Below, piece by piece: positions 1 to 64,000 of a DNA stretch of 64,000 nucleotides. Location: positions 930,001-994,000 of the forward strand of contig NC_009523.1 of the NCBI RefSeq assembly GCF_000016665.1, read 5' to 3'. How positions within the stretch are numbered: the stretch's first letter is position 1; every line of letters begins with the position of its first letter. This stretch comes from Roseiflexus sp. RS-1 (GTDB lineage Bacteria; Chloroflexota; Chloroflexia; Chloroflexales; Roseiflexaceae). The notes beneath the pieces are model-generated. The model saw only the letters and a list, made by a program, of their open reading frames with translations. It made no database searches and was not told the origin of the DNA. The translations under genes were made by a program, and so were the position numbers.

Positions 1-28
1 TTGTACAATCTGAAAATGGAGAAAAACG

Positions 29-1086
29 ATGTGTAAGTATCGATCCATTATCGAAAATCCGGAGAAATTACGCTCTATGACCGGACTGACCGTTGAAGAG
101 TTCCACGCGCTGGTTCCGATCTTCCACGCCGCATTTGAAGCGTATATGAAACGTCGCACGATTGATGGCCGCGTCCGATATTGTCGTCGCTACGTCTCGT
201 ATGCAAACTCGCCGCTTCCGACAACAGAAGATAAATTGCTCTTTATTTTGACCTACTTAAAACAAAACCCAACGCAAGTGATGCACGGACACCTCTTTCA
301 AATGAGCCAATCAAACGTAAGCAAATGGGTGCATCTTTTGCACGGAGCGCTGAACTATGCGCTTTCACAGCAAAATCTCCTGCCTGCGCGCACTGCCGAC
401 GACCTGGCGAGGCGATTGCAGGAAGAACCGTCGTGTGAAGAACCGTCGTGTGAAGAACCGTCGTGTGAAGAACCGTCGTGTGAAGAACCGTCGTGTGAAG
501 AACCGTCGTGTGAAGAACCGTCGTGTGAAGAACCGTCGCATGCGACAAAAGCGCCCCCCTTTTTATCCATGACGGCGTAGAACGTCCCATTCGCCGTCCA
601 AGCGACAAAGTCGACCGGGAGTTGTATTACAGCGGTAAGAAGAAACGACATACGCTTAAGAACGTTCTCATCATTGATGAGTTTGGCTCTATTCACTTTT
701 TGAGTGACACCTACGAAGGAAGGGTCCACGATAAATGTATTGCGGATGAAGCGGGATACACCCTTCCAAACGCGAGCATTCTCTATCAAGACGCCGGATT
801 TCAAGGATTTACCCTGCCTGGCGTCCAGATTATGCAGCCAAAGAAGAAGCCGCGCAATGGAACCCTCACGCCGCAGGAAAAGGAGGAAAACCGGCGTATC
901 TCATCCGTTCGCGTTCGTATTGAACATGTTATCGGCGATATCAAGCGGTATCGAATCATTCACGACATTATCCGCTTCAGTTGTTCCGAATTTCGGGATA
1001 TGGTCATGGAAACATGTTGCGGGCTGCATAACTTCCGAATTTGGCTGAAACGCAAAAAGCAGTCCAAAAATCAAAACGAATCTTGA
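29..1086 (+). pseudogene. IS5-like (HTH_Tnp_4 / DDE_Tnp_4) transposase, frameshifted
   Basis: Two reading frames together make one DDE transposase. Positions 29-580 encode the N-terminal helix-turn-helix part (METAL-free DNA-binding segment, VEEFHALVPIF... to NVSKWVHLLH), then eight EEPSC pentapeptides from the 15-bp tandem repeat, and stop at 578-580. The catalytic part continues in the -1 frame from about 541 to 1086. There the first Asp (FIHDGVERP, codon 571-573), the second Asp (YQDAGF, codon 790) and the Glu (RIEHVIGD, codon 922) form the DDE triad. The frame change must occur between the last repeat and 578, in or near a C6-T5 run, because the -1 frame has stops inside the repeat. ATG 29 is preceded by GGAG. 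I see no classical slippery heptamer in the correct phase, so a mutation is more likely than programmed frameshifting. Terminal inverted repeats were not identified. Confidence 0.8.
422..541 (+). repeat. 15-bp tandem repeat, 8 units, inside transposase gene
   Basis: The unit GAAGAACCGTCGTGT is repeated seven times without error. An eighth unit ends in CGCAT. In the transposase frame it encodes EEPSC. It separates the helix-turn-helix domain from the DDE domain. Because the unit is a multiple of three and stop-free in several frames, it creates several false reading frames on both strands. Confidence 0.97.
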
Positions 1087-1546
1087 TGAAGTCTACTGCT
1101 TAGGAATACGCCAGTGGGAGCGAGGGGCCATCGTCATCTATCATATTACTTCCGAACAGCACCCACCTGGCCCGCTGGCGGGTCAACTCCTGCGAATGTT
1201 TATGTGCCAGATCATCGAGCGAGATCCGCATCTTCCTGATGGATGGCATCCCGTTGGGGGCGGTGGATTCGATGACCCGAGCGATCCTCCCTCGCCAGGG
1301 CACATGCTCCAATATGCATATGGAACTGGCAGTGCGGGGCCTTTTGCTATTGTGTACGGCTATAGCCTCTCTGCCCAGATACACACTGTAGAAGCGGTGT
1401 TTGTCAACGGCGATATTCTACAAGATGACGTAGCCGATAGTGTGTTTGCCCTGCTCTCCCCTCACGACACCTTTCCGTGTGAGCTACGCGCATTTGCTCA
1501 GGACGGTCGTATATTGTGCCGGTATAGCTTATCGCGGTCAGGTTAA
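1087..1546 (+). pseudogene. 3' fragment of a host gene truncated by the IS5-like insertion
   Basis: The frame ending at 1546 is open back through the end of the transposase gene (…EVYCLGIRQWERGAIVIYH…). The first ATG inside it is only at 1196. Coding appears to run directly into the insertion element, so this is best read as the C-terminal ~150 residues of a protein whose 5' part was displaced. It is rich in Gly, Pro and aromatic residues and has no membrane segment. I do not recognise a family. A short independent gene from ATG 1196 is the alternative, but no ribosome binding site precedes that ATG. Confidence 0.5.
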
Positions 1547-1768
1547 GGCGTAAAGTACTCGTGGCGGGTTTTCTTGCTACGTGACTACACGTTCGAGGGT
1601 GTATGCGCGCTGCAATCTGATTGAACACTGCACGTCGCCTCCCCGTTGCTCAAACGTTCCGTCTGCCCTTAAACCGCAAGGGAAGAAGAGGGTTGAGAGA
1701 TGAGGAGGACATCGGGACAATTGCGGGAGGAACGTATGCAGCAGCGATAGAACGAACCTTCAGATCGA

Positions 1769-1804
1769 GAAGCGGGGGATCGGCGCACACCGGTCCCCCG
1801 CTTC
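1769..1804 (-). terminator. Hairpin downstream of alcohol dehydrogenase gene
   Basis: An 11-bp perfect inverted repeat (GAAGCGGGGGA / TCCCCCGCTTC) with a 14-nt loop starts 11 nt past the adh stop codon on the minus strand. There is no T-run, so it may act as an mRNA-stabilising or Rho-assisted 3' hairpin rather than a classical intrinsic terminator. Confidence 0.55.
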
Positions 1805-1814
1805 ACACGCCGCG

Positions 1815-2840
1815 TCAAAACTCAGAGAAGACGATCCGCGGCGCCTTGTTGCGTCCATGCTCGACATCCTTGAACGCCTCGTTCACCTGATCGAGCGCGC
1901 GCGTTTCAAAGAGGACGCGCGTCTTTCCGGCGGCATGCAATGCAAACGTTTCCGCCAGGTCTGCGCGGGTGCCGACAATCGAGCCGATGACGTGGATGCC
2001 GTTGAGCACCGTCTCGAAGATAGGCAACTGGATGTAGTTATCGGCAGGAAGTGCCACGAACACCAGTCGCCCGCCGCGTCGCAATGATCGGTAGGCTTGC
2101 TCGAACGCCTTCGGCGAGACGGCCACGCAGATCGCGGCATCGGCGCCGCCCCATTTCTTCAATTCTTCGACCGGATCATGCGTGCTGGCGTTGATCGTAA
2201 TATCGGCGCCGAGTTCGCGCGCCGTCTGCAACCGCTCATCGAGCAGGTCGATCGCTGCCACCGTTGCCCCGGCAATTTTGGCATACTGTAACGCCAGGTG
2301 CCCCAATCCGCCGACGCCAAAGACGGCCACCAACTCCGAAGGGCGCGCCCCGGAAACCTTCACCGCTTTGTACGTCGTGACGCCGGCGCAGGTCAGCGGC
2401 GCGGCATCGAGTGCAGAAACACCCGCAGGAACGATGCCCACGTACTTCGCATAGGCCTTAGCATACTGGGCATAGGCGCCATCGAGGAAATAACCGGTAT
2501 TCAACTGACGTTCGCAGAGCGTTTCCCAACCTGAAGCGCAGTATTTGCAATCGCCGCAGGCATAACCCAACCAGGGAATTGCCACGCGGTCGCCTTCCTT
2601 CACGTTGGTGACACCCGCTCCGACGCTTTCGACAATACCTACCCCTTCGTGCCCCGGAATAAACGGGAGTTTGGGTTTCACGGGCCAGTCACCGTGCGCC
2701 GCGTGGATATCGGTGTGACATAGACCTGACGCTTCGATCTTGACCACAATCTCGCCGAATCCTGGCTCAGGCTTGGGTAATTCCTCGATACGCAACGGTT
2801 GATGGAAGTCGTGGACAACGGCGGCCTTCATCGTCGTCAT
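1815..2840 (-). CDS. adhP: Zinc-dependent alcohol dehydrogenase
   Basis: This 341-residue medium-chain dehydrogenase has the usual family length and would interconvert primary alcohols and aldehydes with NAD(H) in the cytoplasm. Catalytic zinc ligands are C41, H64 (within the GHEGVG motif) and C151. Structural zinc cysteines are C95, C98, C101 and C109 (ACGDCKYC…C). The Rossmann dinucleotide motif GVGGLG lies at 175-180. The start is supported by AAGGAGAAACGCC directly before the ATG. It is transcribed alone, away from the ccm operon, with a palindrome 57 nt upstream that could be an operator. The family assignment is secure. The true substrate (ethanol or another short alcohol) is inferred only from resemblance to AdhP/AdhA. 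Confidence 0.9.
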   Translation of the reverse strand: MTTMKAAVVHDFHQPLRIEELPKPEPGFGEIVVKIEASGLCHTDIHAAHGDWPVKPKLPFIPGHEGVGIVESVGAGVTNVKEGDRVAIPWLGYACGDCKYCASGWETLCERQLNTGYFLDGAYAQYAKAYAKYVGIVPAGVSALDAAPLTCAGVTTYKAVKVSGARPSELVAVFGVGGLGHLALQYAKIAGATVAAIDLLDERLQTARELGADITINASTHDPVEELKKWGGADAAICVAVSPKAFEQAYRSLRRGGRLVFVALPADNYIQLPIFETVLNGIHVIGSIVGTRADLAETFALHAAGKTRVLFETRALDQVNEAFKDVEHGRNKAPRIVFSEF

Positions 2841-3489
2841 TGGCGTTTCTCCTTTCTTACGTGTAGACCTTTCTTATTTTTTCCTTCTGCATCGAAGATA
2901 ATCTGATTATCCTGAATAGTGCGCAAAAATAGCGTAAGCCTCTGGCATCAACCAAGGCGTTCTTTTCTCTTGTTCTGAAGTTCAAGCGGCAAGAAAGAGA
3001 TAAAAAGAAACAGAATCAGGAACCTGAGCCTTTACAACCTCCACTCAGAAGTAAGACACACGTAAACATATCACGGTATCGATATATGCTATCAGTCTTT
3101 TAGTGTTACTATGAGAGCGCGGAGTTGGATTGGTCTATAGGAAGTTGTGGAAGAACTATAGCATATGGTCAAAAATATGTCAATAGTTTCTATCCATCGA
3201 AAATGTCGGTTGCGTGCAGCCAGGACCCGACATCGCACAGATTATCGCACTCATATCCTTTATCGGCTACTAATTACTGATGCACCGCGTTATAAACCGA
3301 TGTACCGCGAAGTTGCACATTCTGCCCGTTCGCCTCATGAGTGTTTCATCTCCCCGCTCAGACAATGCCAGCCGGGTCGGCTCACGGGGGAGCGTTCTGG
3401 TTGCCCTGGATACCGTCACACCCTGAACACTTCATCATCGCAAGCAACCCGATTTGCCGGGACAACCCTTTCGCGGTACCATAGCACGT
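2841..3489. other. Intergenic region between divergent adh and ccmA
   Basis: About 650 bp, AT-richer than its surroundings, between divergent genes. It must hold both promoters. The only structure I can point to is the palindrome at 2897-2911. A 114-codon frame at 3165-3509 is Arg/His-rich, unlike its neighbours, and overlaps the ccmA start, so I do not call it a gene. Confidence 0.6.
2897..2911. promoter_or_regulatory. 15-bp palindrome upstream of adh, candidate operator
   Basis: GATAATC-T-GATTATC is a perfect inverted repeat with a 1-nt centre, 57 bp upstream of the adh start codon. Size and position fit a homodimeric repressor or activator site. No cognate regulator gene is adjacent. Confidence 0.45.
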
Positions 3490-4125
3490 GTGACAAACGG
3501 AACGGATAATCTGCGTCTGACCGTTTCCGACGTCGCTATCGAGTATGGCACGCGACGGGTGCTTGCTGGCATTTCGTTCCAGGTTCGCACCGGTGAGACT
3601 CTGGTGGTGGCGGGCGCCAATGGGAGCGGCAAAAGTTCGTTGCTGCGGGTGATCTGCGGTTTGCAGCGACCGGCGCGGGGTGAAGTGACAATTGAGGTGG
3701 GGAATACCCTCCTGCGCCCGGTGGAGGCGTTGCACCTGCTCGGATGGGTTGCGCCCGATCTGCAACTCTACCGTGAGTTGACCGCGCTGGAGAACCTGGC
3801 GTTTTTTGCTGCTGTGCGCGGTATTCGTTGCACCCGCGCCGACCTGGAGGCGTTGCTTGCCGAAGTTGGCCTGGACGGGCGCGGCGATGACCTGCTGGCG
3901 GCGTATTCGTCAGGAATGACGCAGCGCCTGCGCTATGCCTACGCGCTTCTCCACCGTCCGCGCATTCTGGCGCTCGACGAGCCGACCGTGACCTTCGACG
4001 CGCGCGGCGTGGCGCTGGTTGAACGGGTGGTGGCGCAGCAACGCCAGCATGGCATTACCATTATCGCCACCAACGATCCGCGCGAAGAACGTTTTGGCGA
4101 TTATATCCTGCGATTGGGGCAGTAA
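3490..4125 (+). CDS. ccmA: Haem exporter ATP-binding protein CcmA
   Basis: ABC ATPase of the cytochrome c maturation (System I) haem-handling complex CcmABCD. It hydrolyses ATP at the inner face of the membrane to release holo-CcmE. Walker A GANGSGKSS, a signature-like YSSGMTQR and Walker B ILALDEP are all present. From GTG 3490 the protein is 211 residues, close to the usual CcmA length. A TTG at 3454 would add 12 residues unlike the family. No strong Shine-Dalgarno is seen for either start, so the start is uncertain. It is the first gene of the ccm operon, and ccmB follows after 46 bp. The assignment rests mainly on the following ccmB, C, D, E and F genes, because ABC ATPases resemble one another. 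Confidence 0.87.
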   Translation: MTNGTDNLRLTVSDVAIEYGTRRVLAGISFQVRTGETLVVAGANGSGKSSLLRVICGLQRPARGEVTIEVGNTLLRPVEALHLLGWVAPDLQLYRELTALENLAFFAAVRGIRCTRADLEALLAEVGLDGRGDDLLAAYSSGMTQRLRYAYALLHRPRILALDEPTVTFDARGVALVERVVAQQRQHGITIIATNDPREERFGDYILRLGQ

Positions 4126-4171
4126 CCTGCACCGCCGGCAATCCGGGGAACTGGACACGAGAGACAGGACG

Positions 4172-4918
4172 ATGGATCCGCACGTTTCATCCCAGGGCAT
4201 AAGCGAAACTTCCGCACCGGCGACGCTGCCGGCAGCGCCGCTGTTGACCGCAGCATGGGCTGTCTTTCGCAAGGACTTGCGCAGCGAACTGCGGACACGC
4301 TACGCACTCAACGCGATCCTGTTGTTTGCGGTCAGCACCGTCGTTGCGATCAGCATGGGGATGGGTCCGCTGACCACGTCGCGCAACGCCGATCTGCCGC
4401 TCATCCAGGCGGCGTTGCTGTGGGTTGCCATTCTGTTCGCAGCATTCACCGGGCTATCACGTGCATTTGTACAAGAAGAAGAGGCGCGCACTGCGGCAGC
4501 GTTGCGCCTGTCCGCCCGTCCGACTGCCGTCTTTCTGGGTAAACTGCTGTTCAACCTGGCGCTGTTGCTGATCCTGGTCGGGGTCACAACCGTGCTGTTC
4601 GTCATTATGCTGCGAGTGCAGGTTGGCAACCCAGGGTTGCTGGCGGCGCTGTTACTGGCTGGCAGCATGGGTCTGGTAGCGGCGACGACGCTGATTGCAG
4701 CGATCATTGCGCGCGCCAGTGTGAAGGGGGCATTGTTTGCGGTGCTTTCCTTTCCCCTGCTTGTACCGCTCCTGACGGTTGCCATTCAAGGGAGCGCCAA
4801 CGCGCTGGTCGGGCGCGGTTGGGAGAGCGGCATCGGTTCGCTTCAGGTGCTGGCAGGGTATACAATTGCTCTCTTTACTGCTTCACTTTTCCTGTTCAAT
4901 ACAGTATGGGAATCGTGA
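4172..4918 (+). CDS. ccmB: Haem exporter membrane protein CcmB
   Basis: A 248-residue integral membrane protein with about six hydrophobic segments (ALNAILLFAVSTVVAIS, LLWVAILFAAFTGLSRAF, LLILVGVTTVLFVIML and others). It also has the CcmB feature of a conserved acidic cytoplasmic loop after the second helix (RAFVQEEEARTAAALRLS). It partners CcmA and CcmC in releasing haem-loaded CcmE. ATG 4172 is chosen because the longer frame from 4019 overlaps ccmA and has no family similarity. The N-terminal ~28 residues before the first helix are an Ala/Pro/Ser-rich extension. Confidence 0.88.
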   Translation: MDPHVSSQGISETSAPATLPAAPLLTAAWAVFRKDLRSELRTRYALNAILLFAVSTVVAISMGMGPLTTSRNADLPLIQAALLWVAILFAAFTGLSRAFVQEEEARTAAALRLSARPTAVFLGKLLFNLALLLILVGVTTVLFVIMLRVQVGNPGLLAALLLAGSMGLVAATTLIAAIIARASVKGALFAVLSFPLLVPLLTVAIQGSANALVGRGWESGIGSLQVLAGYTIALFTASLFLFNTVWES

Positions 4919-4998
4919 AGATTATTTGATTTACCTCACCACATGTAGTATCATTATACGCCATCAGCATCCGTGCGATGCCTAGAAAGAGCTGCTCC

Positions 4999-5985
4999 AT
5001 GAGTGACAGGCTTCGCCTCAATCAGGCTGCCAGGATCCTCCTTGGCGTCTGGATGGCCGGGATCATCGTGGCGATGTTTCTGGTTGTGCCGCAGTATGTC
5101 GGTCTTGGCGATGCCGGGCGCATCATCATTCTGCATGTCCCCACCGCCTGGATCACAACCGTCGCCTTCGCTGTTTCCGCCGTGTACAGTATTCGTTACC
5201 TGTGGAAACGCCGCACAGCCGACGATGCTGGCGCCGTCGCTGCGGCTGAGGCAGGGTTCCTGTTCTGCGTTCTGGCGACTACTTCTGGCATGTGGTTCGC
5301 CAACATCGTTTGGGGAACGCCGTGGAACTGGGACCCGCGTGAGACAACGATCCTCATTCTGTTGCTGATCTACGCCGCCTACTTTGCGTTGCGTTCCGCG
5401 CTCGATGATGTCGAACGGCGGCGGCGCCTCTCAGCGGTGTACAACCTGTTTGCTGCCGTCACGATGCCGTTCCTCCTGTTCGTTGCGCCACGCATGGCGG
5501 AAAGCACGTTGCATCCGAACTGTGCGTTCATCCAGGGCAGTCACTGCGATGGCATCTGGCTGGAGATGAATGGGACGCGCGTCGGGCAACTCGGCGATGT
5601 GGTGCTGGCGTTGCAGGGGATTGAGCAACGCGGCGACCTGGCGGTTGTGCAGGTGGAAGTGCGCATGCCCGGTTTGCGCGATGTTGCACTGCTCACGCCA
5701 TCGTTCGAACTGTCGAGCGGCAAGCCGGCGGATCGCCCCGAATTCCCCGGTCAGCAGTTCCTGCTGGCGGTTGAAGGGGTCGATCTGACCAATGGACGGG
5801 CGTTGCTCAATATGGAAGCGCCGGGGACCGGATTGCTCAGCAACAGTCGCACGTTCTGGACATTCATGGCGGCGAATATCGGTTTTCTGGGGTTGTTCAT
5901 CTGGCTGTATCGACTCCGCGCCGACGTGCTGCTGTTGCAGGAACGCCTGGCGCGCCGGGAGGTGACGTATGGACTTCCTGCTTGA
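4999..5985 (+). CDS. ccmC: Haem handling protein CcmC, with an extra soluble insert
   Basis: CcmC loads haem onto CcmE at the outer face of the membrane. The tryptophan-rich WWD motif is clear (VWGTPWNWDPRETT), as is the later conserved His (TLHP). ATG 4999 is preceded by AAAGAGC; an in-frame ATG lies at 4978. At 328 residues it is longer than typical CcmC (about 240). The extra length is a hydrophilic stretch of roughly 95 residues between the TLHP His and the last membrane helix (…MNGTRVGQLGDVVLALQGI… to …NMEAPGTGL), predicted to lie outside the membrane. The insert has beta-rich character and no motif I recognise. The 3' end overlaps ccmD by 17 bp. Confidence 0.88.
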   Translation: MSDRLRLNQAARILLGVWMAGIIVAMFLVVPQYVGLGDAGRIIILHVPTAWITTVAFAVSAVYSIRYLWKRRTADDAGAVAAAEAGFLFCVLATTSGMWFANIVWGTPWNWDPRETTILILLLIYAAYFALRSALDDVERRRRLSAVYNLFAAVTMPFLLFVAPRMAESTLHPNCAFIQGSHCDGIWLEMNGTRVGQLGDVVLALQGIEQRGDLAVVQVEVRMPGLRDVALLTPSFELSSGKPADRPEFPGQQFLLAVEGVDLTNGRALLNMEAPGTGLLSNSRTFWTFMAANIGFLGLFIWLYRLRADVLLLQERLARREVTYGLPA

Positions 5986-6199
5986 GCCGGCAGTTGCAAT
6001 CTACACCGCGCTGGCAGTAGCGTTGACGGTCTGGTTGGGCATCTTTATCTTCCTGTGGCGCATCGACAGCGCCACCCGTGAACTGCGTCGCCGTCTCGAT
6101 GAGGAAGAACCTGCTGAGCCACCCGCCACGCCGCAGGCGACTCTCGAAACGCGCAATGGCCACGCCCGTGAAACGACAGTGATGTCGGATAAGAAGTGA
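5969..6199 (+). CDS. ccmD: CcmD-like small membrane protein
   Basis: This 76-residue protein has one N-terminal transmembrane helix (AVAIYTALAVALTVWLGIFIFLW) followed by a charged cytoplasmic tail (RELRRRLDEEEP), the usual CcmD layout. CcmD is needed to release holo-CcmE from CcmABC. GGGAGGTGACGT before ATG 5969 is a good ribosome binding site. It overlaps the end of ccmC, and ccmE follows 22 bp later. Sequence conservation in this family is low, so the call depends on topology and position. Confidence 0.8.
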   Translation: MDFLLEPAVAIYTALAVALTVWLGIFIFLWRIDSATRELRRRLDEEEPAEPPATPQATLETRNGHARETTVMSDKK

Positions 6200-6221
6200 T
6201 TGTCGCTATCAGGAGACGATT

Positions 6222-6641
6222 ATGGCTACATTCTCTCCTCCTGTTCGCCGCTCGATCGCTATCAAGCCGCTCCATCTGCTCGGTGCGGCAGTGATCGCGC
6301 TGGCGATCGGTCTGGGTTACTATGGGTTGACCGCTTCATATCGCCCATACACGGTGAGCATCGATGAGGCGACACAGAGCGGTCGCAGCGTGCAACTGGC
6401 CGGATTCCTGGGGGATATGGGCAGGTATGATGCCGACGGCAACTTCGTGTTCATGCTCCAGGACAGTACCGGCAAGATGATCCCAGTGGTGTATGCCAAA
6501 CCGAAGCCGTCGAACTTCGAGCAGGCGGTGAGCATTGTGGCGATTGGTCATTACGATGCGTCGCGCGGCGTCTTCCTCGCCGATGATCTGCTCGTCAAGT
6601 GCCCGTCGAAGTATCAGGAAATGCAGGCGGCTGCGCAATAA
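6222..6641 (+). CDS. ccmE: Haem chaperone CcmE, Cys-type (CxxxY)
   Basis: Periplasm-facing haem chaperone with an N-terminal membrane anchor (residues 18-36) and a small OB-fold domain (139 residues in total). Classical CcmE binds haem covalently through a His in an HxxxY motif. Here the motif is CPSKY, with C127 replacing the His and Y131 retained. This is the variant known from archaea and some sulphate reducers such as Desulfovibrio. It is preceded by AGGAGACGATT and lies between ccmD and ccmF. The variant suggests a thioether-type or otherwise altered haem attachment, which is inference here. Confidence 0.93.
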   Translation: MATFSPPVRRSIAIKPLHLLGAAVIALAIGLGYYGLTASYRPYTVSIDEATQSGRSVQLAGFLGDMGRYDADGNFVFMLQDSTGKMIPVVYAKPKPSNFEQAVSIVAIGHYDASRGVFLADDLLVKCPSKYQEMQAAAQ

Positions 6642-6659
6642 CACTAGATTCGAGGCGGT

Positions 6660-9023
6660 ATGTATCTTCTCGGTACGACACTGATTATTGCCGGGCTGGC
6701 TTCCGCCCTGCTGGCGACCGCCGGGTATGCGCTGACGCCGCGTGGTCACCTGGCAGGGCTGGCGTTCGGGCGGGTTGGCGTCCGCATGACGCTGGTGGCA
6801 GTGCTGGCAGTCGTTGCGCTGCTGAATTACCTGTTTATTGCGCAGCGGTACGATATTGACTATGTCTATAACTATACCTCGCGTGACCTCGATCCGGCTT
6901 TCCGCGTGGCTGCCGTCTGGGCGGGGCAGCCGGGATCGTTTGTGATCTGGGCGTTGTGGGGCGTGATCGCAGCACAATTTCTGGTACGCCGCACCCGCCA
7001 TGCAGAGCCGTATGTGCTTTCGATCTTCATGGCGATCCAGGCGGCGTTGCTCTTCTATATGCTGATCCGTAACCCGTTCGTGCCCTTTATGCAGAACGGC
7101 GTAGCGTTGACGCCATCCGATGGAAAGGGGCTGAACCCGACCCTCCAGAATATGTGGATGCTCATCCACCCGCCGGTGTTATTCATCGGGTTCGCGCTGA
7201 TGGCTGTGCCGTTCGCATTTGCCATCGGCGGATTGTGGCGGCGTGATTATGATGGCTGGGTGCACGACGCGCTACCCTGGACGCTGGCTGCCTGGGTGTC
7301 TCTCGGTCTGGCGTTGCTGCTCGGCGGCTACTGGGCGTATGAAACGTTGGGTTGGGGCGGCTACTGGGGATGGGACCCGGTCGAGAATTCATCGCTGGTT
7401 CCCTGGTTGACCTCAACCGCGCTGCTGCACGCGATGCTGGTGCAACGGACGGGACACGGGTTACGGCGCACGACCTTCGCACTGGCGATTGCCACCTATG
7501 TATTGGTCTTCTATTCGACCTTCCTGACCCGCAGTGGCGTGCTATCGTCGTTCTCGGTCCATTCGTTCGTCGAAGAAGGACTCAAAACTGTTCTGTTCGC
7601 GTCGCTGGCGCTGCTCGCCTTTGGCGGCTTTGGCGCGCTGGCGTGGCGCTGGCGCGATATTCCGGGTAAGCCGCTCTCTGACAAACTTCTCTCGCGCGAT
7701 AGTTTTTTCGTGCTGGGAATCATCGCCCTGCTCGTGATTGCGACCGTCATCGGGCTGGGTACCTCAATGCCGCTTATTTCAGCGATCCCCGGCGTCGGTC
7801 ACCAGTTGCAGTCGATCTTCGCCGGGTCGTTCAAGATCGATGATGGCACCACATTCGACCCCAATGCACAACCGTTCGCCGATGGGCGCTTCGGTCTGGT
7901 GGGCGATTTTTACAGCACAACAGTGCCGCCGCTTGGGTTGATCCTGGTGATCCTCCTGATCATCGGTCCGTTGCTCGGCTGGCGTGATACGAATAAACGG
8001 TCGCTGCTGCGCGCGCTGCGTTTCCCGGCGCTCGGCGCCGTCGTCGTCGCCTGCGTGGGATTGGTGCTCGGCGCACGCGATCCGTTGCCGCTGGCGTATG
8101 TCTCACTCTGTGCGTTCGCGTTTGGCACAAACGTCCTCATGATTGTGCGTACACTGCGCAGCGGCTGGCTGCGGATCGGCGGTTACCTGGCGCACGTTGG
8201 CTTGATGGTGCTGCTGGTCGGGGTCATCGCTTCGACGATCTACGCAACCGAAGAGGTGCGCCTGCTGGTGCCGGAAGGCGAAAGCGTCAGCGCCTTCGGA
8301 TATACGGTGACGTTCAATGGCTGGCGGCAGACTCCGGAGGGGCGTGGCATTCTCGACCTGACGGTGACCCACGGCAATGAGACGTTCCGGGCGACGCCAC
8401 AACTCTACTTCAACCAGACGATGGGCGCCACCATGGCGACGCCTGCCATTCGCAGCGAACTGTTCCGCGATGTGTACATCTCGCCGTCAGAGTACCAACC
8501 GCCGTATGACCGCAATATGGCGGATATGAGCATCGGGCAGTCGGGGACGGTCGGTCCGTATGAGTTTACCTTCCTGGCGTTCGACGTGCCGGATGCCCAT
8601 ACGACCGGCACTGCCGAGGTCGGTGCAAAACTGCGCGTGACCTACGAGGGGCAGTCGGTTGAACTGACCCCCAGGGTGCAACTGGTGACCAGTCCATCAG
8701 ACCCGGTGGGCGGCATTGTCGATGTACCGGCGGAACTTCCCGGCGGTCACAAGGTCACGCTGGCGGCATTCGATCCGATGCAGCGACGGGTATTGATCCG
8801 GGTTGAAGGGTTGAACCTGCCGGTCGATCCTGCCAAAGCGGTCGTTACCCTGAGCCTGAAGCCAGGAGTGATGCTTGTGTGGCTGGGGGTGATCATCGGG
8901 GTGATCGGCGGCTTGATCGCCGTTGTGCGACGCACGCTCGAAGGGCGTGGCGCGCTTGAAGGGCGACGGGTGCGCCTGCCGCGCGGATTTGGTGAACTGG
9001 CGCGCTTTGTAAGTTCGCGCTGA
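6660..9023 (+). CDS. ccmF: Cytochrome c haem lyase subunit CcmF
   Basis: A large polytopic membrane protein (787 residues) with about 13-15 hydrophobic helices. It transfers haem from CcmE to apocytochrome c. The WWD haem-contact motif is present (GWGGYWGWDPVENS, followed by SLVPWL). A long extracytoplasmic region before the last helix (about residues 530-720) precedes MLVWLGVIIGVIGGLIAVV. It is longer than E. coli CcmF (about 650) because of this region. CcmH, its usual partner, is not recognisable in this window. The start follows ccmE by 18 bp and the stop is 2 bp before the next gene. Confidence 0.95.
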   Translation: MYLLGTTLIIAGLASALLATAGYALTPRGHLAGLAFGRVGVRMTLVAVLAVVALLNYLFIAQRYDIDYVYNYTSRDLDPAFRVAAVWAGQPGSFVIWALWGVIAAQFLVRRTRHAEPYVLSIFMAIQAALLFYMLIRNPFVPFMQNGVALTPSDGKGLNPTLQNMWMLIHPPVLFIGFALMAVPFAFAIGGLWRRDYDGWVHDALPWTLAAWVSLGLALLLGGYWAYETLGWGGYWGWDPVENSSLVPWLTSTALLHAMLVQRTGHGLRRTTFALAIATYVLVFYSTFLTRSGVLSSFSVHSFVEEGLKTVLFASLALLAFGGFGALAWRWRDIPGKPLSDKLLSRDSFFVLGIIALLVIATVIGLGTSMPLISAIPGVGHQLQSIFAGSFKIDDGTTFDPNAQPFADGRFGLVGDFYSTTVPPLGLILVILLIIGPLLGWRDTNKRSLLRALRFPALGAVVVACVGLVLGARDPLPLAYVSLCAFAFGTNVLMIVRTLRSGWLRIGGYLAHVGLMVLLVGVIASTIYATEEVRLLVPEGESVSAFGYTVTFNGWRQTPEGRGILDLTVTHGNETFRATPQLYFNQTMGATMATPAIRSELFRDVYISPSEYQPPYDRNMADMSIGQSGTVGPYEFTFLAFDVPDAHTTGTAEVGAKLRVTYEGQSVELTPRVQLVTSPSDPVGGIVDVPAELPGGHKVTLAAFDPMQRRVLIRVEGLNLPVDPAKAVVTLSLKPGVMLVWLGVIIGVIGGLIAVVRRTLEGRGALEGRRVRLPRGFGELARFVSSR

Positions 9024-9025
9024 CC

Positions 9026-10003
9026 ATGGCGATACAGGATTACTACGAGATACTTCAGGTTTCGCCCGACGCCGATAGTGATACGATTTGTGCAGCCTAT
9101 CGACGTCTGCGCGATCAGTACGACCCGGAAAAACTGAGCGGCGCTGCGAAAGAACTGGTTGAACTGGCGCAGCAGCGGCTTGCGGTGATCGAAGAGGCGC
9201 ACGCCGCGCTGTCCGACCCTCAAAGGCGCGCTCAGTACGATGCTCAGCGCCGTGCTGCATCGCCGGTGGAAGAGGTGCTCGATTATCGCCCGCTTCCTCC
9301 GGCGCAGCACACAGAGCGCCCACGGAACTTCAACCCGCGTCCGAAACTGGCGCAACCGCTCAGCACTGACCAGATTGCGGGTCCTGCCGTGGCAGTGATC
9401 GCCATTGTGGCAGTGGCGCTGACGGCAGTAATTTCAGGTCTGATCATCACCGGCGGTGGGAGGACGCCGATTGCTGCCGCACCAACTGCGACAGCGTCGA
9501 TGATGGACGCGCTCGAAACCATGATCGCCCGCGCGCGCGAGTTTGCCGAACAGAACGAGAATGACGCGCAGGCGTGGCTCGATTATGCCAACCTCCTCTA
9601 CGACAGCGTTCAGATTGTGCGCGAGCAGGTGCCAGAGAGTGTGCTCTACCAGCAGCGCCTGCCACGCTGGATCGAAGCCGCAAAAGCGTATGAGCGGGTG
9701 CTCGAACTCGACCCTGAGAATGCTGTCGCCCGCGGCGATCTGGGAGCTTCGCGCTGTTTTTACGGCGCCGGATCGGGGGATCAGACGTTCGTCGTCGAGG
9801 GGTTGAAAGACCTGGAAGCGGCAGTCGCCGCCCGCCCTGAAGACACACGCCTGCTGCTCAACCTGGGGTTGTGCCTCTCATCGGCGCAACCGCCGCGCAC
9901 CGAAGAAGCGATTGAGGTCTGGAAACGGATCATCACCCTCGCGCCAACCGGATCGCCCATCGCTGTCGAAGCACAGCGCCTGATCGACCAGGCACGTAAA
10001 TAG
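9026..10003 (+). CDS. Degenerate J-domain, TM and TPR protein in the ccm operon (CcmI-like role?)
   Basis: A 325-residue protein with three parts. Residues 1-75 are a J-domain fold (DYYEILQVSPDAD… ALSDPQRRAQYDAQRR). A single transmembrane helix follows at about 112-138 (AVAVIAIVAVALTAVISGLII), then a TPR-like C-terminal half (AAKAYERVLELDPENAVARGDLG and later). The HPD motif required to stimulate DnaK is replaced: QYDPEKL aligns with the canonical YHPDK, giving DPE. So it probably does not act as a normal DnaK co-chaperone. Position between ccmF and ccmG, a membrane anchor and extracytoplasmic TPRs match the architecture of CcmI, which holds apocytochrome c for the lyase. That role is inferred. 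Confidence 0.7.
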   Translation: MAIQDYYEILQVSPDADSDTICAAYRRLRDQYDPEKLSGAAKELVELAQQRLAVIEEAHAALSDPQRRAQYDAQRRAASPVEEVLDYRPLPPAQHTERPRNFNPRPKLAQPLSTDQIAGPAVAVIAIVAVALTAVISGLIITGGGRTPIAAAPTATASMMDALETMIARAREFAEQNENDAQAWLDYANLLYDSVQIVREQVPESVLYQQRLPRWIEAAKAYERVLELDPENAVARGDLGASRCFYGAGSGDQTFVVEGLKDLEAAVAARPEDTRLLLNLGLCLSSAQPPRTEEAIEVWKRIITLAPTGSPIAVEAQRLIDQARK

Positions 10004-10169
10004 TGTAGTCTGATCGACCTTTCTGAACCAACTCCCATTGCATGTCCTTGCGAACGACACATCGTCCCGCTATAACCGGATCCGGATACTGTTCGACAAA
10101 AATCATCGTCAAACCCCTATACAGCATCCGTCAAATGTGTTAAAATAACCGCCATAAACGTTTACATCC

Positions 10170-10856
10170 ATGAAAGAAAAAACTGCACTTCACAATCAGG
10201 CGCCGCCTCAGCGCAGAGGCGTCAGCAGGCGTGAACTGATCACCTCTGCGGCAGGGGCGCTTGTTGGCGTTCTTCTCATCGGTCTGGTCTGGTTCCTGGT
10301 CGGGCGTGAGAATGACGCAACCCTGCCCGGCGTGGGTGAACTCAACCGTCCCGCGCCGGATCTGACGTTGCCGACGCTGGACGGCGACACCCTGCGCCTG
10401 GCTGACCTGCGCGGCAAAGTTGTGCTGGTCAATTTCTGGGGCACGTGGTGTGAGCCGTGCAAGGAAGAAACCCCGGCGTTGCAGGTGGCATATCAGCGAT
10501 TGCAGTCTGAAGGGTTAGTGATTGTCGGCGTCAATCTGCGTCGTCAGGAGCCTGGCGATGATGCGGTGCGCGACTTCGTGCGACAGTACGGCGTCACCTA
10601 CCCGATCGCGCTGGACGTTGAAGGCGAGGCGGCGCGACTGTTCCAGATCTCACCGATACCGGTCAGTTATTTTATCGATCCAGAAGGCACAATCCGGTAT
10701 GTTCGCATTGGAACGCTGACTGCCGATGACGTGGCGACGCTGTTTGCCCGCTTACGGCAGAAAGCTGCGCAAGGGACGTTGCAGGATTTCTGGACATCCG
10801 CACATACTGGCGCCACAGTGGCGCGAGAGGCAAGGGTAAGCCATGCAGGGGAATGA
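10170..10856 (+). CDS. Thiol-disulfide oxidoreductase CcmG/ResA-like
   Basis: Membrane-anchored thioredoxin-fold protein of 228 residues. An N-terminal hydrophobic helix (about 25-45) is followed by an AhpC/TSA-type thioredoxin domain with active site WCEPC (C94, C97) and the cis-Pro region (ISPIPVSYFID). It would reduce the CxxCH cysteines of apocytochromes c outside the membrane. It closes the ccm cluster, 166 bp after the J-domain/TPR gene. The C-terminal tail after ~195 is unconserved. Its end overlaps the following regulator gene by 14 bp. Confidence 0.88.
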   Translation: MKEKTALHNQAPPQRRGVSRRELITSAAGALVGVLLIGLVWFLVGRENDATLPGVGELNRPAPDLTLPTLDGDTLRLADLRGKVVLVNFWGTWCEPCKEETPALQVAYQRLQSEGLVIVGVNLRRQEPGDDAVRDFVRQYGVTYPIALDVEGEAARLFQISPIPVSYFIDPEGTIRYVRIGTLTADDVATLFARLRQKAAQGTLQDFWTSAHTGATVAREARVSHAGE

Positions 10857-11532
10857 TCAGCGTCGGATCCTGATTGTGGACGACGAACCCGGGCTGCGCG
10901 ATCTGGTGCGCATCAATCTTGAGCACGAAGGATTCAGCGTGCTGGAAGCCGAAAGCGGCGCCCAGGGTCTGCAAATGGTGCGGGAACAGCATCCCGATCT
11001 GATGATCCTCGATGTGATGATGCCGGAAATGGACGGATGGGAGGTCTGCCGTCGTCTGCGCGAATTCTCACAGATACCGGTGCTGATGTTGACTGCGCGC
11101 ACCCAGAGCAAAGATATCGTCACCGGTCTGGAAAGCGGCGCCGACGATTACCTGACCAAGCCGTTCAATATGGACGAGTTGACGGCACGCATTCGCGCAT
11201 TGCTACGGCGGGTGCCCTCGCCCAATCGCCCGATCGTTGCAGGCGGCGGTGAAATTGTGATCGATAAGCAGAAGCGCGAGGTTCTGGTGCGTGGCGAGCC
11301 GGTCGATCTGACGCCGACCGAGTACGATCTGCTTCTCCTGCTCGCCGAGCACGCCGGCGCCGTGCTCGACCACGAGACCCTGCTGCGCGGCGTGTGGGGG
11401 CACGAATACACCAGAGATAACGATTACCTCAAGGTGTATATCTGGCACCTGCGCCGAAAAATCGAACAGGATCCGCGTGAGCCGAAACTGCTGCTGACTG
11501 AATGGGGCGTCGGGTATCGTCTGGCGCCGTAG
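10843..11532 (+). CDS. OmpR-family response regulator
   Basis: This 229-residue protein has a receiver domain at 1-125, with acidic residues D13/D14, phosphoacceptor D57 (LMILDVMMPEMDG) and a conserved Lys in YLTKPF. A winged-helix DNA-binding domain follows (about 135-228, DLTPTEYDLLLLLAEHAG… VYIWHLRRKIEQD). It overlaps the CcmG/ResA gene by 14 bp, so it is likely translated with the ccm operon. No histidine kinase gene is adjacent, so its sensor is elsewhere. Whether it regulates the ccm genes is unknown. Confidence 0.93.
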   Translation: MQGNDQRRILIVDDEPGLRDLVRINLEHEGFSVLEAESGAQGLQMVREQHPDLMILDVMMPEMDGWEVCRRLREFSQIPVLMLTARTQSKDIVTGLESGADDYLTKPFNMDELTARIRALLRRVPSPNRPIVAGGGEIVIDKQKREVLVRGEPVDLTPTEYDLLLLLAEHAGAVLDHETLLRGVWGHEYTRDNDYLKVYIWHLRRKIEQDPREPKLLLTEWGVGYRLAP

Positions 11533-11555
11533 TCGAGGGTATGGGTGAGTACGTT

Positions 11556-11584
11556 GAGCGTTGAACGTTCAACGTTCAACGCTC
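11556..11584. terminator. 29-bp perfect palindrome after response regulator gene
   Basis: Arms GAGCGTTGAACGTT and AACGTTCAACGCTC surround a single C, followed by TTTC. It lies 24 bp past the stop codon and before proB, so it is a likely transcript end of the ccm operon. It is followed by several near-identical TGCCTCTTGCC / TGATGTCTCGCGCC words. Confidence 0.6.
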
Positions 11585-11664
11585 TTTCACCTTCAATTGC
11601 CTCTTGCCCGATGCCTCTTGCCTGATGTCTCGCGCCCGACGTCTCATGCTTCTTTTCTGCACGT

Positions 11665-12768
11665 ATGACCCATCCCAACCGCATTGTTGTCAAGGTAGGC
11701 ACCAACGTTCTCACCGCCGGAACTGATAAGGTGCATCGCCCTACGATTGTGTCGCTGGTGCAGCAGATTGCTGCGGTGCGCAACCACGGGGTCGAGATCG
11801 TGCTGGTGAGTTCGGGCGCCATTGCCGTAGGACGTGAGCGTCTCCACTTTCCTGCGCGACGGCGCGACATTCCGCTCAAACAAATGCTCGCGGCAGTCGG
11901 TCAGAGCCGCCTGATGCATCTGTATGAGCAGATTTTTGAACTCTACGGCATAACGGTGGCGCAAACGCTGTTGACCCGCGGCGATCTGGCTGACCGGCAT
12001 CGCTACCTGAATGCGCGCAATACGCTGCTCGCCTGCCTGATGCACAGTGTGCTGCCGATTGTCAACGAAAATGATGTGGTTGCCGTTAGCGAGATCCGCG
12101 TCGGCGACAATGATAATCTGTCGGCGCTGGTTGCCAACCTGGTCGATGCCGATCTGTTGCTGATCCTGACCGATATCGACGGACTCTACACTGCCGACCC
12201 GCGCCGTGATCCGTCCGCTACCCGGATTGCGGTCGTTCCACATATTACGGAGCAGATCTATGCGATTGCGGGTGGCAGCAACACCCGTGGCACCGGCGGC
12301 ATGCTGACCAAAATCCAGGCGGCTGACCTGGCGACGCGCAGCGGGGCGGACGTGGTGATCGCCTGTGGCGCCGAACGCGATGTGATCACGCGGGTCGTGG
12401 CGGGCGAATCGCTCGGCACACGTTTCCCGGCGCAGGCAACGAAGGTCGAGAGCCGGAAGCGCTGGATACTGGCGGAAACCGTTCGCCACAGTCGCGTGGT
12501 GGCTGATGAGGGCGCAGCACGTGCGTTGATCGAGGGTGGGAAGAGTCTCCTGCCCGCCGGTATTGTCGCCGTCGAAGGCGACTTCGCTCGTGGGCAGACG
12601 GTGCGGATCTATACCACCGATGGCAGAGAGATTGCTCGCGGGATAACGCAGTATGCTTCTACCGATCTTCGTCGTATTTGCGGATTGCGATCGTCACAGA
12701 TTGCCGAAACGCTCGGGTTCGACTATGGTCCAGAGGTGGTGCACCGCGACGATATGGTGCTGCTATGA
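11665..12768 (+). CDS. proB: Glutamate 5-kinase
   Basis: First enzyme of proline synthesis from glutamate: ATP plus glutamate gives glutamyl-5-phosphate. The 367 residues comprise an amino-acid kinase domain (VVKVGTNVLTAG at the N-terminus, LVSSGAIAVG, then DNDNLSALVA and LILTDIDGLYTADP) and a C-terminal PUA domain from about 280 (DEGAARALIEGGKSLLPAGI). Length matches the E. coli enzyme. proA follows 204 bp downstream on the same strand. The gap is filled by a dispersed repeat rather than by a gene. Confidence 0.96.
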   Translation: MTHPNRIVVKVGTNVLTAGTDKVHRPTIVSLVQQIAAVRNHGVEIVLVSSGAIAVGRERLHFPARRRDIPLKQMLAAVGQSRLMHLYEQIFELYGITVAQTLLTRGDLADRHRYLNARNTLLACLMHSVLPIVNENDVVAVSEIRVGDNDNLSALVANLVDADLLLILTDIDGLYTADPRRDPSATRIAVVPHITEQIYAIAGGSNTRGTGGMLTKIQAADLATRSGADVVIACGAERDVITRVVAGESLGTRFPAQATKVESRKRWILAETVRHSRVVADEGAARALIEGGKSLLPAGIVAVEGDFARGQTVRIYTTDGREIARGITQYASTDLRRICGLRSSQIAETLGFDYGPEVVHRDDMVLL

Positions 12769-12784
12769 TACGCTTAACTATGAG

Positions 12785-12945
12785 TCCACTGCCAAAAGGG
12801 CATGTCACCGCAGCGGTGCAGCGTTCGCAGCGGACGATGCCAGAGCGAGTCGCTCCAACGCATCATGCGTCGCCGCGCATACATGTCGTCTCTGAAGTTC
12901 TCTGCGCTCCCGGCGTCTCGGCGGTGCGTTTTTGCAGCGAAGTCA
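12785..12945 (+). repeat. Dispersed ~160-bp repeat between proB and proA (family G)
   Basis: This stretch matches, in inverse orientation, 34930-35091 with about 80% identity by eye. Shared words include CCAGAGCGAGTCGCTCC and GGTGCGTTTTTGCA. A fragment also flanks the right end of the first IS110 copy (32084-32125). It contains an unoccupied target-like sequence for that element at 12900-12924. Reading frames that extend proA upstream into it are artefacts. Confidence 0.85.
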
Positions 12946-12972
12946 ACGATACTATCCGTCAGGAGATCCCGT

Positions 12973-14244
12973 ATGACGAATATCGAAGAGATTGGCGCAC
13001 GCGCGCGCGCCGCCGGACGGCGCATGGCGCTGATGCCGACTGAGCGCAAAAATGCCGCGCTCGAAGCGATTGCAACTGCCCTGATCGATGAAGCCAATGC
13101 TGCGGAGGTGCTGGCAGCCAATGCAATCGATGTCGCTGCTGGACGTGACGCCGGTCTGTCACCTGCACTGATCGACCGGATGACGCTGACGCCACAGCGC
13201 CTGGCAGCCATCGCCGCCGATACCCGTGCGGTTGCACGTCTGCCCGACCCGGTTGGTGAGCGGTTCGATGCAACCGTGCTCGAAAATGGGCTGCGGGTGC
13301 ACAAACGTCGGGTTCCGCTGGGTGTCGTCGGCGTCATTTACGAGGCGCGCCCCAATGTGACGGTCGATGTTGCAGCGCTCTGTCTGAAATCCGGGAATGC
13401 GGCGATCCTGCGCGGCGGCAAGGAGATCACCCGTTCGTGCGCGGCGCTGACACGCCTGATCCAGAACGCGATCACACAGACGGGACTCCCCGCCGATGCG
13501 ATTCAGGTGATCGATGATCCGGATCGCGCGCTGGTGGAGCAGTTGCTGCGCCTCGACCGGTACGTCGATGTCATTATTCCACGCGGCGGCGCGGGGTTGC
13601 ACCGCTTCTGCCGCGAAAAGGCGACTATTCCGGTCATCACCGGCGGCATTGGTGTCTGTCATATCTATGTCGATCAGGCTGCCGATCTGGAGATGGTCGT
13701 TCCCATCGTCCATAACGCAAAAGTGCAGCGTCCATCCGTCTGTAACGCGCTCGATACATTGCTGGTGCATCGCGCGGTCGCTGCCGATGTGTTGCCCGCA
13801 GTCGCCCGTGATCTGCTCGCCAGCAATGTCGAACTGCGCGCCGATGAAGCGGCGCTGGCGATCCTGCGCGATGCCGGTTTCGACACGCCGCAGATCGTTC
13901 CGGCTCAGGAGAGCGACTTCGGCGTCGAGTTCATGGCGCTGATCCTTTCGATCCGCGTCGTGTCCGGTCTGGACGAGGCGCTCGACCATATTGCGCGTTT
14001 CGGCGATCACTCCGATGCGATCATTACCCGCGACGCAGCAACGGCTGAGGTGTTCGTGCAGGCGGTCGATTCGTCGGCAGTGTTCGTCAATGCGTCCACG
14101 CGCTTCAACGACGGCGGGCAGCTGGGGTTGGGCGCCGAGATCGCTATCAGCACACAGAAACTGCATGCACGCGGACCAATGGCGCTGCGAGAACTGACAT
14201 CCTATAAGTGGGTTGTCGAGGGCGATGGGCACGTGCGCGCCTGA
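12973..14244 (+). CDS. proA: Glutamate-5-semialdehyde dehydrogenase (gamma-glutamyl phosphate reductase)
   Basis: Second enzyme of proline synthesis: it reduces glutamyl-5-phosphate to glutamate semialdehyde with NADPH. The protein has 423 residues, the normal length, and an aldehyde-dehydrogenase-like fold. Family motifs include [19 protein letters not shown], the catalytic Cys in [14 protein letters not shown] and [18 protein letters not shown] near the end. ATG 12973 is preceded by AGGAG at 8 bp. An upstream extension to 12802 would run through a dispersed repeat. It sits downstream of proB. Confidence 0.96.
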
Positions 14245-14264
14245 TGTTGCCCTTCTCTGCCACA

Positions 14265-15059
14265 CTACAGTGCGTCGGCGATCCGAACTGCCGCAAACGG
14301 GTCGGCAAGCAGCGCCGACCCGACCTGCACCGCAGTTGCGCCAGCCGATAGAAACGCGCGTGCATCTTCGACGGTTCCGATGCCGCCACAGGCGACGACC
14401 GGCACATGCGTCGTTGTGCAGACATCAGCAATCGCAGCCAGCACCAGCGGTCGAATCGCAGGACCGGAGAGGCGACCGTGCAGGAGTTCGCCGGTGTGCG
14501 GGTCTGGCGCGCAGGCGTGCGGTGGAAAGGCAATCGTCAGCGCATCGGCGCCAGCATCGATGATGGAGCGCGCTACGGCTATCAGTCGGTCATGGAGTGG
14601 GAGTTTCACCAGCAACGGCAGCAGCGTCACCGCGCGCACCGCGGCGACGGTTCTGGCAGCGGCAGTCAAGTCATCACCGAAGGTGATCTCCAGTCCGGCG
14701 ATCCCTTCGACGCCTTCGAGTGCCGCAGCCACATCGCTGTGATCGGCTGCGACGCTGAGAATGACCGGTGTTTTCCACGTGCTCCACACCGGCGCATACT
14801 CGCGCAGAACACGCTCCAGCCCCGGATCGCGCCACATACCCACGCTCAGCACTCCTGCCGGCGTTTCGATCAGGCGCAGCGGCGGCAGAGCGTGTCTGCC
14901 ACGCAGCGAGATACTGCCGGTCACAATGGCGCCCAGGCGCTCAATCGGTACAATGCGTTCGTACTCGATGCCAAAACCGAAGCAACCGGCAGCAGTCAGC
15001 ACCGGCGTTCGCAACGGCAAGCCATACGGGTTGTCTGGCGCAAGGTCGATCGGCGGCAT
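14265..15059 (-). CDS. Dihydroorotate dehydrogenase-like flavoprotein (divergent)
   Basis: A TIM-barrel protein of 264 residues related to class 1 PyrD. The N-terminal NPYGLPLRTPVLTAAGCFGFG, PLRLIETPAGVLSVGMWRDPG and the C-terminal phosphate/FMN loop (VVACGGIGTVEDARAFLSAGA, AVQVGSALLADP) match the family. It is shorter than usual (about 300). The strongly conserved N-x-SCPN segment that carries substrate-binding and active-site residues is missing; the equivalent region reads GLEITFGDD. So the substrate may not be dihydroorotate. ATG 15059 follows GGATGGAGCG; a TTG at 15086 is possible. It is divergent from the P450 gene. Confidence 0.65.
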   Translation of the reverse strand: MPPIDLAPDNPYGLPLRTPVLTAAGCFGFGIEYERIVPIERLGAIVTGSISLRGRHALPPLRLIETPAGVLSVGMWRDPGLERVLREYAPVWSTWKTPVILSVAADHSDVAAALEGVEGIAGLEITFGDDLTAAARTVAAVRAVTLLPLLVKLPLHDRLIAVARSIIDAGADALTIAFPPHACAPDPHTGELLHGRLSGPAIRPLVLAAIADVCTTTHVPVVACGGIGTVEDARAFLSAGATAVQVGSALLADPFAAVRIADAL

Positions 15060-15214
15060 CGCAGACGCTCCATCCTGGTGAGGCAAAACAGCGCTCTATT
15101 TTCTATCGTAGCATGGTTTGGGGACCCGTCGTTTCACAAAACGCGGCATGCCTGGTTGCCGATGTGATCGCATTTCGTCTCCAGCAAAAACGTTGAGGTT
15201 GTCGGAGAGGAAGT

Positions 15215-16423
15215 ATGCACCACCCAACTGAACCACCGCCCGAACTCTGGAGTGCGGCAGCGATAAGCGATCCGTATCCAATCTACGACCGTTTGCGTGC
15301 AGAGCAACCGATCCGCTGGACGGGCGGTGACTGGCAGATATTTCGCTATGCCGACGCTCAGGCGCTGCTCCGCGATCCGCGCCTGGGTGCGGATCGTTTG
15401 CAGGTTGATCCGCAATGGTTGATCGCAAGCGGGTTGGAACCGCTCTTCAAGACGCGCGATAGTATGATGCTGTTTGCCGACCCGCCTGACCACACCCGGC
15501 TCCGGACGCTCGTGCACCGCGCCTTTACGCCGCGCGTCGTCGAGTCGTACCGTCCGCTGGTCCAGCGCATCGTGGATCAGTTGCTCGATGCAGCCGCAGC
15601 GCGCGGTGCGATCGAGTTGATCGGTGAATTCGCGTATCCACTGCCGGTGACCGTTATAGCCCATATGCTCGGCGTTCCCGTCAATATGCACGATCAGTTC
15701 CGCCGATGGTCGGATAGTCTGGCAGCGTTCATTGGCGGCACGACGCGACCCGAAGCCGATGTGCTTCCGGCAGCGCTGAAGGCAGTGCTGGAAATGACCG
15801 ATTTCTTTCTGGCGCTTGTTGCGGAGCGGCGGCGCGCACCACGCGATGATCTCCTTTCGGCTCTCGCGCAGGCGGAGGATGGCGGTGATCGACTGAGTGA
15901 ACAGGAACTGGTCGCCAACAGTATCCTGCTGCTGCTTGCCGGTCACGAGACGACAACGAACCTGATCGGCAATGGAATGCTGGCGCTGATGCGTCATCCC
16001 GATCAGTTCGCGCTTCTGCGCGACCACCCGGAGTTGACCCCTTCCGCTATCGAGGAACTGCTGCGCTACGATAGCCCGGTTCAGGTGACGAGTCGCCGGG
16101 CGCTGACCGACATCGAATTCCAGGGACATCGTATCGAAGAAGGTCAGGCGGTGACGGTGTTCATCGGCGCAGCGAATCGTGATCCGGCACAGTACCAGGA
16201 CCCGGCGCGCCTGGATGTGACGCGCGGTGATGTGCGCCATCTGTCGTTTGGGCACGGTCCGCACTACTGTCTCGGCGCGCCACTGGCGCGTCTGGAGGGA
16301 CAGGTCGCCATCAGCGCGCTGGTACGCCGCTTTCCTCATATGCGCACATTGGATGAGCAGGTCGTGTGGCGTGATAACTTTGCGCTGCGCGGGTTGCAAT
16401 CGCTACACATCGAATTGGAGTAG
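15215..16423 (+). CDS. Cytochrome P450
   Basis: A soluble bacterial P450 of 402 residues. The I-helix oxygen-activation motif is LAGHETTTN, the K-helix ExxR is EELLR, and the haem-binding loop is FGHGPHYCLG with the thiolate ligand C352. Such enzymes mono-oxygenate a hydrophobic substrate with electrons from a ferredoxin system, and none is encoded nearby. GGAGAGGAAGT precedes ATG 15215. The resemblance is to the CYP107-like group of secondary-metabolism and fatty-acid hydroxylases. The substrate cannot be told from sequence. Confidence 0.93.
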   Translation: MHHPTEPPPELWSAAAISDPYPIYDRLRAEQPIRWTGGDWQIFRYADAQALLRDPRLGADRLQVDPQWLIASGLEPLFKTRDSMMLFADPPDHTRLRTLVHRAFTPRVVESYRPLVQRIVDQLLDAAAARGAIELIGEFAYPLPVTVIAHMLGVPVNMHDQFRRWSDSLAAFIGGTTRPEADVLPAALKAVLEMTDFFLALVAERRRAPRDDLLSALAQAEDGGDRLSEQELVANSILLLLAGHETTTNLIGNGMLALMRHPDQFALLRDHPELTPSAIEELLRYDSPVQVTSRRALTDIEFQGHRIEEGQAVTVFIGAANRDPAQYQDPARLDVTRGDVRHLSFGHGPHYCLGAPLARLEGQVAISALVRRFPHMRTLDEQVVWRDNFALRGLQSLHIELE

Positions 16424-16443
16424 AACACAGATGACTCCCCTCC

Positions 16444-17355
16444 TTAGCGGCGCACCCGGACGGCATACCGCGTTTGATACGCCTGAAACAGGCGACCCCA
16501 GCCGGTGTGATACAACCAGCCCTCGAACGTTCGCATATCCGCGCCCGTCCAGCGATTGAAGCGATCCAGCGTCGCGCCCGGCGCCGGATCGCCCAGTCCC
16601 CAGCGATCCTGCAGCGCCTCGACATCGCCACAGCAGGTGATGGCGCACAGATCGGCGGTTCCCAGACCCCGCCGGTGCGCTTCGCGCAGGAAGGCGACAT
16701 CACGCAAGGGGTCGAGACCGAACTGCGCAGCCACGATAGCATCGAGAGCGATGGGATCGCGTGACGCCAGGATCGTGCTGCGGATCTCGGCATATTCCGC
16801 ACCGGCATCACGTCCATCGCTGATGGTGGTTGCGTCTATTACTGCGATCAGCGGCGCGCCTGCGTATCGCACCTGCGCCAGCGCGTCGATAACGGAACCA
16901 GTGTTGCGGATGATTGCGTCGGTACGGAACAGTGCCGCCAGCGCGTGAGTTGCGCCAAAGAGACTGTTGTGCGCATCGATGCGCCCCGGAGCAAGCGCCG
17001 CAACCAGAGTCGCGCGGTCGAGCGGCGGCGCGCGGCGAAGGACAGTGCTGCCGAGCGATGCCGCAATTGCAGCATACCCGTACCAATCGTTGTGCGGTTC
17101 AGGCAACATCGTTGCAATGGCGGCAATGCCGTCCACACGACACAGGCGCATAATGATCTCAAGTTGCCATGGCGGGGCGCCTGCGCCGGGAAAGGGCATA
17201 CGCCGCGCGTGGCGGGGGATCAGAAGAGCATGGTGCGACGGTGTGGGCGCAGCGCCCATTCCGGCAAGGGCGAGCAGGCGCCGATAGTCGGCGTGGATTG
17301 TCTCCGGCGAGGTGTGCACAATGGCGACAACGGCTTTTCGTGGCAGAACGGACAT
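16444..17355 (-). CDS. DUF362-like protein
   Basis: A 303-residue soluble protein. The second half has the DUF362 pattern: an IRNTGSVIDALAQ region, then LIAVIDATTISDGRDAG and a closing ASRDPIALDAIVAAQFGLDP block. No ferredoxin CxxCxxC motif is present, although some DUF362 proteins have one. The biochemical role of the family is not settled. It converges on the P450 gene with a 20-bp gap. The start ATG at 17355 fits the family's N-terminal VAIVHT-type strand. Confidence 0.6.
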   Translation of the reverse strand: MSVLPRKAVVAIVHTSPETIHADYRRLLALAGMGAAPTPSHHALLIPRHARRMPFPGAGAPPWQLEIIMRLCRVDGIAAIATMLPEPHNDWYGYAAIAASLGSTVLRRAPPLDRATLVAALAPGRIDAHNSLFGATHALAALFRTDAIIRNTGSVIDALAQVRYAGAPLIAVIDATTISDGRDAGAEYAEIRSTILASRDPIALDAIVAAQFGLDPLRDVAFLREAHRRGLGTADLCAITCCGDVEALQDRWGLGDPAPGATLDRFNRWTGADMRTFEGWLYHTGWGRLFQAYQTRYAVRVRR

Positions 17356-17495
17356 GATGCCTCTGACCTGTTCATAGACTTCCGGCGACCACCATCAGTC
17401 GGCGGCGTCTTCCGGGAAACGTGAGCAGTATAGTACGACTTTTGCACCAGACGACAGGTTAGAGAGGCGTGTCGTCGGCTTCTCCCTGCTTAATA

Positions 17496-17517
17496 CGTCC
17501 TGCTGCGCAGCAGGACG
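17496..17517. repeat. 22-bp perfect palindrome upstream of radC
   Basis: CGTCCTGCTGC followed by GCAGCAGGACG forms a gapless inverted repeat, 93 bp before the radC start codon. It could be an operator or part of a small hairpin in the 5' leader. Confidence 0.5.
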
Positions 17518-17609
17518 AATGTCCCATCTGCGCGCCGGGTCTGAGTCGCATCAACCAGGAAGACGGATCGGTAGTATCTATGATATTCTGGCACAATGAG
17601 GAGCATGCG

Positions 17610-18311
17610 ATGACTGAGTATCATGTTCGCATTCGCGAACTTCCGCCGACCGACAAACCGCGCGAGCGGTTGCGCTCCAGCGGCGCTGCTGCGCTCGCCG
17701 ATGCCGAACTGCTGGCAATTCTGCTGCGTGTTGGCATTGAAGGAATGAACGCCATTCAACTTGCGCAGCAACTGCTCGTCGAGTTTGGCGGATGGAATGG
17801 TTTGCAGCGTGCTGGCTTCGAGGAACTGGCGCAGCGTCGCGGCATGGGTGAGGCAAAAACCGCGCAACTCAAAGCGGCGCTCGAAATCGGTCGCCGGCTA
17901 CTGCTGGCAGGTGGCGACGAACGGTTCCTGATCCGTTCGCCTACCGATGCAGCGCAACTGATGCAGATCGAAATGAGCCATCTCGACCAGGAACAGTTAC
18001 GCGCGATCTGCCTGGACACCAAGAATCGCGTGCAGAAAATCCAGACGGTCTATATCGGCAGTCTGCACACATCGATGGTTCGGATTGGCGAAATCTTCAA
18101 GGAACCCATCCGGTTGAACTCAGCGTCGATTATCGTTGTACACAACCATCCAAGCGGTGACCCAACCCCTTCGCCGGAGGATGTTGTCGTAACCCGTCAG
18201 ATCATCGAAGCCGGACGGTTGCTCGATATTGATGTGCTCGATCATCTGGTGATTGGGGCGGGTCGATTCGTCAGCATGCGCGAACGTGGGTTGGGGTTTG
18301 GAAAGCCTTGA
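17610..18311 (+). CDS. radC: RadC/JAB-domain protein
   Basis: A 233-residue protein: an N-terminal helix-hairpin-helix region (residues 1-100, ADAELLAILLRVG… RRGMGEAKTAQLKAALEIGRR) and a C-terminal JAB1/MPN-like metalloprotease-fold domain. The latter has the metal motif HNHPSGDPTPSPED. Despite the historical name, a direct role in recombination repair is not established for the family. ATG 17610 is chosen because GAGGAG lies 6 bp upstream and the family begins at this point. Upstream in-frame sequence runs through the palindrome at 17496-17517. Confidence 0.9.
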   Translation: MTEYHVRIRELPPTDKPRERLRSSGAAALADAELLAILLRVGIEGMNAIQLAQQLLVEFGGWNGLQRAGFEELAQRRGMGEAKTAQLKAALEIGRRLLLAGGDERFLIRSPTDAAQLMQIEMSHLDQEQLRAICLDTKNRVQKIQTVYIGSLHTSMVRIGEIFKEPIRLNSASIIVVHNHPSGDPTPSPEDVVVTRQIIEAGRLLDIDVLDHLVIGAGRFVSMRERGLGFGKP

Positions 18312-18408
18312 CAGCCGCATGCAGACGTGATACGCTTTACACGTCGCCGTGCTTAATCGGTATTATGAACGAAGAATCGGCTTCTGTTGCGTCGCCTGAG
18401 TTTCCGCC

Positions 18409-20319
18409 ATGTCGGAGAAGTACTATCAGGAGTATGGTCCTATCCGGCGGCGCAAGGGCGAGGGGCGGCTCCTGATCGATGAGCCGCCGCCTGAGTTGCC
18501 GCCTGAACCATCAGAACCCAGGTTGCCGCGACGCACACCGCCGGTGCGTCCCCGTCGTGCGCCGGTGCTGGGTGTTCTGCTGATCATTGCTGCGCTCGGC
18601 GTAGCGCTCTTTTTCGCGCAGCCATTTATCACCGATGTGCTTGCCGCCGACCGTGCCATGCCCGGTGTCAGCATTCGAGGTATGCCGGTTGGCGGTCTGT
18701 CGCGTGAAGAGATCCGAACCGCACTGGTATCGCACTATGCACCGTTCATCGAAGCGCCGCTGACGCTGGTGTTTGAAGGGCGATCCTGGCAACCTTCACT
18801 CGACGATCTCGGTGTTCAATTCGATCCCGATCAGGCGGCTTCGATGGCGCTTGGCGTTGGACGCACCGGCAATCCGCTGCGTCGGATCGAAGAACTGTGG
18901 GAACTGCGGCAGAACGGCGGGGTCGATATTGCGCCGCGTCTACAGGTGGACGCGGCGCGGGTACAGCAGTACCTGATCGGTCTCGCTGGAGAGATCGACC
19001 GCCCGCCGCGCGATGCAGCGCTCAGTATTGCTGCCGGCAAGGTGCTGCCGACCGCTGCCCAACCCGGGCGCCAACTCCTGACGGATGCCACGGCGCTCGA
19101 TATTTTGCGCGCATTGCAATCGCTCGAACCACAGACGGTCACGCTCCGTACCCGCATCCTCGAGCCGACGCTGGCGGATGAAGATATTGCCGCTGCGGTT
19201 GTCGATGCTGAATTGCTGCTGAGCCGACCGCTCGAACTCCAGCAGGGGGAACGGCGCTGGATATGGGAGCCGGATCGGATTGCGGAGATGCTGACCATCA
19301 GCGTCACCGACGGTCGCATGTTCGTCGATATCGACCAGGCGCGGCTGGAACGTGCGGTTGACCGTCTGGCGCAATTCGTCGACTCAGCGAGCGCCGAGCC
19401 GCGGGTCGCCTTTCGCAATGGGCGTCTTCAGATCGTGGCGCCGGGGCGCGATGGCTTGCGCCTCAAGAAATCCGAAACCGTCGAAGCGATCCGTCTGGCG
19501 CTACGCACACAGGATCACATTGTCGAACTCCCGGTCGAAACGATCCGACCGCAGATTACCGCAGAAACACTGCCAACCCTCGGCATTGTCGAGTTGGTGG
19601 CGGAAGGAAAATCGAGTTTTGCCGGTTCTGCCGGGTATCGTGTGACGAATATCCAGGCTGGCGCTGCACGAATGGACGGAGTGCTCATCCCGCCCGGCGC
19701 CGAGTTCTCCTTCAACACGCAACTTGGCGCGGTCGATGCGGAGCATGGCTTTGTCCAGGGGTATGCAGTTATCGGTAATCGCACCCAACTCGAGTGGGGC
19801 GGCGGCGTGTGCCAGGTGTCAACTACAGTGTTTCGCGCCGCATTCTGGGCAGGTTTACCGATCACCGAACGCCATGCCCACCCATTCTATATTTCCTGGT
19901 ACGATGCCTTCAGTTTCCCCGACCAGGCAGCGCCTGGCATGGATGCGACGATCTACACCGGAGTGCAGGATCTCAGATTCATCAATGACACCGGACACTG
20001 GTTGCTCATGGAAGCCGTCGCCGATACGAGCGCACAGGTGCTGAGTGTGCGTCTCTACGGCACGCGACCGGATCGACGTGTGGCGGTGGTGGGACCGGAG
20101 ATCACCAACGTTGTGCCTCCGCCAGCGCAGGCAGTGTACGTGAATGATCCTGGTCTGCCCTTCGGAACCGTGCGTCAGACTGATCGGGCGCGGCGCGGGA
20201 TGGATATCAAGGTCTACCGGGTGATCACCGAGCAGGGGGTGCAGAAGACGCCCGAACTCTTCTTCACCCGCTTCAAAGCCTGGCCCGATGTCTTTGTGCG
20301 CGGAACCAGGCGTCCATAG
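18409..20319 (+). CDS. VanW-family membrane-anchored protein with peptidoglycan-binding-like repeats
   Basis: A 636-residue protein. It has a Pro/Arg-rich cytoplasmic N-terminus, one transmembrane helix (about 50-72, VLGVLLIIAALGVALFF) and then two or three YkuD-associated putative peptidoglycan-binding domains (PGVSIRGMPVGGLSREEI…). A VanW domain follows at about 400-530, with SSFAGSAGYRVTNI, PPGAEFSFN and WGGGVCQVSTTVFRAAF. A C-terminal beta domain completes it. Located outside the membrane, it probably acts on or binds the cell wall. VanW itself has no known reaction. It is transcribed alone. Confidence 0.85.
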   Translation: MSEKYYQEYGPIRRRKGEGRLLIDEPPPELPPEPSEPRLPRRTPPVRPRRAPVLGVLLIIAALGVALFFAQPFITDVLAADRAMPGVSIRGMPVGGLSREEIRTALVSHYAPFIEAPLTLVFEGRSWQPSLDDLGVQFDPDQAASMALGVGRTGNPLRRIEELWELRQNGGVDIAPRLQVDAARVQQYLIGLAGEIDRPPRDAALSIAAGKVLPTAAQPGRQLLTDATALDILRALQSLEPQTVTLRTRILEPTLADEDIAAAVVDAELLLSRPLELQQGERRWIWEPDRIAEMLTISVTDGRMFVDIDQARLERAVDRLAQFVDSASAEPRVAFRNGRLQIVAPGRDGLRLKKSETVEAIRLALRTQDHIVELPVETIRPQITAETLPTLGIVELVAEGKSSFAGSAGYRVTNIQAGAARMDGVLIPPGAEFSFNTQLGAVDAEHGFVQGYAVIGNRTQLEWGGGVCQVSTTVFRAAFWAGLPITERHAHPFYISWYDAFSFPDQAAPGMDATIYTGVQDLRFINDTGHWLLMEAVADTSAQVLSVRLYGTRPDRRVAVVGPEITNVVPPPAQAVYVNDPGLPFGTVRQTDRARRGMDIKVYRVITEQGVQKTPELFFTRFKAWPDVFVRGTRRP

Positions 20320-20333
20320 GCTTACAGGGGTGG

Positions 20334-20452
20334 TTTTTTTGGAAGCCCCTGCGTTCTCTCTCTCGTTCTGGGCTTCAGGACGTCCAGAGTCCCCCTTCTC
20401 CCCTTGTGGGAGAAGGGGGGTTGGGGGGATGAGGGGGAAAGCGCACGGGAAT
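20334..20452 (+). repeat. ~120-bp dispersed repeat, copy 1 (family C)
   Basis: It shares ACAGGGGTGG…GGAAGCCCCTGCG…GGGAGAAG…GCGCACGGGAAT with 63150-63279 in the same orientation. It contains the inverted repeat CCCCCTTCTCC…GGAGAAGGGGG, so it can form a hairpin. It lies between the VanW gene and the toxin-antitoxin pair. Confidence 0.85.
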
Positions 20453-20508
20453 GCAGAAAACCGATCATTTCTCTCCCAAGAACTCTACCCTTGAGAGCGT
20501 CTATAGGA

Positions 20509-20940
20509 ATGGTAGAGATGGGTGCTGATATATCATTCGACACGATCTTCGCCGACACGCCGGTGGTGGTTGCGTGGCTCTTCGGATCACGCGCCGGTGG
20601 ACGTGTGCATGCTCGTAGCGATTTTGACATCGCCGTACTGTTTGCGCCAGAAACAACCCGGGAAGAGCGCGCGCGCTGGCGCCTCGAATTGATCGGGCGA
20701 CTGAGCGCCGCTTATCGCTCTGATGCCATCGACCTGGCGGTTTTGAACGATGCGCCGCCGCTGCTGCGCTACGAAGCGCTCCGCCCTCGCCATGTGCTGT
20801 ACAATCGTAATGATGAGGAGCGAGTAGCGTTCGAGGTGCGCACCATGCAGGAATGGTTCGACTGGGCGCCGCGCTACCGCCGAATGCTGCGCGCCCGCAT
20901 GAAACAGTTCGCTGAAGGAAACGTGAGACTCGGTCCATGA
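20509..20940 (+). CDS. mntA: MNT-type nucleotidyltransferase antitoxin (MntA-like)
   Basis: A minimal nucleotidyltransferase of 143 residues with the GS-x10-DxD motif complete (G26, S27, D38, D40) and a third acidic residue D75 in AIDLAV. In type VII HEPN/MNT systems this enzyme neutralises its HEPN toxin partner by transferring AMP groups onto it. It overlaps the HEPN gene by ATGA (20937-20940), implying translational coupling. The start could be ATG 20509 or ATG 20518; neither has a strong Shine-Dalgarno. The longer frame from 20404 runs through a repeat. Confidence 0.87.
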   Translation: MVEMGADISFDTIFADTPVVVAWLFGSRAGGRVHARSDFDIAVLFAPETTREERARWRLELIGRLSAAYRSDAIDLAVLNDAPPLLRYEALRPRHVLYNRNDEERVAFEVRTMQEWFDWAPRYRRMLRARMKQFAEGNVRLGP

Positions 20941-21368
20941 CCGGCGCTCTGACCATTGCTCGCCATCTTGCGCAACTCCAGGTCTATGTGGCGCAGTTGC
21001 GCGAGTTGCAACAACATTCGCGCGCCGATCTCGATCAGGATTGGCGCATACGTGCAACAGTTGATCGCACGCTTCAACTGGCAATCGAGGTTGTCATCAG
21101 TGTATGCGACCAGTTGATCGCCGGTCTCTCATTACCATTGCCCGATAGCGGGCATGATGCAGTGTTAACCGTTGCCCGCGCTGGCGTTATTTCCGACGAT
21201 CCTGGCGCCAGGCTTGCCAGGATGGTTGGCTTTCGTAACATTCTCGTGCATCAGTCCATGTCGATTGATTATGATCGCGTCTACGAGGTGTTGCAGCACG
21301 AACGTTCTGCATTTGAACAATTTCTCAGTCAGGTCGGAGCATTCCTTGATGCACAGAATCTGCCATGA
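20937..21368 (+). CDS. hepT: HEPN-domain toxin (HepT-like, DUF86)
   Basis: An all-helical 143-residue HEPN protein with the RNase motif R-x4-H at R100-H105 (RNILVH). Characterised HepT toxins carry RX4HXY, and the Tyr is the residue AMPylated by MntA. Here the motif reads HQS, so S107 stands where the Tyr should be. The family is a metal-independent ribonuclease that acts on RNA in the cytoplasm and arrests growth. It starts inside the mntA stop (ATGA) and its own stop overlaps the next gene the same way (21365-21368). So the three genes form a tightly coupled unit. Confidence 0.87.
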   Translation: MTGALTIARHLAQLQVYVAQLRELQQHSRADLDQDWRIRATVDRTLQLAIEVVISVCDQLIAGLSLPLPDSGHDAVLTVARAGVISDDPGARLARMVGFRNILVHQSMSIDYDRVYEVLQHERSAFEQFLSQVGAFLDAQNLP

Positions 21369-22633
21369 CAACGCTCAATGATGCCTTTTCGCTTGGTGTG
21401 ACATACTGGCCGCGTCAGGCAGGTCCGCTGTTCTGGCAGCGCTATGATCGTGGCGCAGTGCGCGATGAACTGGCGCACATTGCCGCTCTTGGATTTGATA
21501 CCGTGCGCCTCTGCCTGGTATGGGAGGATTTCCAGCCGGGTCCGACGCGGATCAACAGTCGCGCGATGCGCTCACTGGAGCACGCGCTCGATGTCGCCCA
21601 CACCGTCGGATTGCGGGTTGTGCTGGCGCTCTTTCCGGTCGCCACGCTCGGTCAGTTGCAGATACCGGCATGGGCGAACGGTCCTGATATTCTTGGCGTG
21701 TTGCAGCGCGTGCACCGACGGCAATCGTTGCTGATCGTGCGCCCGCCGGGGCTGGTTCCGGTCCTGTCTGGCGGAAGGTATCGCCCGGTGCAGTGCGGCG
21801 ATCTGTTCAGTGAGCCGATGATCGTCGAGGCGCAACGCTATCTGGTGCGCGAGGTTGCTGGCTACTTCGGCGATCATCCGGCAGTCCGGGTATGGCAGGT
21901 TGGCGAGGGGTTCGAGCGTGTCCATCGCCCTGAGTCTGATCAGGCAGCAGATCGCTGGCTCGAGACTATCGGCGAAGAACTGCGACAGGTTGCACCGCGC
22001 GCAGTGTGTATGGGAGTCGTTTCGCCGGTTGGCTTAAAACGACGTTCCGGTCCGCGACCCGAAGATGTGGCAAAGCGCTGTGCATGTGCTGGCGTCGTTG
22101 TCGATCCGCCTGAAACACCCATCGAGAATCAGATGCGCCATACGAATCCAGCCGCGTATCTGCATATGCTTGCCGCCGGGCTTGCCGAACGCCGGATGGT
22201 CGTCATCGGCGTCGGTATGCCCACCACAACCGAAGGTGAATCGGCTGGATGGTTCGAGGATGATCTCTTCGGGCAGACGATGATACTGTATCGCGGCACA
22301 GTCGGGGAACAGGCGGAGTTCATCCACACGGCGCTGGAGCGGCTCTATCACGATGGCGCCGCCGGGGTCTGGCTGCCAGCCTTCGCCGATTTTCCCGTCG
22401 ATCGCTGGCAGACGCCGCCACTGGATCGCACACGCCGGTATCGAACCATTGGCGTGTGCGATGCGCAGGGGCGTGAGAAACCGGCAGCCGCAGCAGTGCG
22501 TGATATTGCCCGGCGCTTGCGTGATGCCGCCACAAAACGCCCGCAACCCCCGGCTGTCGATGCCGAACGGTACTGGAGCAACCCGGTGCGCATGTTCCGC
22601 GAGTGGTGGCAGGAATTCAACAGTAGAGCGTAG
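21365..22633 (+). CDS. Glycoside-hydrolase-like TIM-barrel protein, active site incomplete
   Basis: A 422-residue protein resembling clan GH-A glycosidases (GH5/GH42-like). It opens with SLGVTYWPRQAG, AALGFDTVRLCLVWEDFQPGP and the strand GLRVVLALFP. The acid/base Glu region reads VWQVGEGFE, with Gly in place of the Asn that normally precedes the Glu. The expected nucleophile segment reads VIGVGMPTTTEGES, without a clear Glu at the strand end. Activity is therefore doubtful; it could be a binding or inactive homologue. There is no signal peptide. Its start codon overlaps the hepT stop, so it is co-translated with the toxin-antitoxin pair. Confidence 0.6.
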   Translation: MTTLNDAFSLGVTYWPRQAGPLFWQRYDRGAVRDELAHIAALGFDTVRLCLVWEDFQPGPTRINSRAMRSLEHALDVAHTVGLRVVLALFPVATLGQLQIPAWANGPDILGVLQRVHRRQSLLIVRPPGLVPVLSGGRYRPVQCGDLFSEPMIVEAQRYLVREVAGYFGDHPAVRVWQVGEGFERVHRPESDQAADRWLETIGEELRQVAPRAVCMGVVSPVGLKRRSGPRPEDVAKRCACAGVVVDPPETPIENQMRHTNPAAYLHMLAAGLAERRMVVIGVGMPTTTEGESAGWFEDDLFGQTMILYRGTVGEQAEFIHTALERLYHDGAAGVWLPAFADFPVDRWQTPPLDRTRRYRTIGVCDAQGREKPAAAAVRDIARRLRDAATKRPQPPAVDAERYWSNPVRMFREWWQEFNSRA

Positions 22634-22957
22634 CGGGATTTGCGCAGACGTTGCCCGAAGAGACGCGCAGAAATGGAAGGTGCTCTCTGTTGCCGCTGTT
22701 GTCATGGAGCGAGGGCGTCACACCCTCATAGAGAGGTCGAAGGCACGATACTCCTTCACTCGCGTAAGGATCGGCGGCGCAAAGGCGGTAAGCAGGGTGT
22801 TTTTCGAGATCAGACCCCAAAAACCATTCCGCAGGCGCCGGGTCTGCGGGATGGTTGCCGATTGGAACAAACCTTGCGTTGTTGAGGGAGCGCTGCCAGG
22901 CGTCAGAAAGGGTCATCGTGCTCGTTGCCCCCCGGCGAAGCAGTGTACGTTCCCCGG
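22634..22957. other. Intergenic region between convergent genes
   Basis: A 324-bp gap between convergent genes. Apart from the terminator hairpin at 22819-22855 and a small GAGGG/CCCTC inverted repeat near 22711, I see no gene or repeat here. Confidence 0.6.
22819..22855 (-). terminator. Intrinsic terminator of ndk
   Basis: On the minus strand a 12-bp stem (ACCATCCCGCAG / CTGCGGAATGGT, one G-T pair) with a 9-nt loop is followed by TTTTT. It lies about 100 bp past the ndk stop codon. This is the clearest intrinsic terminator in the window. Confidence 0.8.
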
Positions 22958-23407
22958 CTACTCATAGATCCACTGATCGGTGCTGCGGTGCATCTCGACC
23001 AGTTCTTCGGGGCGAAAGAAGAGACTGACCTCCATCTCACCATTCTCCGGTGAATCCGAGGCATGGATGAGATTCCGTCCAATGTCCAGCGCAAAATCGC
23101 CACGGATAGTCCCCGGTGCTGCTTTGACCGGGTTTGTCGCTCCGACCATCGAGCGCACAATTTCGATGATATTCTTGCCGGTGACCACCAGCACCACGAC
23201 CGGACCCGACGTGATGTAGGTTATGAGGCTATCGAAGAACGCCTTACCCTCGTGAATGGCGTAGTGTCGGCGCGCCAGCGACTCATCGATCTGCATCAAC
23301 TTCATACCGACGATCCGCAATCCACGCTGTTCGATGCGCGTCAGAATCGGACCGATCAAACCGCGCTGCACTGCGTCAGGTTTCAGGATGATCAGGGAAC
23401 GCTCCAT
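22958..23407 (-). CDS. ndk: Nucleoside diphosphate kinase
   Basis: The enzyme transfers the gamma phosphate between nucleoside triphosphates and diphosphates by a ping-pong mechanism. It has 149 residues, with LIILKPDAVQRGLIG at the N-terminus, the phosphohistidine H115 in NLIHASDSPENGEME, and conserved VGATNPVKAAPGTIRGD. AGGAGG lies just before ATG 23407. It is followed by a good intrinsic terminator on its own strand. The roadblock gene upstream is 144 bp away. Confidence 0.97.
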   Translation of the reverse strand: MERSLIILKPDAVQRGLIGPILTRIEQRGLRIVGMKLMQIDESLARRHYAIHEGKAFFDSLITYITSGPVVVLVVTGKNIIEIVRSMVGATNPVKAAPGTIRGDFALDIGRNLIHASDSPENGEMEVSLFFRPEELVEMHRSTDQWIYE

Positions 23408-23551
23408 GCCTCCTCTTCTCCTTTATCTGCACAAGGACACAAACATCGCGCCCCGAGCACACTGCTCACAGGCGCGAAACAACCCATCGAACACTGTTGC
23501 TCCAGATGTAGGCGCCACGTCGGGAACGATGCACCAGACAGGGAGAGATCA

Positions 23552-23911
23552 TCAGATCGGAACAGCTTCGCTAATTCGCTTGGAAGCCCGGCGCATCTCC
23601 ATTTTGACCAGGCCCAGATTAACCATGCGCTGGGTAATAACCACCAGGATCAATTCCCGCGCTTCGAGCATCAGAATCGAACCCTGCTCCGCGTCGATGA
23701 TCGAGTCGATCAACGCGCCAACGCCGATACGTCGCGTGGCTTTGTCAATCTCTCCAAACACGGCTGCCGACATAGCGCCCAGGATCTCGGCATCTTCCTC
23801 ATCCATCAGCGTACTGGCGACAACCAGGCCATCCTTTCCGACGAGTAAACTTCCGATGACCCCCTCAACTCGGATGAGGTCTTCAACGATCCGGCGCATG
23901 TTTACAGTCAT
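23552..23911 (-). CDS. Roadblock/LC7 domain protein
   Basis: A single-domain roadblock/LC7 protein of 119 residues (VEGVIGSLLVGKDGLVVAS…, GAMSAAVFGEIDKATRRIG). In bacteria such proteins (for example MglB) bind and regulate Ras-like GTPases of the MglA type and can organise polarity and motility. No small GTPase gene is in this window. It lies 42 bp downstream of the giant TPR gene on the same strand, so the two are probably co-transcribed and may work together. Confidence 0.88.
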   Translation of the reverse strand: MTVNMRRIVEDLIRVEGVIGSLLVGKDGLVVASTLMDEEDAEILGAMSAAVFGEIDKATRRIGVGALIDSIIDAEQGSILMLEARELILVVITQRMVNLGLVKMEMRRASKRISEAVPI

Positions 23912-23953
23912 TGCTCTTTACCACTCATAGCGGCGCAACACAGATTGCGCAGA

Positions 23954-26900
23954 TTATCCCTGTCCTGGTATCCAGCTGTATTCGCGCATTGCATCGCGGA
24001 AGCGACCCTGACGCGAGTAGGCATCGCCAAGGGTGCGATGGAGTTTGCGTAGCAGGCTGATGTCGCTGGTCTCCGCGATCATGTCGCTGAGATCATCGAC
24101 AATTTCATCAAGGAGCGCATTCTGCTTGATGAGGCTGCGGTAGTGCTGCATGGCAAGTTCCACCATACCCACCTGCCCGCCGACCCGTGCGATTGAGAGG
24201 CGAAGAATATGATTGCCCGGATCGCTATCCAGCATGCGCACATACTCTTGCAGTTCCGGGAAGGCGCTCAGGTCTTTTGGAGCGGCAGGCGGCGGCGATG
24301 GCGGCGATGTGGCAGCAGCGATCGGCGCTGCCTTTGCTGGAGGCGGCTGTTTTTCGGCGCCCGTCGGCGGCACAACCGATGCAGGCGCTTCTTTGCGTTC
24401 CTGCGCAGGCGGTTGTGGTGGAACAGTCGCTTCTGGCTGAGCAACTGGTTCGAGATCGATCAATGAGAAGGCCTCTACTTCGCTCGTCGCAGAAGGTGGT
24501 GGTGCAACATCGGACGTTGCAGCAGATCTGGTCGTCTGAGTCACCTCAGCGCCCGACGATTCCGGTTCTTCCGGCGAGAGCGACGGCCCTTCCACAGGCG
24601 ATGTTTCGACAGTACTGCCTGCAGCGCTGATCATAGCGATCTCGTCGTCCGATAATCCCAGCTCCTCCAGCGAGAAGGGAGTGAGCGACGGTTCCTCCGC
24701 AGGCGGTGGAACGTTCTCCTGCTGCCCTGCGGCTGCGGCGGCCAGCAGTGCAATCTCGTCGTCTGATAATCCAAGTTCCTCCAGTGAGAAGGGCCGCATC
24801 AGGTCTTCTTCTGATGGCATATCGTTGAGTGCGGGCTGCAGAGCGCTTTCCACCGGCAATGGCGTCTCTTCCTCCGCATATTCGGCATCAAGGTCGATGA
24901 TCTCATCGCCGTCGCGGATCTGGATTCGTGCAGCATGCAGTTTGCGCCCGATTTCATCGATCCGGTCGGCTTCCGCTTCGGGATCCCTTACCGTGGCTAT
25001 GATGTCGGCAAGATCGACATACCCGCGCTCGTGACCAAGCCGGATCAAACGATCCACCGTTTCATCAACGCTCTCAAAGCCAGGGAATGTCTCAGCCAGC
25101 TCGAATGATTCGACTGGCGGCTCGTGGACAGACGCGGGTTCCGGCAGCCATTCGAGATCGCCGCCCGTTCCCAATGCAGACAGTTCTTCCTCGGTGATGC
25201 CCAGGCGTCCTTCTTCGTACTCCAGACCGCCCTCTGCCAGATCTGAGAGATCGAACTCCCCCAGTTCGTCCTCCGAAAGCCCAAGATCGGCAAGTGAGAA
25301 CGGTTGGAGATCCTCGATGCCAGTTTCTTCTTCCACCAATTCAGGCGCTGCTGAAGCGGGAGATTTGGCTGGCGCCGCAGGCTGGACTATCTCGAACTCA
25401 TCTGTCTCAGTCGTTGGCTGAACCGGCGCTACTGGTTCGGCAGGCGGCGTCGACGCTTTCGGCTCACCAAGACCGAGCGCGGCGATCTCCTCCTCGCTCA
25501 ACCCCAGGTCGGCGAACGAGAACGGTTGCACTTCTCCACTGGCAAGCGCCTCTTCCAGCGTTTCCGCCTCATACGCCGGTTGCGCGGGTGTGACCGGTTC
25601 GGCGGGTGCGGCAGGCGGCGCCGATGCTTCCGGCGTGCCGAGACCAGGCGCAGCGATCTCCTCCTCGCTCAACCCCAGATCGGCGAACGAGAACGGTTGC
25701 ACCTCCCCACGGGCAAGCGCCTCCTCCAGCGTTTCCGCCTCACGCGCCGGTTGCGCGGGTGTACCCGGTTCGGCAGGCGGCGCCGATGCTTCCGGCGTAC
25801 TGAGACCAAGGGCGGCGATTTCTTCCTCGCTCAACCCCAGGTCAGCGAACGAGAACGGTTGCACCTCCCCGCGGGCAAGCGCTTCTTCCAGCGTTTCCGC
25901 TTCGATGTCCGTGCGCTTCGACTCGTGGGTTGCGACTGGCTCTTCGATATGCGGCGGAGCGACTACAGGTTCTTCCTCAGCGACCCGCGACGTCAACCCG
26001 GCAGGCGCTTCAGCAGGGGACTCCGGCGCCTGCGTTACCGGTTGTTCAGGTGCAACGTTCAACCCCAACGCGGCGATCTCCTCTTCGGTCAGCCCAAGGT
26101 CGGCAAACGAGAATGGTTGAATGACCCCGCTGGCAAGACCCGCTTCGATATCCTCGACGTCTTCGATATGCGCCGCGTGAGGCTTCGCGGCATCACCGGC
26201 GCTGACCGGCTCCTCCTGCTGCGGAGGTTCAGGCGCACCCACAGCAGGCAGCTGCTGCTCTGCCCCGACGGATAAGAGTCTTCGTTCCTCAAACTGATCG
26301 TCATCGCGAAGCGATATATCGTCCAGCGAGAACAAACCCAGATGTTCATCCGGTGCAATTGGAGGGGTAGGCGGCTCTTCTGCACCCGGCAGACGCACAC
26401 TTTCGCGTTGCTTTTGCAACTTCTCGAAAATGGTGCCTGTTTCCGCAGGCGCTGTTGAAGATGCCGTGTGCAGGAATGTCGGCTCAGTGCGTTGCGCCGG
26501 TTGTTGCCAGCTAAACCCGCGTGGAATGAACGGCTCTTCCTCTTCGATCGGGCTTTCGGACGCCTCTTCCGGCGTCAACCCCGCCATTCGCGGACGTTGC
26601 GGCGCCGGAGGTTCGTCGAGCGAGAATGGTTGCAGTGATGGCGGCAACTCGCCTATATCCGTCTGCCCGCTCAGCCCTCCGGTTTCCAATTCTTCCATCG
26701 AGAATGGTTGCAGGTCTGGCGGAACATCTCCGATATCGAACCCGATGCCTGGCTTCACTGCTGGTTGATACCCCCCCCCCTCAATATCGATATCGTCGAG
26801 CGAGAAGGGCTGCATATCGATCTCAACATCATCGGGTTGCGATGTTTCTGCCTGAGGAAGGATTGGTTCGCCGCTCAGACTCGCGATCTCCTCCGGCGAA

Positions 26901-28558
26901 AGCCCCAGTTCCTCGAGCGAGAACGGTTGCAGCGCCCCGATCTCGGTCGGCGCCTCTTCGGCAGGCGGCGTGGCAGCACTGTCGAGACTGGCGATCTCAT
27001 CAGGTGAGAGCCCCAGTTCCTCGAGCGAGAACGGTTGCAGCGCCCCGATCTCGGACGGCGCTTCTTCGGCAGGCGGCGTGGCAGCACTGTCGAGACTGGC
27101 GATCTCCTCCGGCGAAAGCCCCAGTTCTTCCAGTGAGAACGGTTGCATCGCGCCGATGTCGGATGGCGCTTCTTCAGCGGGTGCGGTTTCGGCAGGCGGT
27201 GTGGTCACGCTGTCGAGCGCGGCGATCTCATCGGGCGAAAGTCCCAGTTCTTCCAGCGAGAACGGTTGCATCGCGCCGATGTCGGATGGCGCTTCTTCGG
27301 CGGGTGCGGTTTCGGCAGGCGGCGTGGCAACGCTGTCGAGCGCGGCGATCTCCTCCGGCGAAAGCCCCAGTTCCTCGAGCGAGAACGGTTGCAGCGCGCC
27401 AATCTCGGACGGCGCTTCTTCGGCGGGCGCGGTTTCGGCAGGCGGCGACGCTTCCTGTAAGGAAGGCGTTTCCGTCTCCTGCTCACGCGCTTCATCCCAG
27501 GCGCCGAGACGCTCAAGTTCTGCTTCGCTCAACCCCAACTCTTCGAGCGTGAACGGGCGTGTATCCGCATCGATCTCAACTGCGGCTTCCTCGACGGGAG
27601 ACGACGTCACGGGCGGCGCCGTGTCGATTGCCAGCAGCGCGGCAAGAAAATCATCGCTATCATCGTAAACGGATGGCGACGCCTGCGGAGGTGGCGGCGG
27701 CGCCGCCACAGCGGTCGGCGTGGTCGCCTCCATTGATCGTGTGGCAGTGAGTTGTTCGACGGGAGCAGTAACACGCCGGTTGATCCATGCCGCTTCGTCC
27801 CACTCCGGGATCACCGGCTCTGGCACATCAACAGGCGGGAGTGACTCGAACAGCATCCGCGCCATCGACTGGTACGGGTCGATGGTGAGAGTTTTCCTCC
27901 AGTACTGCTCACCGGATGGATTGCCAGAAGCCAGTTCGATGTACCCCAGGATCAGGTTCGCCTTCAACACATCGGGATGGCTGACAAGGATGGCGCGGCA
28001 TACCTCAAGCGCTTCTTCCTCCTGCTCATCACGCCAGAGAGCCTCTGCCAGCGCCACCCGCGCGTCGAGGCGGTCAGGTTGATCCGCCACGACCTGGCGA
28101 AATTCGGAGATCGCCTGCGGTAGCATGTGCCCTTTCGCATACAATCGCGCCAGACCGACACGACTGAGGCGTAGATGTGCATACTCACTGCCCCATGCCT
28201 CGGTATAGAGCCGCAGTAACTGGCTGCGCAACTCTGGCAGGTCAGGCTTGATCTCAAGCGCACGTTCGAAGGCGGCGATCGCGCTGGACAGTTGACCAAG
28301 CCGCTCACTGGTCATGCCAAGCCCAACGAGCGCCGGGATATGCTCCGGGTCGAAACTCAGAACCTTCTCGAACTCGATACGCGCCTCTTCGTACTGGCGG
28401 TTGGACAGAAACGCTTCCCCAAGCATCTGATGGGCTTCCAGACACTTCGGGTACGTCTCAAGGATGTGCTGCACCATCCCGATCGCGCGATCAAGATCGT
28501 CGGATTCGAGCCATTGCCGGGTCTGGTCGAAAGCCGCCTGCAGGCTCACATGTCCCAT
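23954..28558 (-). CDS. 1534-residue TPR protein with repeated PFSLEELGL-type motifs
   Basis: The N-terminal ~240 residues are TPR repeats (AIGMVQHILETYPKCLEAHQ…, EARIEFEKVLSFDPEHIPAL…). A very long acidic Pro/Ala/Glu-rich region follows (about 260-1420), then a C-terminal TPR-like segment of ~110 residues. The middle region holds about 17 copies of a motif close to QPFSLEELGLSPEEIAALD. The first seven or so are of the LEELGLS type. Some are shortened to QPFSLDD- or PFSMEE-type forms, and four are of the FADLGLSEEEI type. The spacers look disordered, so the motifs are likely short binding helices for a repeated partner. There is no signal peptide or membrane helix. AGGAGG precedes the ATG. The downstream roadblock gene suggests a link to GTPase or polarity regulation, which is inference. 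Confidence 0.85.
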   Translation of the reverse strand: MGHVSLQAAFDQTRQWLESDDLDRAIGMVQHILETYPKCLEAHQMLGEAFLSNRQYEEARIEFEKVLSFDPEHIPALVGLGMTSERLGQLSSAIAAFERALEIKPDLPELRSQLLRLYTEAWGSEYAHLRLSRVGLARLYAKGHMLPQAISEFRQVVADQPDRLDARVALAEALWRDEQEEEALEVCRAILVSHPDVLKANLILGYIELASGNPSGEQYWRKTLTIDPYQSMARMLFESLPPVDVPEPVIPEWDEAAWINRRVTAPVEQLTATRSMEATTPTAVAAPPPPPQASPSVYDDSDDFLAALLAIDTAPPVTSSPVEEAAVEIDADTRPFTLEELGLSEAELERLGAWDEAREQETETPSLQEASPPAETAPAEEAPSEIGALQPFSLEELGLSPEEIAALDSVATPPAETAPAEEAPSDIGAMQPFSLEELGLSPDEIAALDSVTTPPAETAPAEEAPSDIGAMQPFSLEELGLSPEEIASLDSAATPPAEEAPSEIGALQPFSLEELGLSPDEIASLDSAATPPAEEAPTEIGALQPFSLEELGLSPEEIASLSGEPILPQAETSQPDDVEIDMQPFSLDDIDIEGGGYQPAVKPGIGFDIGDVPPDLQPFSMEELETGGLSGQTDIGELPPSLQPFSLDEPPAPQRPRMAGLTPEEASESPIEEEEPFIPRGFSWQQPAQRTEPTFLHTASSTAPAETGTIFEKLQKQRESVRLPGAEEPPTPPIAPDEHLGLFSLDDISLRDDDQFEERRLLSVGAEQQLPAVGAPEPPQQEEPVSAGDAAKPHAAHIEDVEDIEAGLASGVIQPFSFADLGLTEEEIAALGLNVAPEQPVTQAPESPAEAPAGLTSRVAEEEPVVAPPHIEEPVATHESKRTDIEAETLEEALARGEVQPFSFADLGLSEEEIAALGLSTPEASAPPAEPGTPAQPAREAETLEEALARGEVQPFSFADLGLSEEEIAAPGLGTPEASAPPAAPAEPVTPAQPAYEAETLEEALASGEVQPFSFADLGLSEEEIAALGLGEPKASTPPAEPVAPVQPTTETDEFEIVQPAAPAKSPASAAPELVEEETGIEDLQPFSLADLGLSEDELGEFDLSDLAEGGLEYEEGRLGITEEELSALGTGGDLEWLPEPASVHEPPVESFELAETFPGFESVDETVDRLIRLGHERGYVDLADIIATVRDPEAEADRIDEIGRKLHAARIQIRDGDEIIDLDAEYAEEETPLPVESALQPALNDMPSEEDLMRPFSLEELGLSDDEIALLAAAAAGQQENVPPPAEEPSLTPFSLEELGLSDDEIAMISAAGSTVETSPVEGPSLSPEEPESSGAEVTQTTRSAATSDVAPPPSATSEVEAFSLIDLEPVAQPEATVPPQPPAQERKEAPASVVPPTGAEKQPPPAKAAPIAAATSPPSPPPAAPKDLSAFPELQEYVRMLDSDPGNHILRLSIARVGGQVGMVELAMQHYRSLIKQNALLDEIVDDLSDMIAETSDISLLRKLHRTLGDAYSRQGRFRDAMREYSWIPGQG

Positions 28559-28787
28559 TCCAATCCTCCTGGCGCCCGAACTGCAGCGACGGCAGTGTCG
28601 TGTAATCTTTTACGCCCCGATGAGAAACTGCACGTGTCAGGGCGCACCAGCACCCTCTCATGCGTAAAACTAGAGGCATTATAGCGCAAGCGTCAAGGTG
28701 ATGCAAGAGGATGCGCACAATAATCAAGCACACAACGACCTGCAACACAAGGATGCAAGTCGTCATGGAACCTTGTGCGACACAGGA

Positions 28788-28864
28788 TGGTCGGGGCGAC
28801 TGGATTTGAACCAGCGACCTCCTGAACCCCATTCAGGTGCGCTACCAGGCTGCGCCACGCCCCG
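28788..28864 (-). tRNA. tRNA-Pro (GGG)
   Basis: A cloverleaf on the minus strand. The acceptor stem CGGGGCG pairs with CGCCCCG, then A and an encoded CCA (28788-28790). The anticodon stem CCTGA/TCAGG encloses loop ATGGGGT, giving anticodon GGG. The T-loop is TTCAAAT. The degraded cyclase reading frame upstream on the same strand runs into its first 23 nt. Confidence 0.95.
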
Positions 28865-30745
28865 CAGTCCCTGGTATTGTAGCCATGTCTGGCAGTTCTG
28901 TCAATGATTCTTTTGCCAGCGTTGCTGGTGGTGTTACCCAGACGCGGGTGAGCCGGAATCGTTGTGACAGACCGCGCAGTTCACGTTCGAACGGCTCCAG
29001 GATGGCCCCTTCCTGTTCCAGCAATGGGCGCACTGCAGGATCGTCGATCAGCGCATCGGTCAGCACGATGTCGCCGCCGACGCTCTCATTTTGAACCCGC
29101 GCCGCAATGTTGACCGTTGAGCCAAAGTAATCGAGCAGGTTGTTGGCATTGACGGCGATACATGGACCGGTGTGCATCCCCAGCTTGATCCGTAGCGCCG
29201 GGTTGCCGCGCGCTATTTTTCGCCGAGCGTGAATTCGCGCTGGATTTCCAGCGCCGCAGCTACGGCGCTTCTGGTTGACGCGAACACCGCCATCACGGCG
29301 TCGCCGATGGTTTTGACAAGCGCGCCGTTGTGTGCGCCGATGATCGCGCTCATAACGGCAAAGTGGTCGCGCACCCGTGCATAGGCTGGCGTATCGCCGA
29401 TCTGTTCATACATGGCCGTTCACCCCTTCAGATCGCTGAACAGAAAGGTCAGGCTGCGAATGGCGATGCCAACCCCCGGCGAAAGCGCTTCCGACGAGAA
29501 CATCTGGCGAAACTCGGTGAGCGACGTCACCAGCGCGGCGCTGGTCGCCTGTTCGCTCCAGTCGCGCTGCTCGATGACGATCAGCGCCGACGTAGCAGTG
29601 GCGTTTTCGATGGTTACCGTTGCATAGCCCGCTCTGATCACCGGCGGATCGATCAGCGTCTCGCCATTGCCGAACACAATGTGCGCCGTTGATGATTCGG
29701 CATGATCGCTCACATCGAACACTGCCCGCGCTGTCATTTGACGACTGCGCAGGCGATAGCGGTTGGGCGCCAGGCGCAGGCGCACCTCACGGCTTCCATG
29801 GGCGGGTAATGCGATCTGTGCAACAATATGCGGCGTATTCGCCGGTCCACCAATGCAGTAGGGCACATCGACCGCATCGCGGATGTCGGGGTTGACGCTG
29901 AAACGAACCTCGATCGACTCATCGAAGTTGGTGTCGTAGCGCACATCGCACGATGGACAGTAGGCGTCGTGCTCGAGATCGCTGAGGGAGCGCACCCGCT
30001 GGCTTGCGCCACGACAACTGGGACAGAGGACATCCCATTCCAGGTCGAGCAAGCCGGTGCGCGTCGCGTACAGACACATGCGCAGCACGTCCATCCGTGG
30101 CTCGCCCCATGCATCAGCCAGCGCAAAGGCGCGCATCTTGAGCACCTGTGAATCATCGGCGTTGATGAGATGGGAAACCAGCCGCTCGATGAGCGACTCG
30201 CGGATGCCAGAGGAGCGCAAACGTTCTGCGGCGACGCGCAAACGATGGAGATTGACGCGCGGTTTGCGGACCGGCGGCAGAACCGCCTGCTCCGACGCAG
30301 CGACCAGTGCGCCCGTCTGTCGATAGACGTGACGTAACTGACGCAGCATCCGCTGACCGATGATCAGGCGCCCGCCGATAGCGCCAACCAGGTTGCGCGG
30401 CGCGATATGCACCTCGACATCGACTTTCGTGCGTTCTTCGGGGAGCGATGTGAAACGGGTTACCGTCTGCAAGCGTTCAACCGGCAGTGGCGGTGCAAAC
30501 TCGCGCTCGACCGAGAACTGCTGCTCGAAGATCCATTCGAAGGGATGCTCGCGCCAGCTGACTGGAACGCCGAGAAAATGACCGTACACGATCTGTATCA
30601 GATCGCGGTCCGGGCGGGTTCGTTCGAAGGCGGGCAGGCCGATCAGGCGATTGGTGCGATCCGTATCGGAGAGCAGGGGCCAGAGACGTTCAACAGGCGC
30701 GTCAAGAATGATGCTGGAGTGAAGATGGATGGTGTATGGTTTCAT
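28865..30745 (-). pseudogene. Class III adenylate/guanylate cyclase gene, broken by a stop and a frameshift
   Basis: A long N-terminal region (about 440 residues) begins with a START-like lipid-binding domain (HSSIILDAPVERLWPLLSDTDR) and contains two CxxC pairs (LCPSCRG, YCPSCDV). It leads into the cyclase catalytic domain at SLTFLFSDLKG. There an in-frame TGA (29420-29422) replaces the Ser expected in the FSDLKGSTAMYE motif. The domain continues in the same frame from 29419 (TAMYEQIGD … VKTIGDAVMAVF). It then needs a shift of one base in an A5 run near 29220 to continue as ARGNPALRIKLGMHTG and YFGSTVNIAARVQ. Both metal-binding Asp positions survive. Two independent lesions suggest a true pseudogene rather than one sequencing slip. 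The final frame ends inside tRNA-Pro at 28842. Confidence 0.85.
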
Positions 30746-30938
30746 GAACGTCGCCTTTGAGATTTGTATCAATAGTCGTGTGCATAGTATGCACTCACAA
30801 GTACATTATAGCGGCAGCACGATATGCACCACGATAAGGGAATGATTACAAACAGATGAGTCTCCTGCAAAAAGCTCATCTCACAAGTTCATCTCACAAC
30901 AGAGGCGCAGAGAATGAATGGAAGACTCTGCGCTCTAG

Positions 30939-30944
30939 TATAAT
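30939..30944 (+). promoter_or_regulatory. -10 box at IS110 left end (half of a junction promoter)
   Basis: TATAAT lies 4 bp inside the left end. The matching TTGACA (32065-32070) lies 13 bp inside the right end and overlaps the transposase stop codon. If the ends are joined with one CT, the spacing is 13+2+2 = 17 bp, an ideal sigma-70-type promoter. In the integrated element the two halves are more than 1.1 kb apart. Confidence 0.85.
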
Positions 30945-30950
30945 CTAACG

Positions 30951-31090
30951 GGACACGGTATACCGTTCTGCGCCAGGTTCACGAGATCGCCGCGGAGTGT
31001 TGGGTAGCCGTGTCCTTCAACGCGACCAAGCCGAACAGTTATCTGGGCCCTCAAACCCGCATATGCTAGCAAGGCTGGCGCCGTTTTCCT
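30951..31090 (+). ncRNA. Predicted IS110 bridge RNA, copy 1
   Basis: The start is the first base 7 nt after TATAAT. GGACACGG (30951-30958) pairs perfectly with CCGTGTCC (31008-31015) and encloses a target-binding loop. In it TCTGCGCC (30967-30974) resembles the left target, and CGCGGAG (30991-30997) is complementary to CTCCGCG, the core plus right target of copy 2 (one mismatch to copy 1's target). A second stem-loop (about 31026-31078) is the donor loop. ACAGTTA (31035-31041) equals the element's right end, and TATGCTAG (31062-31069) can pair with the left end CTAGTATA (one G-U). The layout matches the bridge RNA described for IS621. The 3' end is estimated. The left-guide alignment to copy 1's own target is offset by one base from the core, so that guide is the least certain. 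Confidence 0.8.
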
Positions 31091-31105
31091 CAGGAGGTTC
31101 TGTGG

Positions 31106-32068
31106 ATGGCTTCCCGTGAGTCGCTCTTTATCGGCATTGATGTCTCCAAACAGACGCTGGATGTGGCGTTTGGCGCCGACCCGCACGCGCCACGCGAGAC
31201 GATACCGTCTACCGACGAAGGTGTCCAGCTCCTGGTCACGCGACTCCAGCGCCTGCAGCCGACCCTGATTGTGCTGGAGGCGACCGGCGGGCTGGAGCGC
31301 ATGGTGTTCGCCCAACTGCTCCAGGCTGGCTTGCCGACGGCGCGGGTGCAGCCACGCCGCGTGCGCGCCCTGGCGCACGCGGAAGGACGCCAGGCGAAGA
31401 CCGACCGCCTGGATGCCCGGTTGCTCGCCCGCTTTGCCGAACGGGTGCGCCCGCCGCACCACCAGGCGACGGACGAGCAGCGCGCATCCTTGCGCGACCT
31501 GCTGGTCCGGCGGGAGCAGGTGATTCAGATGCGGACGGCTGAGATCAATCGGTTGACGGCTGCCGCGCCGAACCTCCGCCCGGGCATCCAGCAGCATATT
31601 GATTGGCTGGATCAGGAGATCCGTGCGCTTGAGCAGGAACGCGACAACGAGGCGGAGCGCACCGACGAGGTGCGCCGGAAACGGGAGCTGCGCGAAAGCG
31701 TGCCCGGCATCGGCGCGATCACCGCACTGAACCTGCTGCTCCGCCTGCCCGAACTGGGGACCATCAATCGCAAGGAAGCGGCGGCCGTTGTGGGCGTTGC
31801 GCCGTATGCCAATCAGAGCGGCGCACAGCACAAACCCCGGCATATCTCCGGCGGCAGGAGGGATGGGCGCAGCGTGTTGTACATGGCGACCCTGGCGGCC
31901 ACGCGGCGCCGTCTGGTCAGGCGCGCCTTCGATCAGCGCCTGTGTCAAGCTGGCAAGCCGCGCAAGGTCGCCATCGTCGCTGCGATGCGCAAGCTGCTGA
32001 CTATTCTCGGCGCAATATTGCGTCAGCAAAAGCCCTGGGATCCGGCTGTGCATACGAGCGCCCCTTGA
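31106..32068 (+). CDS. IS110-family transposase (bridge-RNA-guided recombinase), copy 1
   Basis: A 320-residue protein with an N-terminal RuvC-like DEDD domain: D12 (IGIDVSKQ), E58 (VLEATGG), D100 and D103 (KTDRLDARLLA). A central coiled coil follows (about 145-180), then a C-terminal Transposase_20 domain (SVPGIGAITALNLL, then ANQSGAQHKPRHISGGRR containing the candidate catalytic Ser). AGGAGG lies 8 bp before the ATG. It differs from copy 2 at five residues (for example L75 versus V). It should catalyse seamless excision to a circle and integration at sites chosen by the RNA encoded just upstream. The large opposite-strand frame is a shadow. Confidence 0.95.
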   Translation: MASRESLFIGIDVSKQTLDVAFGADPHAPRETIPSTDEGVQLLVTRLQRLQPTLIVLEATGGLERMVFAQLLQAGLPTARVQPRRVRALAHAEGRQAKTDRLDARLLARFAERVRPPHHQATDEQRASLRDLLVRREQVIQMRTAEINRLTAAAPNLRPGIQQHIDWLDQEIRALEQERDNEAERTDEVRRKRELRESVPGIGAITALNLLLRLPELGTINRKEAAAVVGVAPYANQSGAQHKPRHISGGRRDGRSVLYMATLAATRRRLVRRAFDQRLCQAGKPRKVAIVAAMRKLLTILGAILRQQKPWDPAVHTSAP

Positions 32069-32130
32069 CAAGCAACACAGTTACTCGGCGTCTCGGCGGT
32101 GCGTTTTTGTAGCGAAGTCAAACAGATCTG

Positions 32131-32784
32131 TTATGGTACGAAGCGTTCCTGCACCATACCACGCATGCCCAGCGTCTGCGCAATCAACTCGACCACTTCG
32201 CGCCGCGCCGAGGCATCGTGGGCAAAATCGAGGTCGTCGGTTTCAATGCGGAGCACCGGACACAACTCGAATCGTCGCAGCCACTCGTCGTAGCGGCGGT
32301 TGAGGTGTTCCAGATACGCGGGCGGAATAGCGCGCTCGGCAGGGCGCGCGCGTTCGTTGATGCGCCGGATCAGCGTTGGTACGCTGGCGTGGAGATGGAT
32401 CAGCAGGGTTGGCGGAGCGATGCTCTGCACCAGCGCCAGGAACAACTGTCGATAGGTGCGAAAATCGCGGTGACTGAGGATGCGCTGTTCCAGCAACCCT
32501 TTCACGAAGACCTCGTAGTCTTCATAGATGCTGCGATCCTGACACACGGAGATCGGCGTATCGGCGATCTCGAGGTGCTGCTGGTAACGCTGGGTCAGAA
32601 ACCAGATCTGCGAATGAAATCCCCAGCGTTCGCGATCCCGATAGTAATCTTCCAGATATGGATGGTCGGCAACCAGTTCGTAGTACGGTTGCCAGTCGAA
32701 CTCTTCTGCCAGGATGCCGACCAGTGTGCTTTTGCCGACGCCGATATTGCCGGCAACGGTGATGTGGTAACGTCCGTTTCTCAC
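32131..32784 (-). CDS. Deoxynucleoside kinase
   Basis: A 217-residue P-loop kinase of the dNK family (dGK/dAK/dCK type) that phosphorylates deoxynucleosides in the salvage pathway. The P-loop GNIGVGKST is at 12-20. The ERS-type motif is DRSIYED, and the LID arginines are in RRINERARPAER. The start is GTG 32784, preceded by GGAG. It is downstream of the membrane glycosyltransferase on the same strand, with a 21-bp gap. Substrate preference cannot be read from sequence alone. Confidence 0.88.
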   Translation of the reverse strand: MRNGRYHITVAGNIGVGKSTLVGILAEEFDWQPYYELVADHPYLEDYYRDRERWGFHSQIWFLTQRYQQHLEIADTPISVCQDRSIYEDYEVFVKGLLEQRILSHRDFRTYRQLFLALVQSIAPPTLLIHLHASVPTLIRRINERARPAERAIPPAYLEHLNRRYDEWLRRFELCPVLRIETDDLDFAHDASARREVVELIAQTLGMRGMVQERFVP

Positions 32785-32805
32785 GGCTCTACTCCAGCGT
32801 AACCA

Positions 32806-34869
32806 TCACGGCGGCGTATATGCAAGAAAGAGTGTGCCTGGCTCCCGTTCGCCCTGGAAGCGCAGCGTCACGCCGCCGGGGAAACGTTGCGCCACCACTG
32901 CCAGTTCCGCTTCACGCTCCGGCAAAAAGATGAAGAGTGGTCGCCTTCCTTCCGGCGGCGGCATGATCTGCTCCGGATCGGTTATTGGTTCAAGTATGTC
33001 CATCCCCTGCAGGTCACGAACGATGAACCGGATCGAGCCATTCCCCAGATAGATGCGCGGCGGGGCGAAGAAGTACACGTACACCGGCTCAGATTGGTCG
33101 TTGATGAGATGGGCGACTCTGGTGGCGGCTTCGGTGTTGGTCCAGCCATAGGTGCGACGGGGCGTGTACTCGCGGAAGTAAAAATTGATGCTCCATCCCG
33201 CCAGAAGCGCGAGAATCGCAACGCTCACCAGGGCATGTCTGGTTTTTGTCAGGCGGAATGCCCACTGCATCATCGTGGCTATCTGCTGGATGGCGAGCGC
33301 GATGAGCAGGCAGAGTGCTGGCGTGGTGGTGACATAGCGCGGGCTTTCGGGCGTGTTGACCAGCAGCATGCCGCCCAGAACGGCAGCGCCTGTCAGCCAG
33401 GCGATGAGGAGGAACCACTCGGAGCGGCGCCAGTTGACCAGAGCGAGCGCCACGCCCAGCGTCAACAACAGGGACGATACCGGATCGAGCAGGGCAATGC
33501 CCGGATCGTACCAGGCGGCACGGTCGGGAATGAAGGTATACGCGCCAAAACTCTGGCGGGTCTGATCAATGAGGATCGTGGAAAGCGAGACGCCTTCCGC
33601 CAGTTTTTGTTCCAGCCAGCCGCTCTGCACCACGCCGACCATTGCCAGGCGCGCGGTGAGGGCGGAAGGTTGGGCGATGAAATGGGCGATCAACGGACCA
33701 AACCCCAACCCGAACCCGACGATGATCAACGGAAGGCGTGGCGCAACTGCCCGAAAGCGTTGCCGGTCGCACAGCGCAAGGTGAGCGATCAGCGCCGCTA
33801 TCAGCAGCGGCGTCAAACGCGAACCCATGTAAAAATGCTGCGCAACGCCGCACACAACGCCGGTCAATCCGAACGCGAAGGGTGACGATCGCCGCATGCC
33901 GTAGAAGAAGGCGGTAAATGCCGCCAGCGCCAGGAACGGATCGGCGATGTTGTTGACCCCCAGACGACTGAAGTGGATATGGAGATGATACGCTGCCAGC
34001 AGCGCCGCCGCGCCAAAGGCGACATTCCGCCCGAACAGCGGACGTGCCAGCAGATGCAGCATCGGGATGGTCAGCGTTCCGATCAGCGCCGACAGCATGC
34101 GCAGCCCGAAAACATCATTGCCAGCGATAGTCAGTGAGAGCGCCTGGAGAAAGAACCAGAGCGTCGGATGCGAGAGCCATCCGGTGCTGAAAGGATTGGT
34201 GATGCGTCCCTCCAGCACGCCGCGCGCCTCCATACCCATTTCGCCCTCATCACCGCCAAAGTTCTGCGGGATGGCGTCGAGCATCGTCACTCGCAGCGCC
34301 AGCGCTGCCAGGGTCAGCGCGGCAAGCGCCAGCATCTCACGCCGGGTCCAGGGTGCTTCTGCGGGCAGATCGACACGAGGAACGGCGATATACCGTGTGC
34401 CAGCCAGAAAGAGACCAATGCCCATTATCCAGGCGATCAGGGCGGGTCCCGGGCGCAGCGTCGGCGTCGCTGCGCACCAGAATGCAATGCCGCCGCTCAT
34501 CAGCGCAAGTGCGGACAGCGGATAGAATGGGGAAAGACGTTCCAGAACTCCGGCGAATCGCGGCAGAGACGATGGAGCGCCGTTTGGCGCCGGATCACGC
34601 ATCCATGCCCGCAGCGCAACGAATGCTCCACCGGCAATCGTCAACAGCGCCACGCCTGCCAGCAGATTCGGCGGCGTGCTGATCAGGAAGAACTGACCAA
34701 CCGCCGCCAGAGCGATGATGGTCAGCAGCAGCGCAAACAGATTGACACCCATATACGAGCGCCGTTGGATAGCGTGTGTGTCGGGAGTGGGTTCAGCGGA
34801 TGGCGAACCATTGTCGGATGCGACGACGTCGTCTTCAACCGGTGGTTGTGATGGTGCGACGCTTTTCAT
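32806..34869 (-). CDS. Membrane glycosyltransferase, GT39/ArnT-like (GT-C)
   Basis: A polytopic protein of 687 residues. A hydrophilic N-terminal tail (about 40 residues) precedes four helices (to ~165). The GT-C core follows with the catalytic-type loop FGGDEGEMGMEARGVLEG and LHIHFSRLGVNN, about 12 helices in total, then a C-terminal soluble domain of ~150 residues. Family members transfer sugars from polyprenyl-phosphate donors to protein or lipid outside the membrane. Together with the neighbouring GT4-methyltransferase fusion it suggests envelope polysaccharide or glycolipid synthesis. Confidence 0.8.
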   Translation of the reverse strand: MKSVAPSQPPVEDDVVASDNGSPSAEPTPDTHAIQRRSYMGVNLFALLLTIIALAAVGQFFLISTPPNLLAGVALLTIAGGAFVALRAWMRDPAPNGAPSSLPRFAGVLERLSPFYPLSALALMSGGIAFWCAATPTLRPGPALIAWIMGIGLFLAGTRYIAVPRVDLPAEAPWTRREMLALAALTLAALALRVTMLDAIPQNFGGDEGEMGMEARGVLEGRITNPFSTGWLSHPTLWFFLQALSLTIAGNDVFGLRMLSALIGTLTIPMLHLLARPLFGRNVAFGAAALLAAYHLHIHFSRLGVNNIADPFLALAAFTAFFYGMRRSSPFAFGLTGVVCGVAQHFYMGSRLTPLLIAALIAHLALCDRQRFRAVAPRLPLIIVGFGLGFGPLIAHFIAQPSALTARLAMVGVVQSGWLEQKLAEGVSLSTILIDQTRQSFGAYTFIPDRAAWYDPGIALLDPVSSLLLTLGVALALVNWRRSEWFLLIAWLTGAAVLGGMLLVNTPESPRYVTTTPALCLLIALAIQQIATMMQWAFRLTKTRHALVSVAILALLAGWSINFYFREYTPRRTYGWTNTEAATRVAHLINDQSEPVYVYFFAPPRIYLGNGSIRFIVRDLQGMDILEPITDPEQIMPPPEGRRPLFIFLPEREAELAVVAQRFPGGVTLRFQGEREPGTLFLAYTPP

Positions 34870-34929
34870 GCACGTCCTTGCCGGGGAGCGTCTATCCGGC
34901 GACTATAGCACGGGGCAACGATCCATCCA

Positions 34930-35091
34930 TGACTTCACTGCAAAAACGCACCGCTGAGACGCCGGGAGCGCAGAGAACTTCAACAACGAAAGGTACGCGC
35001 GGCGAAGCATGGTGCGGTCGGAGCGACTCGCTCTGGCATCTTCCCCGGTGAACGCTGCGCCGCTGCGGTGAAATAACCTGTTTGCAGCGGA
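34930..35091 (-). repeat. Dispersed ~160-bp repeat (family G), inverse copy
   Basis: Inverse copy of 12785-12945, in the gap between the two glycosyltransferase genes. It holds an unoccupied IS110 target-like sequence at 34951-34975. The rest of the 308-bp gap shows no gene. Confidence 0.85.
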
Positions 35092-35177
35092 TTCATCCTT
35101 GCATGCGCTGCGCTGATGCGAGCCGACCGTACCCCCGGGTAATGCATATGTGGCAAGCGATAGGTCCGCTGGTACGA

Positions 35178-37313
35178 TCAGCATGGTTTCCGCGCTTTAA
35201 GAACGATGCTGACGAACGTTTTCTCATCGCCGCGCAGATGGTCATTGCGTGCGTCTACCAGGCGAAACAGCCGCACGCCCAGATTGATCGGGTTGAGCAG
35301 ACTGCCGCTGTTGCGCTCGCCGCGAAACCGGTCGGCGCTGTCGCGGAAGCGACGCGGCAGGAGATTCTTCTCAATCAGCGGTTTGCCGATACTGTACACG
35401 ATAAAGTGGATAAAGGGAAACGCATAATGGGTCTGTTCTTCCAGCGCCTCAATGGAGAACCCGGCGCCGGAGACCACGTCGCGGAGCGTTTCGGGACGGT
35501 ACAACCGCCAGTGATTGCTCCACAATCCAGTGATCGGTCCTGGACTCCGGATCGGTCGCCCGCCCAGCGCTTCGATGGTCTTGTTGATCGGATCCCACCA
35601 GAACGGATAGTTGGCGTGCGGCACGCTGAGCGCCAGGATGCCGCCCGGTTTGAGAATGCGAAAAACCTCGCGCAGTGCGCCGCGATCATCGGCGAGGTGT
35701 TCGAGCACCTCCGACATCAACACCTTATCGAAACTGTTATCGGCAAACGGCAGACGATGGATATCGACCCCGGCGAGACTGGCAGGCACATGTTCGCGTT
35801 CCGCCCAGCGCAGGCGCGCGATGTCGCCATCGACGCCTACCAGATTCAAACGGCGCAAACGCCCCATAAACATCAGATAGACCCCCATGCCGCACCCGCA
35901 GTCAAGCACCGTCTCGCCGTCGCGGAGTTCGAGATACTCCAGCAGGGTTATCGCACGGCGGCGGTATGCCATATCCGCCTCATTCTGCAACAGGTGTTCG
36001 AGCATTGCGCGATCATCAGCAGAGAGCGCAGCATGGGACGGCGCTCCAGTTGGGTGTGACAACGCAGGTGCAAGCATTGCTGTTGTTGTCGCAGTGACCG
36101 GTGCAGCGGCAATAATGTGGAGCGTACTGCGCACCAGGCGCCGGCTCGCGCGCGCATAGAGGTTGGTGCGGCTCCGGGTACGCACCAGCCGCTCAAGCAG
36201 TTGCTCGTATGCGTCAATCGTCTGACGGGTATTGAAAATGCGGCGCACACCGGCGGGTGTTGGAAGATACCGTTCACGGTCACGCAGCGTCTCGACGATA
36301 GTACGGGCGAGTTCTGGCGGATTGTACGGCGGCGCCAGGCGTCCGAATCCGGTTTCGCGCACCACCACGCGCGCACCGGGTATATCTGTTGCGACGACCG
36401 GCGTGCCGCACAACATCGCCTCAACCTGTGTAAGCGCCATCATATCGGTATGGCTGGGCAGCACGAACAGATCGAGCATGGCGTAGAAATTGGCGAGACG
36501 GCGGCGATCCCGGATCAGACCAAGGAACGTGATATGTTCCTGCTGCGCTTCGATCAGCGGCTGGCAGACATGATAAAAATCATCGTAGACAACGTTGCGT
36601 TCACCGGCGAAGACCAGGTGCGCTTCAGGAAGTTCAGCGCGAATGAACGGTAATGCGCGCAGCAAATCGTCGAACCCCTTTTCGCTCACCCAGCGCCCGG
36701 CAAACCCGATGAGTCGCTTCCCATCGAGACCGAGGTCGCGCTTCCAGGCGGCGGCGGCAGCTGCATCCGGCTCGGGAAATTCCACCGGCGGGTAGATACA
36801 GGTCAGTTTATCGCGAAAGGGCCAGAGCAACTTCGAGTGACGGGCATAATCTTCGCTGTAGGACGTGATGCCATCGGCTGCAGACGCGGCAGCGCGCAGG
36901 ATATGGAACGCAGCGCGTTCGACGAGTTGCTCTGTCAGGCTATCCGGCATCACGACATCGCCGTGATGGGTCATGAGAAGCGGACGCCCGAGCAGGCGGC
37001 AGAGGGCGGCAACGATCGGCGCTTCGGGGAGCGGCGTATGGATCTGCACCACATCGTGCTCGGCGATCAACTGTGCCGCAGCCCAGGGAAATGCAGGGGT
37101 GATCATGCCGCGACTGAAGCGCGTGAGGGGCCAGAGCCGCACAACGCGCACGCCGTTAATCATCTCATCACGTGCGAGTTCAGGGCTGTGCCTGGTTGTA
37201 AGCACCGTCACACGATGCCCCCGTTCTGCCAGATGCTCCGCCACACGCACGGCATGAACGGTCAATCCTGTCCAATGCGGGTAATAGTAGGTGAGCACAA
37301 CCAGAATATTCAT
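35178..37313 (-). CDS. GT4 glycosyltransferase fused to a SAM methyltransferase
   Basis: A two-domain protein of 711 residues. Residues 1-380 are a GT-B fold group 4 glycosyltransferase (MNILVVLTYYYPHWTG, GFAGRWVSEKGFDDLLRALP, PSHTDMMALTQVEAMLCGTPVVATDIPG). An Ala/Thr-rich linker (about 385-450) leads to a class I methyltransferase (about 450-711). That domain has SAM motif I VLDCGCGMGVYLMFMG, VDGDIARLRWAERE, and the post-motif LPFADNSFDKVLMSEVLEHL with ILKPGGILALSVP. Such a fusion would let one polypeptide add a sugar and methylate the product. ATG 37313 fits the canonical GT4 N-terminus. A GTG nine codons upstream is an alternative. Confidence 0.88.
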   Translation of the reverse strand: MNILVVLTYYYPHWTGLTVHAVRVAEHLAERGHRVTVLTTRHSPELARDEMINGVRVVRLWPLTRFSRGMITPAFPWAAAQLIAEHDVVQIHTPLPEAPIVAALCRLLGRPLLMTHHGDVVMPDSLTEQLVERAAFHILRAAASAADGITSYSEDYARHSKLLWPFRDKLTCIYPPVEFPEPDAAAAAAWKRDLGLDGKRLIGFAGRWVSEKGFDDLLRALPFIRAELPEAHLVFAGERNVVYDDFYHVCQPLIEAQQEHITFLGLIRDRRRLANFYAMLDLFVLPSHTDMMALTQVEAMLCGTPVVATDIPGARVVVRETGFGRLAPPYNPPELARTIVETLRDRERYLPTPAGVRRIFNTRQTIDAYEQLLERLVRTRSRTNLYARASRRLVRSTLHIIAAAPVTATTTAMLAPALSHPTGAPSHAALSADDRAMLEHLLQNEADMAYRRRAITLLEYLELRDGETVLDCGCGMGVYLMFMGRLRRLNLVGVDGDIARLRWAEREHVPASLAGVDIHRLPFADNSFDKVLMSEVLEHLADDRGALREVFRILKPGGILALSVPHANYPFWWDPINKTIEALGGRPIRSPGPITGLWSNHWRLYRPETLRDVVSGAGFSIEALEEQTHYAFPFIHFIVYSIGKPLIEKNLLPRRFRDSADRFRGERNSGSLLNPINLGVRLFRLVDARNDHLRGDEKTFVSIVLKARKPC

Positions 37314-37458
37314 CGCCGCCCCGTCACCTGAGGTAACCACATCGCCGCGGCAGAGGCGCGACAGTAAACGGTATTATAGCAGATGCACCGGCGGTGTGGA
37401 GGAAGAGCCAGGTCCAGCGCATGAAGCCAGGAGCACAGAAAACAGAACAAAACTGCGG

Positions 37459-37487
37459 TTGACAAGCGGCATTAACAGGGCTATAAT
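37459..37487 (+). promoter_or_regulatory. Consensus promoter of the tRNA-Leu/Val/Phe cluster
   Basis: TTGACA (37459-37464), a 17-bp spacer and TATAAT (37482-37487), 11 bp before the tRNA-Leu 5' end. It is a perfect match to the sigma-70-type consensus in both boxes. Confidence 0.9.
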
Positions 37488-37498
37488 GCCATGCGCAA

Positions 37499-37587
37499 GC
37501 CGAGGTGGCGGAATTGGCAGACGCGCCAGGTTGAGGGCCTGGTGAACAGAAATGTTCGTAAGGGTTCAAGTCCCTTCCTCGGCACCA
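37499..37587 (+). tRNA. tRNA-Leu (GAG)
   Basis: A long-variable-arm tRNA. Acceptor GCCGAGG/CCTCGGC, anticodon stem CCAGG/CCTGG with loop TTGAGGG (anticodon GAG), extra arm TGAACAGAAATGTTCGT, T-loop TTCAAGT, CCA encoded at 37585-37587. First gene of a three-tRNA transcript. Confidence 0.97.
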
Positions 37588-37588
37588 T

Positions 37589-37664
37589 GGGCGATTAGCT
37601 CAGCTGGCAGAGCACCTCGCTTACACCGAGGATGTCGGCGGTTCGAGTCCGTCATCGCCCACCA
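37589..37664 (+). tRNA. tRNA-Val (TAC)
   Basis: 76 nt with encoded CCA. Acceptor GGGCGAT/ATCGCCC, anticodon stem CCTCG/CGAGG with loop CTTACAC (anticodon TAC), T-loop TTCGAGT. It begins one base after tRNA-Leu ends. Confidence 0.97.
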
Positions 37665-37705
37665 CGAAAGCGCGCTGGTGCTTGCTGCGGAAGTTGTGTT
37701 AGCCT

Positions 37706-37781
37706 GCCAGGGTAGCTCAGTTGGTAGAGCGCGTGTCTGAAAAACACGAGGTCACCGGATCGTTCCCGGTCCCTGGCACCA
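37706..37781 (+). tRNA. tRNA-Phe (GAA), with an atypical T-loop
   Basis: 76 nt with encoded CCA. Acceptor GCCAGGG/CCCTGGC, anticodon stem CGTGT/ACACG with loop CTGAAAA (anticodon GAA). The T-stem ACCGG/CCGGT encloses ATCGTTC, so position 54 is A and position 58 is T instead of the near-universal T54 and A58. Confidence 0.95.
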
Positions 37782-37791
37782 TTCCTATTAC

Positions 37792-37821
37792 GGCGATCTT
37801 GTGAAACAAGGTCGCCTTTTT
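37792..37821 (+). terminator. Intrinsic terminator of the tRNA cluster
   Basis: GGCGATCTTG and CAAGGTCGCC pair (one G-T) around TGAAA, followed directly by TTTTT. It starts 10 bp after tRNA-Phe. The remaining stretch to 38062 shows no gene. Confidence 0.9.
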
Positions 37822-38062
37822 CATCTCCGCCGAGGCGACGTCACAACCAGGAATGGCGTTTGCCCCGCGTATGAAACGCTGAGTCCCCACTCCTTGCGAC
37901 TGCAACGTTGCGCTTCTTCTGTGCGTACCATCAGTAGGACTGGTACGAAGATCAAAATTGCGTGATTTCTGTAACCAATTTGTAAGTGTAGCGTGATTGC
38001 GGCGCCGGGGCGTCATGCTATACTTTCAGCAGGATGGTACGCCTCGGTGTAGTACGCGCCGC

Positions 38063-38118
38063 TTCCTGATACATTCCAGCAGGTGACCTATTCCTGATAC
38101 ATTCCAGCAGGTGACCTA
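38063..38118 (+). repeat. 28-bp tandem duplication at the start of the HEAT gene
   Basis: TTCCTGATACATTCCAGCAG plus GTGACCTA occurs twice in a row without mismatch. The last A of the second unit is the first base of the start codon. The duplicated unit includes CAGCAGGTGACCT, the only ribosome-binding-site-like sequence, so the leader now has two copies of it. Confidence 0.95.
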
Positions 38119-39179
38119 TGTTTGATCGACATCTCTGGCAGCGGCAGATCATCGACTATCTGGATGTGTTCGCCCGTCATCCGCGCCAGGAGGTGCAATT
38201 ATCCGGCGGCGCTGGCGTTGTGCCACACCTGGCGTTGCGCACGTTGCACCCCTTCTTTCACGCTTTCCACACGTACCCGGTGGACGCCACTATCACGCTT
38301 GCGGCTATCACGCACGATGCGGGCGCCAACCTCCTGGTTCAGCGTGTGCTGCGCAATCGCTATCCGACGGTGATGGATATCGACCGTGATCTGCGCGCCA
38401 GTCAGGAGGTGTGCGTGACAGTCGAACATCTTGTGGTTGAGTTGCAGACGATCCCGCTGGCGATCCAGCGCCTCAATGCACGGCGAGGGTCCTGGCTGCG
38501 CAGCACGATTGAACGCGAACTCGACGCCTATCCATGGTCTTTTGCACGGATCCGAAACCTGCTACGGGAACTGAATGAGCAGAACCGCATCGAATCGCTG
38601 CGCCGCCTGCGCTCATGCAATGGTCGGTATGGCGCCGACGATCTGGCGTTGATCGAGGCGTCGTTATCCGATGCAGTCGCTCAGGTGCGCGCATATGCCG
38701 CCCGGTTGCTTGGCGTTATGGTTGATGCGCCGCCGATGTCGCTGGTTATTCGTCTGTTGCAGGTCGCTCTGCGCGACTCCGACGCCGAAACGCGCTTTGC
38801 CGCCGCCCGCGCGCTTGGTTTGCTGCGTGAACGCGCTGTGACGAATGATGCGCTGACATATATCGAAAGTCACCTCTGCCACGAAGACCCATTTTATCGC
38901 TCGGCAGCCGCGCTTGTGCTGGGACAGTTGGGCGATTATGCCGGTAAGCCGACGGTTGTGCAGAATCTGTGCCGATTGCTGTACGATCGTGATGCCTATG
39001 CGCGGGAGGCGGCGGCACGCGCGCTGGGGCGGATAGGGGCGCCGGCTGCGCTTCCCAATGTTCTTGAAGCGCTTGCCCATGCCGCACAGGATGATGATGT
39101 CCAGGTTCACGAGGCTGCAACCGATACGCTGACGTTGCTGCGTCAGCACGCCGAACGTGCTGTTCAGGCGGCAGCGTAA
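38118..39179 (+). CDS. HEAT-repeat protein
   Basis: A 353-residue soluble protein. The second half (about 175-345) is HEAT/PBS-lyase-type repeats (AQVRAYAARLLGVM, AETRFAAARALGLL, PFYRSAAALVLGQLGDY, AYAREAAARALGRIGAPAALPNVLEAL). The N-terminal half is helical but unassigned. HEAT proteins usually scaffold or bind other proteins, and no enzyme activity is implied. It is transcribed alone between the tRNA cluster and a hairpin at 39204-39231. Confidence 0.8.
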   Translation: MFDRHLWQRQIIDYLDVFARHPRQEVQLSGGAGVVPHLALRTLHPFFHAFHTYPVDATITLAAITHDAGANLLVQRVLRNRYPTVMDIDRDLRASQEVCVTVEHLVVELQTIPLAIQRLNARRGSWLRSTIERELDAYPWSFARIRNLLRELNEQNRIESLRRLRSCNGRYGADDLALIEASLSDAVAQVRAYAARLLGVMVDAPPMSLVIRLLQVALRDSDAETRFAAARALGLLRERAVTNDALTYIESHLCHEDPFYRSAAALVLGQLGDYAGKPTVVQNLCRLLYDRDAYAREAAARALGRIGAPAALPNVLEALAHAAQDDDVQVHEAATDTLTLLRQHAERAVQAAA

Positions 39180-39203
39180 TGCCACGCAGGCGTGCAGCGC
39201 CAT

Positions 39204-39231
39204 CCCTCGCCGGTTCTGGAACCGGCGGGGG
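39204..39231 (+). terminator. Hairpin terminator of the HEAT gene
   Basis: CGCCGGTTC pairs with GAACCGGCG around a 2-nt TG centre, extended by CCCT/GGGG to a 13-bp stem with one T-G pair, followed by ATGTTCTTTT. It lies 24 bp past the HEAT gene stop codon. Confidence 0.75.
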
Positions 39232-39349
39232 ATGTTCTTTTCCTGTCGAGCGGCGACATTCGTGTATAATACAGAGTGTCGTATGATCTTCTGCCAGCCC
39301 CCGGTGAAACCTGCGCCCGGTTGTCGGGTGTGACCCGCACAGGAGGAAT

Positions 39350-40143
39350 ATGGTCGTTCTCGTGATGATCGACGGCATGCGTCCCGATGCGCTCGATGCA
39401 GTGCACTGCCGGACCATCGAGGCGCTGTGTGCAGCCGGGGCATCGACGATGCAGGCGCAGAGTGTCATGCCATCGGTGACGCTTCCCTGTCATATGTCAA
39501 TCTTCCACAGCGTGCCGCCAACGCGACACGGTATTACAACCAAATGTTTATTCCTATGGCGCGCCCGTTGCCGGGGTTGATCGAACAGATGCGCAGCGCT
39601 GGTAAACGTGCAGCGTGCATCCACAATTGGGAGCCGCTGCGCGATATAAGCCGCCCTGAACAGGTCGCCTACAGTTACTACCGCGAGCCGCCGCTCGACC
39701 AGTCCTACGATGATGCAGTTGGCGCAGAAGCCGTTCGGTTGTTGCGGGAAGAAGGCGCGTCCTTCGATTTCGTCTTCCTCTACTTCGGTTCGGTTGATGC
39801 TGCCGGTCACGCCTCTGGCTGGATGTCGCCCGAATACCTGAACCAGTTGCAGCGCGTCGATGGGTGGCTGGGGCGGGTGCTCGATGTGGCGCCGCCAGGC
39901 GCGACGATTGTGGTGCAGGCTGACCATGGCGGGCACGATCGGACCCACGGCACGGATAGCCTGGACGATATGACCATTCCATGGATTGCGGCCGGTCCTG
40001 CGATCAGACGCAACTACCGGATTGCCGCTCCGGTCAGTCTGCTCGACACAGCGCCGACACTGGCGCGCGTCCTGGGGATTGCGCCGCACGCTGAGTGGGA
40101 AGGTCGGATCATCGAAGAAATCTTTGTGAACGATGAGCGCTGA
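39350..40143 (+). pseudogene. Type I phosphodiesterase/alkaline-phosphatase-superfamily gene with a frameshift
   Basis: The N-terminal part (39350 to about 39545) carries VLVMIDGMRPDAL (first metal Asp) and SVMPSVTLPCHMSIFH (nucleophile Thr). The remaining part, in the -1 frame to 40143, continues NQMFIPMARPLPGLIEQMRSAGK and has DHGGHDRTHG (metal ligands) and TIPWIAAGPAI. The shift falls near 39540, where GTATTACAACCAAATGTTT needs one extra base to read through. All catalytic motifs are intact apart from this single slip, so a recent mutation or a sequence error is likely. AGGAGG lies just before ATG 39350. The end overlaps the haemoglobin gene by 11 bp. Confidence 0.85.
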
Positions 40144-40534
40144 ACCATCAATCTACGATCGCGCCGGCGGGGATGAGCCGTTTCGCCGTCTGGTGGATGC
40201 ATTCTACGCACGGATCGAGCGCGACCCGCTACTGCGCCCGCTGTTTCCCGAAGACCTCGAACCGGGAAAACTGCATCAGTTTCTGTTTATCACCCAGTAT
40301 TTCGGCGGACCGCCGCGTTACAACGCACTGCGGGGACATCCACGGCTGCGGGCGCGTCACCTGCCGTTCGTCATCGGGCAGGCGGAACGGGATGCATGGG
40401 TCAATCATATGCGCGCTGCTATCGATGAGGTCGGCTTTCCGGAGGATGTGCGCACTGCTCTGATACACTACTTCGAACGAACCGCCACCTTCATGATCAA
40501 CGCTGGCGACAATCGCCTCGATTTGCGCGGCTGA
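40133..40534 (+). CDS. Truncated haemoglobin, group II (GlbO-like)
   Basis: A 2-on-2 globin of 133 residues. Group II features are IYDRAGGDEPFRRLVDAFY at the N-terminus, PLLRPLFP, QFLFITQYFGGPPRY and RHLPFVIGQAERDAWVNHM with the proximal His and Trp of the F/G region. It binds O2 or NO on haem in the cytoplasm. It starts 11 bp inside the end of the frameshifted phosphatase gene. Confidence 0.92.
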   Translation: MSAEPSIYDRAGGDEPFRRLVDAFYARIERDPLLRPLFPEDLEPGKLHQFLFITQYFGGPPRYNALRGHPRLRARHLPFVIGQAERDAWVNHMRAAIDEVGFPEDVRTALIHYFERTATFMINAGDNRLDLRG

Positions 40535-40611
40535 AAACTCTGCCGCGATGCGTCACTCCGCCGCCTGTGGTACAATCTGCACGCAATGGCGCAGCGAAAG
40601 GAGACAGTGCT

Positions 40612-41253
40612 ATGTTTACTGTGCGTGGCCGCTTCGACGGCAAAACCATCGAATTGCTCGAACCGCCGCCAGTTGATGAAGAAACCTTCGTCCTGGTCAC
40701 CTTTCTCGAAGGACCGCTGGAGACCGCTGCCGCACGTGAGAGTCGCCGCGCGGTGAGTGTTGCCATGTTTTCACTGGATCGCTACGCCGGTCCGCTCAAG
40801 CAACGGTTACGCGCCGGTCAACCCTCCGCCGATGCGCCGCGTCCTTTCACCGTCGGCGAGATCATGACGCGCAAAGTGATCAGCGTTGCGCCCGATGCCA
40901 CTGCCGCCGAAGCCATCCATATCATGAACAAGCATGGGATCACCAGTGTGCTGGTCGAACCGGATGCAAGCGGTGAGTGGGGGATCATGACCATGCGCGA
41001 CGTTCTGCAGAAGATCGTCGCCGCTGATCGCTCACCGGAAGAAGTCGCCGTCAATGAACTGGCATCGCGACCGCTGGTCTACGTCTCGCCGGAAATGTCG
41101 CTGCGCGACTGTAGCAAACTGATGATCGACCGGAACATCCGTCGCGCGGCAGTGCGGGAGCGTGATCGGATCGTCGGGATTATCAGCGATACCGATATTT
41201 TCCAGGTGGTCGAAGAGCGTGGCTGGGGACCGATGCCGCCGACTGAAGCATGA
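40612..41253 (+). CDS. CBS-domain protein
   Basis: A 213-residue protein. The N-terminal ~70 residues are an unassigned beta-rich segment (FTVRGRFDGKTIELLEPPPVDEETFVLV). A pair of CBS domains follows (about 85-205: TVGEIMTRKVISVAPDATAAEAIHIM and ELASRPLVYVSPEMSLRDCSKLM…VVGIISDTDI-type ends), which normally sense adenine nucleotides. AAGGAG lies 9 bp before ATG 40612. Upstream, TGGTACAAT (40568-40576) resembles an extended -10 promoter. It is followed by a symmetric hairpin shared with the convergent icd gene. Confidence 0.88.
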   Translation: MFTVRGRFDGKTIELLEPPPVDEETFVLVTFLEGPLETAAARESRRAVSVAMFSLDRYAGPLKQRLRAGQPSADAPRPFTVGEIMTRKVISVAPDATAAEAIHIMNKHGITSVLVEPDASGEWGIMTMRDVLQKIVAADRSPEEVAVNELASRPLVYVSPEMSLRDCSKLMIDRNIRRAAVRERDRIVGIISDTDIFQVVEERGWGPMPPTEA

Positions 41254-41273
41254 TAATCGTAACATTGATTGAT

Positions 41274-41304
41274 CGTGGAGACGTTGCCCTGCAGCGTCTC
41301 CACG
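41274..41304. terminator. Bidirectional hairpin between CBS and icd genes
   Basis: CGTGGAGACG and CGTCTCCACG form a perfect 10-bp stem with an 11-nt loop, placed between two convergent stop codons. No T-run flanks it on either side. Confidence 0.65.
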
Positions 41305-41315
41305 ACAACGGAGCG

Positions 41316-42677
41316 TCATTCGTCCATATTGGCGATCATTGCATCGGCGAACTGTGACGTCTTGACTTCCTTTGCGCCGGTCATCAGTCGGGCGAAGTCG
41401 TAGGTGACGATCTTCTGGGCAATCGTTTTTTCCAGTGCGCGGATGATCAGGTCTGCCGCTTCGGTCCAACCCATGTAGCGCAGCATCATATCACCGCTCA
41501 GGATGACGCTGCCCGGGTTGACCCGATCCAGATTGGCGTACTTTGGCGCTGTGCCGTGCGTCGCCTCGAAAATCGCGTGCCCGGTGATGTAGTTGATGTT
41601 GCCGCCAGGCGCAATGCCAATGCCCCCAACCTGCGCCGCCAGCGCGTCACTCAGGTAATCGCCGTTGAGGTTGAGAGTCGCAATCACATCGAACTCTTCA
41701 GGGCGCGTGAGCACCTGCTGAAGCGTGATGTCTGCGATGGCATCCTTGATGAGGATCGCTCCGGCAGCCAGCGCTTCGCGCTGCTCGGCGTTCGCCGCTG
41801 CTTCGCCCTTCTCCGCCTTTGTACGCTCCCACTGCGCCCAGGTGTAGACATGCTCGCCAAAGACGCGTTCCGCCAGGGCGTACCCCCAATCGCGGAATGC
41901 ACCCTCGGTGAATTTCATAATGTTGCCTTTATGCACGAATGTGACGCTCCGGCGACGGTGGGTAATGGCGTACTGAATGGCGGCTGCGACCAGGCGTTCC
42001 GTACCTAACCGACTGACGGGTTTGATGCCGATGCCGACTTCGACAGCGCCTTCTCCGTCGCCATTGCCGAGCAGACTGAGGAACTCACGCGCTTTTTCCG
42101 CAGTGCCGAAGCGGATCTTCTCAAAATCCTTCGGAAACGTGGTGCGCAGAAAATCGAGCACTTTCTGCGCCTCGGGCGTACCGGCGGCATACTCGATGCC
42201 AGCGTAAATATCTTCGGTGTTCTCGCGGAAAATGACCATATCCACCAGTTCAGGGCGCTTGACCGGCGACGGAACGCCCTGAAAATAGCGTACCGGGCGC
42301 AGGCAGACATACAGATCGAGCAACTGACGCAGCGCGACGTTCAGGCTGCGGATCCCCCTGCCCACCGGCGTTGTCAGCGGACCTTTGATGCCGACCAGGT
42401 ACTGCCTGAACGCTTCGACCGTTTCGTCGGGCAACCAGTTGCCGGTCAGATTGAAGGCTTTCTCACCTGCCAGCACTTCGTACCACATCAACTTCCGCCG
42501 CCCGCCATATGCCCGTTCGACAGCAGCATCGAAAACGCGCACGCTCGCCCGCCAGATATCGGGACCGGTGCCATCGCCTTCGACATAAGGAATGATGGGC
42601 ATATCTGGCACATACAGGCGCCCGTTCCGTATCGATATCGCATCTCCTTCGGGCGCACGGTTGCGCGTCGTTGTCAT
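41316..42677 (-). CDS. icd: NADP-dependent isocitrate dehydrogenase
   Basis: TCA-cycle enzyme that oxidatively decarboxylates isocitrate to 2-oxoglutarate. It has 453 residues, with [14 protein letters not shown], substrate loop [19 protein letters not shown], phospho-switch-type [13 protein letters not shown], and metal/substrate residues in [17 protein letters not shown] and [10 protein letters not shown]. The adenine-binding region fits an NADP enzyme of the bacterial Icd type. ATG 42677 has GGAGG upstream, and a TATAAT box at 42718-42723 (minus strand) lies upstream of it. This rules out a longer frame beginning at 42719. Confidence 0.95.
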
Positions 42678-42774
42678 AGCCTTAGGACCTCCAGATGTGT
42701 AACAGCGGTTTCGCTCCATTATAGCAGGCTTCGACAGAACCGCTGATCACCTGCCATATCAACGGTATTTTGAC

Positions 42775-42803
42775 TTGAACTTACCCATCCCCCTCCTTAT
42801 AAT
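42775..42803 (+). promoter_or_regulatory. Promoter of the secreted beta-helix protein gene
   Basis: TTGAAC (42775-42780), a 17-bp spacer and TATAAT (42798-42803), about 130 bp before the start codon. Confidence 0.75.
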
Positions 42804-42933
42804 GTCTATACAGCAGAGAGGATATCTTTTTCCCGCAGTTTTCGATCTGTTTCTCCTCGAATGCGAAAACAGGCTGGATGAGGTTTGAGCCGACGCCTGC
42901 CATTGTTGATGTCGGCATATGGGAGACAGTTCT

Positions 42934-45069
42934 ATGACGCGCCAATTGTCAGCGCGTCTTACGAGATACGCGGTAGCCCTGTTCATTCTTTTCGTAAGCG
43001 CTGCCACGCCTGGACGGGACGGTTCGCGTCCCGGCGAATGGGGCGTCCGCGTCGTGCACGCAGCGCCAACCACCATCACGGTGACCACGACGCAGGACGA
43101 ACTCGATGGAGATACGTCGTCATTCGAGAACCTGATCGATAATCCGGGCGGTGCAGGTATTTCGCTGCGCGAGGCGATTACGGCTGCCAATGCAATGCCT
43201 CCCGGTCCGCGCCTGTTTATCCATTTCGCAATCCCCGACACCGATCCCGGCTATGAGACTGGTTCGACGATCTGGCGCATCCAGCCCGGTCCGTCGGCAT
43301 TGCCGCCGCTCACCCGCGGCAATGTTTCGATTGATGGAACGACGCAACCGGGCGCCAGTCTGGTTTCCCATCCGGTGATACTTCTCGACGGTACGAATGT
43401 GTACGAAGGCGACAGAGGGCTGAATGGACTGACCATCACGTCCGCTGGAAATGTTATTCGCGGAATCGCGCTGATCCTGTTTTGGGATGCTGGCGTGCTC
43501 ATCGAGGGGGCGGACGCCAGCAATAATGTGGTGACCGGCTGTGCGATCGGCGTACTGGCGCCTGATGGCAACTCTCAACCGAACTACCACGGGGTCGATA
43601 TTCGTCATGGTGCGCGCAACAATCTGATCGGCGGATCCACTGCCGCTGATCGCAACATCATCAGCGGGAATGACTATGCTGGCGTGCGGATCGATGGCAG
43701 CACAACGATGAGCAACACCGTGGCGGGCAACTGGATCGGCGTCGATGCTGACGGCACACGCGCGCTGTCCAATGCATACTATGGCATTGTCGTCAGCGGC
43801 GGAGCACAACACAATGTTATCGGCGAGAACAACGTGATTTCGGGGAATACTTACGGGATCATGGTAATGGGCGCCAATAACAATCGGATTATCGGAAATG
43901 TCATTGGTCTTGCACCCGACGGTTCTTCGCCGATCGGCAACCGTGAAGGCGGCGTGTTTCTGGTCGATGGCGCCAGCAGGAATGTGGTTGGCGGCGAGGC
44001 AGAGACGGAACGGAATATTATTTCGGGCAACGGGTATGGCGTTTTTGTGGGGCAGTACTATGTCGCGTCGCCACCGATTGCGCGCTTGAATCATATTAAG
44101 GGGAACTATATCGGTGTGGATGCCAGCGGTATACTCCCACGCGGGAATGTGCGCCAGGGTCTTTTTCTGACCGAATTTGCAGAGTCGAACATTATCGGCG
44201 GGGATGATCGGCGCGCAGGCAATGTGGTGGCCTACAACGGATCGAGCGGCATCACGATCGAAGGGGCTGCCAACCGGATCGCCTCCAACCTCATCGGCGC
44301 TGGCGCTGACGACGCAACGCCGCTGGGGAATCAGCGGCACGGTGCGTTGATCATCGGTGATGGCAATATCGTCGGACCATCTAATACATTTGCGTTCAAT
44401 CAATTGTCTGGATTGCTCATCCGAGGGGATCATACGTTTGTCCACGAAAATGCCATTCATCACAACGCCCGCTCCGGCATATGCGTTCAAGGTGATGGAT
44501 CGACGATTGTGAGCAATACAGTGTCTCTTAATCAAGGGATGGATATACCGTGGGACGATTTCGATGCGCAACGTGACGATTGCTCGCTCATCGGCGGCAT
44601 TGTGCTGACCGGCACGTTGCAAACCCTGATTCGGAGCAACACCATCAGGGATAATGCCGCGCCAGGGGTGATCATCTCCAGTGGTGAACGGAACCGGGTG
44701 TCGAGTAACAGTATCACAACCAATGCAGACAGCGGGATTGTGCTCTTGAATGGTGCAAACCGCGGTATCCCCGCGCCAACGATCCTTGCGGTCGAGCAGA
44801 CAGAGGTGCGTGGCGTCGCCTGCCGCAATTGTCGCGTCGAAGTTTTTGCCGACCCCAACGGTCAGGGGCGTGAGTTTCTCGGCGCTGTAGATGCGTCGAG
44901 CGATGATGGAACCTTCTCGTTCGCTTTCTCCGGTAGCGCACTGGCAACGTTGCAGATCACGGCGACCAGCACCGACGCCGATGGTAATACATCCGCGTTT
45001 GCTGTCGGGATCGGCGTGCCGGCGCCGCCTCCGGTCTATACGCTTCATCTTCCGCTGGTTGTGCGTTGA
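42934..45069 (+). CDS. Secreted right-handed beta-helix protein
   Basis: A 711-residue exported protein. It has an N-terminal signal peptide (RYAVALFILFVSAATPG) and VTTTQDELDGDTSSFENLIDNPG with LREAITAANA, typical of large secreted repeat proteins. A long array of parallel beta-helix turns follows (…NNVVTG, NLIGG, NIISGN, NTVAGNWIGVDADGT, NRIIGNVIGLAPDGS). A C-terminal Ig-like segment (about 600-690) precedes a tail ending PPPVYTLHLPLVVR. No catalytic residues of pectate lyases are evident, so binding or structural roles are as likely as enzymatic ones. ATG 42934 is chosen for GGGAGA 9 bp upstream; ATG 42919 is an alternative. Confidence 0.85.
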   Translation: MTRQLSARLTRYAVALFILFVSAATPGRDGSRPGEWGVRVVHAAPTTITVTTTQDELDGDTSSFENLIDNPGGAGISLREAITAANAMPPGPRLFIHFAIPDTDPGYETGSTIWRIQPGPSALPPLTRGNVSIDGTTQPGASLVSHPVILLDGTNVYEGDRGLNGLTITSAGNVIRGIALILFWDAGVLIEGADASNNVVTGCAIGVLAPDGNSQPNYHGVDIRHGARNNLIGGSTAADRNIISGNDYAGVRIDGSTTMSNTVAGNWIGVDADGTRALSNAYYGIVVSGGAQHNVIGENNVISGNTYGIMVMGANNNRIIGNVIGLAPDGSSPIGNREGGVFLVDGASRNVVGGEAETERNIISGNGYGVFVGQYYVASPPIARLNHIKGNYIGVDASGILPRGNVRQGLFLTEFAESNIIGGDDRRAGNVVAYNGSSGITIEGAANRIASNLIGAGADDATPLGNQRHGALIIGDGNIVGPSNTFAFNQLSGLLIRGDHTFVHENAIHHNARSGICVQGDGSTIVSNTVSLNQGMDIPWDDFDAQRDDCSLIGGIVLTGTLQTLIRSNTIRDNAAPGVIISSGERNRVSSNSITTNADSGIVLLNGANRGIPAPTILAVEQTEVRGVACRNCRVEVFADPNGQGREFLGAVDASSDDGTFSFAFSGSALATLQITATSTDADGNTSAFAVGIGVPAPPPVYTLHLPLVVR

Positions 45070-45167
45070 ATGCCTTCAGAGCGCCCGGATGCGTTGTCGC
45101 CTTTTTGACCCCTTTCTGTAAGGAGCGAACGTGTTTCTGTCTGTGGAGTTGATGAAGATTGAGCATG

Positions 45168-45389
45168 TATAGCAGTTCTCACAAAGACTGGTCTTGTCGG
45201 GCAGGGTTGTCCCCGCCATCGAAAGCAGACGCCGTGTGCGCCATCCCTCCGCGTGCTCCGCGCCTCTGTGTGCATCAGACCGGCTCACGCGGAGGCGCGG
45301 AGGCGCGGAGATGGGGAGCAAGCGGAGGCGGGCGTCTCGCGCGACACGGCAGACCCGACCGGGGGTCAATGTATCTGAGAACTACTATA
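45168..45389 (+). repeat. MITE-like element 1 (222 bp)
   Basis: It is bounded by TATAGCAGTTCTCA and TGAGAACTACTATA, a 14-bp terminal inverted repeat with one mismatch. Inside it has Cys/Gly-free noncoding GC-rich sequence, including an unoccupied IS110 target (45281-45319). The 3' third is nearly identical to 58406-58464 (GGCGTCTCGCGCGACACGGC). Confidence 0.75.
45281..45319. other. Empty target site matching the flanks of IS110 copy 2
   Basis: CGGCTCACGCGGAGGCGCGGAG (45281-45302, shown over its key part) followed by GCGCGGAGATGGGGAGC matches the two flanks of IS110 copy 2 (47163-47184 and 48334-48350). There is one mismatch on each side and no inserted or lost base at the junction. Confidence 0.85.
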
Positions 45390-45420
45390 ATCCGGTATGC
45401 ACCTCTTGCTGTCGGGCTTA

Positions 45421-45586
45421 TAGAGATTGAGCATTAAGTCCGCTCTACCGCGCTAGCCGTCGGGCTAATGGAGATTGAGCATTAAATCCGCTCTACCGCG
45501 CTAGCCGTGGGGCTGAAGCCCTCGGTTATGGAATGCAAAGCCCGCCTGCGCGGGCTATATCGAATTATTCATTCAAAGACCATTAC
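45421..45586 (+). repeat. Composite REP-like locus A
   Basis: Two 48-bp units (GAGATTGAGCATTA at 45423 and 45471) are followed by one hairpin module with AGCCCGCCTGCGCGGGCT at 45539-45556 and a TCAAAGACCATTA tail. Same orientation and order as locus B. Confidence 0.85.
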
Positions 45587-45814
45587 TTCAGTAGCCGCCT
45601 GCGGCGCGCGGGTGATTTGCGAAACGTCGCTGCTCTGTGTGGAGCGCAGCACGCAAGGATCACGCCTGGGCAGACGCTGCGATCATGCATGTCGGGCAGG
45701 CGAAGGCAGCGCCTTCGTCACTCTTCCAATACGACATACTGCGAATTTGGGAAGAGTGAACGCGGAAACCTCTTCCGTAGGGACATTTCACCATCGGCAA
45801 GGGGCATATGCGCC

Positions 45815-46768
45815 CTACATCTGCTGGCGCCGCAAGGATTCCTGCGGACTGCGCACCGTGGCAATGTCGCTCAACGCAATATCCTGGCGAGTCAACGTCA
45901 GCGCCACTTCCGACGAGATTCCGCTGAGCGTCACGCTACACCCCAGCAACCTGAGCGCCTGAGCCGTCTGGATCAGCGCCTGCGCCACAGCGCTGTCCAC
46001 CGTTGATACCCCCGAAATGTCGATAATCACATGGTGCGCACGTTGAGCATGCGCCACTTCGAGCAGGCGCGCGGTCAGCGCCGCCGAACGGCGACTATCG
46101 AGATGACCGACGACCGGCGCAAACAGGACGCCCTCGGCGAGCGTTATGGCGGGGGTTTCCAGCGTGGCGACCAGGTCGAGCAGGCGGCGTTGCTCTTCCA
46201 GTTGCGCCTGCTGCGCGGCGTTGGCGGCTTCCAGGGCATGCGCCTGTTCTTCGATGCGCGCCTGCGCCGCTTCTGCGCGCTGGCGGGCTTCCTCCGCCCG
46301 CTGCACTTCGGTGTTCAGCACTGCGCGCGCCACCAGGATAAGGAGAACAAGCATAACATACGCGACGATGAGAACCGGATCGACGGTATAGCCGGACAGG
46401 ATCACCCGAACAACATAGATTCCCAGTGACAGGCTCGCGCTCACGATGATCCCCCGTGCGCCAACCAGCGCCAGCCCCAGCACCGGCGGGAAAATGAGCG
46501 TCAGCGGTACGGATGCCTGCCCCTCCACGAGGAAGATATCCATGACAGATCCTGTCAGCACTGAAGACAAGATGAGAAAAACGGAAGCGGCATGCTTCCA
46601 CCCACGGAGATGTGCAGTGAGCAGTGCGCCGGTCGCAAGGGCGGATATAGCGGCGATAGCGGCGCCATCCCACCTCTGGAGAATTGTGAGCGCGAGTGCC
46701 AGGATGATGTCACCGACGACAATAATTCCAAGAGTCAGGGATACAACTTGACGCTGCGTGATCTTCAT
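45815..46768 (-). CDS. Membrane protein with C-terminal STAS domain
   Basis: A 317-residue protein. The N-terminal ~160 residues contain about six hydrophobic helices (VSLTLGIIVVGDIILALALTIL through VLIVAYVMLVLLILVARAVL). A coiled coil follows (about 165-200, EEARQRAEAAQARIEEQAHALEAANAAQQAQLEE in part). The STAS domain is at about 205-310, with VGHLDSRRSAALTARLLEVAHA and the conserved IDISGVSTVDSAVAQAL. In RsbR/stressosome-type proteins such domains relay signals to anti-sigma systems. The membrane part is probably the sensor. The phospho-acceptor Ser/Thr position (GVSTVDS) is conserved. Confidence 0.8.
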   Translation of the reverse strand: MKITQRQVVSLTLGIIVVGDIILALALTILQRWDGAAIAAISALATGALLTAHLRGWKHAASVFLILSSVLTGSVMDIFLVEGQASVPLTLIFPPVLGLALVGARGIIVSASLSLGIYVVRVILSGYTVDPVLIVAYVMLVLLILVARAVLNTEVQRAEEARQRAEAAQARIEEQAHALEAANAAQQAQLEEQRRLLDLVATLETPAITLAEGVLFAPVVGHLDSRRSAALTARLLEVAHAQRAHHVIIDISGVSTVDSAVAQALIQTAQALRLLGCSVTLSGISSEVALTLTRQDIALSDIATVRSPQESLRRQQM

Positions 46769-47184
46769 GGATCGCTATCTCCTGTATCAGTGGCAACAAT
46801 GATGATAGTAACGTACCCATGGGCATGGTACTGGAGTATCGGAGACCAATGATTGCAGAACAGGTGCGAATTCATTGCGGCCACGCTTATGATCTGCCGT
46901 TTCCGATGGACATGATCCAGCCCCACATCCCTGGGCTTCCACCAGCACGTACCAGAACGCAGGAGCAGGCGTGTCGCGTGGCGACCGGCGAATCGCACAT
47001 TCCATTGCACATTCATGACTCTCCTGAACTCACCGCTGAGACGCCGGGCGTGTAGCGGACGCCTCGCGCGACACGGGGGACACGAACGACGGTCGACGCA
47101 TCCGAGAAAGACTGGAATGATCCGTATCCCTCCGCGTACTCCGCATCTCCGCTGCATCGGGCCGGCTCACGCGGAGACGCGGAG
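46769..47184. other. Intergenic region up to IS110 copy 2
   Basis: A 416-bp stretch with no supported gene. Positions 47031-47125 contain decayed repeat ends: CTCACCGCTGAGACGCCGGG from family G and CTCGCGCGACACGG…GGTCGACGCATCCGAGA from the MITE-like family. Positions 47163-47184 are the left flank of the insertion. Confidence 0.6.
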
Positions 47185-47199
47185 TAACTGTGTTGCTTG

Positions 47200-48162
47200 T
47201 CAAGGGGCGCTCGTATGCACAGCCGGATCCCAGGGCTTTTGCTGACGCAATATTGCGCCGAGAATAGTCAGCAGCTTGCGCATCGCAGCGACGATGGCGA
47301 CCTTGCGCGGCTTGCCAGCTTGACACAGGCGCTGATCGAAGGCGCGCCTGACCAGACGGCGCCGCGTGGCCGCCAGGGTCGCCATGTACAACACGCTGCG
47401 CACATCCCTCCTGCCGCCGGAGATATGCCGGGGTTTGTGCTGTGCGCCGCTCTGATTGGCATACGGCGCAACGCCCACAAAGGCCGCCGCTTCCTTGCGA
47501 TTGATGGTCCCCAGTTCGGGCAGGCGGAGCAGCAGGTTCAGTGCGGTGATCGCGCCGATGCCGGGCACGCTTTCGCGCAGCTCCCGTTTCCGGCGCACCT
47601 CGTCGGTGCGCTCCGCCTCGTTGTCGCGTTCCTGCTCAAGCGCACGGATCTCCTGATCCAGCCAATCAATATGCTTCTGGATGCCCGGGCGGAGGTTCGG
47701 CGCGGCAGCCGTCAACCGATTGATCTCAGCCGTCCGCATCTGAATCAACTGCTCCCGCCGGACCAGCAGGTCGCGCAAGGATGCGCGCTGCTCGTCCGTC
47801 GCTTGGTGGTGCGGCGGGCGCACCCGTTCGGCAAAGCGGGCGAGCAACCGGGCATCCAGGCGGTCGGTCTTCGCCTGGCGTCCTTCCGCGTGCGCCAGGG
47901 CGCGCACGCGGCGTGGCTGCACCCGCGCCGTCGGCACGCCAGCCTGGAGCAGTTGGGCGAACACCATGCGCTCCAGCCCGCCGGTCGCCTCCAGCACAAT
48001 CAGGGTCGGCTGCAGGCGCTGGAGTCGCGTGACCAGGAGCTGGACACCTTCGTCGGTAGACGGTATCGTCTCGCGTGGCGCGTGCGGGTCGGCGCCAAAC
48101 GCCACATCCAGCGTCTGTTTGGAGACATCAATGCCGATAAAGAGCGACTCACGGGAAGCCAT
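47200..48162 (-). CDS. IS110-family transposase, copy 2
   Basis: A 320-residue protein, 315 positions identical to copy 1. The differences are L/V, V/L, Q/K, V/F and G/V, none in the DEDD residues (D12, E58, D100, D103). The gene is intact, with AGGAGG before the ATG. The five replacements are scattered, and the paired noncoding regions are essentially identical, so both copies should share one targeting specificity. A 378-codon frame on the opposite strand is a shadow. Confidence 0.95.
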   Translation of the reverse strand: MASRESLFIGIDVSKQTLDVAFGADPHAPRETIPSTDEGVQLLVTRLQRLQPTLIVLEATGGLERMVFAQLLQAGVPTARVQPRRVRALAHAEGRQAKTDRLDARLLARFAERVRPPHHQATDEQRASLRDLLVRREQLIQMRTAEINRLTAAAPNLRPGIQKHIDWLDQEIRALEQERDNEAERTDEVRRKRELRESVPGIGAITALNLLLRLPELGTINRKEAAAFVGVAPYANQSGAQHKPRHISGGRRDVRSVLYMATLAATRRRLVRRAFDQRLCQAGKPRKVAIVAAMRKLLTILGAILRQQKPWDPAVHTSAP

Positions 48163-48189
48163 ACACAGAACCTCCTGAGGAAAACGGCG

Positions 48190-48317
48190 CCAGCCTTGCT
48201 AGCATATGCGGGTTTGAGGGCCCAGATAACTGTTCGGCTTGGTCGCGTTGAAGGACACGGCTACCCAACACTCCGCGGCGATCTCGTGAACCTGGCGCAG
48301 AACGGTATACCGTGTCC
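48190..48317 (-). ncRNA. Predicted IS110 bridge RNA, copy 2
   Basis: Same sequence and fold as copy 1. The GGACACGG/CCGTGTCC stem encloses the target loop, and the donor loop has ACAGTTA and TATGCTAG. Here CGCGGAG pairs without mismatch with the core and right target CTCCGCG of this insertion site. TCTGCGCC matches the left target TCCGCGCC at 7 of 8 positions; the one difference would be a G-U pair. Confidence 0.8.
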
Positions 48318-48348
48318 CGTTAGATTATACTAGGCGCGGAGATATGGA

Positions 48349-48465
48349 GCGCAGTTCTCACGAAGATCGGTCCTGCTGGACAGGATTGAACGCTCCGCCG
48401 GAAGCGGGCGCCTTGTGCGACGTCGCAGACAGGAACAATGGTCAATATATCTGAGAACTGCTGTA
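48349..48465 (+). repeat. MITE-like element 2 (about 117 bp)
   Basis: It begins GCAGTTCTCA and ends TGAGAACTGCTGTA, matching the termini of elements 1 and 3, with internal deletion relative to element 1. It lies immediately outside the left end of IS110 copy 2 and just before the CrtI-like gene. Confidence 0.65.
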
Positions 48466-48547
48466 ATCGAACAAGAGGGTGGCGAGACAAAGGCGCCGCC
48501 TTCGCATCGCCAGAGGTTGCGTGCATATCTGGAACATGGGGAGCGCA

Positions 48548-49960
48548 ATGTACGATGCCGTGGTTGTTGGCGCAGGACCGAACGGCCTGACTGCGGCGTG
48601 CGTTCTGGCGCGCGCCGGGTGGCGGGTATTGATCATCGAGGCGCGTGAAACGATCGGCGGTGGCGTTTCGTCGGGGGAGATGACGCTGCCCGGTTTCGTT
48701 CACGATCTGGGATCGTCGGTGCATCCGTTCGGGATTGCGTCGCCGGTTTTCCGTATGCTTGAGTTGCACCGCTTTGGGTTGCGCTGGATTCACCCGCCTG
48801 CGCCGGTTGCTCATCCGCTCGACGGTGGGCGCGCTGTGATCCAGGAGCGGTCGGTGCGCGCGACGACCGCCTGGCTCGGCGGCGATGGCGCTGCCTATGC
48901 GCGTGTGATGGCGCCGCTGGTGCGTTCGTGGGATCGGATACAGCCGCTGGTGCTGCACCCGTTGCGGTTTCCCCGCCATCCGGTTGCTGCAGCACGCTTC
49001 GGGATGCTGGCGCTGCTGCCGGTTACGCTGCTGGCGCGCGCCCTGTTCCGCGACGAAGCAGCGCCCGCATTGCTCGCCGGGCTTGGCGCGCATTCGTTGC
49101 TGCCGCTGGAAGCGCCGTTGACAGCGGCGCCAGCGCTCGTGCTCGGCGCGCTCGGTCACGCGGTTGGCTGGCCCCTGCCCCAGGGCGGAGCGCAATCGAT
49201 AGCCGATGCGCTGGCAACGTGTCTGCGCGCCTGGAGTGGCGAGATACGAACGGGATGGCATGTGCAGCATATCGATGAATTGCCGAAAGCCAGGGCGTAT
49301 CTGTTCGATGTGTCTCCCCGTCAGTTGATCCAGATTGCCGGTGATCGCCTGCCGCCAGGCTACCGCCGCCGACTGCAACGTTTTCGCCACGGACCGGGTG
49401 TGTTCAAACTCGATTATGCGCTCGATGGACCGGTCCCCTGGCGCAATCCGGCATGTCTGCGCGCCGCAACCCTGCATCTCGGCGGAACGCTGGAAGAGAT
49501 CGCCGAATCGGAGCGGGCGCCGCATCGCAATGAACACGCGCTATGCCCATATGTTCTGTTCGTGCAGCCGACGTTGTTCGATCCGACCCGCGCGCCGCCG
49601 GGGAAGCATACTGGCTGGGCATACTGCCACGTGCCGCACGGATCGATGGTTGATATGACCGCAGCCGTTGAAGCGCAGATCGAGCGTTTTGCGCCCGGTT
49701 TTTGCGATCGCATTCTGGCGCGGCGCGCCATGAACTGTGCCGACATGGAAGCCTGGAACCCAAACCTGATCGGCGGTGACATCAGTGGCGGGGTACCGGA
49801 CTGGCGGCAACTGATCACCAGACCAACCCTCAGTTTGACCCCTTATCGCACCCCGGCGCGCGGCATCTATCTCTGCTCTTCCTCGACGCCGCCGGGTCCG
49901 GGAGTGCACGGCATGTGCGGGTATCACGCGGCTTCCGCAGCGCTCGCCGACAATGGTTGA
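48548..49960 (+). CDS. FAD-dependent oxidoreductase, phytoene-desaturase (CrtI)-like
   Basis: A 470-residue flavoprotein. The N-terminal dinucleotide-binding motif is VVGAGPNGLTAACVLARAG followed by the GGGVSSGEMTLPGF segment. A C-terminal FAD-contact region reads RGIYLCSSSTPPGPGVHGMCGYHAA. It belongs to the CrtI/CrtN-like amine-oxidase superfamily, but lies among genes unrelated to carotenoids, so it may act on another polyisoprenoid or lipid. ATG 48548 is chosen with GGGGAG upstream; ATG 48536 is possible. It converges on the ABC ATPase gene, with 37 bp of 3' overlap. Confidence 0.82.
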   Translation: MYDAVVVGAGPNGLTAACVLARAGWRVLIIEARETIGGGVSSGEMTLPGFVHDLGSSVHPFGIASPVFRMLELHRFGLRWIHPPAPVAHPLDGGRAVIQERSVRATTAWLGGDGAAYARVMAPLVRSWDRIQPLVLHPLRFPRHPVAAARFGMLALLPVTLLARALFRDEAAPALLAGLGAHSLLPLEAPLTAAPALVLGALGHAVGWPLPQGGAQSIADALATCLRAWSGEIRTGWHVQHIDELPKARAYLFDVSPRQLIQIAGDRLPPGYRRRLQRFRHGPGVFKLDYALDGPVPWRNPACLRAATLHLGGTLEEIAESERAPHRNEHALCPYVLFVQPTLFDPTRAPPGKHTGWAYCHVPHGSMVDMTAAVEAQIERFAPGFCDRILARRAMNCADMEAWNPNLIGGDISGGVPDWRQLITRPTLSLTPYRTPARGIYLCSSSTPPGPGVHGMCGYHAASAALADNG

Positions 49961-51042
49961 GCATTCGCTCCGCGCGGCGTGTCGTCGCCCGGCGCCAGGC
50001 AGGCTTCGGGCGCAAAATGCACAGTGATTGTCTCTCCCGGTTGCGGCGGGCGCAGATGCGGGTTGTTGAAGATGTCCATCGACAGCCGGTTGGCTGCCAG
50101 ACGCAGGCGCACCCGCACAATCGAGCCGAGAAAGGTGACATCTTCGACCGTTCCGCTCAACCGGTTCATCGCACTGTTGAACTGCCCATCGAGCGCGATC
50201 AACTCCGGGCGGATGGCGATGTTCACCGTGTCGCCTGAGCGATACGGGAGGGGGCGGGCAATGCGGAATTGCTGACCTTCAACCGCCAGCAGTCCGATAG
50301 CGGCATCGACGACGGTCGCCTCGATCTGGTTGAGCGTGCCGACGAACGACGCGACGAAGCGGGTTGCAGGAAAGTTGTACACCTCGAAGGGCGTGCCGAT
50401 CTGCTCGATCTTCCCGCGACTCATCACCACAATCCGGTCGGACAGAGCCATCGCCTCTTCCTGATCGTGGGTGACATAAATCGTGGTGATGCCGAGTTGG
50501 CGTTGAATGTCACGGATCTCCTGGCGGAGCGAGGCGCGTATTTTGGCATCGAGCGCCGAGAGCGGCTCATCGAGCAACAGCAGTTTTGGCTGGATCGCCA
50601 GCGCCCGCGCCAGCGCGACCCGCTGCTGCTGCCCGCCGGATAACTGATACGGATAGCGCCGCCCAAACTCGGGCATATGAATGATGCGCAGCAGTTCCTC
50701 GACCCGCGCGTGGATTTCGTGCGCCGGACGACGCGCGATCCGCAGCCCGAAACCGATATTGTCGGCGACAGTCATATTCGGGAAGAGCGCATACGACTGG
50801 AACACCATGCCAATGTTGCGCCGGTTGGGCGGCATATCGGTCACATCGACGCCGTCGATGACGATCCGCCCCGATGTCGGCTTTTCAAACCCCGCAACCA
50901 TGCGCAGCGTCGTCGTTTTGCCGCACCCCGACGGTCCCAGGAACGAAACGAACTCACCCTGCTCGACTGCCAGGGTGAAGTCTTCAACGGCAATGGTTGT
51001 TCCAAAACTCTTCTGCACGTGAACGATGTCGAGAAATGCCAT
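49924..51042 (-). CDS. ABC importer ATP-binding protein (PotA/FbpC type)
   Basis: A 372-residue ABC ATPase of the MOI/CUT1-like importer class. Walker A GPSGCGKTT, signature LSGGQQQRVALARAL and Walker B LLLLDEPLSALD are present, followed by an OB-fold regulatory TOBE domain from about 245. It powers the importer whose permeases and binding protein are encoded upstream on the same strand. ATG 51042 follows TGGGGGAAGT, 26 bp after the permease stop. The substrate (polyamine, iron or other) cannot be fixed from the ATPase. Confidence 0.93.
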   Translation of the reverse strand: MAFLDIVHVQKSFGTTIAVEDFTLAVEQGEFVSFLGPSGCGKTTTLRMVAGFEKPTSGRIVIDGVDVTDMPPNRRNIGMVFQSYALFPNMTVADNIGFGLRIARRPAHEIHARVEELLRIIHMPEFGRRYPYQLSGGQQQRVALARALAIQPKLLLLDEPLSALDAKIRASLRQEIRDIQRQLGITTIYVTHDQEEAMALSDRIVVMSRGKIEQIGTPFEVYNFPATRFVASFVGTLNQIEATVVDAAIGLLAVEGQQFRIARPLPYRSGDTVNIAIRPELIALDGQFNSAMNRLSGTVEDVTFLGSIVRVRLRLAANRLSMDIFNNPHLRPPQPGETITVHFAPEACLAPGDDTPRGANAQPLSASAAEAA

Positions 51043-51068
51043 ACTTCCCCCAGTTGACGAACGCATCA

Positions 51069-51848
51069 CTAGCGCGGTCCGGCCACCCGCGCCTGCGTAC
51101 CCTGACCAAACCACTGGATTGCAGCGATTGCCGCCCACGTCAGCGCAAAACTGATGATCGCCAGCGCCGACGGTTCGTACACCTTACTGCTGGCGAGACG
51201 GTTCATATACGGACCAAACGCCGGTTGCGCGAGCAGCGCAGCGATGGTGAACTCGCCCATGACAATCGCAAAAGTAATGAACGCGCCGCTGAGCAATGCA
51301 ACGTAGACATTGGGAAAGATCACGCGCGTCAGAATGGTGAACCATCCGGCGCCCAGGCTCTGCGCCGCTTCGGTGAGATCGTGGATGTTGATCGAACGCA
51401 ATCCGGTATCGACTGCCCGATACATATACGGGAACGACAGAATGACATACGAGCCGACGAGGAGCACCCACAACCCTTCGCGGCTGTCGGTGAGCGGGGT
51501 GCGGCTGTAGGTGCGCGCCAGGCTGAAGACCAGCACGACTGCCGGTACAACGAACGGCAGCAGCGTAAAGAACTCGATCACCGGGCGCAGGCGCGGCAGA
51601 CGCAGTTGCACCCAGTACGCCGTCGGCACAATCACAAGTGCGCTGATCACAATCGTCGCCAACGCCGTCTGGAGCGAGAACATAAAACTTTCGACAAACC
51701 TGACATCGTTCAACACGCTGGTATACGCGGCGAAACTCAACTCGCCGCGGCGGGCGCGCAGTGAGAAGTCGAAAGTGGCGTACAGCGGCACAAGAAAGTA
51801 GGCTGCGCCAACCAGAAACCAGAACCAGGGCCAGAAACGTTTCAGCAT
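51069..51848 (-). CDS. ABC importer permease 2 (PotC type)
   Basis: A six-helix inner-membrane permease of 259 residues. It has the EAA loop for ATPase contact, reading LTEAAQSLGAGWFTILTRVIFPN. ATG 51848 lies 4 bp after the stop codon of permease 1, so the two are translationally coupled. It forms the membrane channel with permease 1. Confidence 0.9.
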   Translation of the reverse strand: MLKRFWPWFWFLVGAAYFLVPLYATFDFSLRARRGELSFAAYTSVLNDVRFVESFMFSLQTALATIVISALVIVPTAYWVQLRLPRLRPVIEFFTLLPFVVPAVVLVFSLARTYSRTPLTDSREGLWVLLVGSYVILSFPYMYRAVDTGLRSINIHDLTEAAQSLGAGWFTILTRVIFPNVYVALLSGAFITFAIVMGEFTIAALLAQPAFGPYMNRLASSKVYEPSALAIISFALTWAAIAAIQWFGQGTQARVAGPR

Positions 51849-51852
51849 AGGG

Positions 51853-52749
51853 TTACGACTGCAACCAGCGCGCAGAGAGGCGCTGAAGCCAGGTATAGAG
51901 TCCAATACTGACGCCCATGATGACGATCATGCCGAGTGCGAGCGCATTGCCGAGACCAGGGTTGGCGAGCGCATCGCTGCTGATCTGCGCGCCAATCAGA
52001 ATGGTGACAACGTTCCCCTGACTACCGCCGCCGGTCAACTGAAAGGCGGTGGCATGCGCGCCAAATGCATTGCCGAACAGCAGCACCGTCGTTCCGAGGA
52101 TCGAGGGAAGCAGGATCGGCAGCCCGACATAGCGCCAGTACTGCCATCCGTTCGCCCCCAGACTTTCGGCAGCTTCCCGCCATTCGCGCCGCATCCCCTC
52201 GAATGCCGGCGCCATGATCAAGACCATCAGCGGGATTTGAAAATAGATATAGACGATGCACAACCCCCAAAAACTGTAGAGACTGAATGCGGGGTACAGA
52301 CTGATCCCTATCGAACGCAGCCACTGGGTCACGACGCCCAACTGTCCAAGTGTGGCGATGAACGCAAACGCCAGCGGCACACCGGCGAAGTTCGACGCGA
52401 CGCCGGAGAAACTGAGCACTGCATCGCGCAGCGGGCGTGGCAACCCGCCGATTGTGATCGCATACGCCAGCAACCCGCCGAGCAACCCGCCGCCGATAGC
52501 AGTTACCGCGCTGAGTTGCACACTGTACACATACGAAGAAACAATGAACGGGCGTCCCAATTCAAGAATGTTTTGCAGCGTCAGACGGCGTTCCTGGTCG
52601 AGAAAACTCTGCCCGATGATCGACAGGGTGGGCCAGATGAGAAAAGCGGCGACAAACAGAAAGAATGGCGCCACCCCCACCCATGTCCACGAAAGAGACC
52701 GGCGTGTTACGGTCGGCTGGTTCGTTTTTGTCTGTGTCAGGGGCGCCAT
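51853..52749 (-). CDS. ABC importer permease 1 (PotB type)
   Basis: A 298-residue permease with about six helices. Its EAA loop reads REAAESLGANGWQYWRYVGLPILLPS. The N-terminus (MAPLTQTKTNQPTVTRRSLS) is cytoplasmic. ATG 52749 follows CGAGGTGGTTC. A longer frame to 52863 runs toward a repeat and lacks family similarity. It is separated from the binding-protein gene by 475 bp containing composite REP locus B. Confidence 0.9.
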   Translation of the reverse strand: MAPLTQTKTNQPTVTRRSLSWTWVGVAPFFLFVAAFLIWPTLSIIGQSFLDQERRLTLQNILELGRPFIVSSYVYSVQLSAVTAIGGGLLGGLLAYAITIGGLPRPLRDAVLSFSGVASNFAGVPLAFAFIATLGQLGVVTQWLRSIGISLYPAFSLYSFWGLCIVYIYFQIPLMVLIMAPAFEGMRREWREAAESLGANGWQYWRYVGLPILLPSILGTTVLLFGNAFGAHATAFQLTGGGSQGNVVTILIGAQISSDALANPGLGNALALGMIVIMGVSIGLYTWLQRLSARWLQS

Positions 52750-53224
52750 GAACCACCTCGTTGCAACCGTTTCCAGGAATGATGACCAGACCGCCGGCGC
52801 CTCTGGTCTGTCAGCATGGCTGGAACGGAATGCGATCCGTCCCAACCATGCGTGTATGTTCACCCGCTAAGATACACGTCCTGAGCCAGTTTGAGATGAT
52901 GCCTGAAGCACGCTGATGGCGATTGAGCATTTAATCCGCTATGCGCTTTGTGCCGTCGGGCTCATGGAGATTGAGCATTTAATCCGCTATACCACGCTAG
53001 CCGTGGGGCTGAAGCCCTCGGCTAGCCAGGGCGAAGCCCGCCTGCGCGGGCTGTAGCGGATTATTTACTCAAAGACCATAAGCCCTCGGCTATGCGAGGC
53101 GAAGCCCGCCTGCGCGGGCTAGAGCGGATTATTTCTTCAAAGACCATTAGCAAGCGAGTCGTCTTCTACTTTCGAAGATTGCTCCGATGCTCCTGGCGTC
53201 TCGCACACTCCTCTGTTCCGCACG
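52750..53224. other. Long intercistronic gap in the ABC operon
   Basis: Between the binding-protein stop codon and the first permease start on the minus strand. It contains REP locus B (52917-53155). I see no gene and no clear new promoter, although one could be hidden between 52750 and 52900. Confidence 0.6.
52917..53155 (+). repeat. Composite REP-like locus B
   Basis: Two 48-bp units (GATTGAGCAT at 52921 and 52969) are followed by two 68-bp modules with hairpins AGCCCGCCTGCGCGGGCT at 53035-53052 and 53103-53120 and TCAAAGACCAT tails. It lies within an operon, between the binding-protein and permease genes. Confidence 0.9.
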
Positions 53225-54457
53225 TTACTGCACCGTCGCACCGACAATGGTGGGCCAGCCACTCTTGATCTTGTCGAACGCGGCATTGATCTGATCACCG
53301 GTCGGGAAGGCGACCGGCGCGTCGGTTTTCGGCAGTTTGTCGAGCAGATCCTGTGGGATGAGACCCGCCTTGCGCATCGCCTCGAACCGTGCCGGTGTCG
53401 CATACCCCTTGAGCCAGATCAACTGCCCTTCGTCGGAGTAGAGGAATTCCATCCACAGGCGCGCGGCATGCGGGCGCGGCGCATAGGCGCTGATCGCCTG
53501 CACATACACGCCTGCCAGCGAACCACTCTTCGGCACCACCACGGCGATGTCGATATTGCCAGCATTCTGGTCGCGGTTCGCCAGCGCATTGTAGTCCCAG
53601 CGCAGCGCGATCGGCGTTTCACCTTTGGCAATGGTTGCTGGCTTGGCGACCACCGGCAGCAGGTTGCCCATTTCGTTCAGTTGCTTGAAGAACTCCAGAC
53701 CAGGCATTGGATCATCGAGCGAGCCGCCATTGCCGAGCGCAGCAGCCCAGACTGCATTGATCGCCTGTCCCGAACCGGTGGGGTCGCCTGCAAGCGCAAT
53801 CTGTCCCTTGTACTCCGGCTTCAACAGGTCCGACCAGTCCTGCGGGATATTCTTGACCACCTGCGTATTCACCTCGAACGCCATCACGCCGTAATAGTCG
53901 GCGTACCAGAACCCTTCTGGATCTTTCAGCGTATCCGGGATCTCGTTCCACTTCTCAACCTTGTACGGTTGGAGGAGACCCTCTTTTTTGGCGGTATTGC
54001 CCCAGGTGAAGCCAACGTCGATCACATCGGGCGCCTGCGGTCCCTTGCTGCCAGCATTGGCTTTGATCGCTTCGATCTCCTGCGCCGAACTCGCGTCGGG
54101 GTTGAGGTCTTCGTGTTTGATGAACGGGTACTTTTCGAGGAATTTCTTCTTCATCTCTCCATAGTTCGCCCAATCGTCCGGCAGAGCGATGGTGGAGAGG
54201 TTGCCTTCGGCGCGCGCCAGTTCGACCAATTTTTCCATCCCGCCAGCATCGGCAGCCGTCAGCGGACCGGGCGCCGGTGGTGGCGGGAGTTGCGCTGGCG
54301 CCGTCGCTTCAGCTGGAGCTGTGGTTGCTGCTGGAGCGGTTGGCGCGGTGGTTGTTGCCTGACCGCACGCAGCCAGGATGGCGCCTGCACCGGCGCCGAC
54401 AGCAACACGCAGGAATGCCCGGCGCGACCAGCGCCGGTTGTTGCGTTGAACGCTCAT
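53225..54457 (-). CDS. ABC importer solute-binding lipoprotein, Tat-type
   Basis: A 410-residue extracellular binding protein. The N-terminus has a twin-arginine signal (SRRAFLRVAVGAGAG) ending in a lipobox LAAC with lipidated C31, then an Ala/Thr/Pro linker of ~45 residues. The mature domain (WANYGEMKKKFLEKYPFIKHED, PDVIDVGFTWGN, YADYYGVMAFEVNTQVV, DWSDLLKPEYKGQIALAGDP) resembles the iron/polyamine/thiamine-type group. The substrate is uncertain. GAGGAGAA precedes ATG 54457. First gene of the operon feeding the two permeases and the ATPase. Confidence 0.9.
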   Translation of the reverse strand: MSVQRNNRRWSRRAFLRVAVGAGAGAILAACGQATTTAPTAPAATTAPAEATAPAQLPPPPAPGPLTAADAGGMEKLVELARAEGNLSTIALPDDWANYGEMKKKFLEKYPFIKHEDLNPDASSAQEIEAIKANAGSKGPQAPDVIDVGFTWGNTAKKEGLLQPYKVEKWNEIPDTLKDPEGFWYADYYGVMAFEVNTQVVKNIPQDWSDLLKPEYKGQIALAGDPTGSGQAINAVWAAALGNGGSLDDPMPGLEFFKQLNEMGNLLPVVAKPATIAKGETPIALRWDYNALANRDQNAGNIDIAVVVPKSGSLAGVYVQAISAYAPRPHAARLWMEFLYSDEGQLIWLKGYATPARFEAMRKAGLIPQDLLDKLPKTDAPVAFPTGDQINAAFDKIKSGWPTIVGATVQ

Positions 54458-54638
54458 TTCTCCTCTTCTCCTCTCTTCTCGCATGTGAGGGTATCTGCAC
54501 AATGCACTGCACGTGCGGAGTATTTCCGGCAACGTCATGCCTCGTATGGATTGCATGCAATGCACTTCATGAGTGTATGGAACAAACCTGAAGGTTGCGT
54601 GATGCCCGTGTAAAGAATATGTTAAGCATTCCGGTCAA

Positions 54639-54749
54639 TCGCCACAACGTCGCGTGATTGACAATCCTTCCCGTCTCTGCGTGCGGGCGGGGACGCCCGC
54701 GCTCCCAGGATGTCGCCACAACGTCGTGTGATTGACAATCCTTCCCGTC
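54639..54749 (+). repeat. 37-bp direct repeat pair upstream of murE
   Basis: TCGCCACAACGTCG…GATTGACAATCCTTCCCGTC occurs at 54639-54675 and at 54713-54749 with one mismatch, period 74 bp. The second copy supplies the -35 box of the murE promoter. Confidence 0.9.
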
Positions 54750-54760
54750 CCTTCTATACT
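54732..54760 (+). promoter_or_regulatory. murE promoter
   Basis: TTGACA (54732-54737), a 17-bp spacer and TATACT (54755-54760), 35 bp before ATG 54796. The TTGACA lies within the second copy of a 37-bp direct repeat. Confidence 0.85.
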
Positions 54761-54795
54761 TCGGCGCGCTGAATAGAACACGCGGAGTGCGAACC

Positions 54796-56325
54796 ATGCG
54801 TCTCCACGAGATACTGAAGCATCTGTGCGAACCTGCGCATATGCCACCTGTCAACCCGGAGATCGCCGGCGTTGTGTACGACTCGCGCGCCGTGACTCCA
54901 GGGGCGTTGTTTGTGGCGTATCGCGGCTTTCATACCGATGGGCATGCCTACATTCCGCAGGCGCTCGAACGTGGCGCGGCGGCTGTGGTGTACGAAGACC
55001 CTGCGTGGGACGGTCGCGTGCCGGTTCCGGCGTTGCGCGTACCGAATGCGCGCGTCGCGCTGGCGCCGCTTGCAGCAGCCTTCTACGGGCATCCCGGTCG
55101 GCGCATGCGGATCGTTGGCGTGACCGGCACCGACGGGAAGACCACCACGACATTCCTGACCAGCGTGGCGCTCGAAGCCGGGGGCGCCATCACCGGTTTG
55201 ATGGGCACGGTCGATTTCAAGATCGGTGAGCGCATGTGGACCAACGACTCACGCCAGAGCACGCCGGAAGCGCCGGAGGTTCAGGCGCTGCTGCGGGATA
55301 TGGCAGAAGCGGGTTGCAGCTATGCGGTCATCGAGGCGACGTCGCACGCGCTCTCGGCGCGCTGGAATCGACTCGCCGGAAGTGCATTCGATATTGCTGT
55401 ATTCACGAATGTGACGCAGGAGCACCTCGATTTTCACGGCACGGTCGAGCAGTATCGCCGCGACAAAGCGCGCCTGTTCGAGATGCTGGCGGAGTTCAAC
55501 GATGCTGCCGCGCCGTTCAAGCAGCGCAAGATCGCGGTTGTGAACGCCGATGATCCGCATCATCGCATGTTCCTCGACGCGGCGCCGGTATCTGCGGAAC
55601 GTCTGACCTATGCGGTTCACGCGCATGCCGACGTGCGCGCAGAAGATGTCCGTTCGACCCGCGACGGGCTGCGCTTTCGGGTGACGACGCCATGGGGCGC
55701 TGCGGATGCACGATTGCGCCTCACCGGCGACTTCAATGTCTGGAATGCACTGGCAGCATTGACTGTCGCCTGCGCCGAGGGTGTGCCGCTTGAGCGCTGC
55801 CTTGCGGCGCTGGAGCGCGTGCCCGGCGTGCGGGGACGTATGGAACGGATCGAGGCAGGACAGCCGTTCACCGTGCTGGTTGATTATGCGCACACCCCCG
55901 GCGCATTCGAGAAACTGTTCCGCATTGTGCGTCCACTCACCGAAGGACAGGTGATTGCGGTCTTTGGCAGCGCCGGAGAACGCGACCGCGCCAAACGCCC
56001 GTTGCAGGGGGAGATTGCAGGACGCTTTTGCGACCTGGTCATTGTGACCGACGAAGATCCTCGCCTGGAGGATCGTGCCGCGATCATCGCCGAAATCGCC
56101 GCTGGCGCCGAAGCTGTCGGTAAACGGATCGGCGAAACCTGTCTGTGTATTCCGGATCGCGCCCTGGCAATTCGTACTGCATTTGCGTATGCACGCCCTG
56201 GCGATATTGTGCTGCTCCTCGGCAAGGGTCACGAGGGAAGCATCATCTACGGGACAACGCCGGTTCCCTGGGATGAAGCGGCGGAGGCGCGACGCGCGCT
56301 GGCGGAATTGGGATATGGCGGATAA
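54796..56325 (+). CDS. murE: UDP-N-acetylmuramoyl-tripeptide synthetase
   Basis: A cytoplasmic Mur ligase of 509 residues that adds the third amino acid to UDP-MurNAc-dipeptide. It has the ATP loop GTDGKTT (111-117), QEHLDFHGT, substrate region SRQSTPEAPEVQ, and C-terminal domain motifs DYAHTPGAFEKL, GSAGERDRAKRP and DEDPRLED. The last is the segment that selects the added residue (DNPR in DAP-adding enzymes). Here it reads DEDPR. Chloroflexus-type walls contain L-ornithine, so an ornithine-adding enzyme is possible, which is inference. The ATG at 54796 is preferred over GTG 54787. Confidence 0.93.
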   Translation: MRLHEILKHLCEPAHMPPVNPEIAGVVYDSRAVTPGALFVAYRGFHTDGHAYIPQALERGAAAVVYEDPAWDGRVPVPALRVPNARVALAPLAAAFYGHPGRRMRIVGVTGTDGKTTTTFLTSVALEAGGAITGLMGTVDFKIGERMWTNDSRQSTPEAPEVQALLRDMAEAGCSYAVIEATSHALSARWNRLAGSAFDIAVFTNVTQEHLDFHGTVEQYRRDKARLFEMLAEFNDAAAPFKQRKIAVVNADDPHHRMFLDAAPVSAERLTYAVHAHADVRAEDVRSTRDGLRFRVTTPWGAADARLRLTGDFNVWNALAALTVACAEGVPLERCLAALERVPGVRGRMERIEAGQPFTVLVDYAHTPGAFEKLFRIVRPLTEGQVIAVFGSAGERDRAKRPLQGEIAGRFCDLVIVTDEDPRLEDRAAIIAEIAAGAEAVGKRIGETCLCIPDRALAIRTAFAYARPGDIVLLLGKGHEGSIIYGTTPVPWDEAAEARRALAELGYGG

Positions 56326-56396
56326 GAACAGGCTTCGCTTATTTTCACGGTTTTTTCTTGACAAAATGTGAATATAAGAGTACGCTTATTCATGTT

Positions 56397-57455
56397 ATGA
56401 GTATCCATGAAGACGCCATCGAGTTACGCGCAGTCAGCAAGTGGTTCAACCGCGAGACACCGGCGGTTCAGCAGGTATCGCTGCGGGCGCCGCGCGGCAC
56501 GCTGCTGGCATTGCTTGGACCGAGCGGGTGCGGCAAGACAACCACGCTCCGCCTGATCGCCGGTCTCGAAGCGCCAGACACCGGCGAGATCTACCTGGAC
56601 GGCAGGCGTGTCGCCGGGGGTGGGGATTGGGCGCCGCCGGAGCGGCGGCGGGTCGGCATGGTCTTTCAGGATTATGCGCTCTTTCCGCATCTCTCAGTGC
56701 GTGAGAATATCGCGTTTGGTTTGAACGGACGTCCGCCGCGTGAGCGCGCAATGCGGGTCGCCGAACTGCTAGCGCTGGCAGGTCTTGAAGATCTCGCCGA
56801 TCGTTATCCGCATCAGTTATCAGGGGGACAGCAGCAGCGCGTCGCGCTGGCGCGCGCCCTGGCGCCCGCACCGCAGGTGATTCTGCTCGATGAGCCATTT
56901 TCCAATCTCGACGCCGTGCTGCGCAAAGCGACGCGCGAGGAGGTACGCCGCATTCTGCGGCAGTCGGGGGCGACTGCCGTGTTCGTCACCCACGATCAGG
57001 AAGAGGCGTTCAGTATCGCCGATATGGTTGCCGTGATGCGGCAGGGCAGGATTGAGCAGATCGGCGTGCCGCATGACATTTACCTGCGTCCGGCGACGCG
57101 CGCCGTGGCGATGTTCGTTGGTGAGGCGAATTTTGTTCCGGCGCGCGCTTCTGGTCGGTGTGCCGAATGTGTGCTCGGCAGAGTCCCGCTTGCCGCTCCG
57201 CGTGATGGACCGGTGGAAGTCATGGTGCGCCCTGAAGCGCTCGATCTGCATCCCGATGCGACCGGCTGCGGACTCATCGAAGAGATCGTTTTCTTCGGGC
57301 ACGATCAACTCATCGGCATTCGCATGTGCGATGGTTCGCTCATCCAGGCGCGCACCGGTCCGCGGACCGACATTGCTCCCGGCGTGCGGGTTGTCGTCAG
57401 GGTGCAGGGCGAAGCGGTCGCGTTTCCGTGTGAGCGTGGCGCAACAGCGACCTGA
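56397..57455 (+). CDS. ABC transporter ATP-binding protein (FbpC-like)
   Basis: A 352-residue importer ATPase. Walker A GPSGCGKTT, signature LSGGQQQRVALARAL and Walker B VILLDEPFSNLD are present, plus a C-terminal TOBE-like domain (about 240-345). No permease or binding-protein gene adjoins it, so it may serve the importer encoded at 49.9-54.5 kb or another. A TTGACA sits 34 bp upstream of ATG 56397, without a convincing -10 box at the right spacing. Confidence 0.88.
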   Translation: MSIHEDAIELRAVSKWFNRETPAVQQVSLRAPRGTLLALLGPSGCGKTTTLRLIAGLEAPDTGEIYLDGRRVAGGGDWAPPERRRVGMVFQDYALFPHLSVRENIAFGLNGRPPRERAMRVAELLALAGLEDLADRYPHQLSGGQQQRVALARALAPAPQVILLDEPFSNLDAVLRKATREEVRRILRQSGATAVFVTHDQEEAFSIADMVAVMRQGRIEQIGVPHDIYLRPATRAVAMFVGEANFVPARASGRCAECVLGRVPLAAPRDGPVEVMVRPEALDLHPDATGCGLIEEIVFFGHDQLIGIRMCDGSLIQARTGPRTDIAPGVRVVVRVQGEAVAFPCERGATAT

Positions 57456-57781
57456 AAAGCGGAGAAGCAGGCTAATGATCGTTTTGCAATGTTCCTGACG
57501 CTCTGGAATGGTGCGCGTTCTCGCATTGCCTGGGTGCGCGGGCGTCTCGCCCGCATGCAGCGGTGTGACCTGTTACGGGAGCGTTAAGTCCGGTATGCCG
57601 AACGTTCCCGCTGTGGGGCTGATGAAGATTGAGAATTATAGCAGTTCTTATAGAGATTGAACCTCCTCGGACGAACGCAGTCACGCTCACGCTCCTCGTG
57701 CGGCGACCGCCTTGCGTGGCGGTCAGAGAGAAGCCATCCGCCATCGTCCATCGTCAGGCGCGCCTCCGCTCGTGCGGGCTA

Positions 57782-57820
57782 AAGCCCTCCCTGAGCGCAT
57801 GGAAGCCCCTGCGGGGCTGG
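57782..57820 (+). repeat. 39-bp dispersed repeat, copy 1
   Basis: AAGCCCTCCCTGAGCGCATG and the following GAAGCCCCTGCGGGGCTGG recur without mismatch at 61658-61696. The second half is itself an inverted repeat (AGCCCCTGCGGGGCT). Confidence 0.9.
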
Positions 57821-57899
57821 AGCGTCTCTGCCGGGGTGCGCGCCGGAGGCGCGCGCACCTGAGGTGGCGTCTCTCCTGCTCCTGGAGTAGAGCGCACGA

Positions 57900-58300
57900 T
57901 TCTCGCCCGCGCAGGCGGGCTTTGCCCTGGAGAGCCGGGGGCTTATCGTAGCTGATAGCCGATAGTCGATAGAGTCACCGTTAGAGTTCGCGTTCCGCGC
58001 AGGCGGGCTTTGCCCTGGAGAGCCAGGGGCTTATGGTCTTTGAGTAATTATTCTGCCATAGCCCGCGCAGGCGGGCTTTGCCGCGCATAGCCGAGGGCTT
58101 ATGGTCTTTGAGTAAATAATCCGCTACAGCCCGCGCAGGCGGGCTTCGCCTTGGCTAGCCGAGGGCTTCAGCCCCACGGCTAGCGCGGTAGAGCGGAATA
58201 AATTCTCAATCTCCATTAGCCCGACGGCTCGTGCGGTAGAGCGGATTTAATTCTCAATCTCCATTAGCCCCACGGCTCATTCGGTATACCGGATTATAGC
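57900..58300 (-). repeat. Composite REP-like locus C
   Basis: Reverse orientation. Hairpin modules with AGCCCGCGCAGGCGGGCT (or close variants) start at 57904, 57992, 58060 and 58128; the last three have an exact 68-bp period. Two 48-bp units follow (CTCAATCTCC at 58205 and 58253). It lies between two convergent genes. Confidence 0.9.
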
Positions 58301-58464
58301 AGTTCTCATAGAGGTTGAACCCAATGGACGGGTTTGAACATCCCCGGAAGCGCGCTCCCCACGTGGCGACCGAAATGAATTTCGGTCTACACTCCGCCAG
58401 CGGCAGGCGTCTCGCGCGACACGGCAGACCTGGACAAGGGTCAACGTATCTGAGACCTGCTCTA
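58295..58464 (+). repeat. MITE-like element 3 (170 bp)
   Basis: It is bounded by TATAGCAGTTCTCA and TGAGACCTGCTCTA, an imperfect 14-bp terminal inverted repeat. Its 3' third matches element 1. Confidence 0.75.
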
Positions 58465-58550
58465 ATCACGCTTCACCGCCCTCTCCCCGCGCCCTGCGTC
58501 GAAGTTCAACCTTCCTCCTTCGTTCACACCGCTCCGCCTGGGGCAAGCCG

Positions 58551-59525
58551 TCACCCTCCCAGCACTGTGCGCAGAAACCTGATCTTCTCCTGGTTCTGGA
58601 ACGTGCCGCCCCCTTCGTGCTGGTTGTACCGGTAGACGCGAATCTGCTTCGGTCCATCGTAGTGGTTGTATGCGGCATAGACCGTCGATGGCGGGCACAC
58701 ATCGTCCATCAACCCCACCGAGAAGAGCGCCGGCGCCTGGGCGCGTGCGGCGAAGTTGACCCCGTCGAAGTAACTCAACGTCTGGAACACCGCCTCGACC
58801 CGATCACGGTGCACCTTACAGTAGCGCGCAATTTCGTAGTACGGATTGGCATCGGTGATCTCGGTAGCGCGACGGTAGTGACACAGGAATGGTACGTCGG
58901 GCATCGTCGCCCTGATGTCGTGCACCAGTCCGGCGACCGCCAGCGCGATTCCACCCCCCTGGCTGCCGCCGGTCACAGCAATGCGCCCGGCGTCGATTGC
59001 AGGATGGGCGCGGGCTGCCTCGATGGCACGCACTGCGTCGGTGAAGACCCGGCGGTAGTAGTAGGTGTATGGGCTGGTGATACCGCGCGTCATGAAGCCG
59101 GGGTGATGGGGATTTGATCCTTCCGGTTCCGGGTCGGGCGTATCGCCTTTGAGCCAGGCGCTTCCCTGACCGCGGGTGTCCATCACCAGGTGCGCATATC
59201 CTGCCGCGCTCCAGAGCAACCAGTCGGTCGGGAAGCCGCGTCCGCCGCCGTACCCGATGTACTCGACGACGGCAGGAAGCGGATGAGAGGCGTGGCGCGG
59301 CAGCAACAGCCATCCCTTGATCGGCTGTCCGCCGTAGCCGCGAAAGGTCACATCGAACGTCTCAACCGTCGTAAGCCCCGCATCGTATGGCTCAAAACGC
59401 ACATCGAGCGGATACATGCGCGCTTCTTCGAGCGTCGCCTGCCAGAATGCATCGAAATCGGGCGGTTCCTCGCGCGGGGGAAGGTACCGTTGTAACTCAT
59501 CGAACGAGAGATCGAAGAACGCCAT
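58551..59525 (-). CDS. Acetyl xylan esterase / cephalosporin-C deacetylase-like hydrolase
   Basis: A 324-residue alpha/beta hydrolase of the AXE1 family, which removes acetyl groups from acetylated sugars. The nucleophile is S188 in GGSQGG. The acid is D274 or D275 in [10 protein letters not shown] and the His is H303 in NQHEGGG. The oxyanion region reads [10 protein letters not shown]. There is no signal peptide, so it would act on imported oligosaccharides. ATG 59525 follows AAGGAGGGTTGC. It is divergent from the HtrA-like gene 146 bp away. Confidence 0.92.
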
Positions 59526-59670
59526 GCAACCCTCCTTATCTGCAAGAACAATAGTGCAATTATAGCGCCGACACCTGCCCATTTTTCCAGGTGGCATCCT
59601 GCGCATTCCGGCGATGCCGCGCGGCGCGCGCACTGGTATCATTCACGCAAGGCTACAGAAGGAGGATACC

Positions 59671-60582
59671 ATGACTGCATCATCCGGCGCCGATCCAATC
59701 AGCGCACTTTCACACCAGATGGCGGACGCCGTCGAACGTATCCGTCGCTCGCTGGTGATGGTGAACGGCAGACAACGCCAGCCTGCCAGCGGTATCATTA
59801 TTGCCGCCGACCAGGTTCTGACGGCGGACCACGTCCTGGAGCGCGACGATGACCTGACGATCCAGACCGATGATGGACGCACCCTGGCGGCGCGCCTGGT
59901 CGGTCGCGACCAGACCAGCGACCTGGCGCTGTTGCGGGTCGATGCACTGGTCGGCGAGATCGCAGCGCAGGCGCTCGATCCGGCGCGCGTCGGTCAGTTC
60001 GTGCTCGCCGTCGGGCGCCCCTCTCCGGGCGGACCAATGGCGAGCCTGGGCATTGTCAGCGCGGTCGGCGGTCCATTACGCACCCGACGAGGCATGGTCG
60101 AGCAGGTGATCCAGACCGATGCCACACCATACCCCGGTTTTTCGGGCGGCGCCCTGATCGATGCGACCGGGGCGGTGCTGGGGCTGTTCACAACCGGGCT
60201 GATCGGCGGCGTGGCGCTGGCGCTCCCCGCGCCGCTCGCCTGGCGCATCGCCCACACCCTGGCGAGTCAGGGGCATGTTCGCCGTGGCTTTCTCGGCATC
60301 AGCAGCCAACCGGTTACGATTCCGGCGGGGCAGCGCGCCGGGCGCAACCAGGAACGCGGGCTGCTGATCGTGCGCGTCGAGCCGGACAGCCCGGCGAGTC
60401 GGGCTGGACTGCTCATCGGCGACATTCTGGTTGGGATCGATGGCGTGGTTCTGAACGATACCGACGATTTGCAGGCAGTTTTGAGCGGCGATCGCGTCGG
60501 CGCGACTGTCCCGGCGGAGATTATTCGCGGCGGAGCGCTGATGACGCTGACGGTGACCATCGGACAACGCAAAGGGTCGTAG
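59671..60582 (+). CDS. HtrA-type serine protease with PDZ domain, first of a pair
   Basis: A 303-residue protein. The trypsin-like domain has triad H54 (TADHVLE), D84 (TSDLALL) and S158 (PGFSGGALID, where the usual GNSGG reads GFSGG). A PDZ domain follows at about 205-300 (RGLLIVRVEPDSPASRAGLLIGDILVGIDG). It has no signal peptide or membrane helix, so unlike most HtrA proteins it would be cytoplasmic. AAGGAGG precedes ATG 59671. A paralogue follows downstream with a terminator-like hairpin between. Confidence 0.88.
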   Translation: MTASSGADPISALSHQMADAVERIRRSLVMVNGRQRQPASGIIIAADQVLTADHVLERDDDLTIQTDDGRTLAARLVGRDQTSDLALLRVDALVGEIAAQALDPARVGQFVLAVGRPSPGGPMASLGIVSAVGGPLRTRRGMVEQVIQTDATPYPGFSGGALIDATGAVLGLFTTGLIGGVALALPAPLAWRIAHTLASQGHVRRGFLGISSQPVTIPAGQRAGRNQERGLLIVRVEPDSPASRAGLLIGDILVGIDGVVLNDTDDLQAVLSGDRVGATVPAEIIRGGALMTLTVTIGQRKGS

Positions 60583-60633
60583 ACCGGATTTCCGAGACGT
60601 CGCAGCGTTGTGCGATCTATCGTCACATCCGGA

Positions 60634-60672
60634 AGACGCGAAGCCGGGAATGTCCTTCCCATTCGCGTCTTT
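60634..60672 (+). terminator. Hairpin between the two HtrA-type genes
   Basis: AGACGCGAA and TTCGCGTCT form a 9-bp outer stem. An inner GGGAA/TTCCC stem caps it, and TT follows. It ends 28 bp before the second protease gene, so it probably limits read-through. Confidence 0.65.
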
Positions 60673-60699
60673 ACTTGATAGGGAAAACCAGAAAGGCGC

Positions 60700-61590
60700 A
60701 TGACTTCCATGACTCAGGTGTTCTATCGTGCACCGGATATTGTTGCCGGTTTCGCTGATCGTGCCGAACGCGCGCGGCGGAGCGTCGTGCATCTGCACGG
60801 AGCAGGCAGAGGCGTTGGTACCGGCGTGGTCTGGCAATCTGGCGGCGTTGTTCTGACCAACGACCACGTCGTTGCTGGTACGGGCGGCAGGTTGCGCATG
60901 CAAACGCTCGATGGGCGCGATCTGCCGGTGAGGGTTGCAGCGCGTAACCCGGACCTCGACCTGGCGCTGCTCCACACGTCGGCAGACGACCTTCCACCGG
61001 CATCGGTTGGCGATTCGTCGCGTTTGCGGGTTGGTGAACTGGTCTTTGCGATTGGTCATCCGTGGGGACAGCCATGGGTGGTGACTGCCGGTATCGTCAG
61101 TGGGCTGGGGGAGGCGGAGACGCGCAACGGACAGCGTGTCGCGTTCATCCGTTCCGATGTACGGCTCGCGCCCGGCAACTCGGGCGGACCGCTGCTCGAC
61201 GCACGCGGCAGGGTGATCGGGATCAACGCAATGGTGTTTGGCGGCGATCTGGCGGTTGCCATCGCCAGTCACGTCGTCGAACGGTGGTTGAACGATAGCC
61301 AGGGGCGACGCGCACGTCTTGGCGTCGGTGTGCAATCACTGCCATTACCGGAAGGCGTGCTGAACGGACGATCGAGAGGCTTGCTGGTAGTCAGTCTCGA
61401 GCCAGGCAGTCCGGCGGAGCAGGCGGGGATTCTGGTGGGCGACCTGCTGCTCCATGCCGATACGGTATCATTGGAGCAGCCGGAGGACCTGCACAGAGCG
61501 CTTCAGCACACGGATGGAACGCTCCGTCTCCGGTTGCTGCGCGCTGGCGACATTCGCGTGATCGATGTGACGCCCGGCGCGGGATCATAG
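60700..61590 (+). CDS. HtrA-type serine protease with PDZ domain, second of a pair
   Basis: A 296-residue paralogue of the preceding gene. The triad is H56 (TNDHVVAG), D87 (PDLDLALL) and S161 (PGNSGGPLLD), here with the canonical GNSGG. A PDZ domain is at about 210-290 (RGLLVVSLEPGSPAEQAGILVGDLLLHAD). There is again no signal peptide. GAAAGGCGC precedes ATG 60700. The pair may have arisen by tandem duplication, although sequence identity by eye is moderate. Confidence 0.9.
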   Translation: MTSMTQVFYRAPDIVAGFADRAERARRSVVHLHGAGRGVGTGVVWQSGGVVLTNDHVVAGTGGRLRMQTLDGRDLPVRVAARNPDLDLALLHTSADDLPPASVGDSSRLRVGELVFAIGHPWGQPWVVTAGIVSGLGEAETRNGQRVAFIRSDVRLAPGNSGGPLLDARGRVIGINAMVFGGDLAVAIASHVVERWLNDSQGRRARLGVGVQSLPLPEGVLNGRSRGLLVVSLEPGSPAEQAGILVGDLLLHADTVSLEQPEDLHRALQHTDGTLRLRLLRAGDIRVIDVTPGAGS

Positions 61591-61964
61591 TGCGCGAAAG
61601 CGCTTTAGATTATAGCATTTCTCATAGAGGTTGAACCTCCTCAGCGGGTGCAGGCTCAAGCCCTCCCTGAGCGCATGGAAGCCCCTGCGGGGCTGGCGTT
61701 TCAGCTATCCTTGCCATATGCCGGGAGAAGCGGGGTTGATCCAGCCCGCAGGGCTTGCCCGACCTTAGCCAGGGCTTATGGTCGTTGAAGAAATAATCCG
61801 GTCTAGCCCGCGCAGGCGGGCTTCGCCCTGGATAGCCGAGGGCTTCAGCCCGACGGCTAGCGCGGGATAGCGGATTTATTTCTCAATCTCCATCAGCCCG
61901 ACGGCTAGCGCGGAATAGCGGATTTATTTCTCAATCTTCATCAGCCCGCCGGAGGCTTTTCACC
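61591..61964. other. Repeat-filled intergenic region before the LuxR-type gene
   Basis: A 374-bp gap. It has a MITE-like start at 61613 (TATAGCATTTCTCA), the second copy of the 39-bp repeat (61658-61696) and composite REP locus D. No gene is seen. Confidence 0.7.
61775..61950 (-). repeat. Composite REP-like locus D
   Basis: Reverse orientation. One hairpin module with AGCCCGCGCAGGCGGGCT at 61805-61822 is followed by two 48-bp units (CTCAATCT at 61882 and 61930). It lies upstream of the LuxR-type gene and downstream of the second protease gene. Confidence 0.88.
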
Positions 61965-62579
61965 ATGATTCGCGTCCTGATCGTCGCCCCAACGCCAGCG
62001 TTGCGCGCCGGGTTGCGCGCCCTGGTCGCCGAAGCGAACGTCGAGATCGTCGGCGAAACCGTATCGCTCACCACACCCGCCAGCATTCCACCCGATACGG
62101 ATGTCATCCTGGCGGCAGATGACAGTGTGCTGACCGAGGCGGATCGGGCGCTGGGAGAGGAGCCACGGTACGCAGTGCTGTTGCTGAGCGACGACGAGCG
62201 GCAGGCGGATGTATTGCGCCGCCTGCCGCTGACCGCGTGGGGGCTGCTATCGCACGACGCAGGTGCAGCGGAGTTAGCCGCTGCGATCCAGGCAGTCGCA
62301 CAAGGGTTGATTGTCTTCGCGTCGGAACTGGCGTTGCGCCTGCTGCACCGTCGCCCGTTATCGGTAGCAGAACCGGTCGGCGAGCCGTTGACCGCGCGTG
62401 AACGCGACGTGCTCGAACTGGTGAGTCAGGGGTTATCGAACAAACAGATCGCACAGAAATTGCAGATCAGCGAACACACCGTCAAGTTTCACCTTTCGTC
62501 ACTCTTCGCCAAACTCGGTGTTTCGAGCCGCACCGAAGCGGTCAACCGCGGCGCGCGCCAGGGCATTATCACCCTGTGA
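61965..62579 (+). CDS. LuxR/NarL-type regulator with degenerate receiver
   Basis: A 204-residue protein. The N-terminal ~120 residues resemble a receiver domain (RVLIVAPTPALRAGLRALVAEA) but lack the acidic pair (normally DD, here APT). The phosphoacceptor region reads DVILAADDS, so phosphorylation is doubtful. The C-terminal HTH is typical (LTARERDVLELVSQGLSNKQIAQKLQISEHTVKFHLSSLFAKLGVSS, in part). It may be controlled by other means. The start is at ATG 61965 after GGAGG. Confidence 0.85.
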   Translation: MIRVLIVAPTPALRAGLRALVAEANVEIVGETVSLTTPASIPPDTDVILAADDSVLTEADRALGEEPRYAVLLLSDDERQADVLRRLPLTAWGLLSHDAGAAELAAAIQAVAQGLIVFASELALRLLHRRPLSVAEPVGEPLTARERDVLELVSQGLSNKQIAQKLQISEHTVKFHLSSLFAKLGVSSRTEAVNRGARQGIITL

Positions 62580-62580
62580 A

Positions 62581-62589
62581 TGGTATAAT
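62581..62589 (+). promoter_or_regulatory. Extended -10 promoter of dps
   Basis: TGGTATAAT has the TGn extension directly before a perfect TATAAT, 42 bp before the dps start. No -35 box is recognisable at 17 bp. Confidence 0.7.
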
Positions 62590-62630
62590 GACACCGTGGC
62601 TTTCAGCGCACCCAAAAAAGGAGGACCCGT

Positions 62631-63122
62631 ATGCCTGAAGCACGGACATTTCCGACGCGCGTTGGCATCCCTGCGGAAACGCGGCGTCGCATGATCAATC
62701 TGCTCAACCAGCATCTCGCCGATGCGTTCGACCTGTATAGCCAGACAAAACAGGCACACTGGAATGTCAAAGGGTTACAGTTCATCGCGCTCCACGAACT
62801 CTTCGACAAACTGGCGGAAGACCTGGAGGAAGCCATCGACGACATGGCGGAACGGGTGACGGCGCTTGGCGGTACTGCGCTGGGAACGGTACGAATCGTG
62901 GCGGCATCGTCCAGCATCGCGGAATACCCGCTCGACATCACAGACGGACCGCAGCATATCGAAGCGCTGGCAGAACGGTTCGGGCGCCTGGCGGGGATGG
63001 TGCGAAGCGCCATTGATACCGCCGCCGAAGCGGGTGATGCCGACACTGCTGACCTCTTCACCGAAGTGTCGCGCATGCTCGACAAGAACCTCTGGTTCCT
63101 CGAAGCGCACGTCCAGGCTTAG
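62631..63122 (+). CDS. dps: DNA-protecting ferritin-like protein Dps
   Basis: A 163-residue ferritin-fold protein forming dodecamers that oxidise and store iron and protect DNA in stress. The inter-subunit ferroxidase motif is HWNVKG…HELFDKLAEDLEEAID (H43, H55, D59 region). AAGGAGG lies 8 bp before the ATG. It is transcribed alone from an extended -10 promoter. Confidence 0.95.
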   Translation: MPEARTFPTRVGIPAETRRRMINLLNQHLADAFDLYSQTKQAHWNVKGLQFIALHELFDKLAEDLEEAIDDMAERVTALGGTALGTVRIVAASSSIAEYPLDITDGPQHIEALAERFGRLAGMVRSAIDTAAEAGDADTADLFTEVSRMLDKNLWFLEAHVQA

Positions 63123-63149
63123 GAGTGCACACCCCATCCAGGCTTCCTC

Positions 63150-63279
63150 ACAGGGGTGGGTTTTTGGGAAGCCCCTGCGTGCCATCTCCCGTTTCAGGCA
63201 TCAGGACGCCCAACCTTCCCCTGCTCCCCGTGTGGGAGAAGAGGGCAGGGGGGGATGAGGGGCAAAAGCGCACGGGAAT
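63150..63279 (+). repeat. ~120-bp dispersed repeat, copy 2 (family C)
   Basis: Direct-orientation match of 20334-20452, downstream of dps. Hairpin potential is similar. Confidence 0.85.
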
Positions 63280-63329
63280 CCGGAGCACCAGCACGACCAG
63301 GCGGTCGCTCAAACGGGTTGCGTCGTGGG

Positions 63330-63449
63330 GCAGCGCCGGAGTACGAAGATTGCGCCCGAATCGCGCGCGAACGTGGCGTGCCGCTGACGACGGTGTATCA
63401 GACGGTGATGGGTCACCTGGAGGATGCGTCGTCTGTCACGGGGTATTAA
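63330..63449 (+). pseudogene. Remnant resembling the C-terminus of LarC (DUF111)
   Basis: The frame ending at 63449 contains [25 protein letters not shown], like the closing segment of LarC-type nickel-pincer cofactor enzymes (…[11 protein letters not shown]…GVP…VY). Nothing upstream in any frame continues the protein; it abuts the family C repeat. Probably a degraded 3' end. It could also be chance similarity over about 25 residues. Confidence 0.5.
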
Positions 63450-63471
63450 GGTATGAGCGCTCATATCGATA

Positions 63472-64000
63472 TTACCCCTTCAACGACCCCGCCAGCAAGC
63501 CGCGCAGGAAGTACTTTCCAAGGAAAATGTAGACCAGCAGCGGCGGCAACGCAACCATCAACGCCCCGGCCATCTGCACATTCCACTGCGTGAACTGACT
63601 GCCGGACAGATTTTGCAGCGCAACGGTCACCGGGCGCAGTTGCGGATCGTTGGTGATGATCAGACCGAACAGGAACTCATTCCAGATCGAGGTGAACTGC
63701 CAGATCGCCACCACCACGAACCCCGGTGCGGAGAGCGGCAGCATCACGTGGCGGTAGATATGGAAGAAATCGGCGCCGTCGATCTTCCCGGCTTCCACAA
63801 GTTCGTTCGGCACCGTCGCATAGTAATTCCGGAAGATCAGCGTCGTGATCGGAATGCCGTAGACCACGTGCACCAGGATCAGACCGGGAATGGTGGCATA
63901 CAGCCGGATCTCGCGCAACACCTCGACCAGCGGCACCAGCACGCTCTGGTAGGGGATGAACATGCCGAAGAGGATCAGCGTAAACAGGGTTTCCGAACCG
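63472..64000 (-). CDS. Carbohydrate ABC transporter permease, MalG type (5' end beyond window)
   Basis: C-terminal ~175 residues of a CUT1-family permease. The frame stays open to the window edge. It has the EAA loop [28 protein letters not shown] and two following helices ([38 protein letters not shown]), ending [14 protein letters not shown] as MalG-like proteins do. The rest of the operon would lie beyond 64000. Confidence 0.93.

What the first reader, a model, noticed from the sequence alone, without database searches (positions are those of the whole stretch)
45281..45319. Unoccupied twin of the insertion site of IS110 copy 2
The 22 bp left of copy 2 (47163-47184) and 17 bp right of it (48334-48350) occur contiguously at 45281-45319, with one mismatch on each side and no gap. 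This defines the insertion point to the base, gives the element's ends, and shows CT as core with no target duplication beyond it.
Basis: seen in the sequence. Interest (0 to 1): 0.75.

Follow-up and report, generated by a model that had tools for sequence, protein, structure and literature searches.

The report
RNA-guided jumping gene's empty target
The matching sequence is a real empty copy of the landing site of a bacterial jumping gene; all 40 copies examined in this genome have landed in the same kind of doubled GC-rich word, which the element's own guide RNA appears to spell out, so this is a well-documented natural case of a known RNA-guided mechanism.

Summary
45281-45319 matches the joined flanks of IS110 copy 2 without a gap (36/39 bases; 1 mismatch left, 2 right, not 1+1). 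It is a paralogous empty target inside a ~222-bp MITE-like dispersed repeat (45168-45389), not the same locus before insertion. Genome-wide, all 40 copies retrieved (1,149 bp, >=99% identical, all ORFs intact) sit at one motif: left half TCYGCGY, core CT, right half CNGYG, i.e. between two units of a CTCYGCG direct repeat, in several repeat families and a few unique loci. Sister genomes carry true orthologous empty sites, gap-free at the predicted base, so the ends and the lack of target duplication are shown independently. One copy inserted at an AT core marks the exchange dinucleotide. The 171-nt noncoding region upstream of the transposase gene holds segments matching both target halves and both donor halves, in canonical bridge-RNA order (0 of 20,000 shuffles). 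This is a new IS110-family member, working like IS621. Two features look unusual: the left half-site lies 0 (25), 1 (14) or 2 (1) nt from the core, with similar occupancy at 0 and 1; and, because the target is a direct repeat, the two target guides are mutually complementary. Both are inferences from sequence.

The parts
45281..45319 (-). the reported unoccupied twin (39 bp of the repeat around the empty insertion point 45302/45303)
45296..45309 (-). empty target TCCGCGC|CT|CCGCG equivalent to the site used by copy 2: left half 45309-45303, core CT 45302-45301, right half 45300-45296
45288..45301 (-). second empty target 8 bp away in the same array; the unit boundary most often used by other copies in this repeat
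45248..45262 (+). empty target in the opposite arm, spacing-1 class (TCCGCGTG|CTCCGCG); copies L004, L018, L061, L064, L069 sit at this place in their repeats
45257..45270 (+). fourth empty target-like site, spacing 0 (TCCGCGC|CTCTGTG)
45168..45389 (+). MITE-like dispersed repeat that holds the twin; terminal inverted repeats TATAGCAGTTCTCA (45168-45181) and TGAGAACTACTATA (45376-45389)
47185..48333 (-). IS110-family element, copy 2 (1,149 bp counted with one CT core)
47200..48162 (-). transposase/recombinase, 320 aa: DEDD_Tnp_IS110 (PF01548) + Transposase_20 (PF02371); similar to ISCro4 (9t56) and IS621 (8wt6)
48163..48333 (-). 171-nt noncoding left end, predicted to encode the bridge RNA
48295..48302 (-). 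left target guide UUCUGCGC (nt 32-39 of the left end)
48271..48278 (-). right target guide CCGCGGAG (nt 56-63), pairs CT core + CCGCGG
48227..48233 (-). left donor guide ACAGUUA (nt 101-107), matches the right end of the element
48199..48206 (-). right donor guide UAUGCUAG (nt 128-135), pairs CTAGTATA at the left end
48334..48341 (-). left half-site of copy 2, CTCCGCGC in transposase sense
47177..47184 (-). core CT (47184-47183) and right half-site of copy 2, CTCCGCGT in transposase sense
30935..32083 (+). IS110 copy 1, opposite orientation, 7 differences from copy 2; inserted at CTCTGCGCT|CT|CGGCG (spacing-1 class)

Best explanation
45281-45319 is an unoccupied target of a bridge-RNA-guided IS110-family element. 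The element leaves as a circle whose junction is ACAGTTA-CT-AGTATAA. A bridge RNA from its 171-nt left end would hold that donor junction with one loop and the target with the other. The recombinase would exchange strands at a shared CT dinucleotide, inserting the element between two units of a CTCYGCG direct repeat with no base gained or lost. Such doubled units occur in the MITE-like repeat at 45168-45389 and in other dispersed repeats, so the element has spread to 40 or more copies through this repeat network. Shown here: motif, exact ends, no duplication, core position, guide-like segments in order, near-identical intact copies. Inferred: circle, RNA expression, pairing and catalysis, from homology to IS621.
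For: All 40 copies join at the same base, left end CTAGTATAAT and right end CACAGTTA (L024 lacks the first C). The right half CTCNGYG is kept at 40/40 sites. Left-guide pairing is >=6/8 (spacing 0-2) at 40/40 sites versus 18% of background CT positions; right-guide pairing >=6/8 at 40/40 versus 18%. Orthologous sites in G001-G005 are empty and gap-free at the predicted base for L005, in three of them for L066, and in G001 for L006; the L013 site is also intact at the junction. L024: target core AT (G001 empty site GCGCGATCTCTGG), left junction AT, right junction CT. All four guide-like segments in the order LTG, RTG, LDG, RDG occur in 0 of 20,000 dinucleotide shuffles. Protein: PF01548 + PF02371, ISCro4 E 1.6e-45 and IS621 E 1.1e-42. 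40/40 ORFs intact, target guides identical in all copies. IS ends also found in G001 at CTTGGCGC|CT and CTCTGCGC|CT sites.
Against: No experiment. Folding energy of the left end is no better than shuffles (z 0.07), and Rfam has no hit to it. No covariation: all copies share the same target guides and the nearest relatives are only about 35% identical. Each guide match alone has a chance of 2-18% in shuffles; only the set is significant. The left guide lacks the U that would pair with the T of the core. Most target sites lie in related repeats and are not independent.
Confidence: 0.9

Rival explanations
1. The transposase or DNA structure (GC-rich inverted repeats) picks the site, and the guide matches in the left end are accidental.
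For: Targets lie mostly in inverted-repeat elements. Single guide matches are not rare in shuffles.
Against: Insertions in unique DNA (L003, L005, L009, L012, L066) still match both half-sites. The ordered set of four matches is absent from 20,000 shuffles. The protein is homologous to IS621, where guidance is proven (PMC11208160, PMC11208158).
Confidence: 0.05
2. Copies spread passively, carried along when the MITE-like repeats multiplied with the IS already inside.
For: Many copies lie inside the same repeat family.
Against: Copies sit at different unit boundaries and in both arms of that repeat, in at least two other repeat families and in unique genes. Orthologous empty sites exist for copies outside the MITE.
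Confidence: 0.03
3. The twin match is a chance similarity of GC-rich simple words and says nothing about insertion.
For: The core of the match is a tandem CGCGGAGG word. The right-hand match is only 17 bp.
Against: 36/39 versus at most 26/39 in shuffles. The left similarity runs about 60 bp. The same kind of join is found at orthologous empty sites.
Confidence: 0.01

Closest known systems
IS621 (IS110 family, E. coli; PMC11208160, PMC11208158)
   Same: DEDD/RuvC-like recombinase with Transposase_20 domain, long left end and short right end, CT core, no target duplication, insertion into dispersed repeats (REP), bridge-RNA guide order LTG-RTG-LDG-RDG, AT core tolerated
   Different: Target is a direct repeat of CTCYGCG. 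The right target guide is long (core + up to 6 bases) and its half-site is the more conserved half. The left half-site is found at 0, 1 or 2 nt from the core. The two target guides are complementary to each other. Protein only distantly similar (E 1.1e-42).
ISCro4 (PDB 9t56)
   Same: Closest solved protein (E 1.6e-45)
   Different: Different host; its target was not examined here
REP-targeting IS110 elements ISPpu9, ISPpu10, ISPa11, ISRm19 (PMC1525189)
   Same: All copies of the IS sit at one point of a dispersed palindromic repeat
   Different: Those counts are 4-7 copies per genome in one REP type; here 40 of 40 copies, in several repeat families sharing the doubled unit

Membership tests
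IS110 family (IS110 subgroup) | DEDD_Tnp_IS110 and Transposase_20 domains | tested here: met
   PF01548 89 bits, PF02371 57.4 bits, both above cut-off
IS110 family (IS110 subgroup) | DEDD acidic residues and catalytic serine of the IS621 type | tested here: met
   GIDVSK, LEATGG, KTDRLDARLLA and NQSGAQ align with the matching ISCro4 blocks; judged by alignment only
IS110 family (IS110 subgroup) | Long left (5') noncoding end, short right end | tested here: met
   171 nt upstream of the gene, 15 nt downstream
IS110 family (IS110 subgroup) | No target duplication beyond a dinucleotide core | tested here: met
   orthologous empty sites, gap-free
IS110 family (IS110 subgroup) | Left end encodes a bridge RNA with target and donor guides | tested here: inconclusive
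   guide-like segments in canonical order, 0/20,000 shuffles; no expression or covariation data, folding not better than shuffles
IS110 family (IS110 subgroup) | Circular double-stranded intermediate | not testable with these tools
   needs PCR across the end-to-end junction or reads
MITE (host repeat of the twin) | Short, non-coding, terminal inverted repeats, many dispersed copies | tested here: met
   about 220 bp in the compact copies, 14-bp inverted ends, 134 exact end copies versus 0 for the control pattern
MITE (host repeat of the twin) | Autonomous partner with the same ends | tested here: inconclusive
   L160: 1.5-kb stretch between the same ends with DDE_Tnp_4/HTH_Tnp_4 frames; frame interrupted, link not proven

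The most novel reading that the evidence does not exclude
This bridge RNA works on a tandem-repeat target with relaxed geometry. The left guide accepts a half-site displaced by one nucleotide (rarely two) from the core about as well as the canonical spacing. Its left and right target guides, complementary to each other because the target is a direct repeat, fold shut in the free RNA and must be opened by the target, acting as a fidelity lock.
Probability: 0.3. Interest if true: 0.55.

Novelty: new member of a known kind. Interest (0 to 1): 0.4.

Why it matters
Forty natural insertions from near-identical copies, together with orthologous empty sites, give an unusually clean natural specificity profile for one bridge RNA. 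They suggest which target positions must pair, which accept wobble, and that the left half-site may shift. That bears on how specific bridge recombinases are as genome-engineering tools. It also shows how an RNA-guided element could multiply by having a guide tuned to a word shared by several dispersed repeat families.

Tried and rejected
Rfam: nothing on the left end; one sub-threshold hit inside the gene, taken as chance. The genome-contig scan for close transposase relatives found only a 26% relative, so guide-target covariation could not be built. The folding z-score was uninformative. Considered and dropped: the twin as an excision scar of the same locus (the repeat itself is absent at both loci in G001). 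Considered and dropped: an 8-bp target duplication; flanking octamers look duplicated, but they are the pre-existing tandem units, as the empty sites show. Searches for papers on IS110 or MITEs in Roseiflexus found none.

Full report
Observation. The 36/39 match is far above shuffled windows (maximum 26/39). Similarity continues about 60 bp to the left and ends after 17 bp on the right.

What the twin is. It lies in a MITE-like repeat of 222 bp (45168-45389) with 14-bp inverted ends TATAGCAGTTCTCA / TGAGAACTACTATA. The end sequence occurs 134 times in the 5.80-Mb chromosome and its reversed control 0 times. Alignment of the dispersed copies gives sharp ends and two inner arms, each carrying tandem CTCCGCG units. 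In the nearest sister genome (G001) both the twin's repeat and the copy-2 repeat are absent from the orthologous places. The twin is therefore a paralogous empty target, not the old allele. It contains four motif-type sites: two spacing-0 sites on the minus strand 8 bp apart, and one spacing-0 and one spacing-1 site on the plus strand.

The element genome-wide. All are 1,149 bp with no internal indel (L024 counted without its first base); 26 columns vary, all 40 ORFs are intact, and the target guides are identical in all. Every copy starts CTAGTATAAT and ends CACAGTTA in transposase sense, except L024, which lacks the first C. Right-hand flanks are CTCNGYG at 40 of 40 sites. Left-hand flanks carry the same unit, TCYGCGY or close. 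One pair of copies lies in tandem, 8 bp apart, filling two neighbouring units. Sites occur in the MITE, in repeats ending CTCTGCGGTGA or CTCGGCGTCTCGGCGGTGCGTTTTT, and in unique DNA such as a SAM-dependent methyltransferase gene (L005) and a NYN-like gene (L066); these two gene names are read by eye from the translations.

Independent proof of the junction. Flanks of ten copies were joined in a script and searched in five sister genomes. For L005 (five genomes), L066 (G001, G004, G005) and L006 (G001) the empty orthologous site aligns without a gap at the junction. L013 in G001 is also intact at the junction; its gaps lie elsewhere. None of these shows a duplication or deletion at the junction. 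In L024 the empty G001 site reads GCGCGATCTCTGG. The occupied left junction reads GCGCG-AT-AGTATA and the right CAGTTA-CT-CTGTGG. A target core AT and a donor core CT explain both, and remove the 1-nt gap that the CT convention leaves. This places the exchange at the dinucleotide, which the twin alone cannot do.

Mechanism. The protein has PF01548 and PF02371 and matches ISCro4 and IS621. IS621 bridge RNA pairs its left guides with bottom strands and its right guides with top strands, the core being included (PMC11208160, PMC11208158). In the 171-nt left end here, UUCUGCGC (nt 32-39) matches the left target, CCGCGGAG (56-63) pairs core plus right target, ACAGUUA (101-107) matches the left donor, and UAUGCUAG (128-135) pairs core plus right donor. 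Each run alone is not rare in shuffles (2-18%), but none of 20,000 shuffles holds all four. Per site, left pairing is at least 6/8 (spacing 0-2) and right pairing at least 6/8 at 40/40 sites, against 18% each of background CT positions. Part of the C/T variation in the targets falls where the guide base can wobble (U in the left guide; G against right positions 4 and 6, where position 6 is C 36, T 4).

Two unusual features, inferred. First, the left half-site is 0 nt from the core at 25 sites, 1 nt at 14 and 2 nt at 1. Most sites fall sharply into one class: 8/8 pairing at one spacing goes with 2-3/8 at the neighbouring one. For strict sites, 12 are filled and 79 empty at spacing 0, 11 filled and 44 empty at spacing 1 (Fisher p 0.35). 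So a one-base shift does not visibly reduce use. Caution: the repeats themselves come with both spacings, the sites are not independent, unique-DNA sites are few and mostly spacing 0, and a few sites (L005 for instance) fit two registers equally. Second, a direct-repeat target makes the two target guides complementary. Folding predicts that they pair (probability 0.6-1.0 at nt 33-38; opening costs about 9.5 kcal/mol in the model). Whether this matters in the cell is unknown.

Known or new. Insertion of IS110 elements at one point of dispersed repeats is known (PMC1525189; IS621 in REP), and bridge-RNA guidance is known. This is a new, well-populated member. The chromosome length (5,801,598 bp) fits, from memory, Roseiflexus sp. 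RS-1; that was not tested.

Noticed in passing
L160 (G000:C1:314700-316600), about 175-1725: A 1.5-kb stretch bracketed by the MITE ends TATAGCAGTTCTCA carries DDE_Tnp_4 and HTH_Tnp_4 frames, interrupted by about eight copies of a 15-bp tandem repeat (GACGGTTCTTCACAC): a possible, perhaps broken, autonomous partner of the MITE.
   Followed up: partly
L027 / L070 (G000:C1:2815353-2817658): Two full IS110 copies head to tail, separated by exactly 8 bp (CTCAGCGT), filling neighbouring units of one array.
   Followed up: yes
L024 (G000:C1:5748462-5749609): Natural insertion at an AT core, with AT kept at the left junction and CT at the right: a natural marker of the exchange point.
   Followed up: yes
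IS copies, left-end nt 105: Three of 40 copies carry T to G inside the left donor guide (ACAGUUA to ACAGGUA); effect on donor pairing unknown.
   Followed up: no
window 45408-45583, 52912-53151, 57995-58276, 61748-61952: Another dispersed repeat family, about 70-240 bp, around AGCCCGCCTGCGCGGGCT, often in tandem and next to the MITE-like repeats.
   Followed up: no
window 25251-27445: Tandem coding-type repeats (units of 108-171 bp, ten copies) of a motif around GAGAACGGTTGCA.
   Followed up: no
G001 contigs C12, C139, C166: Contig ends break about 46-55 bp inside the IS110 element, as expected for a collapsed repeat: the sister genome carries the IS; the flanks of these three ends had no match among the flanks of the G000 copies.
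   Followed up: partly
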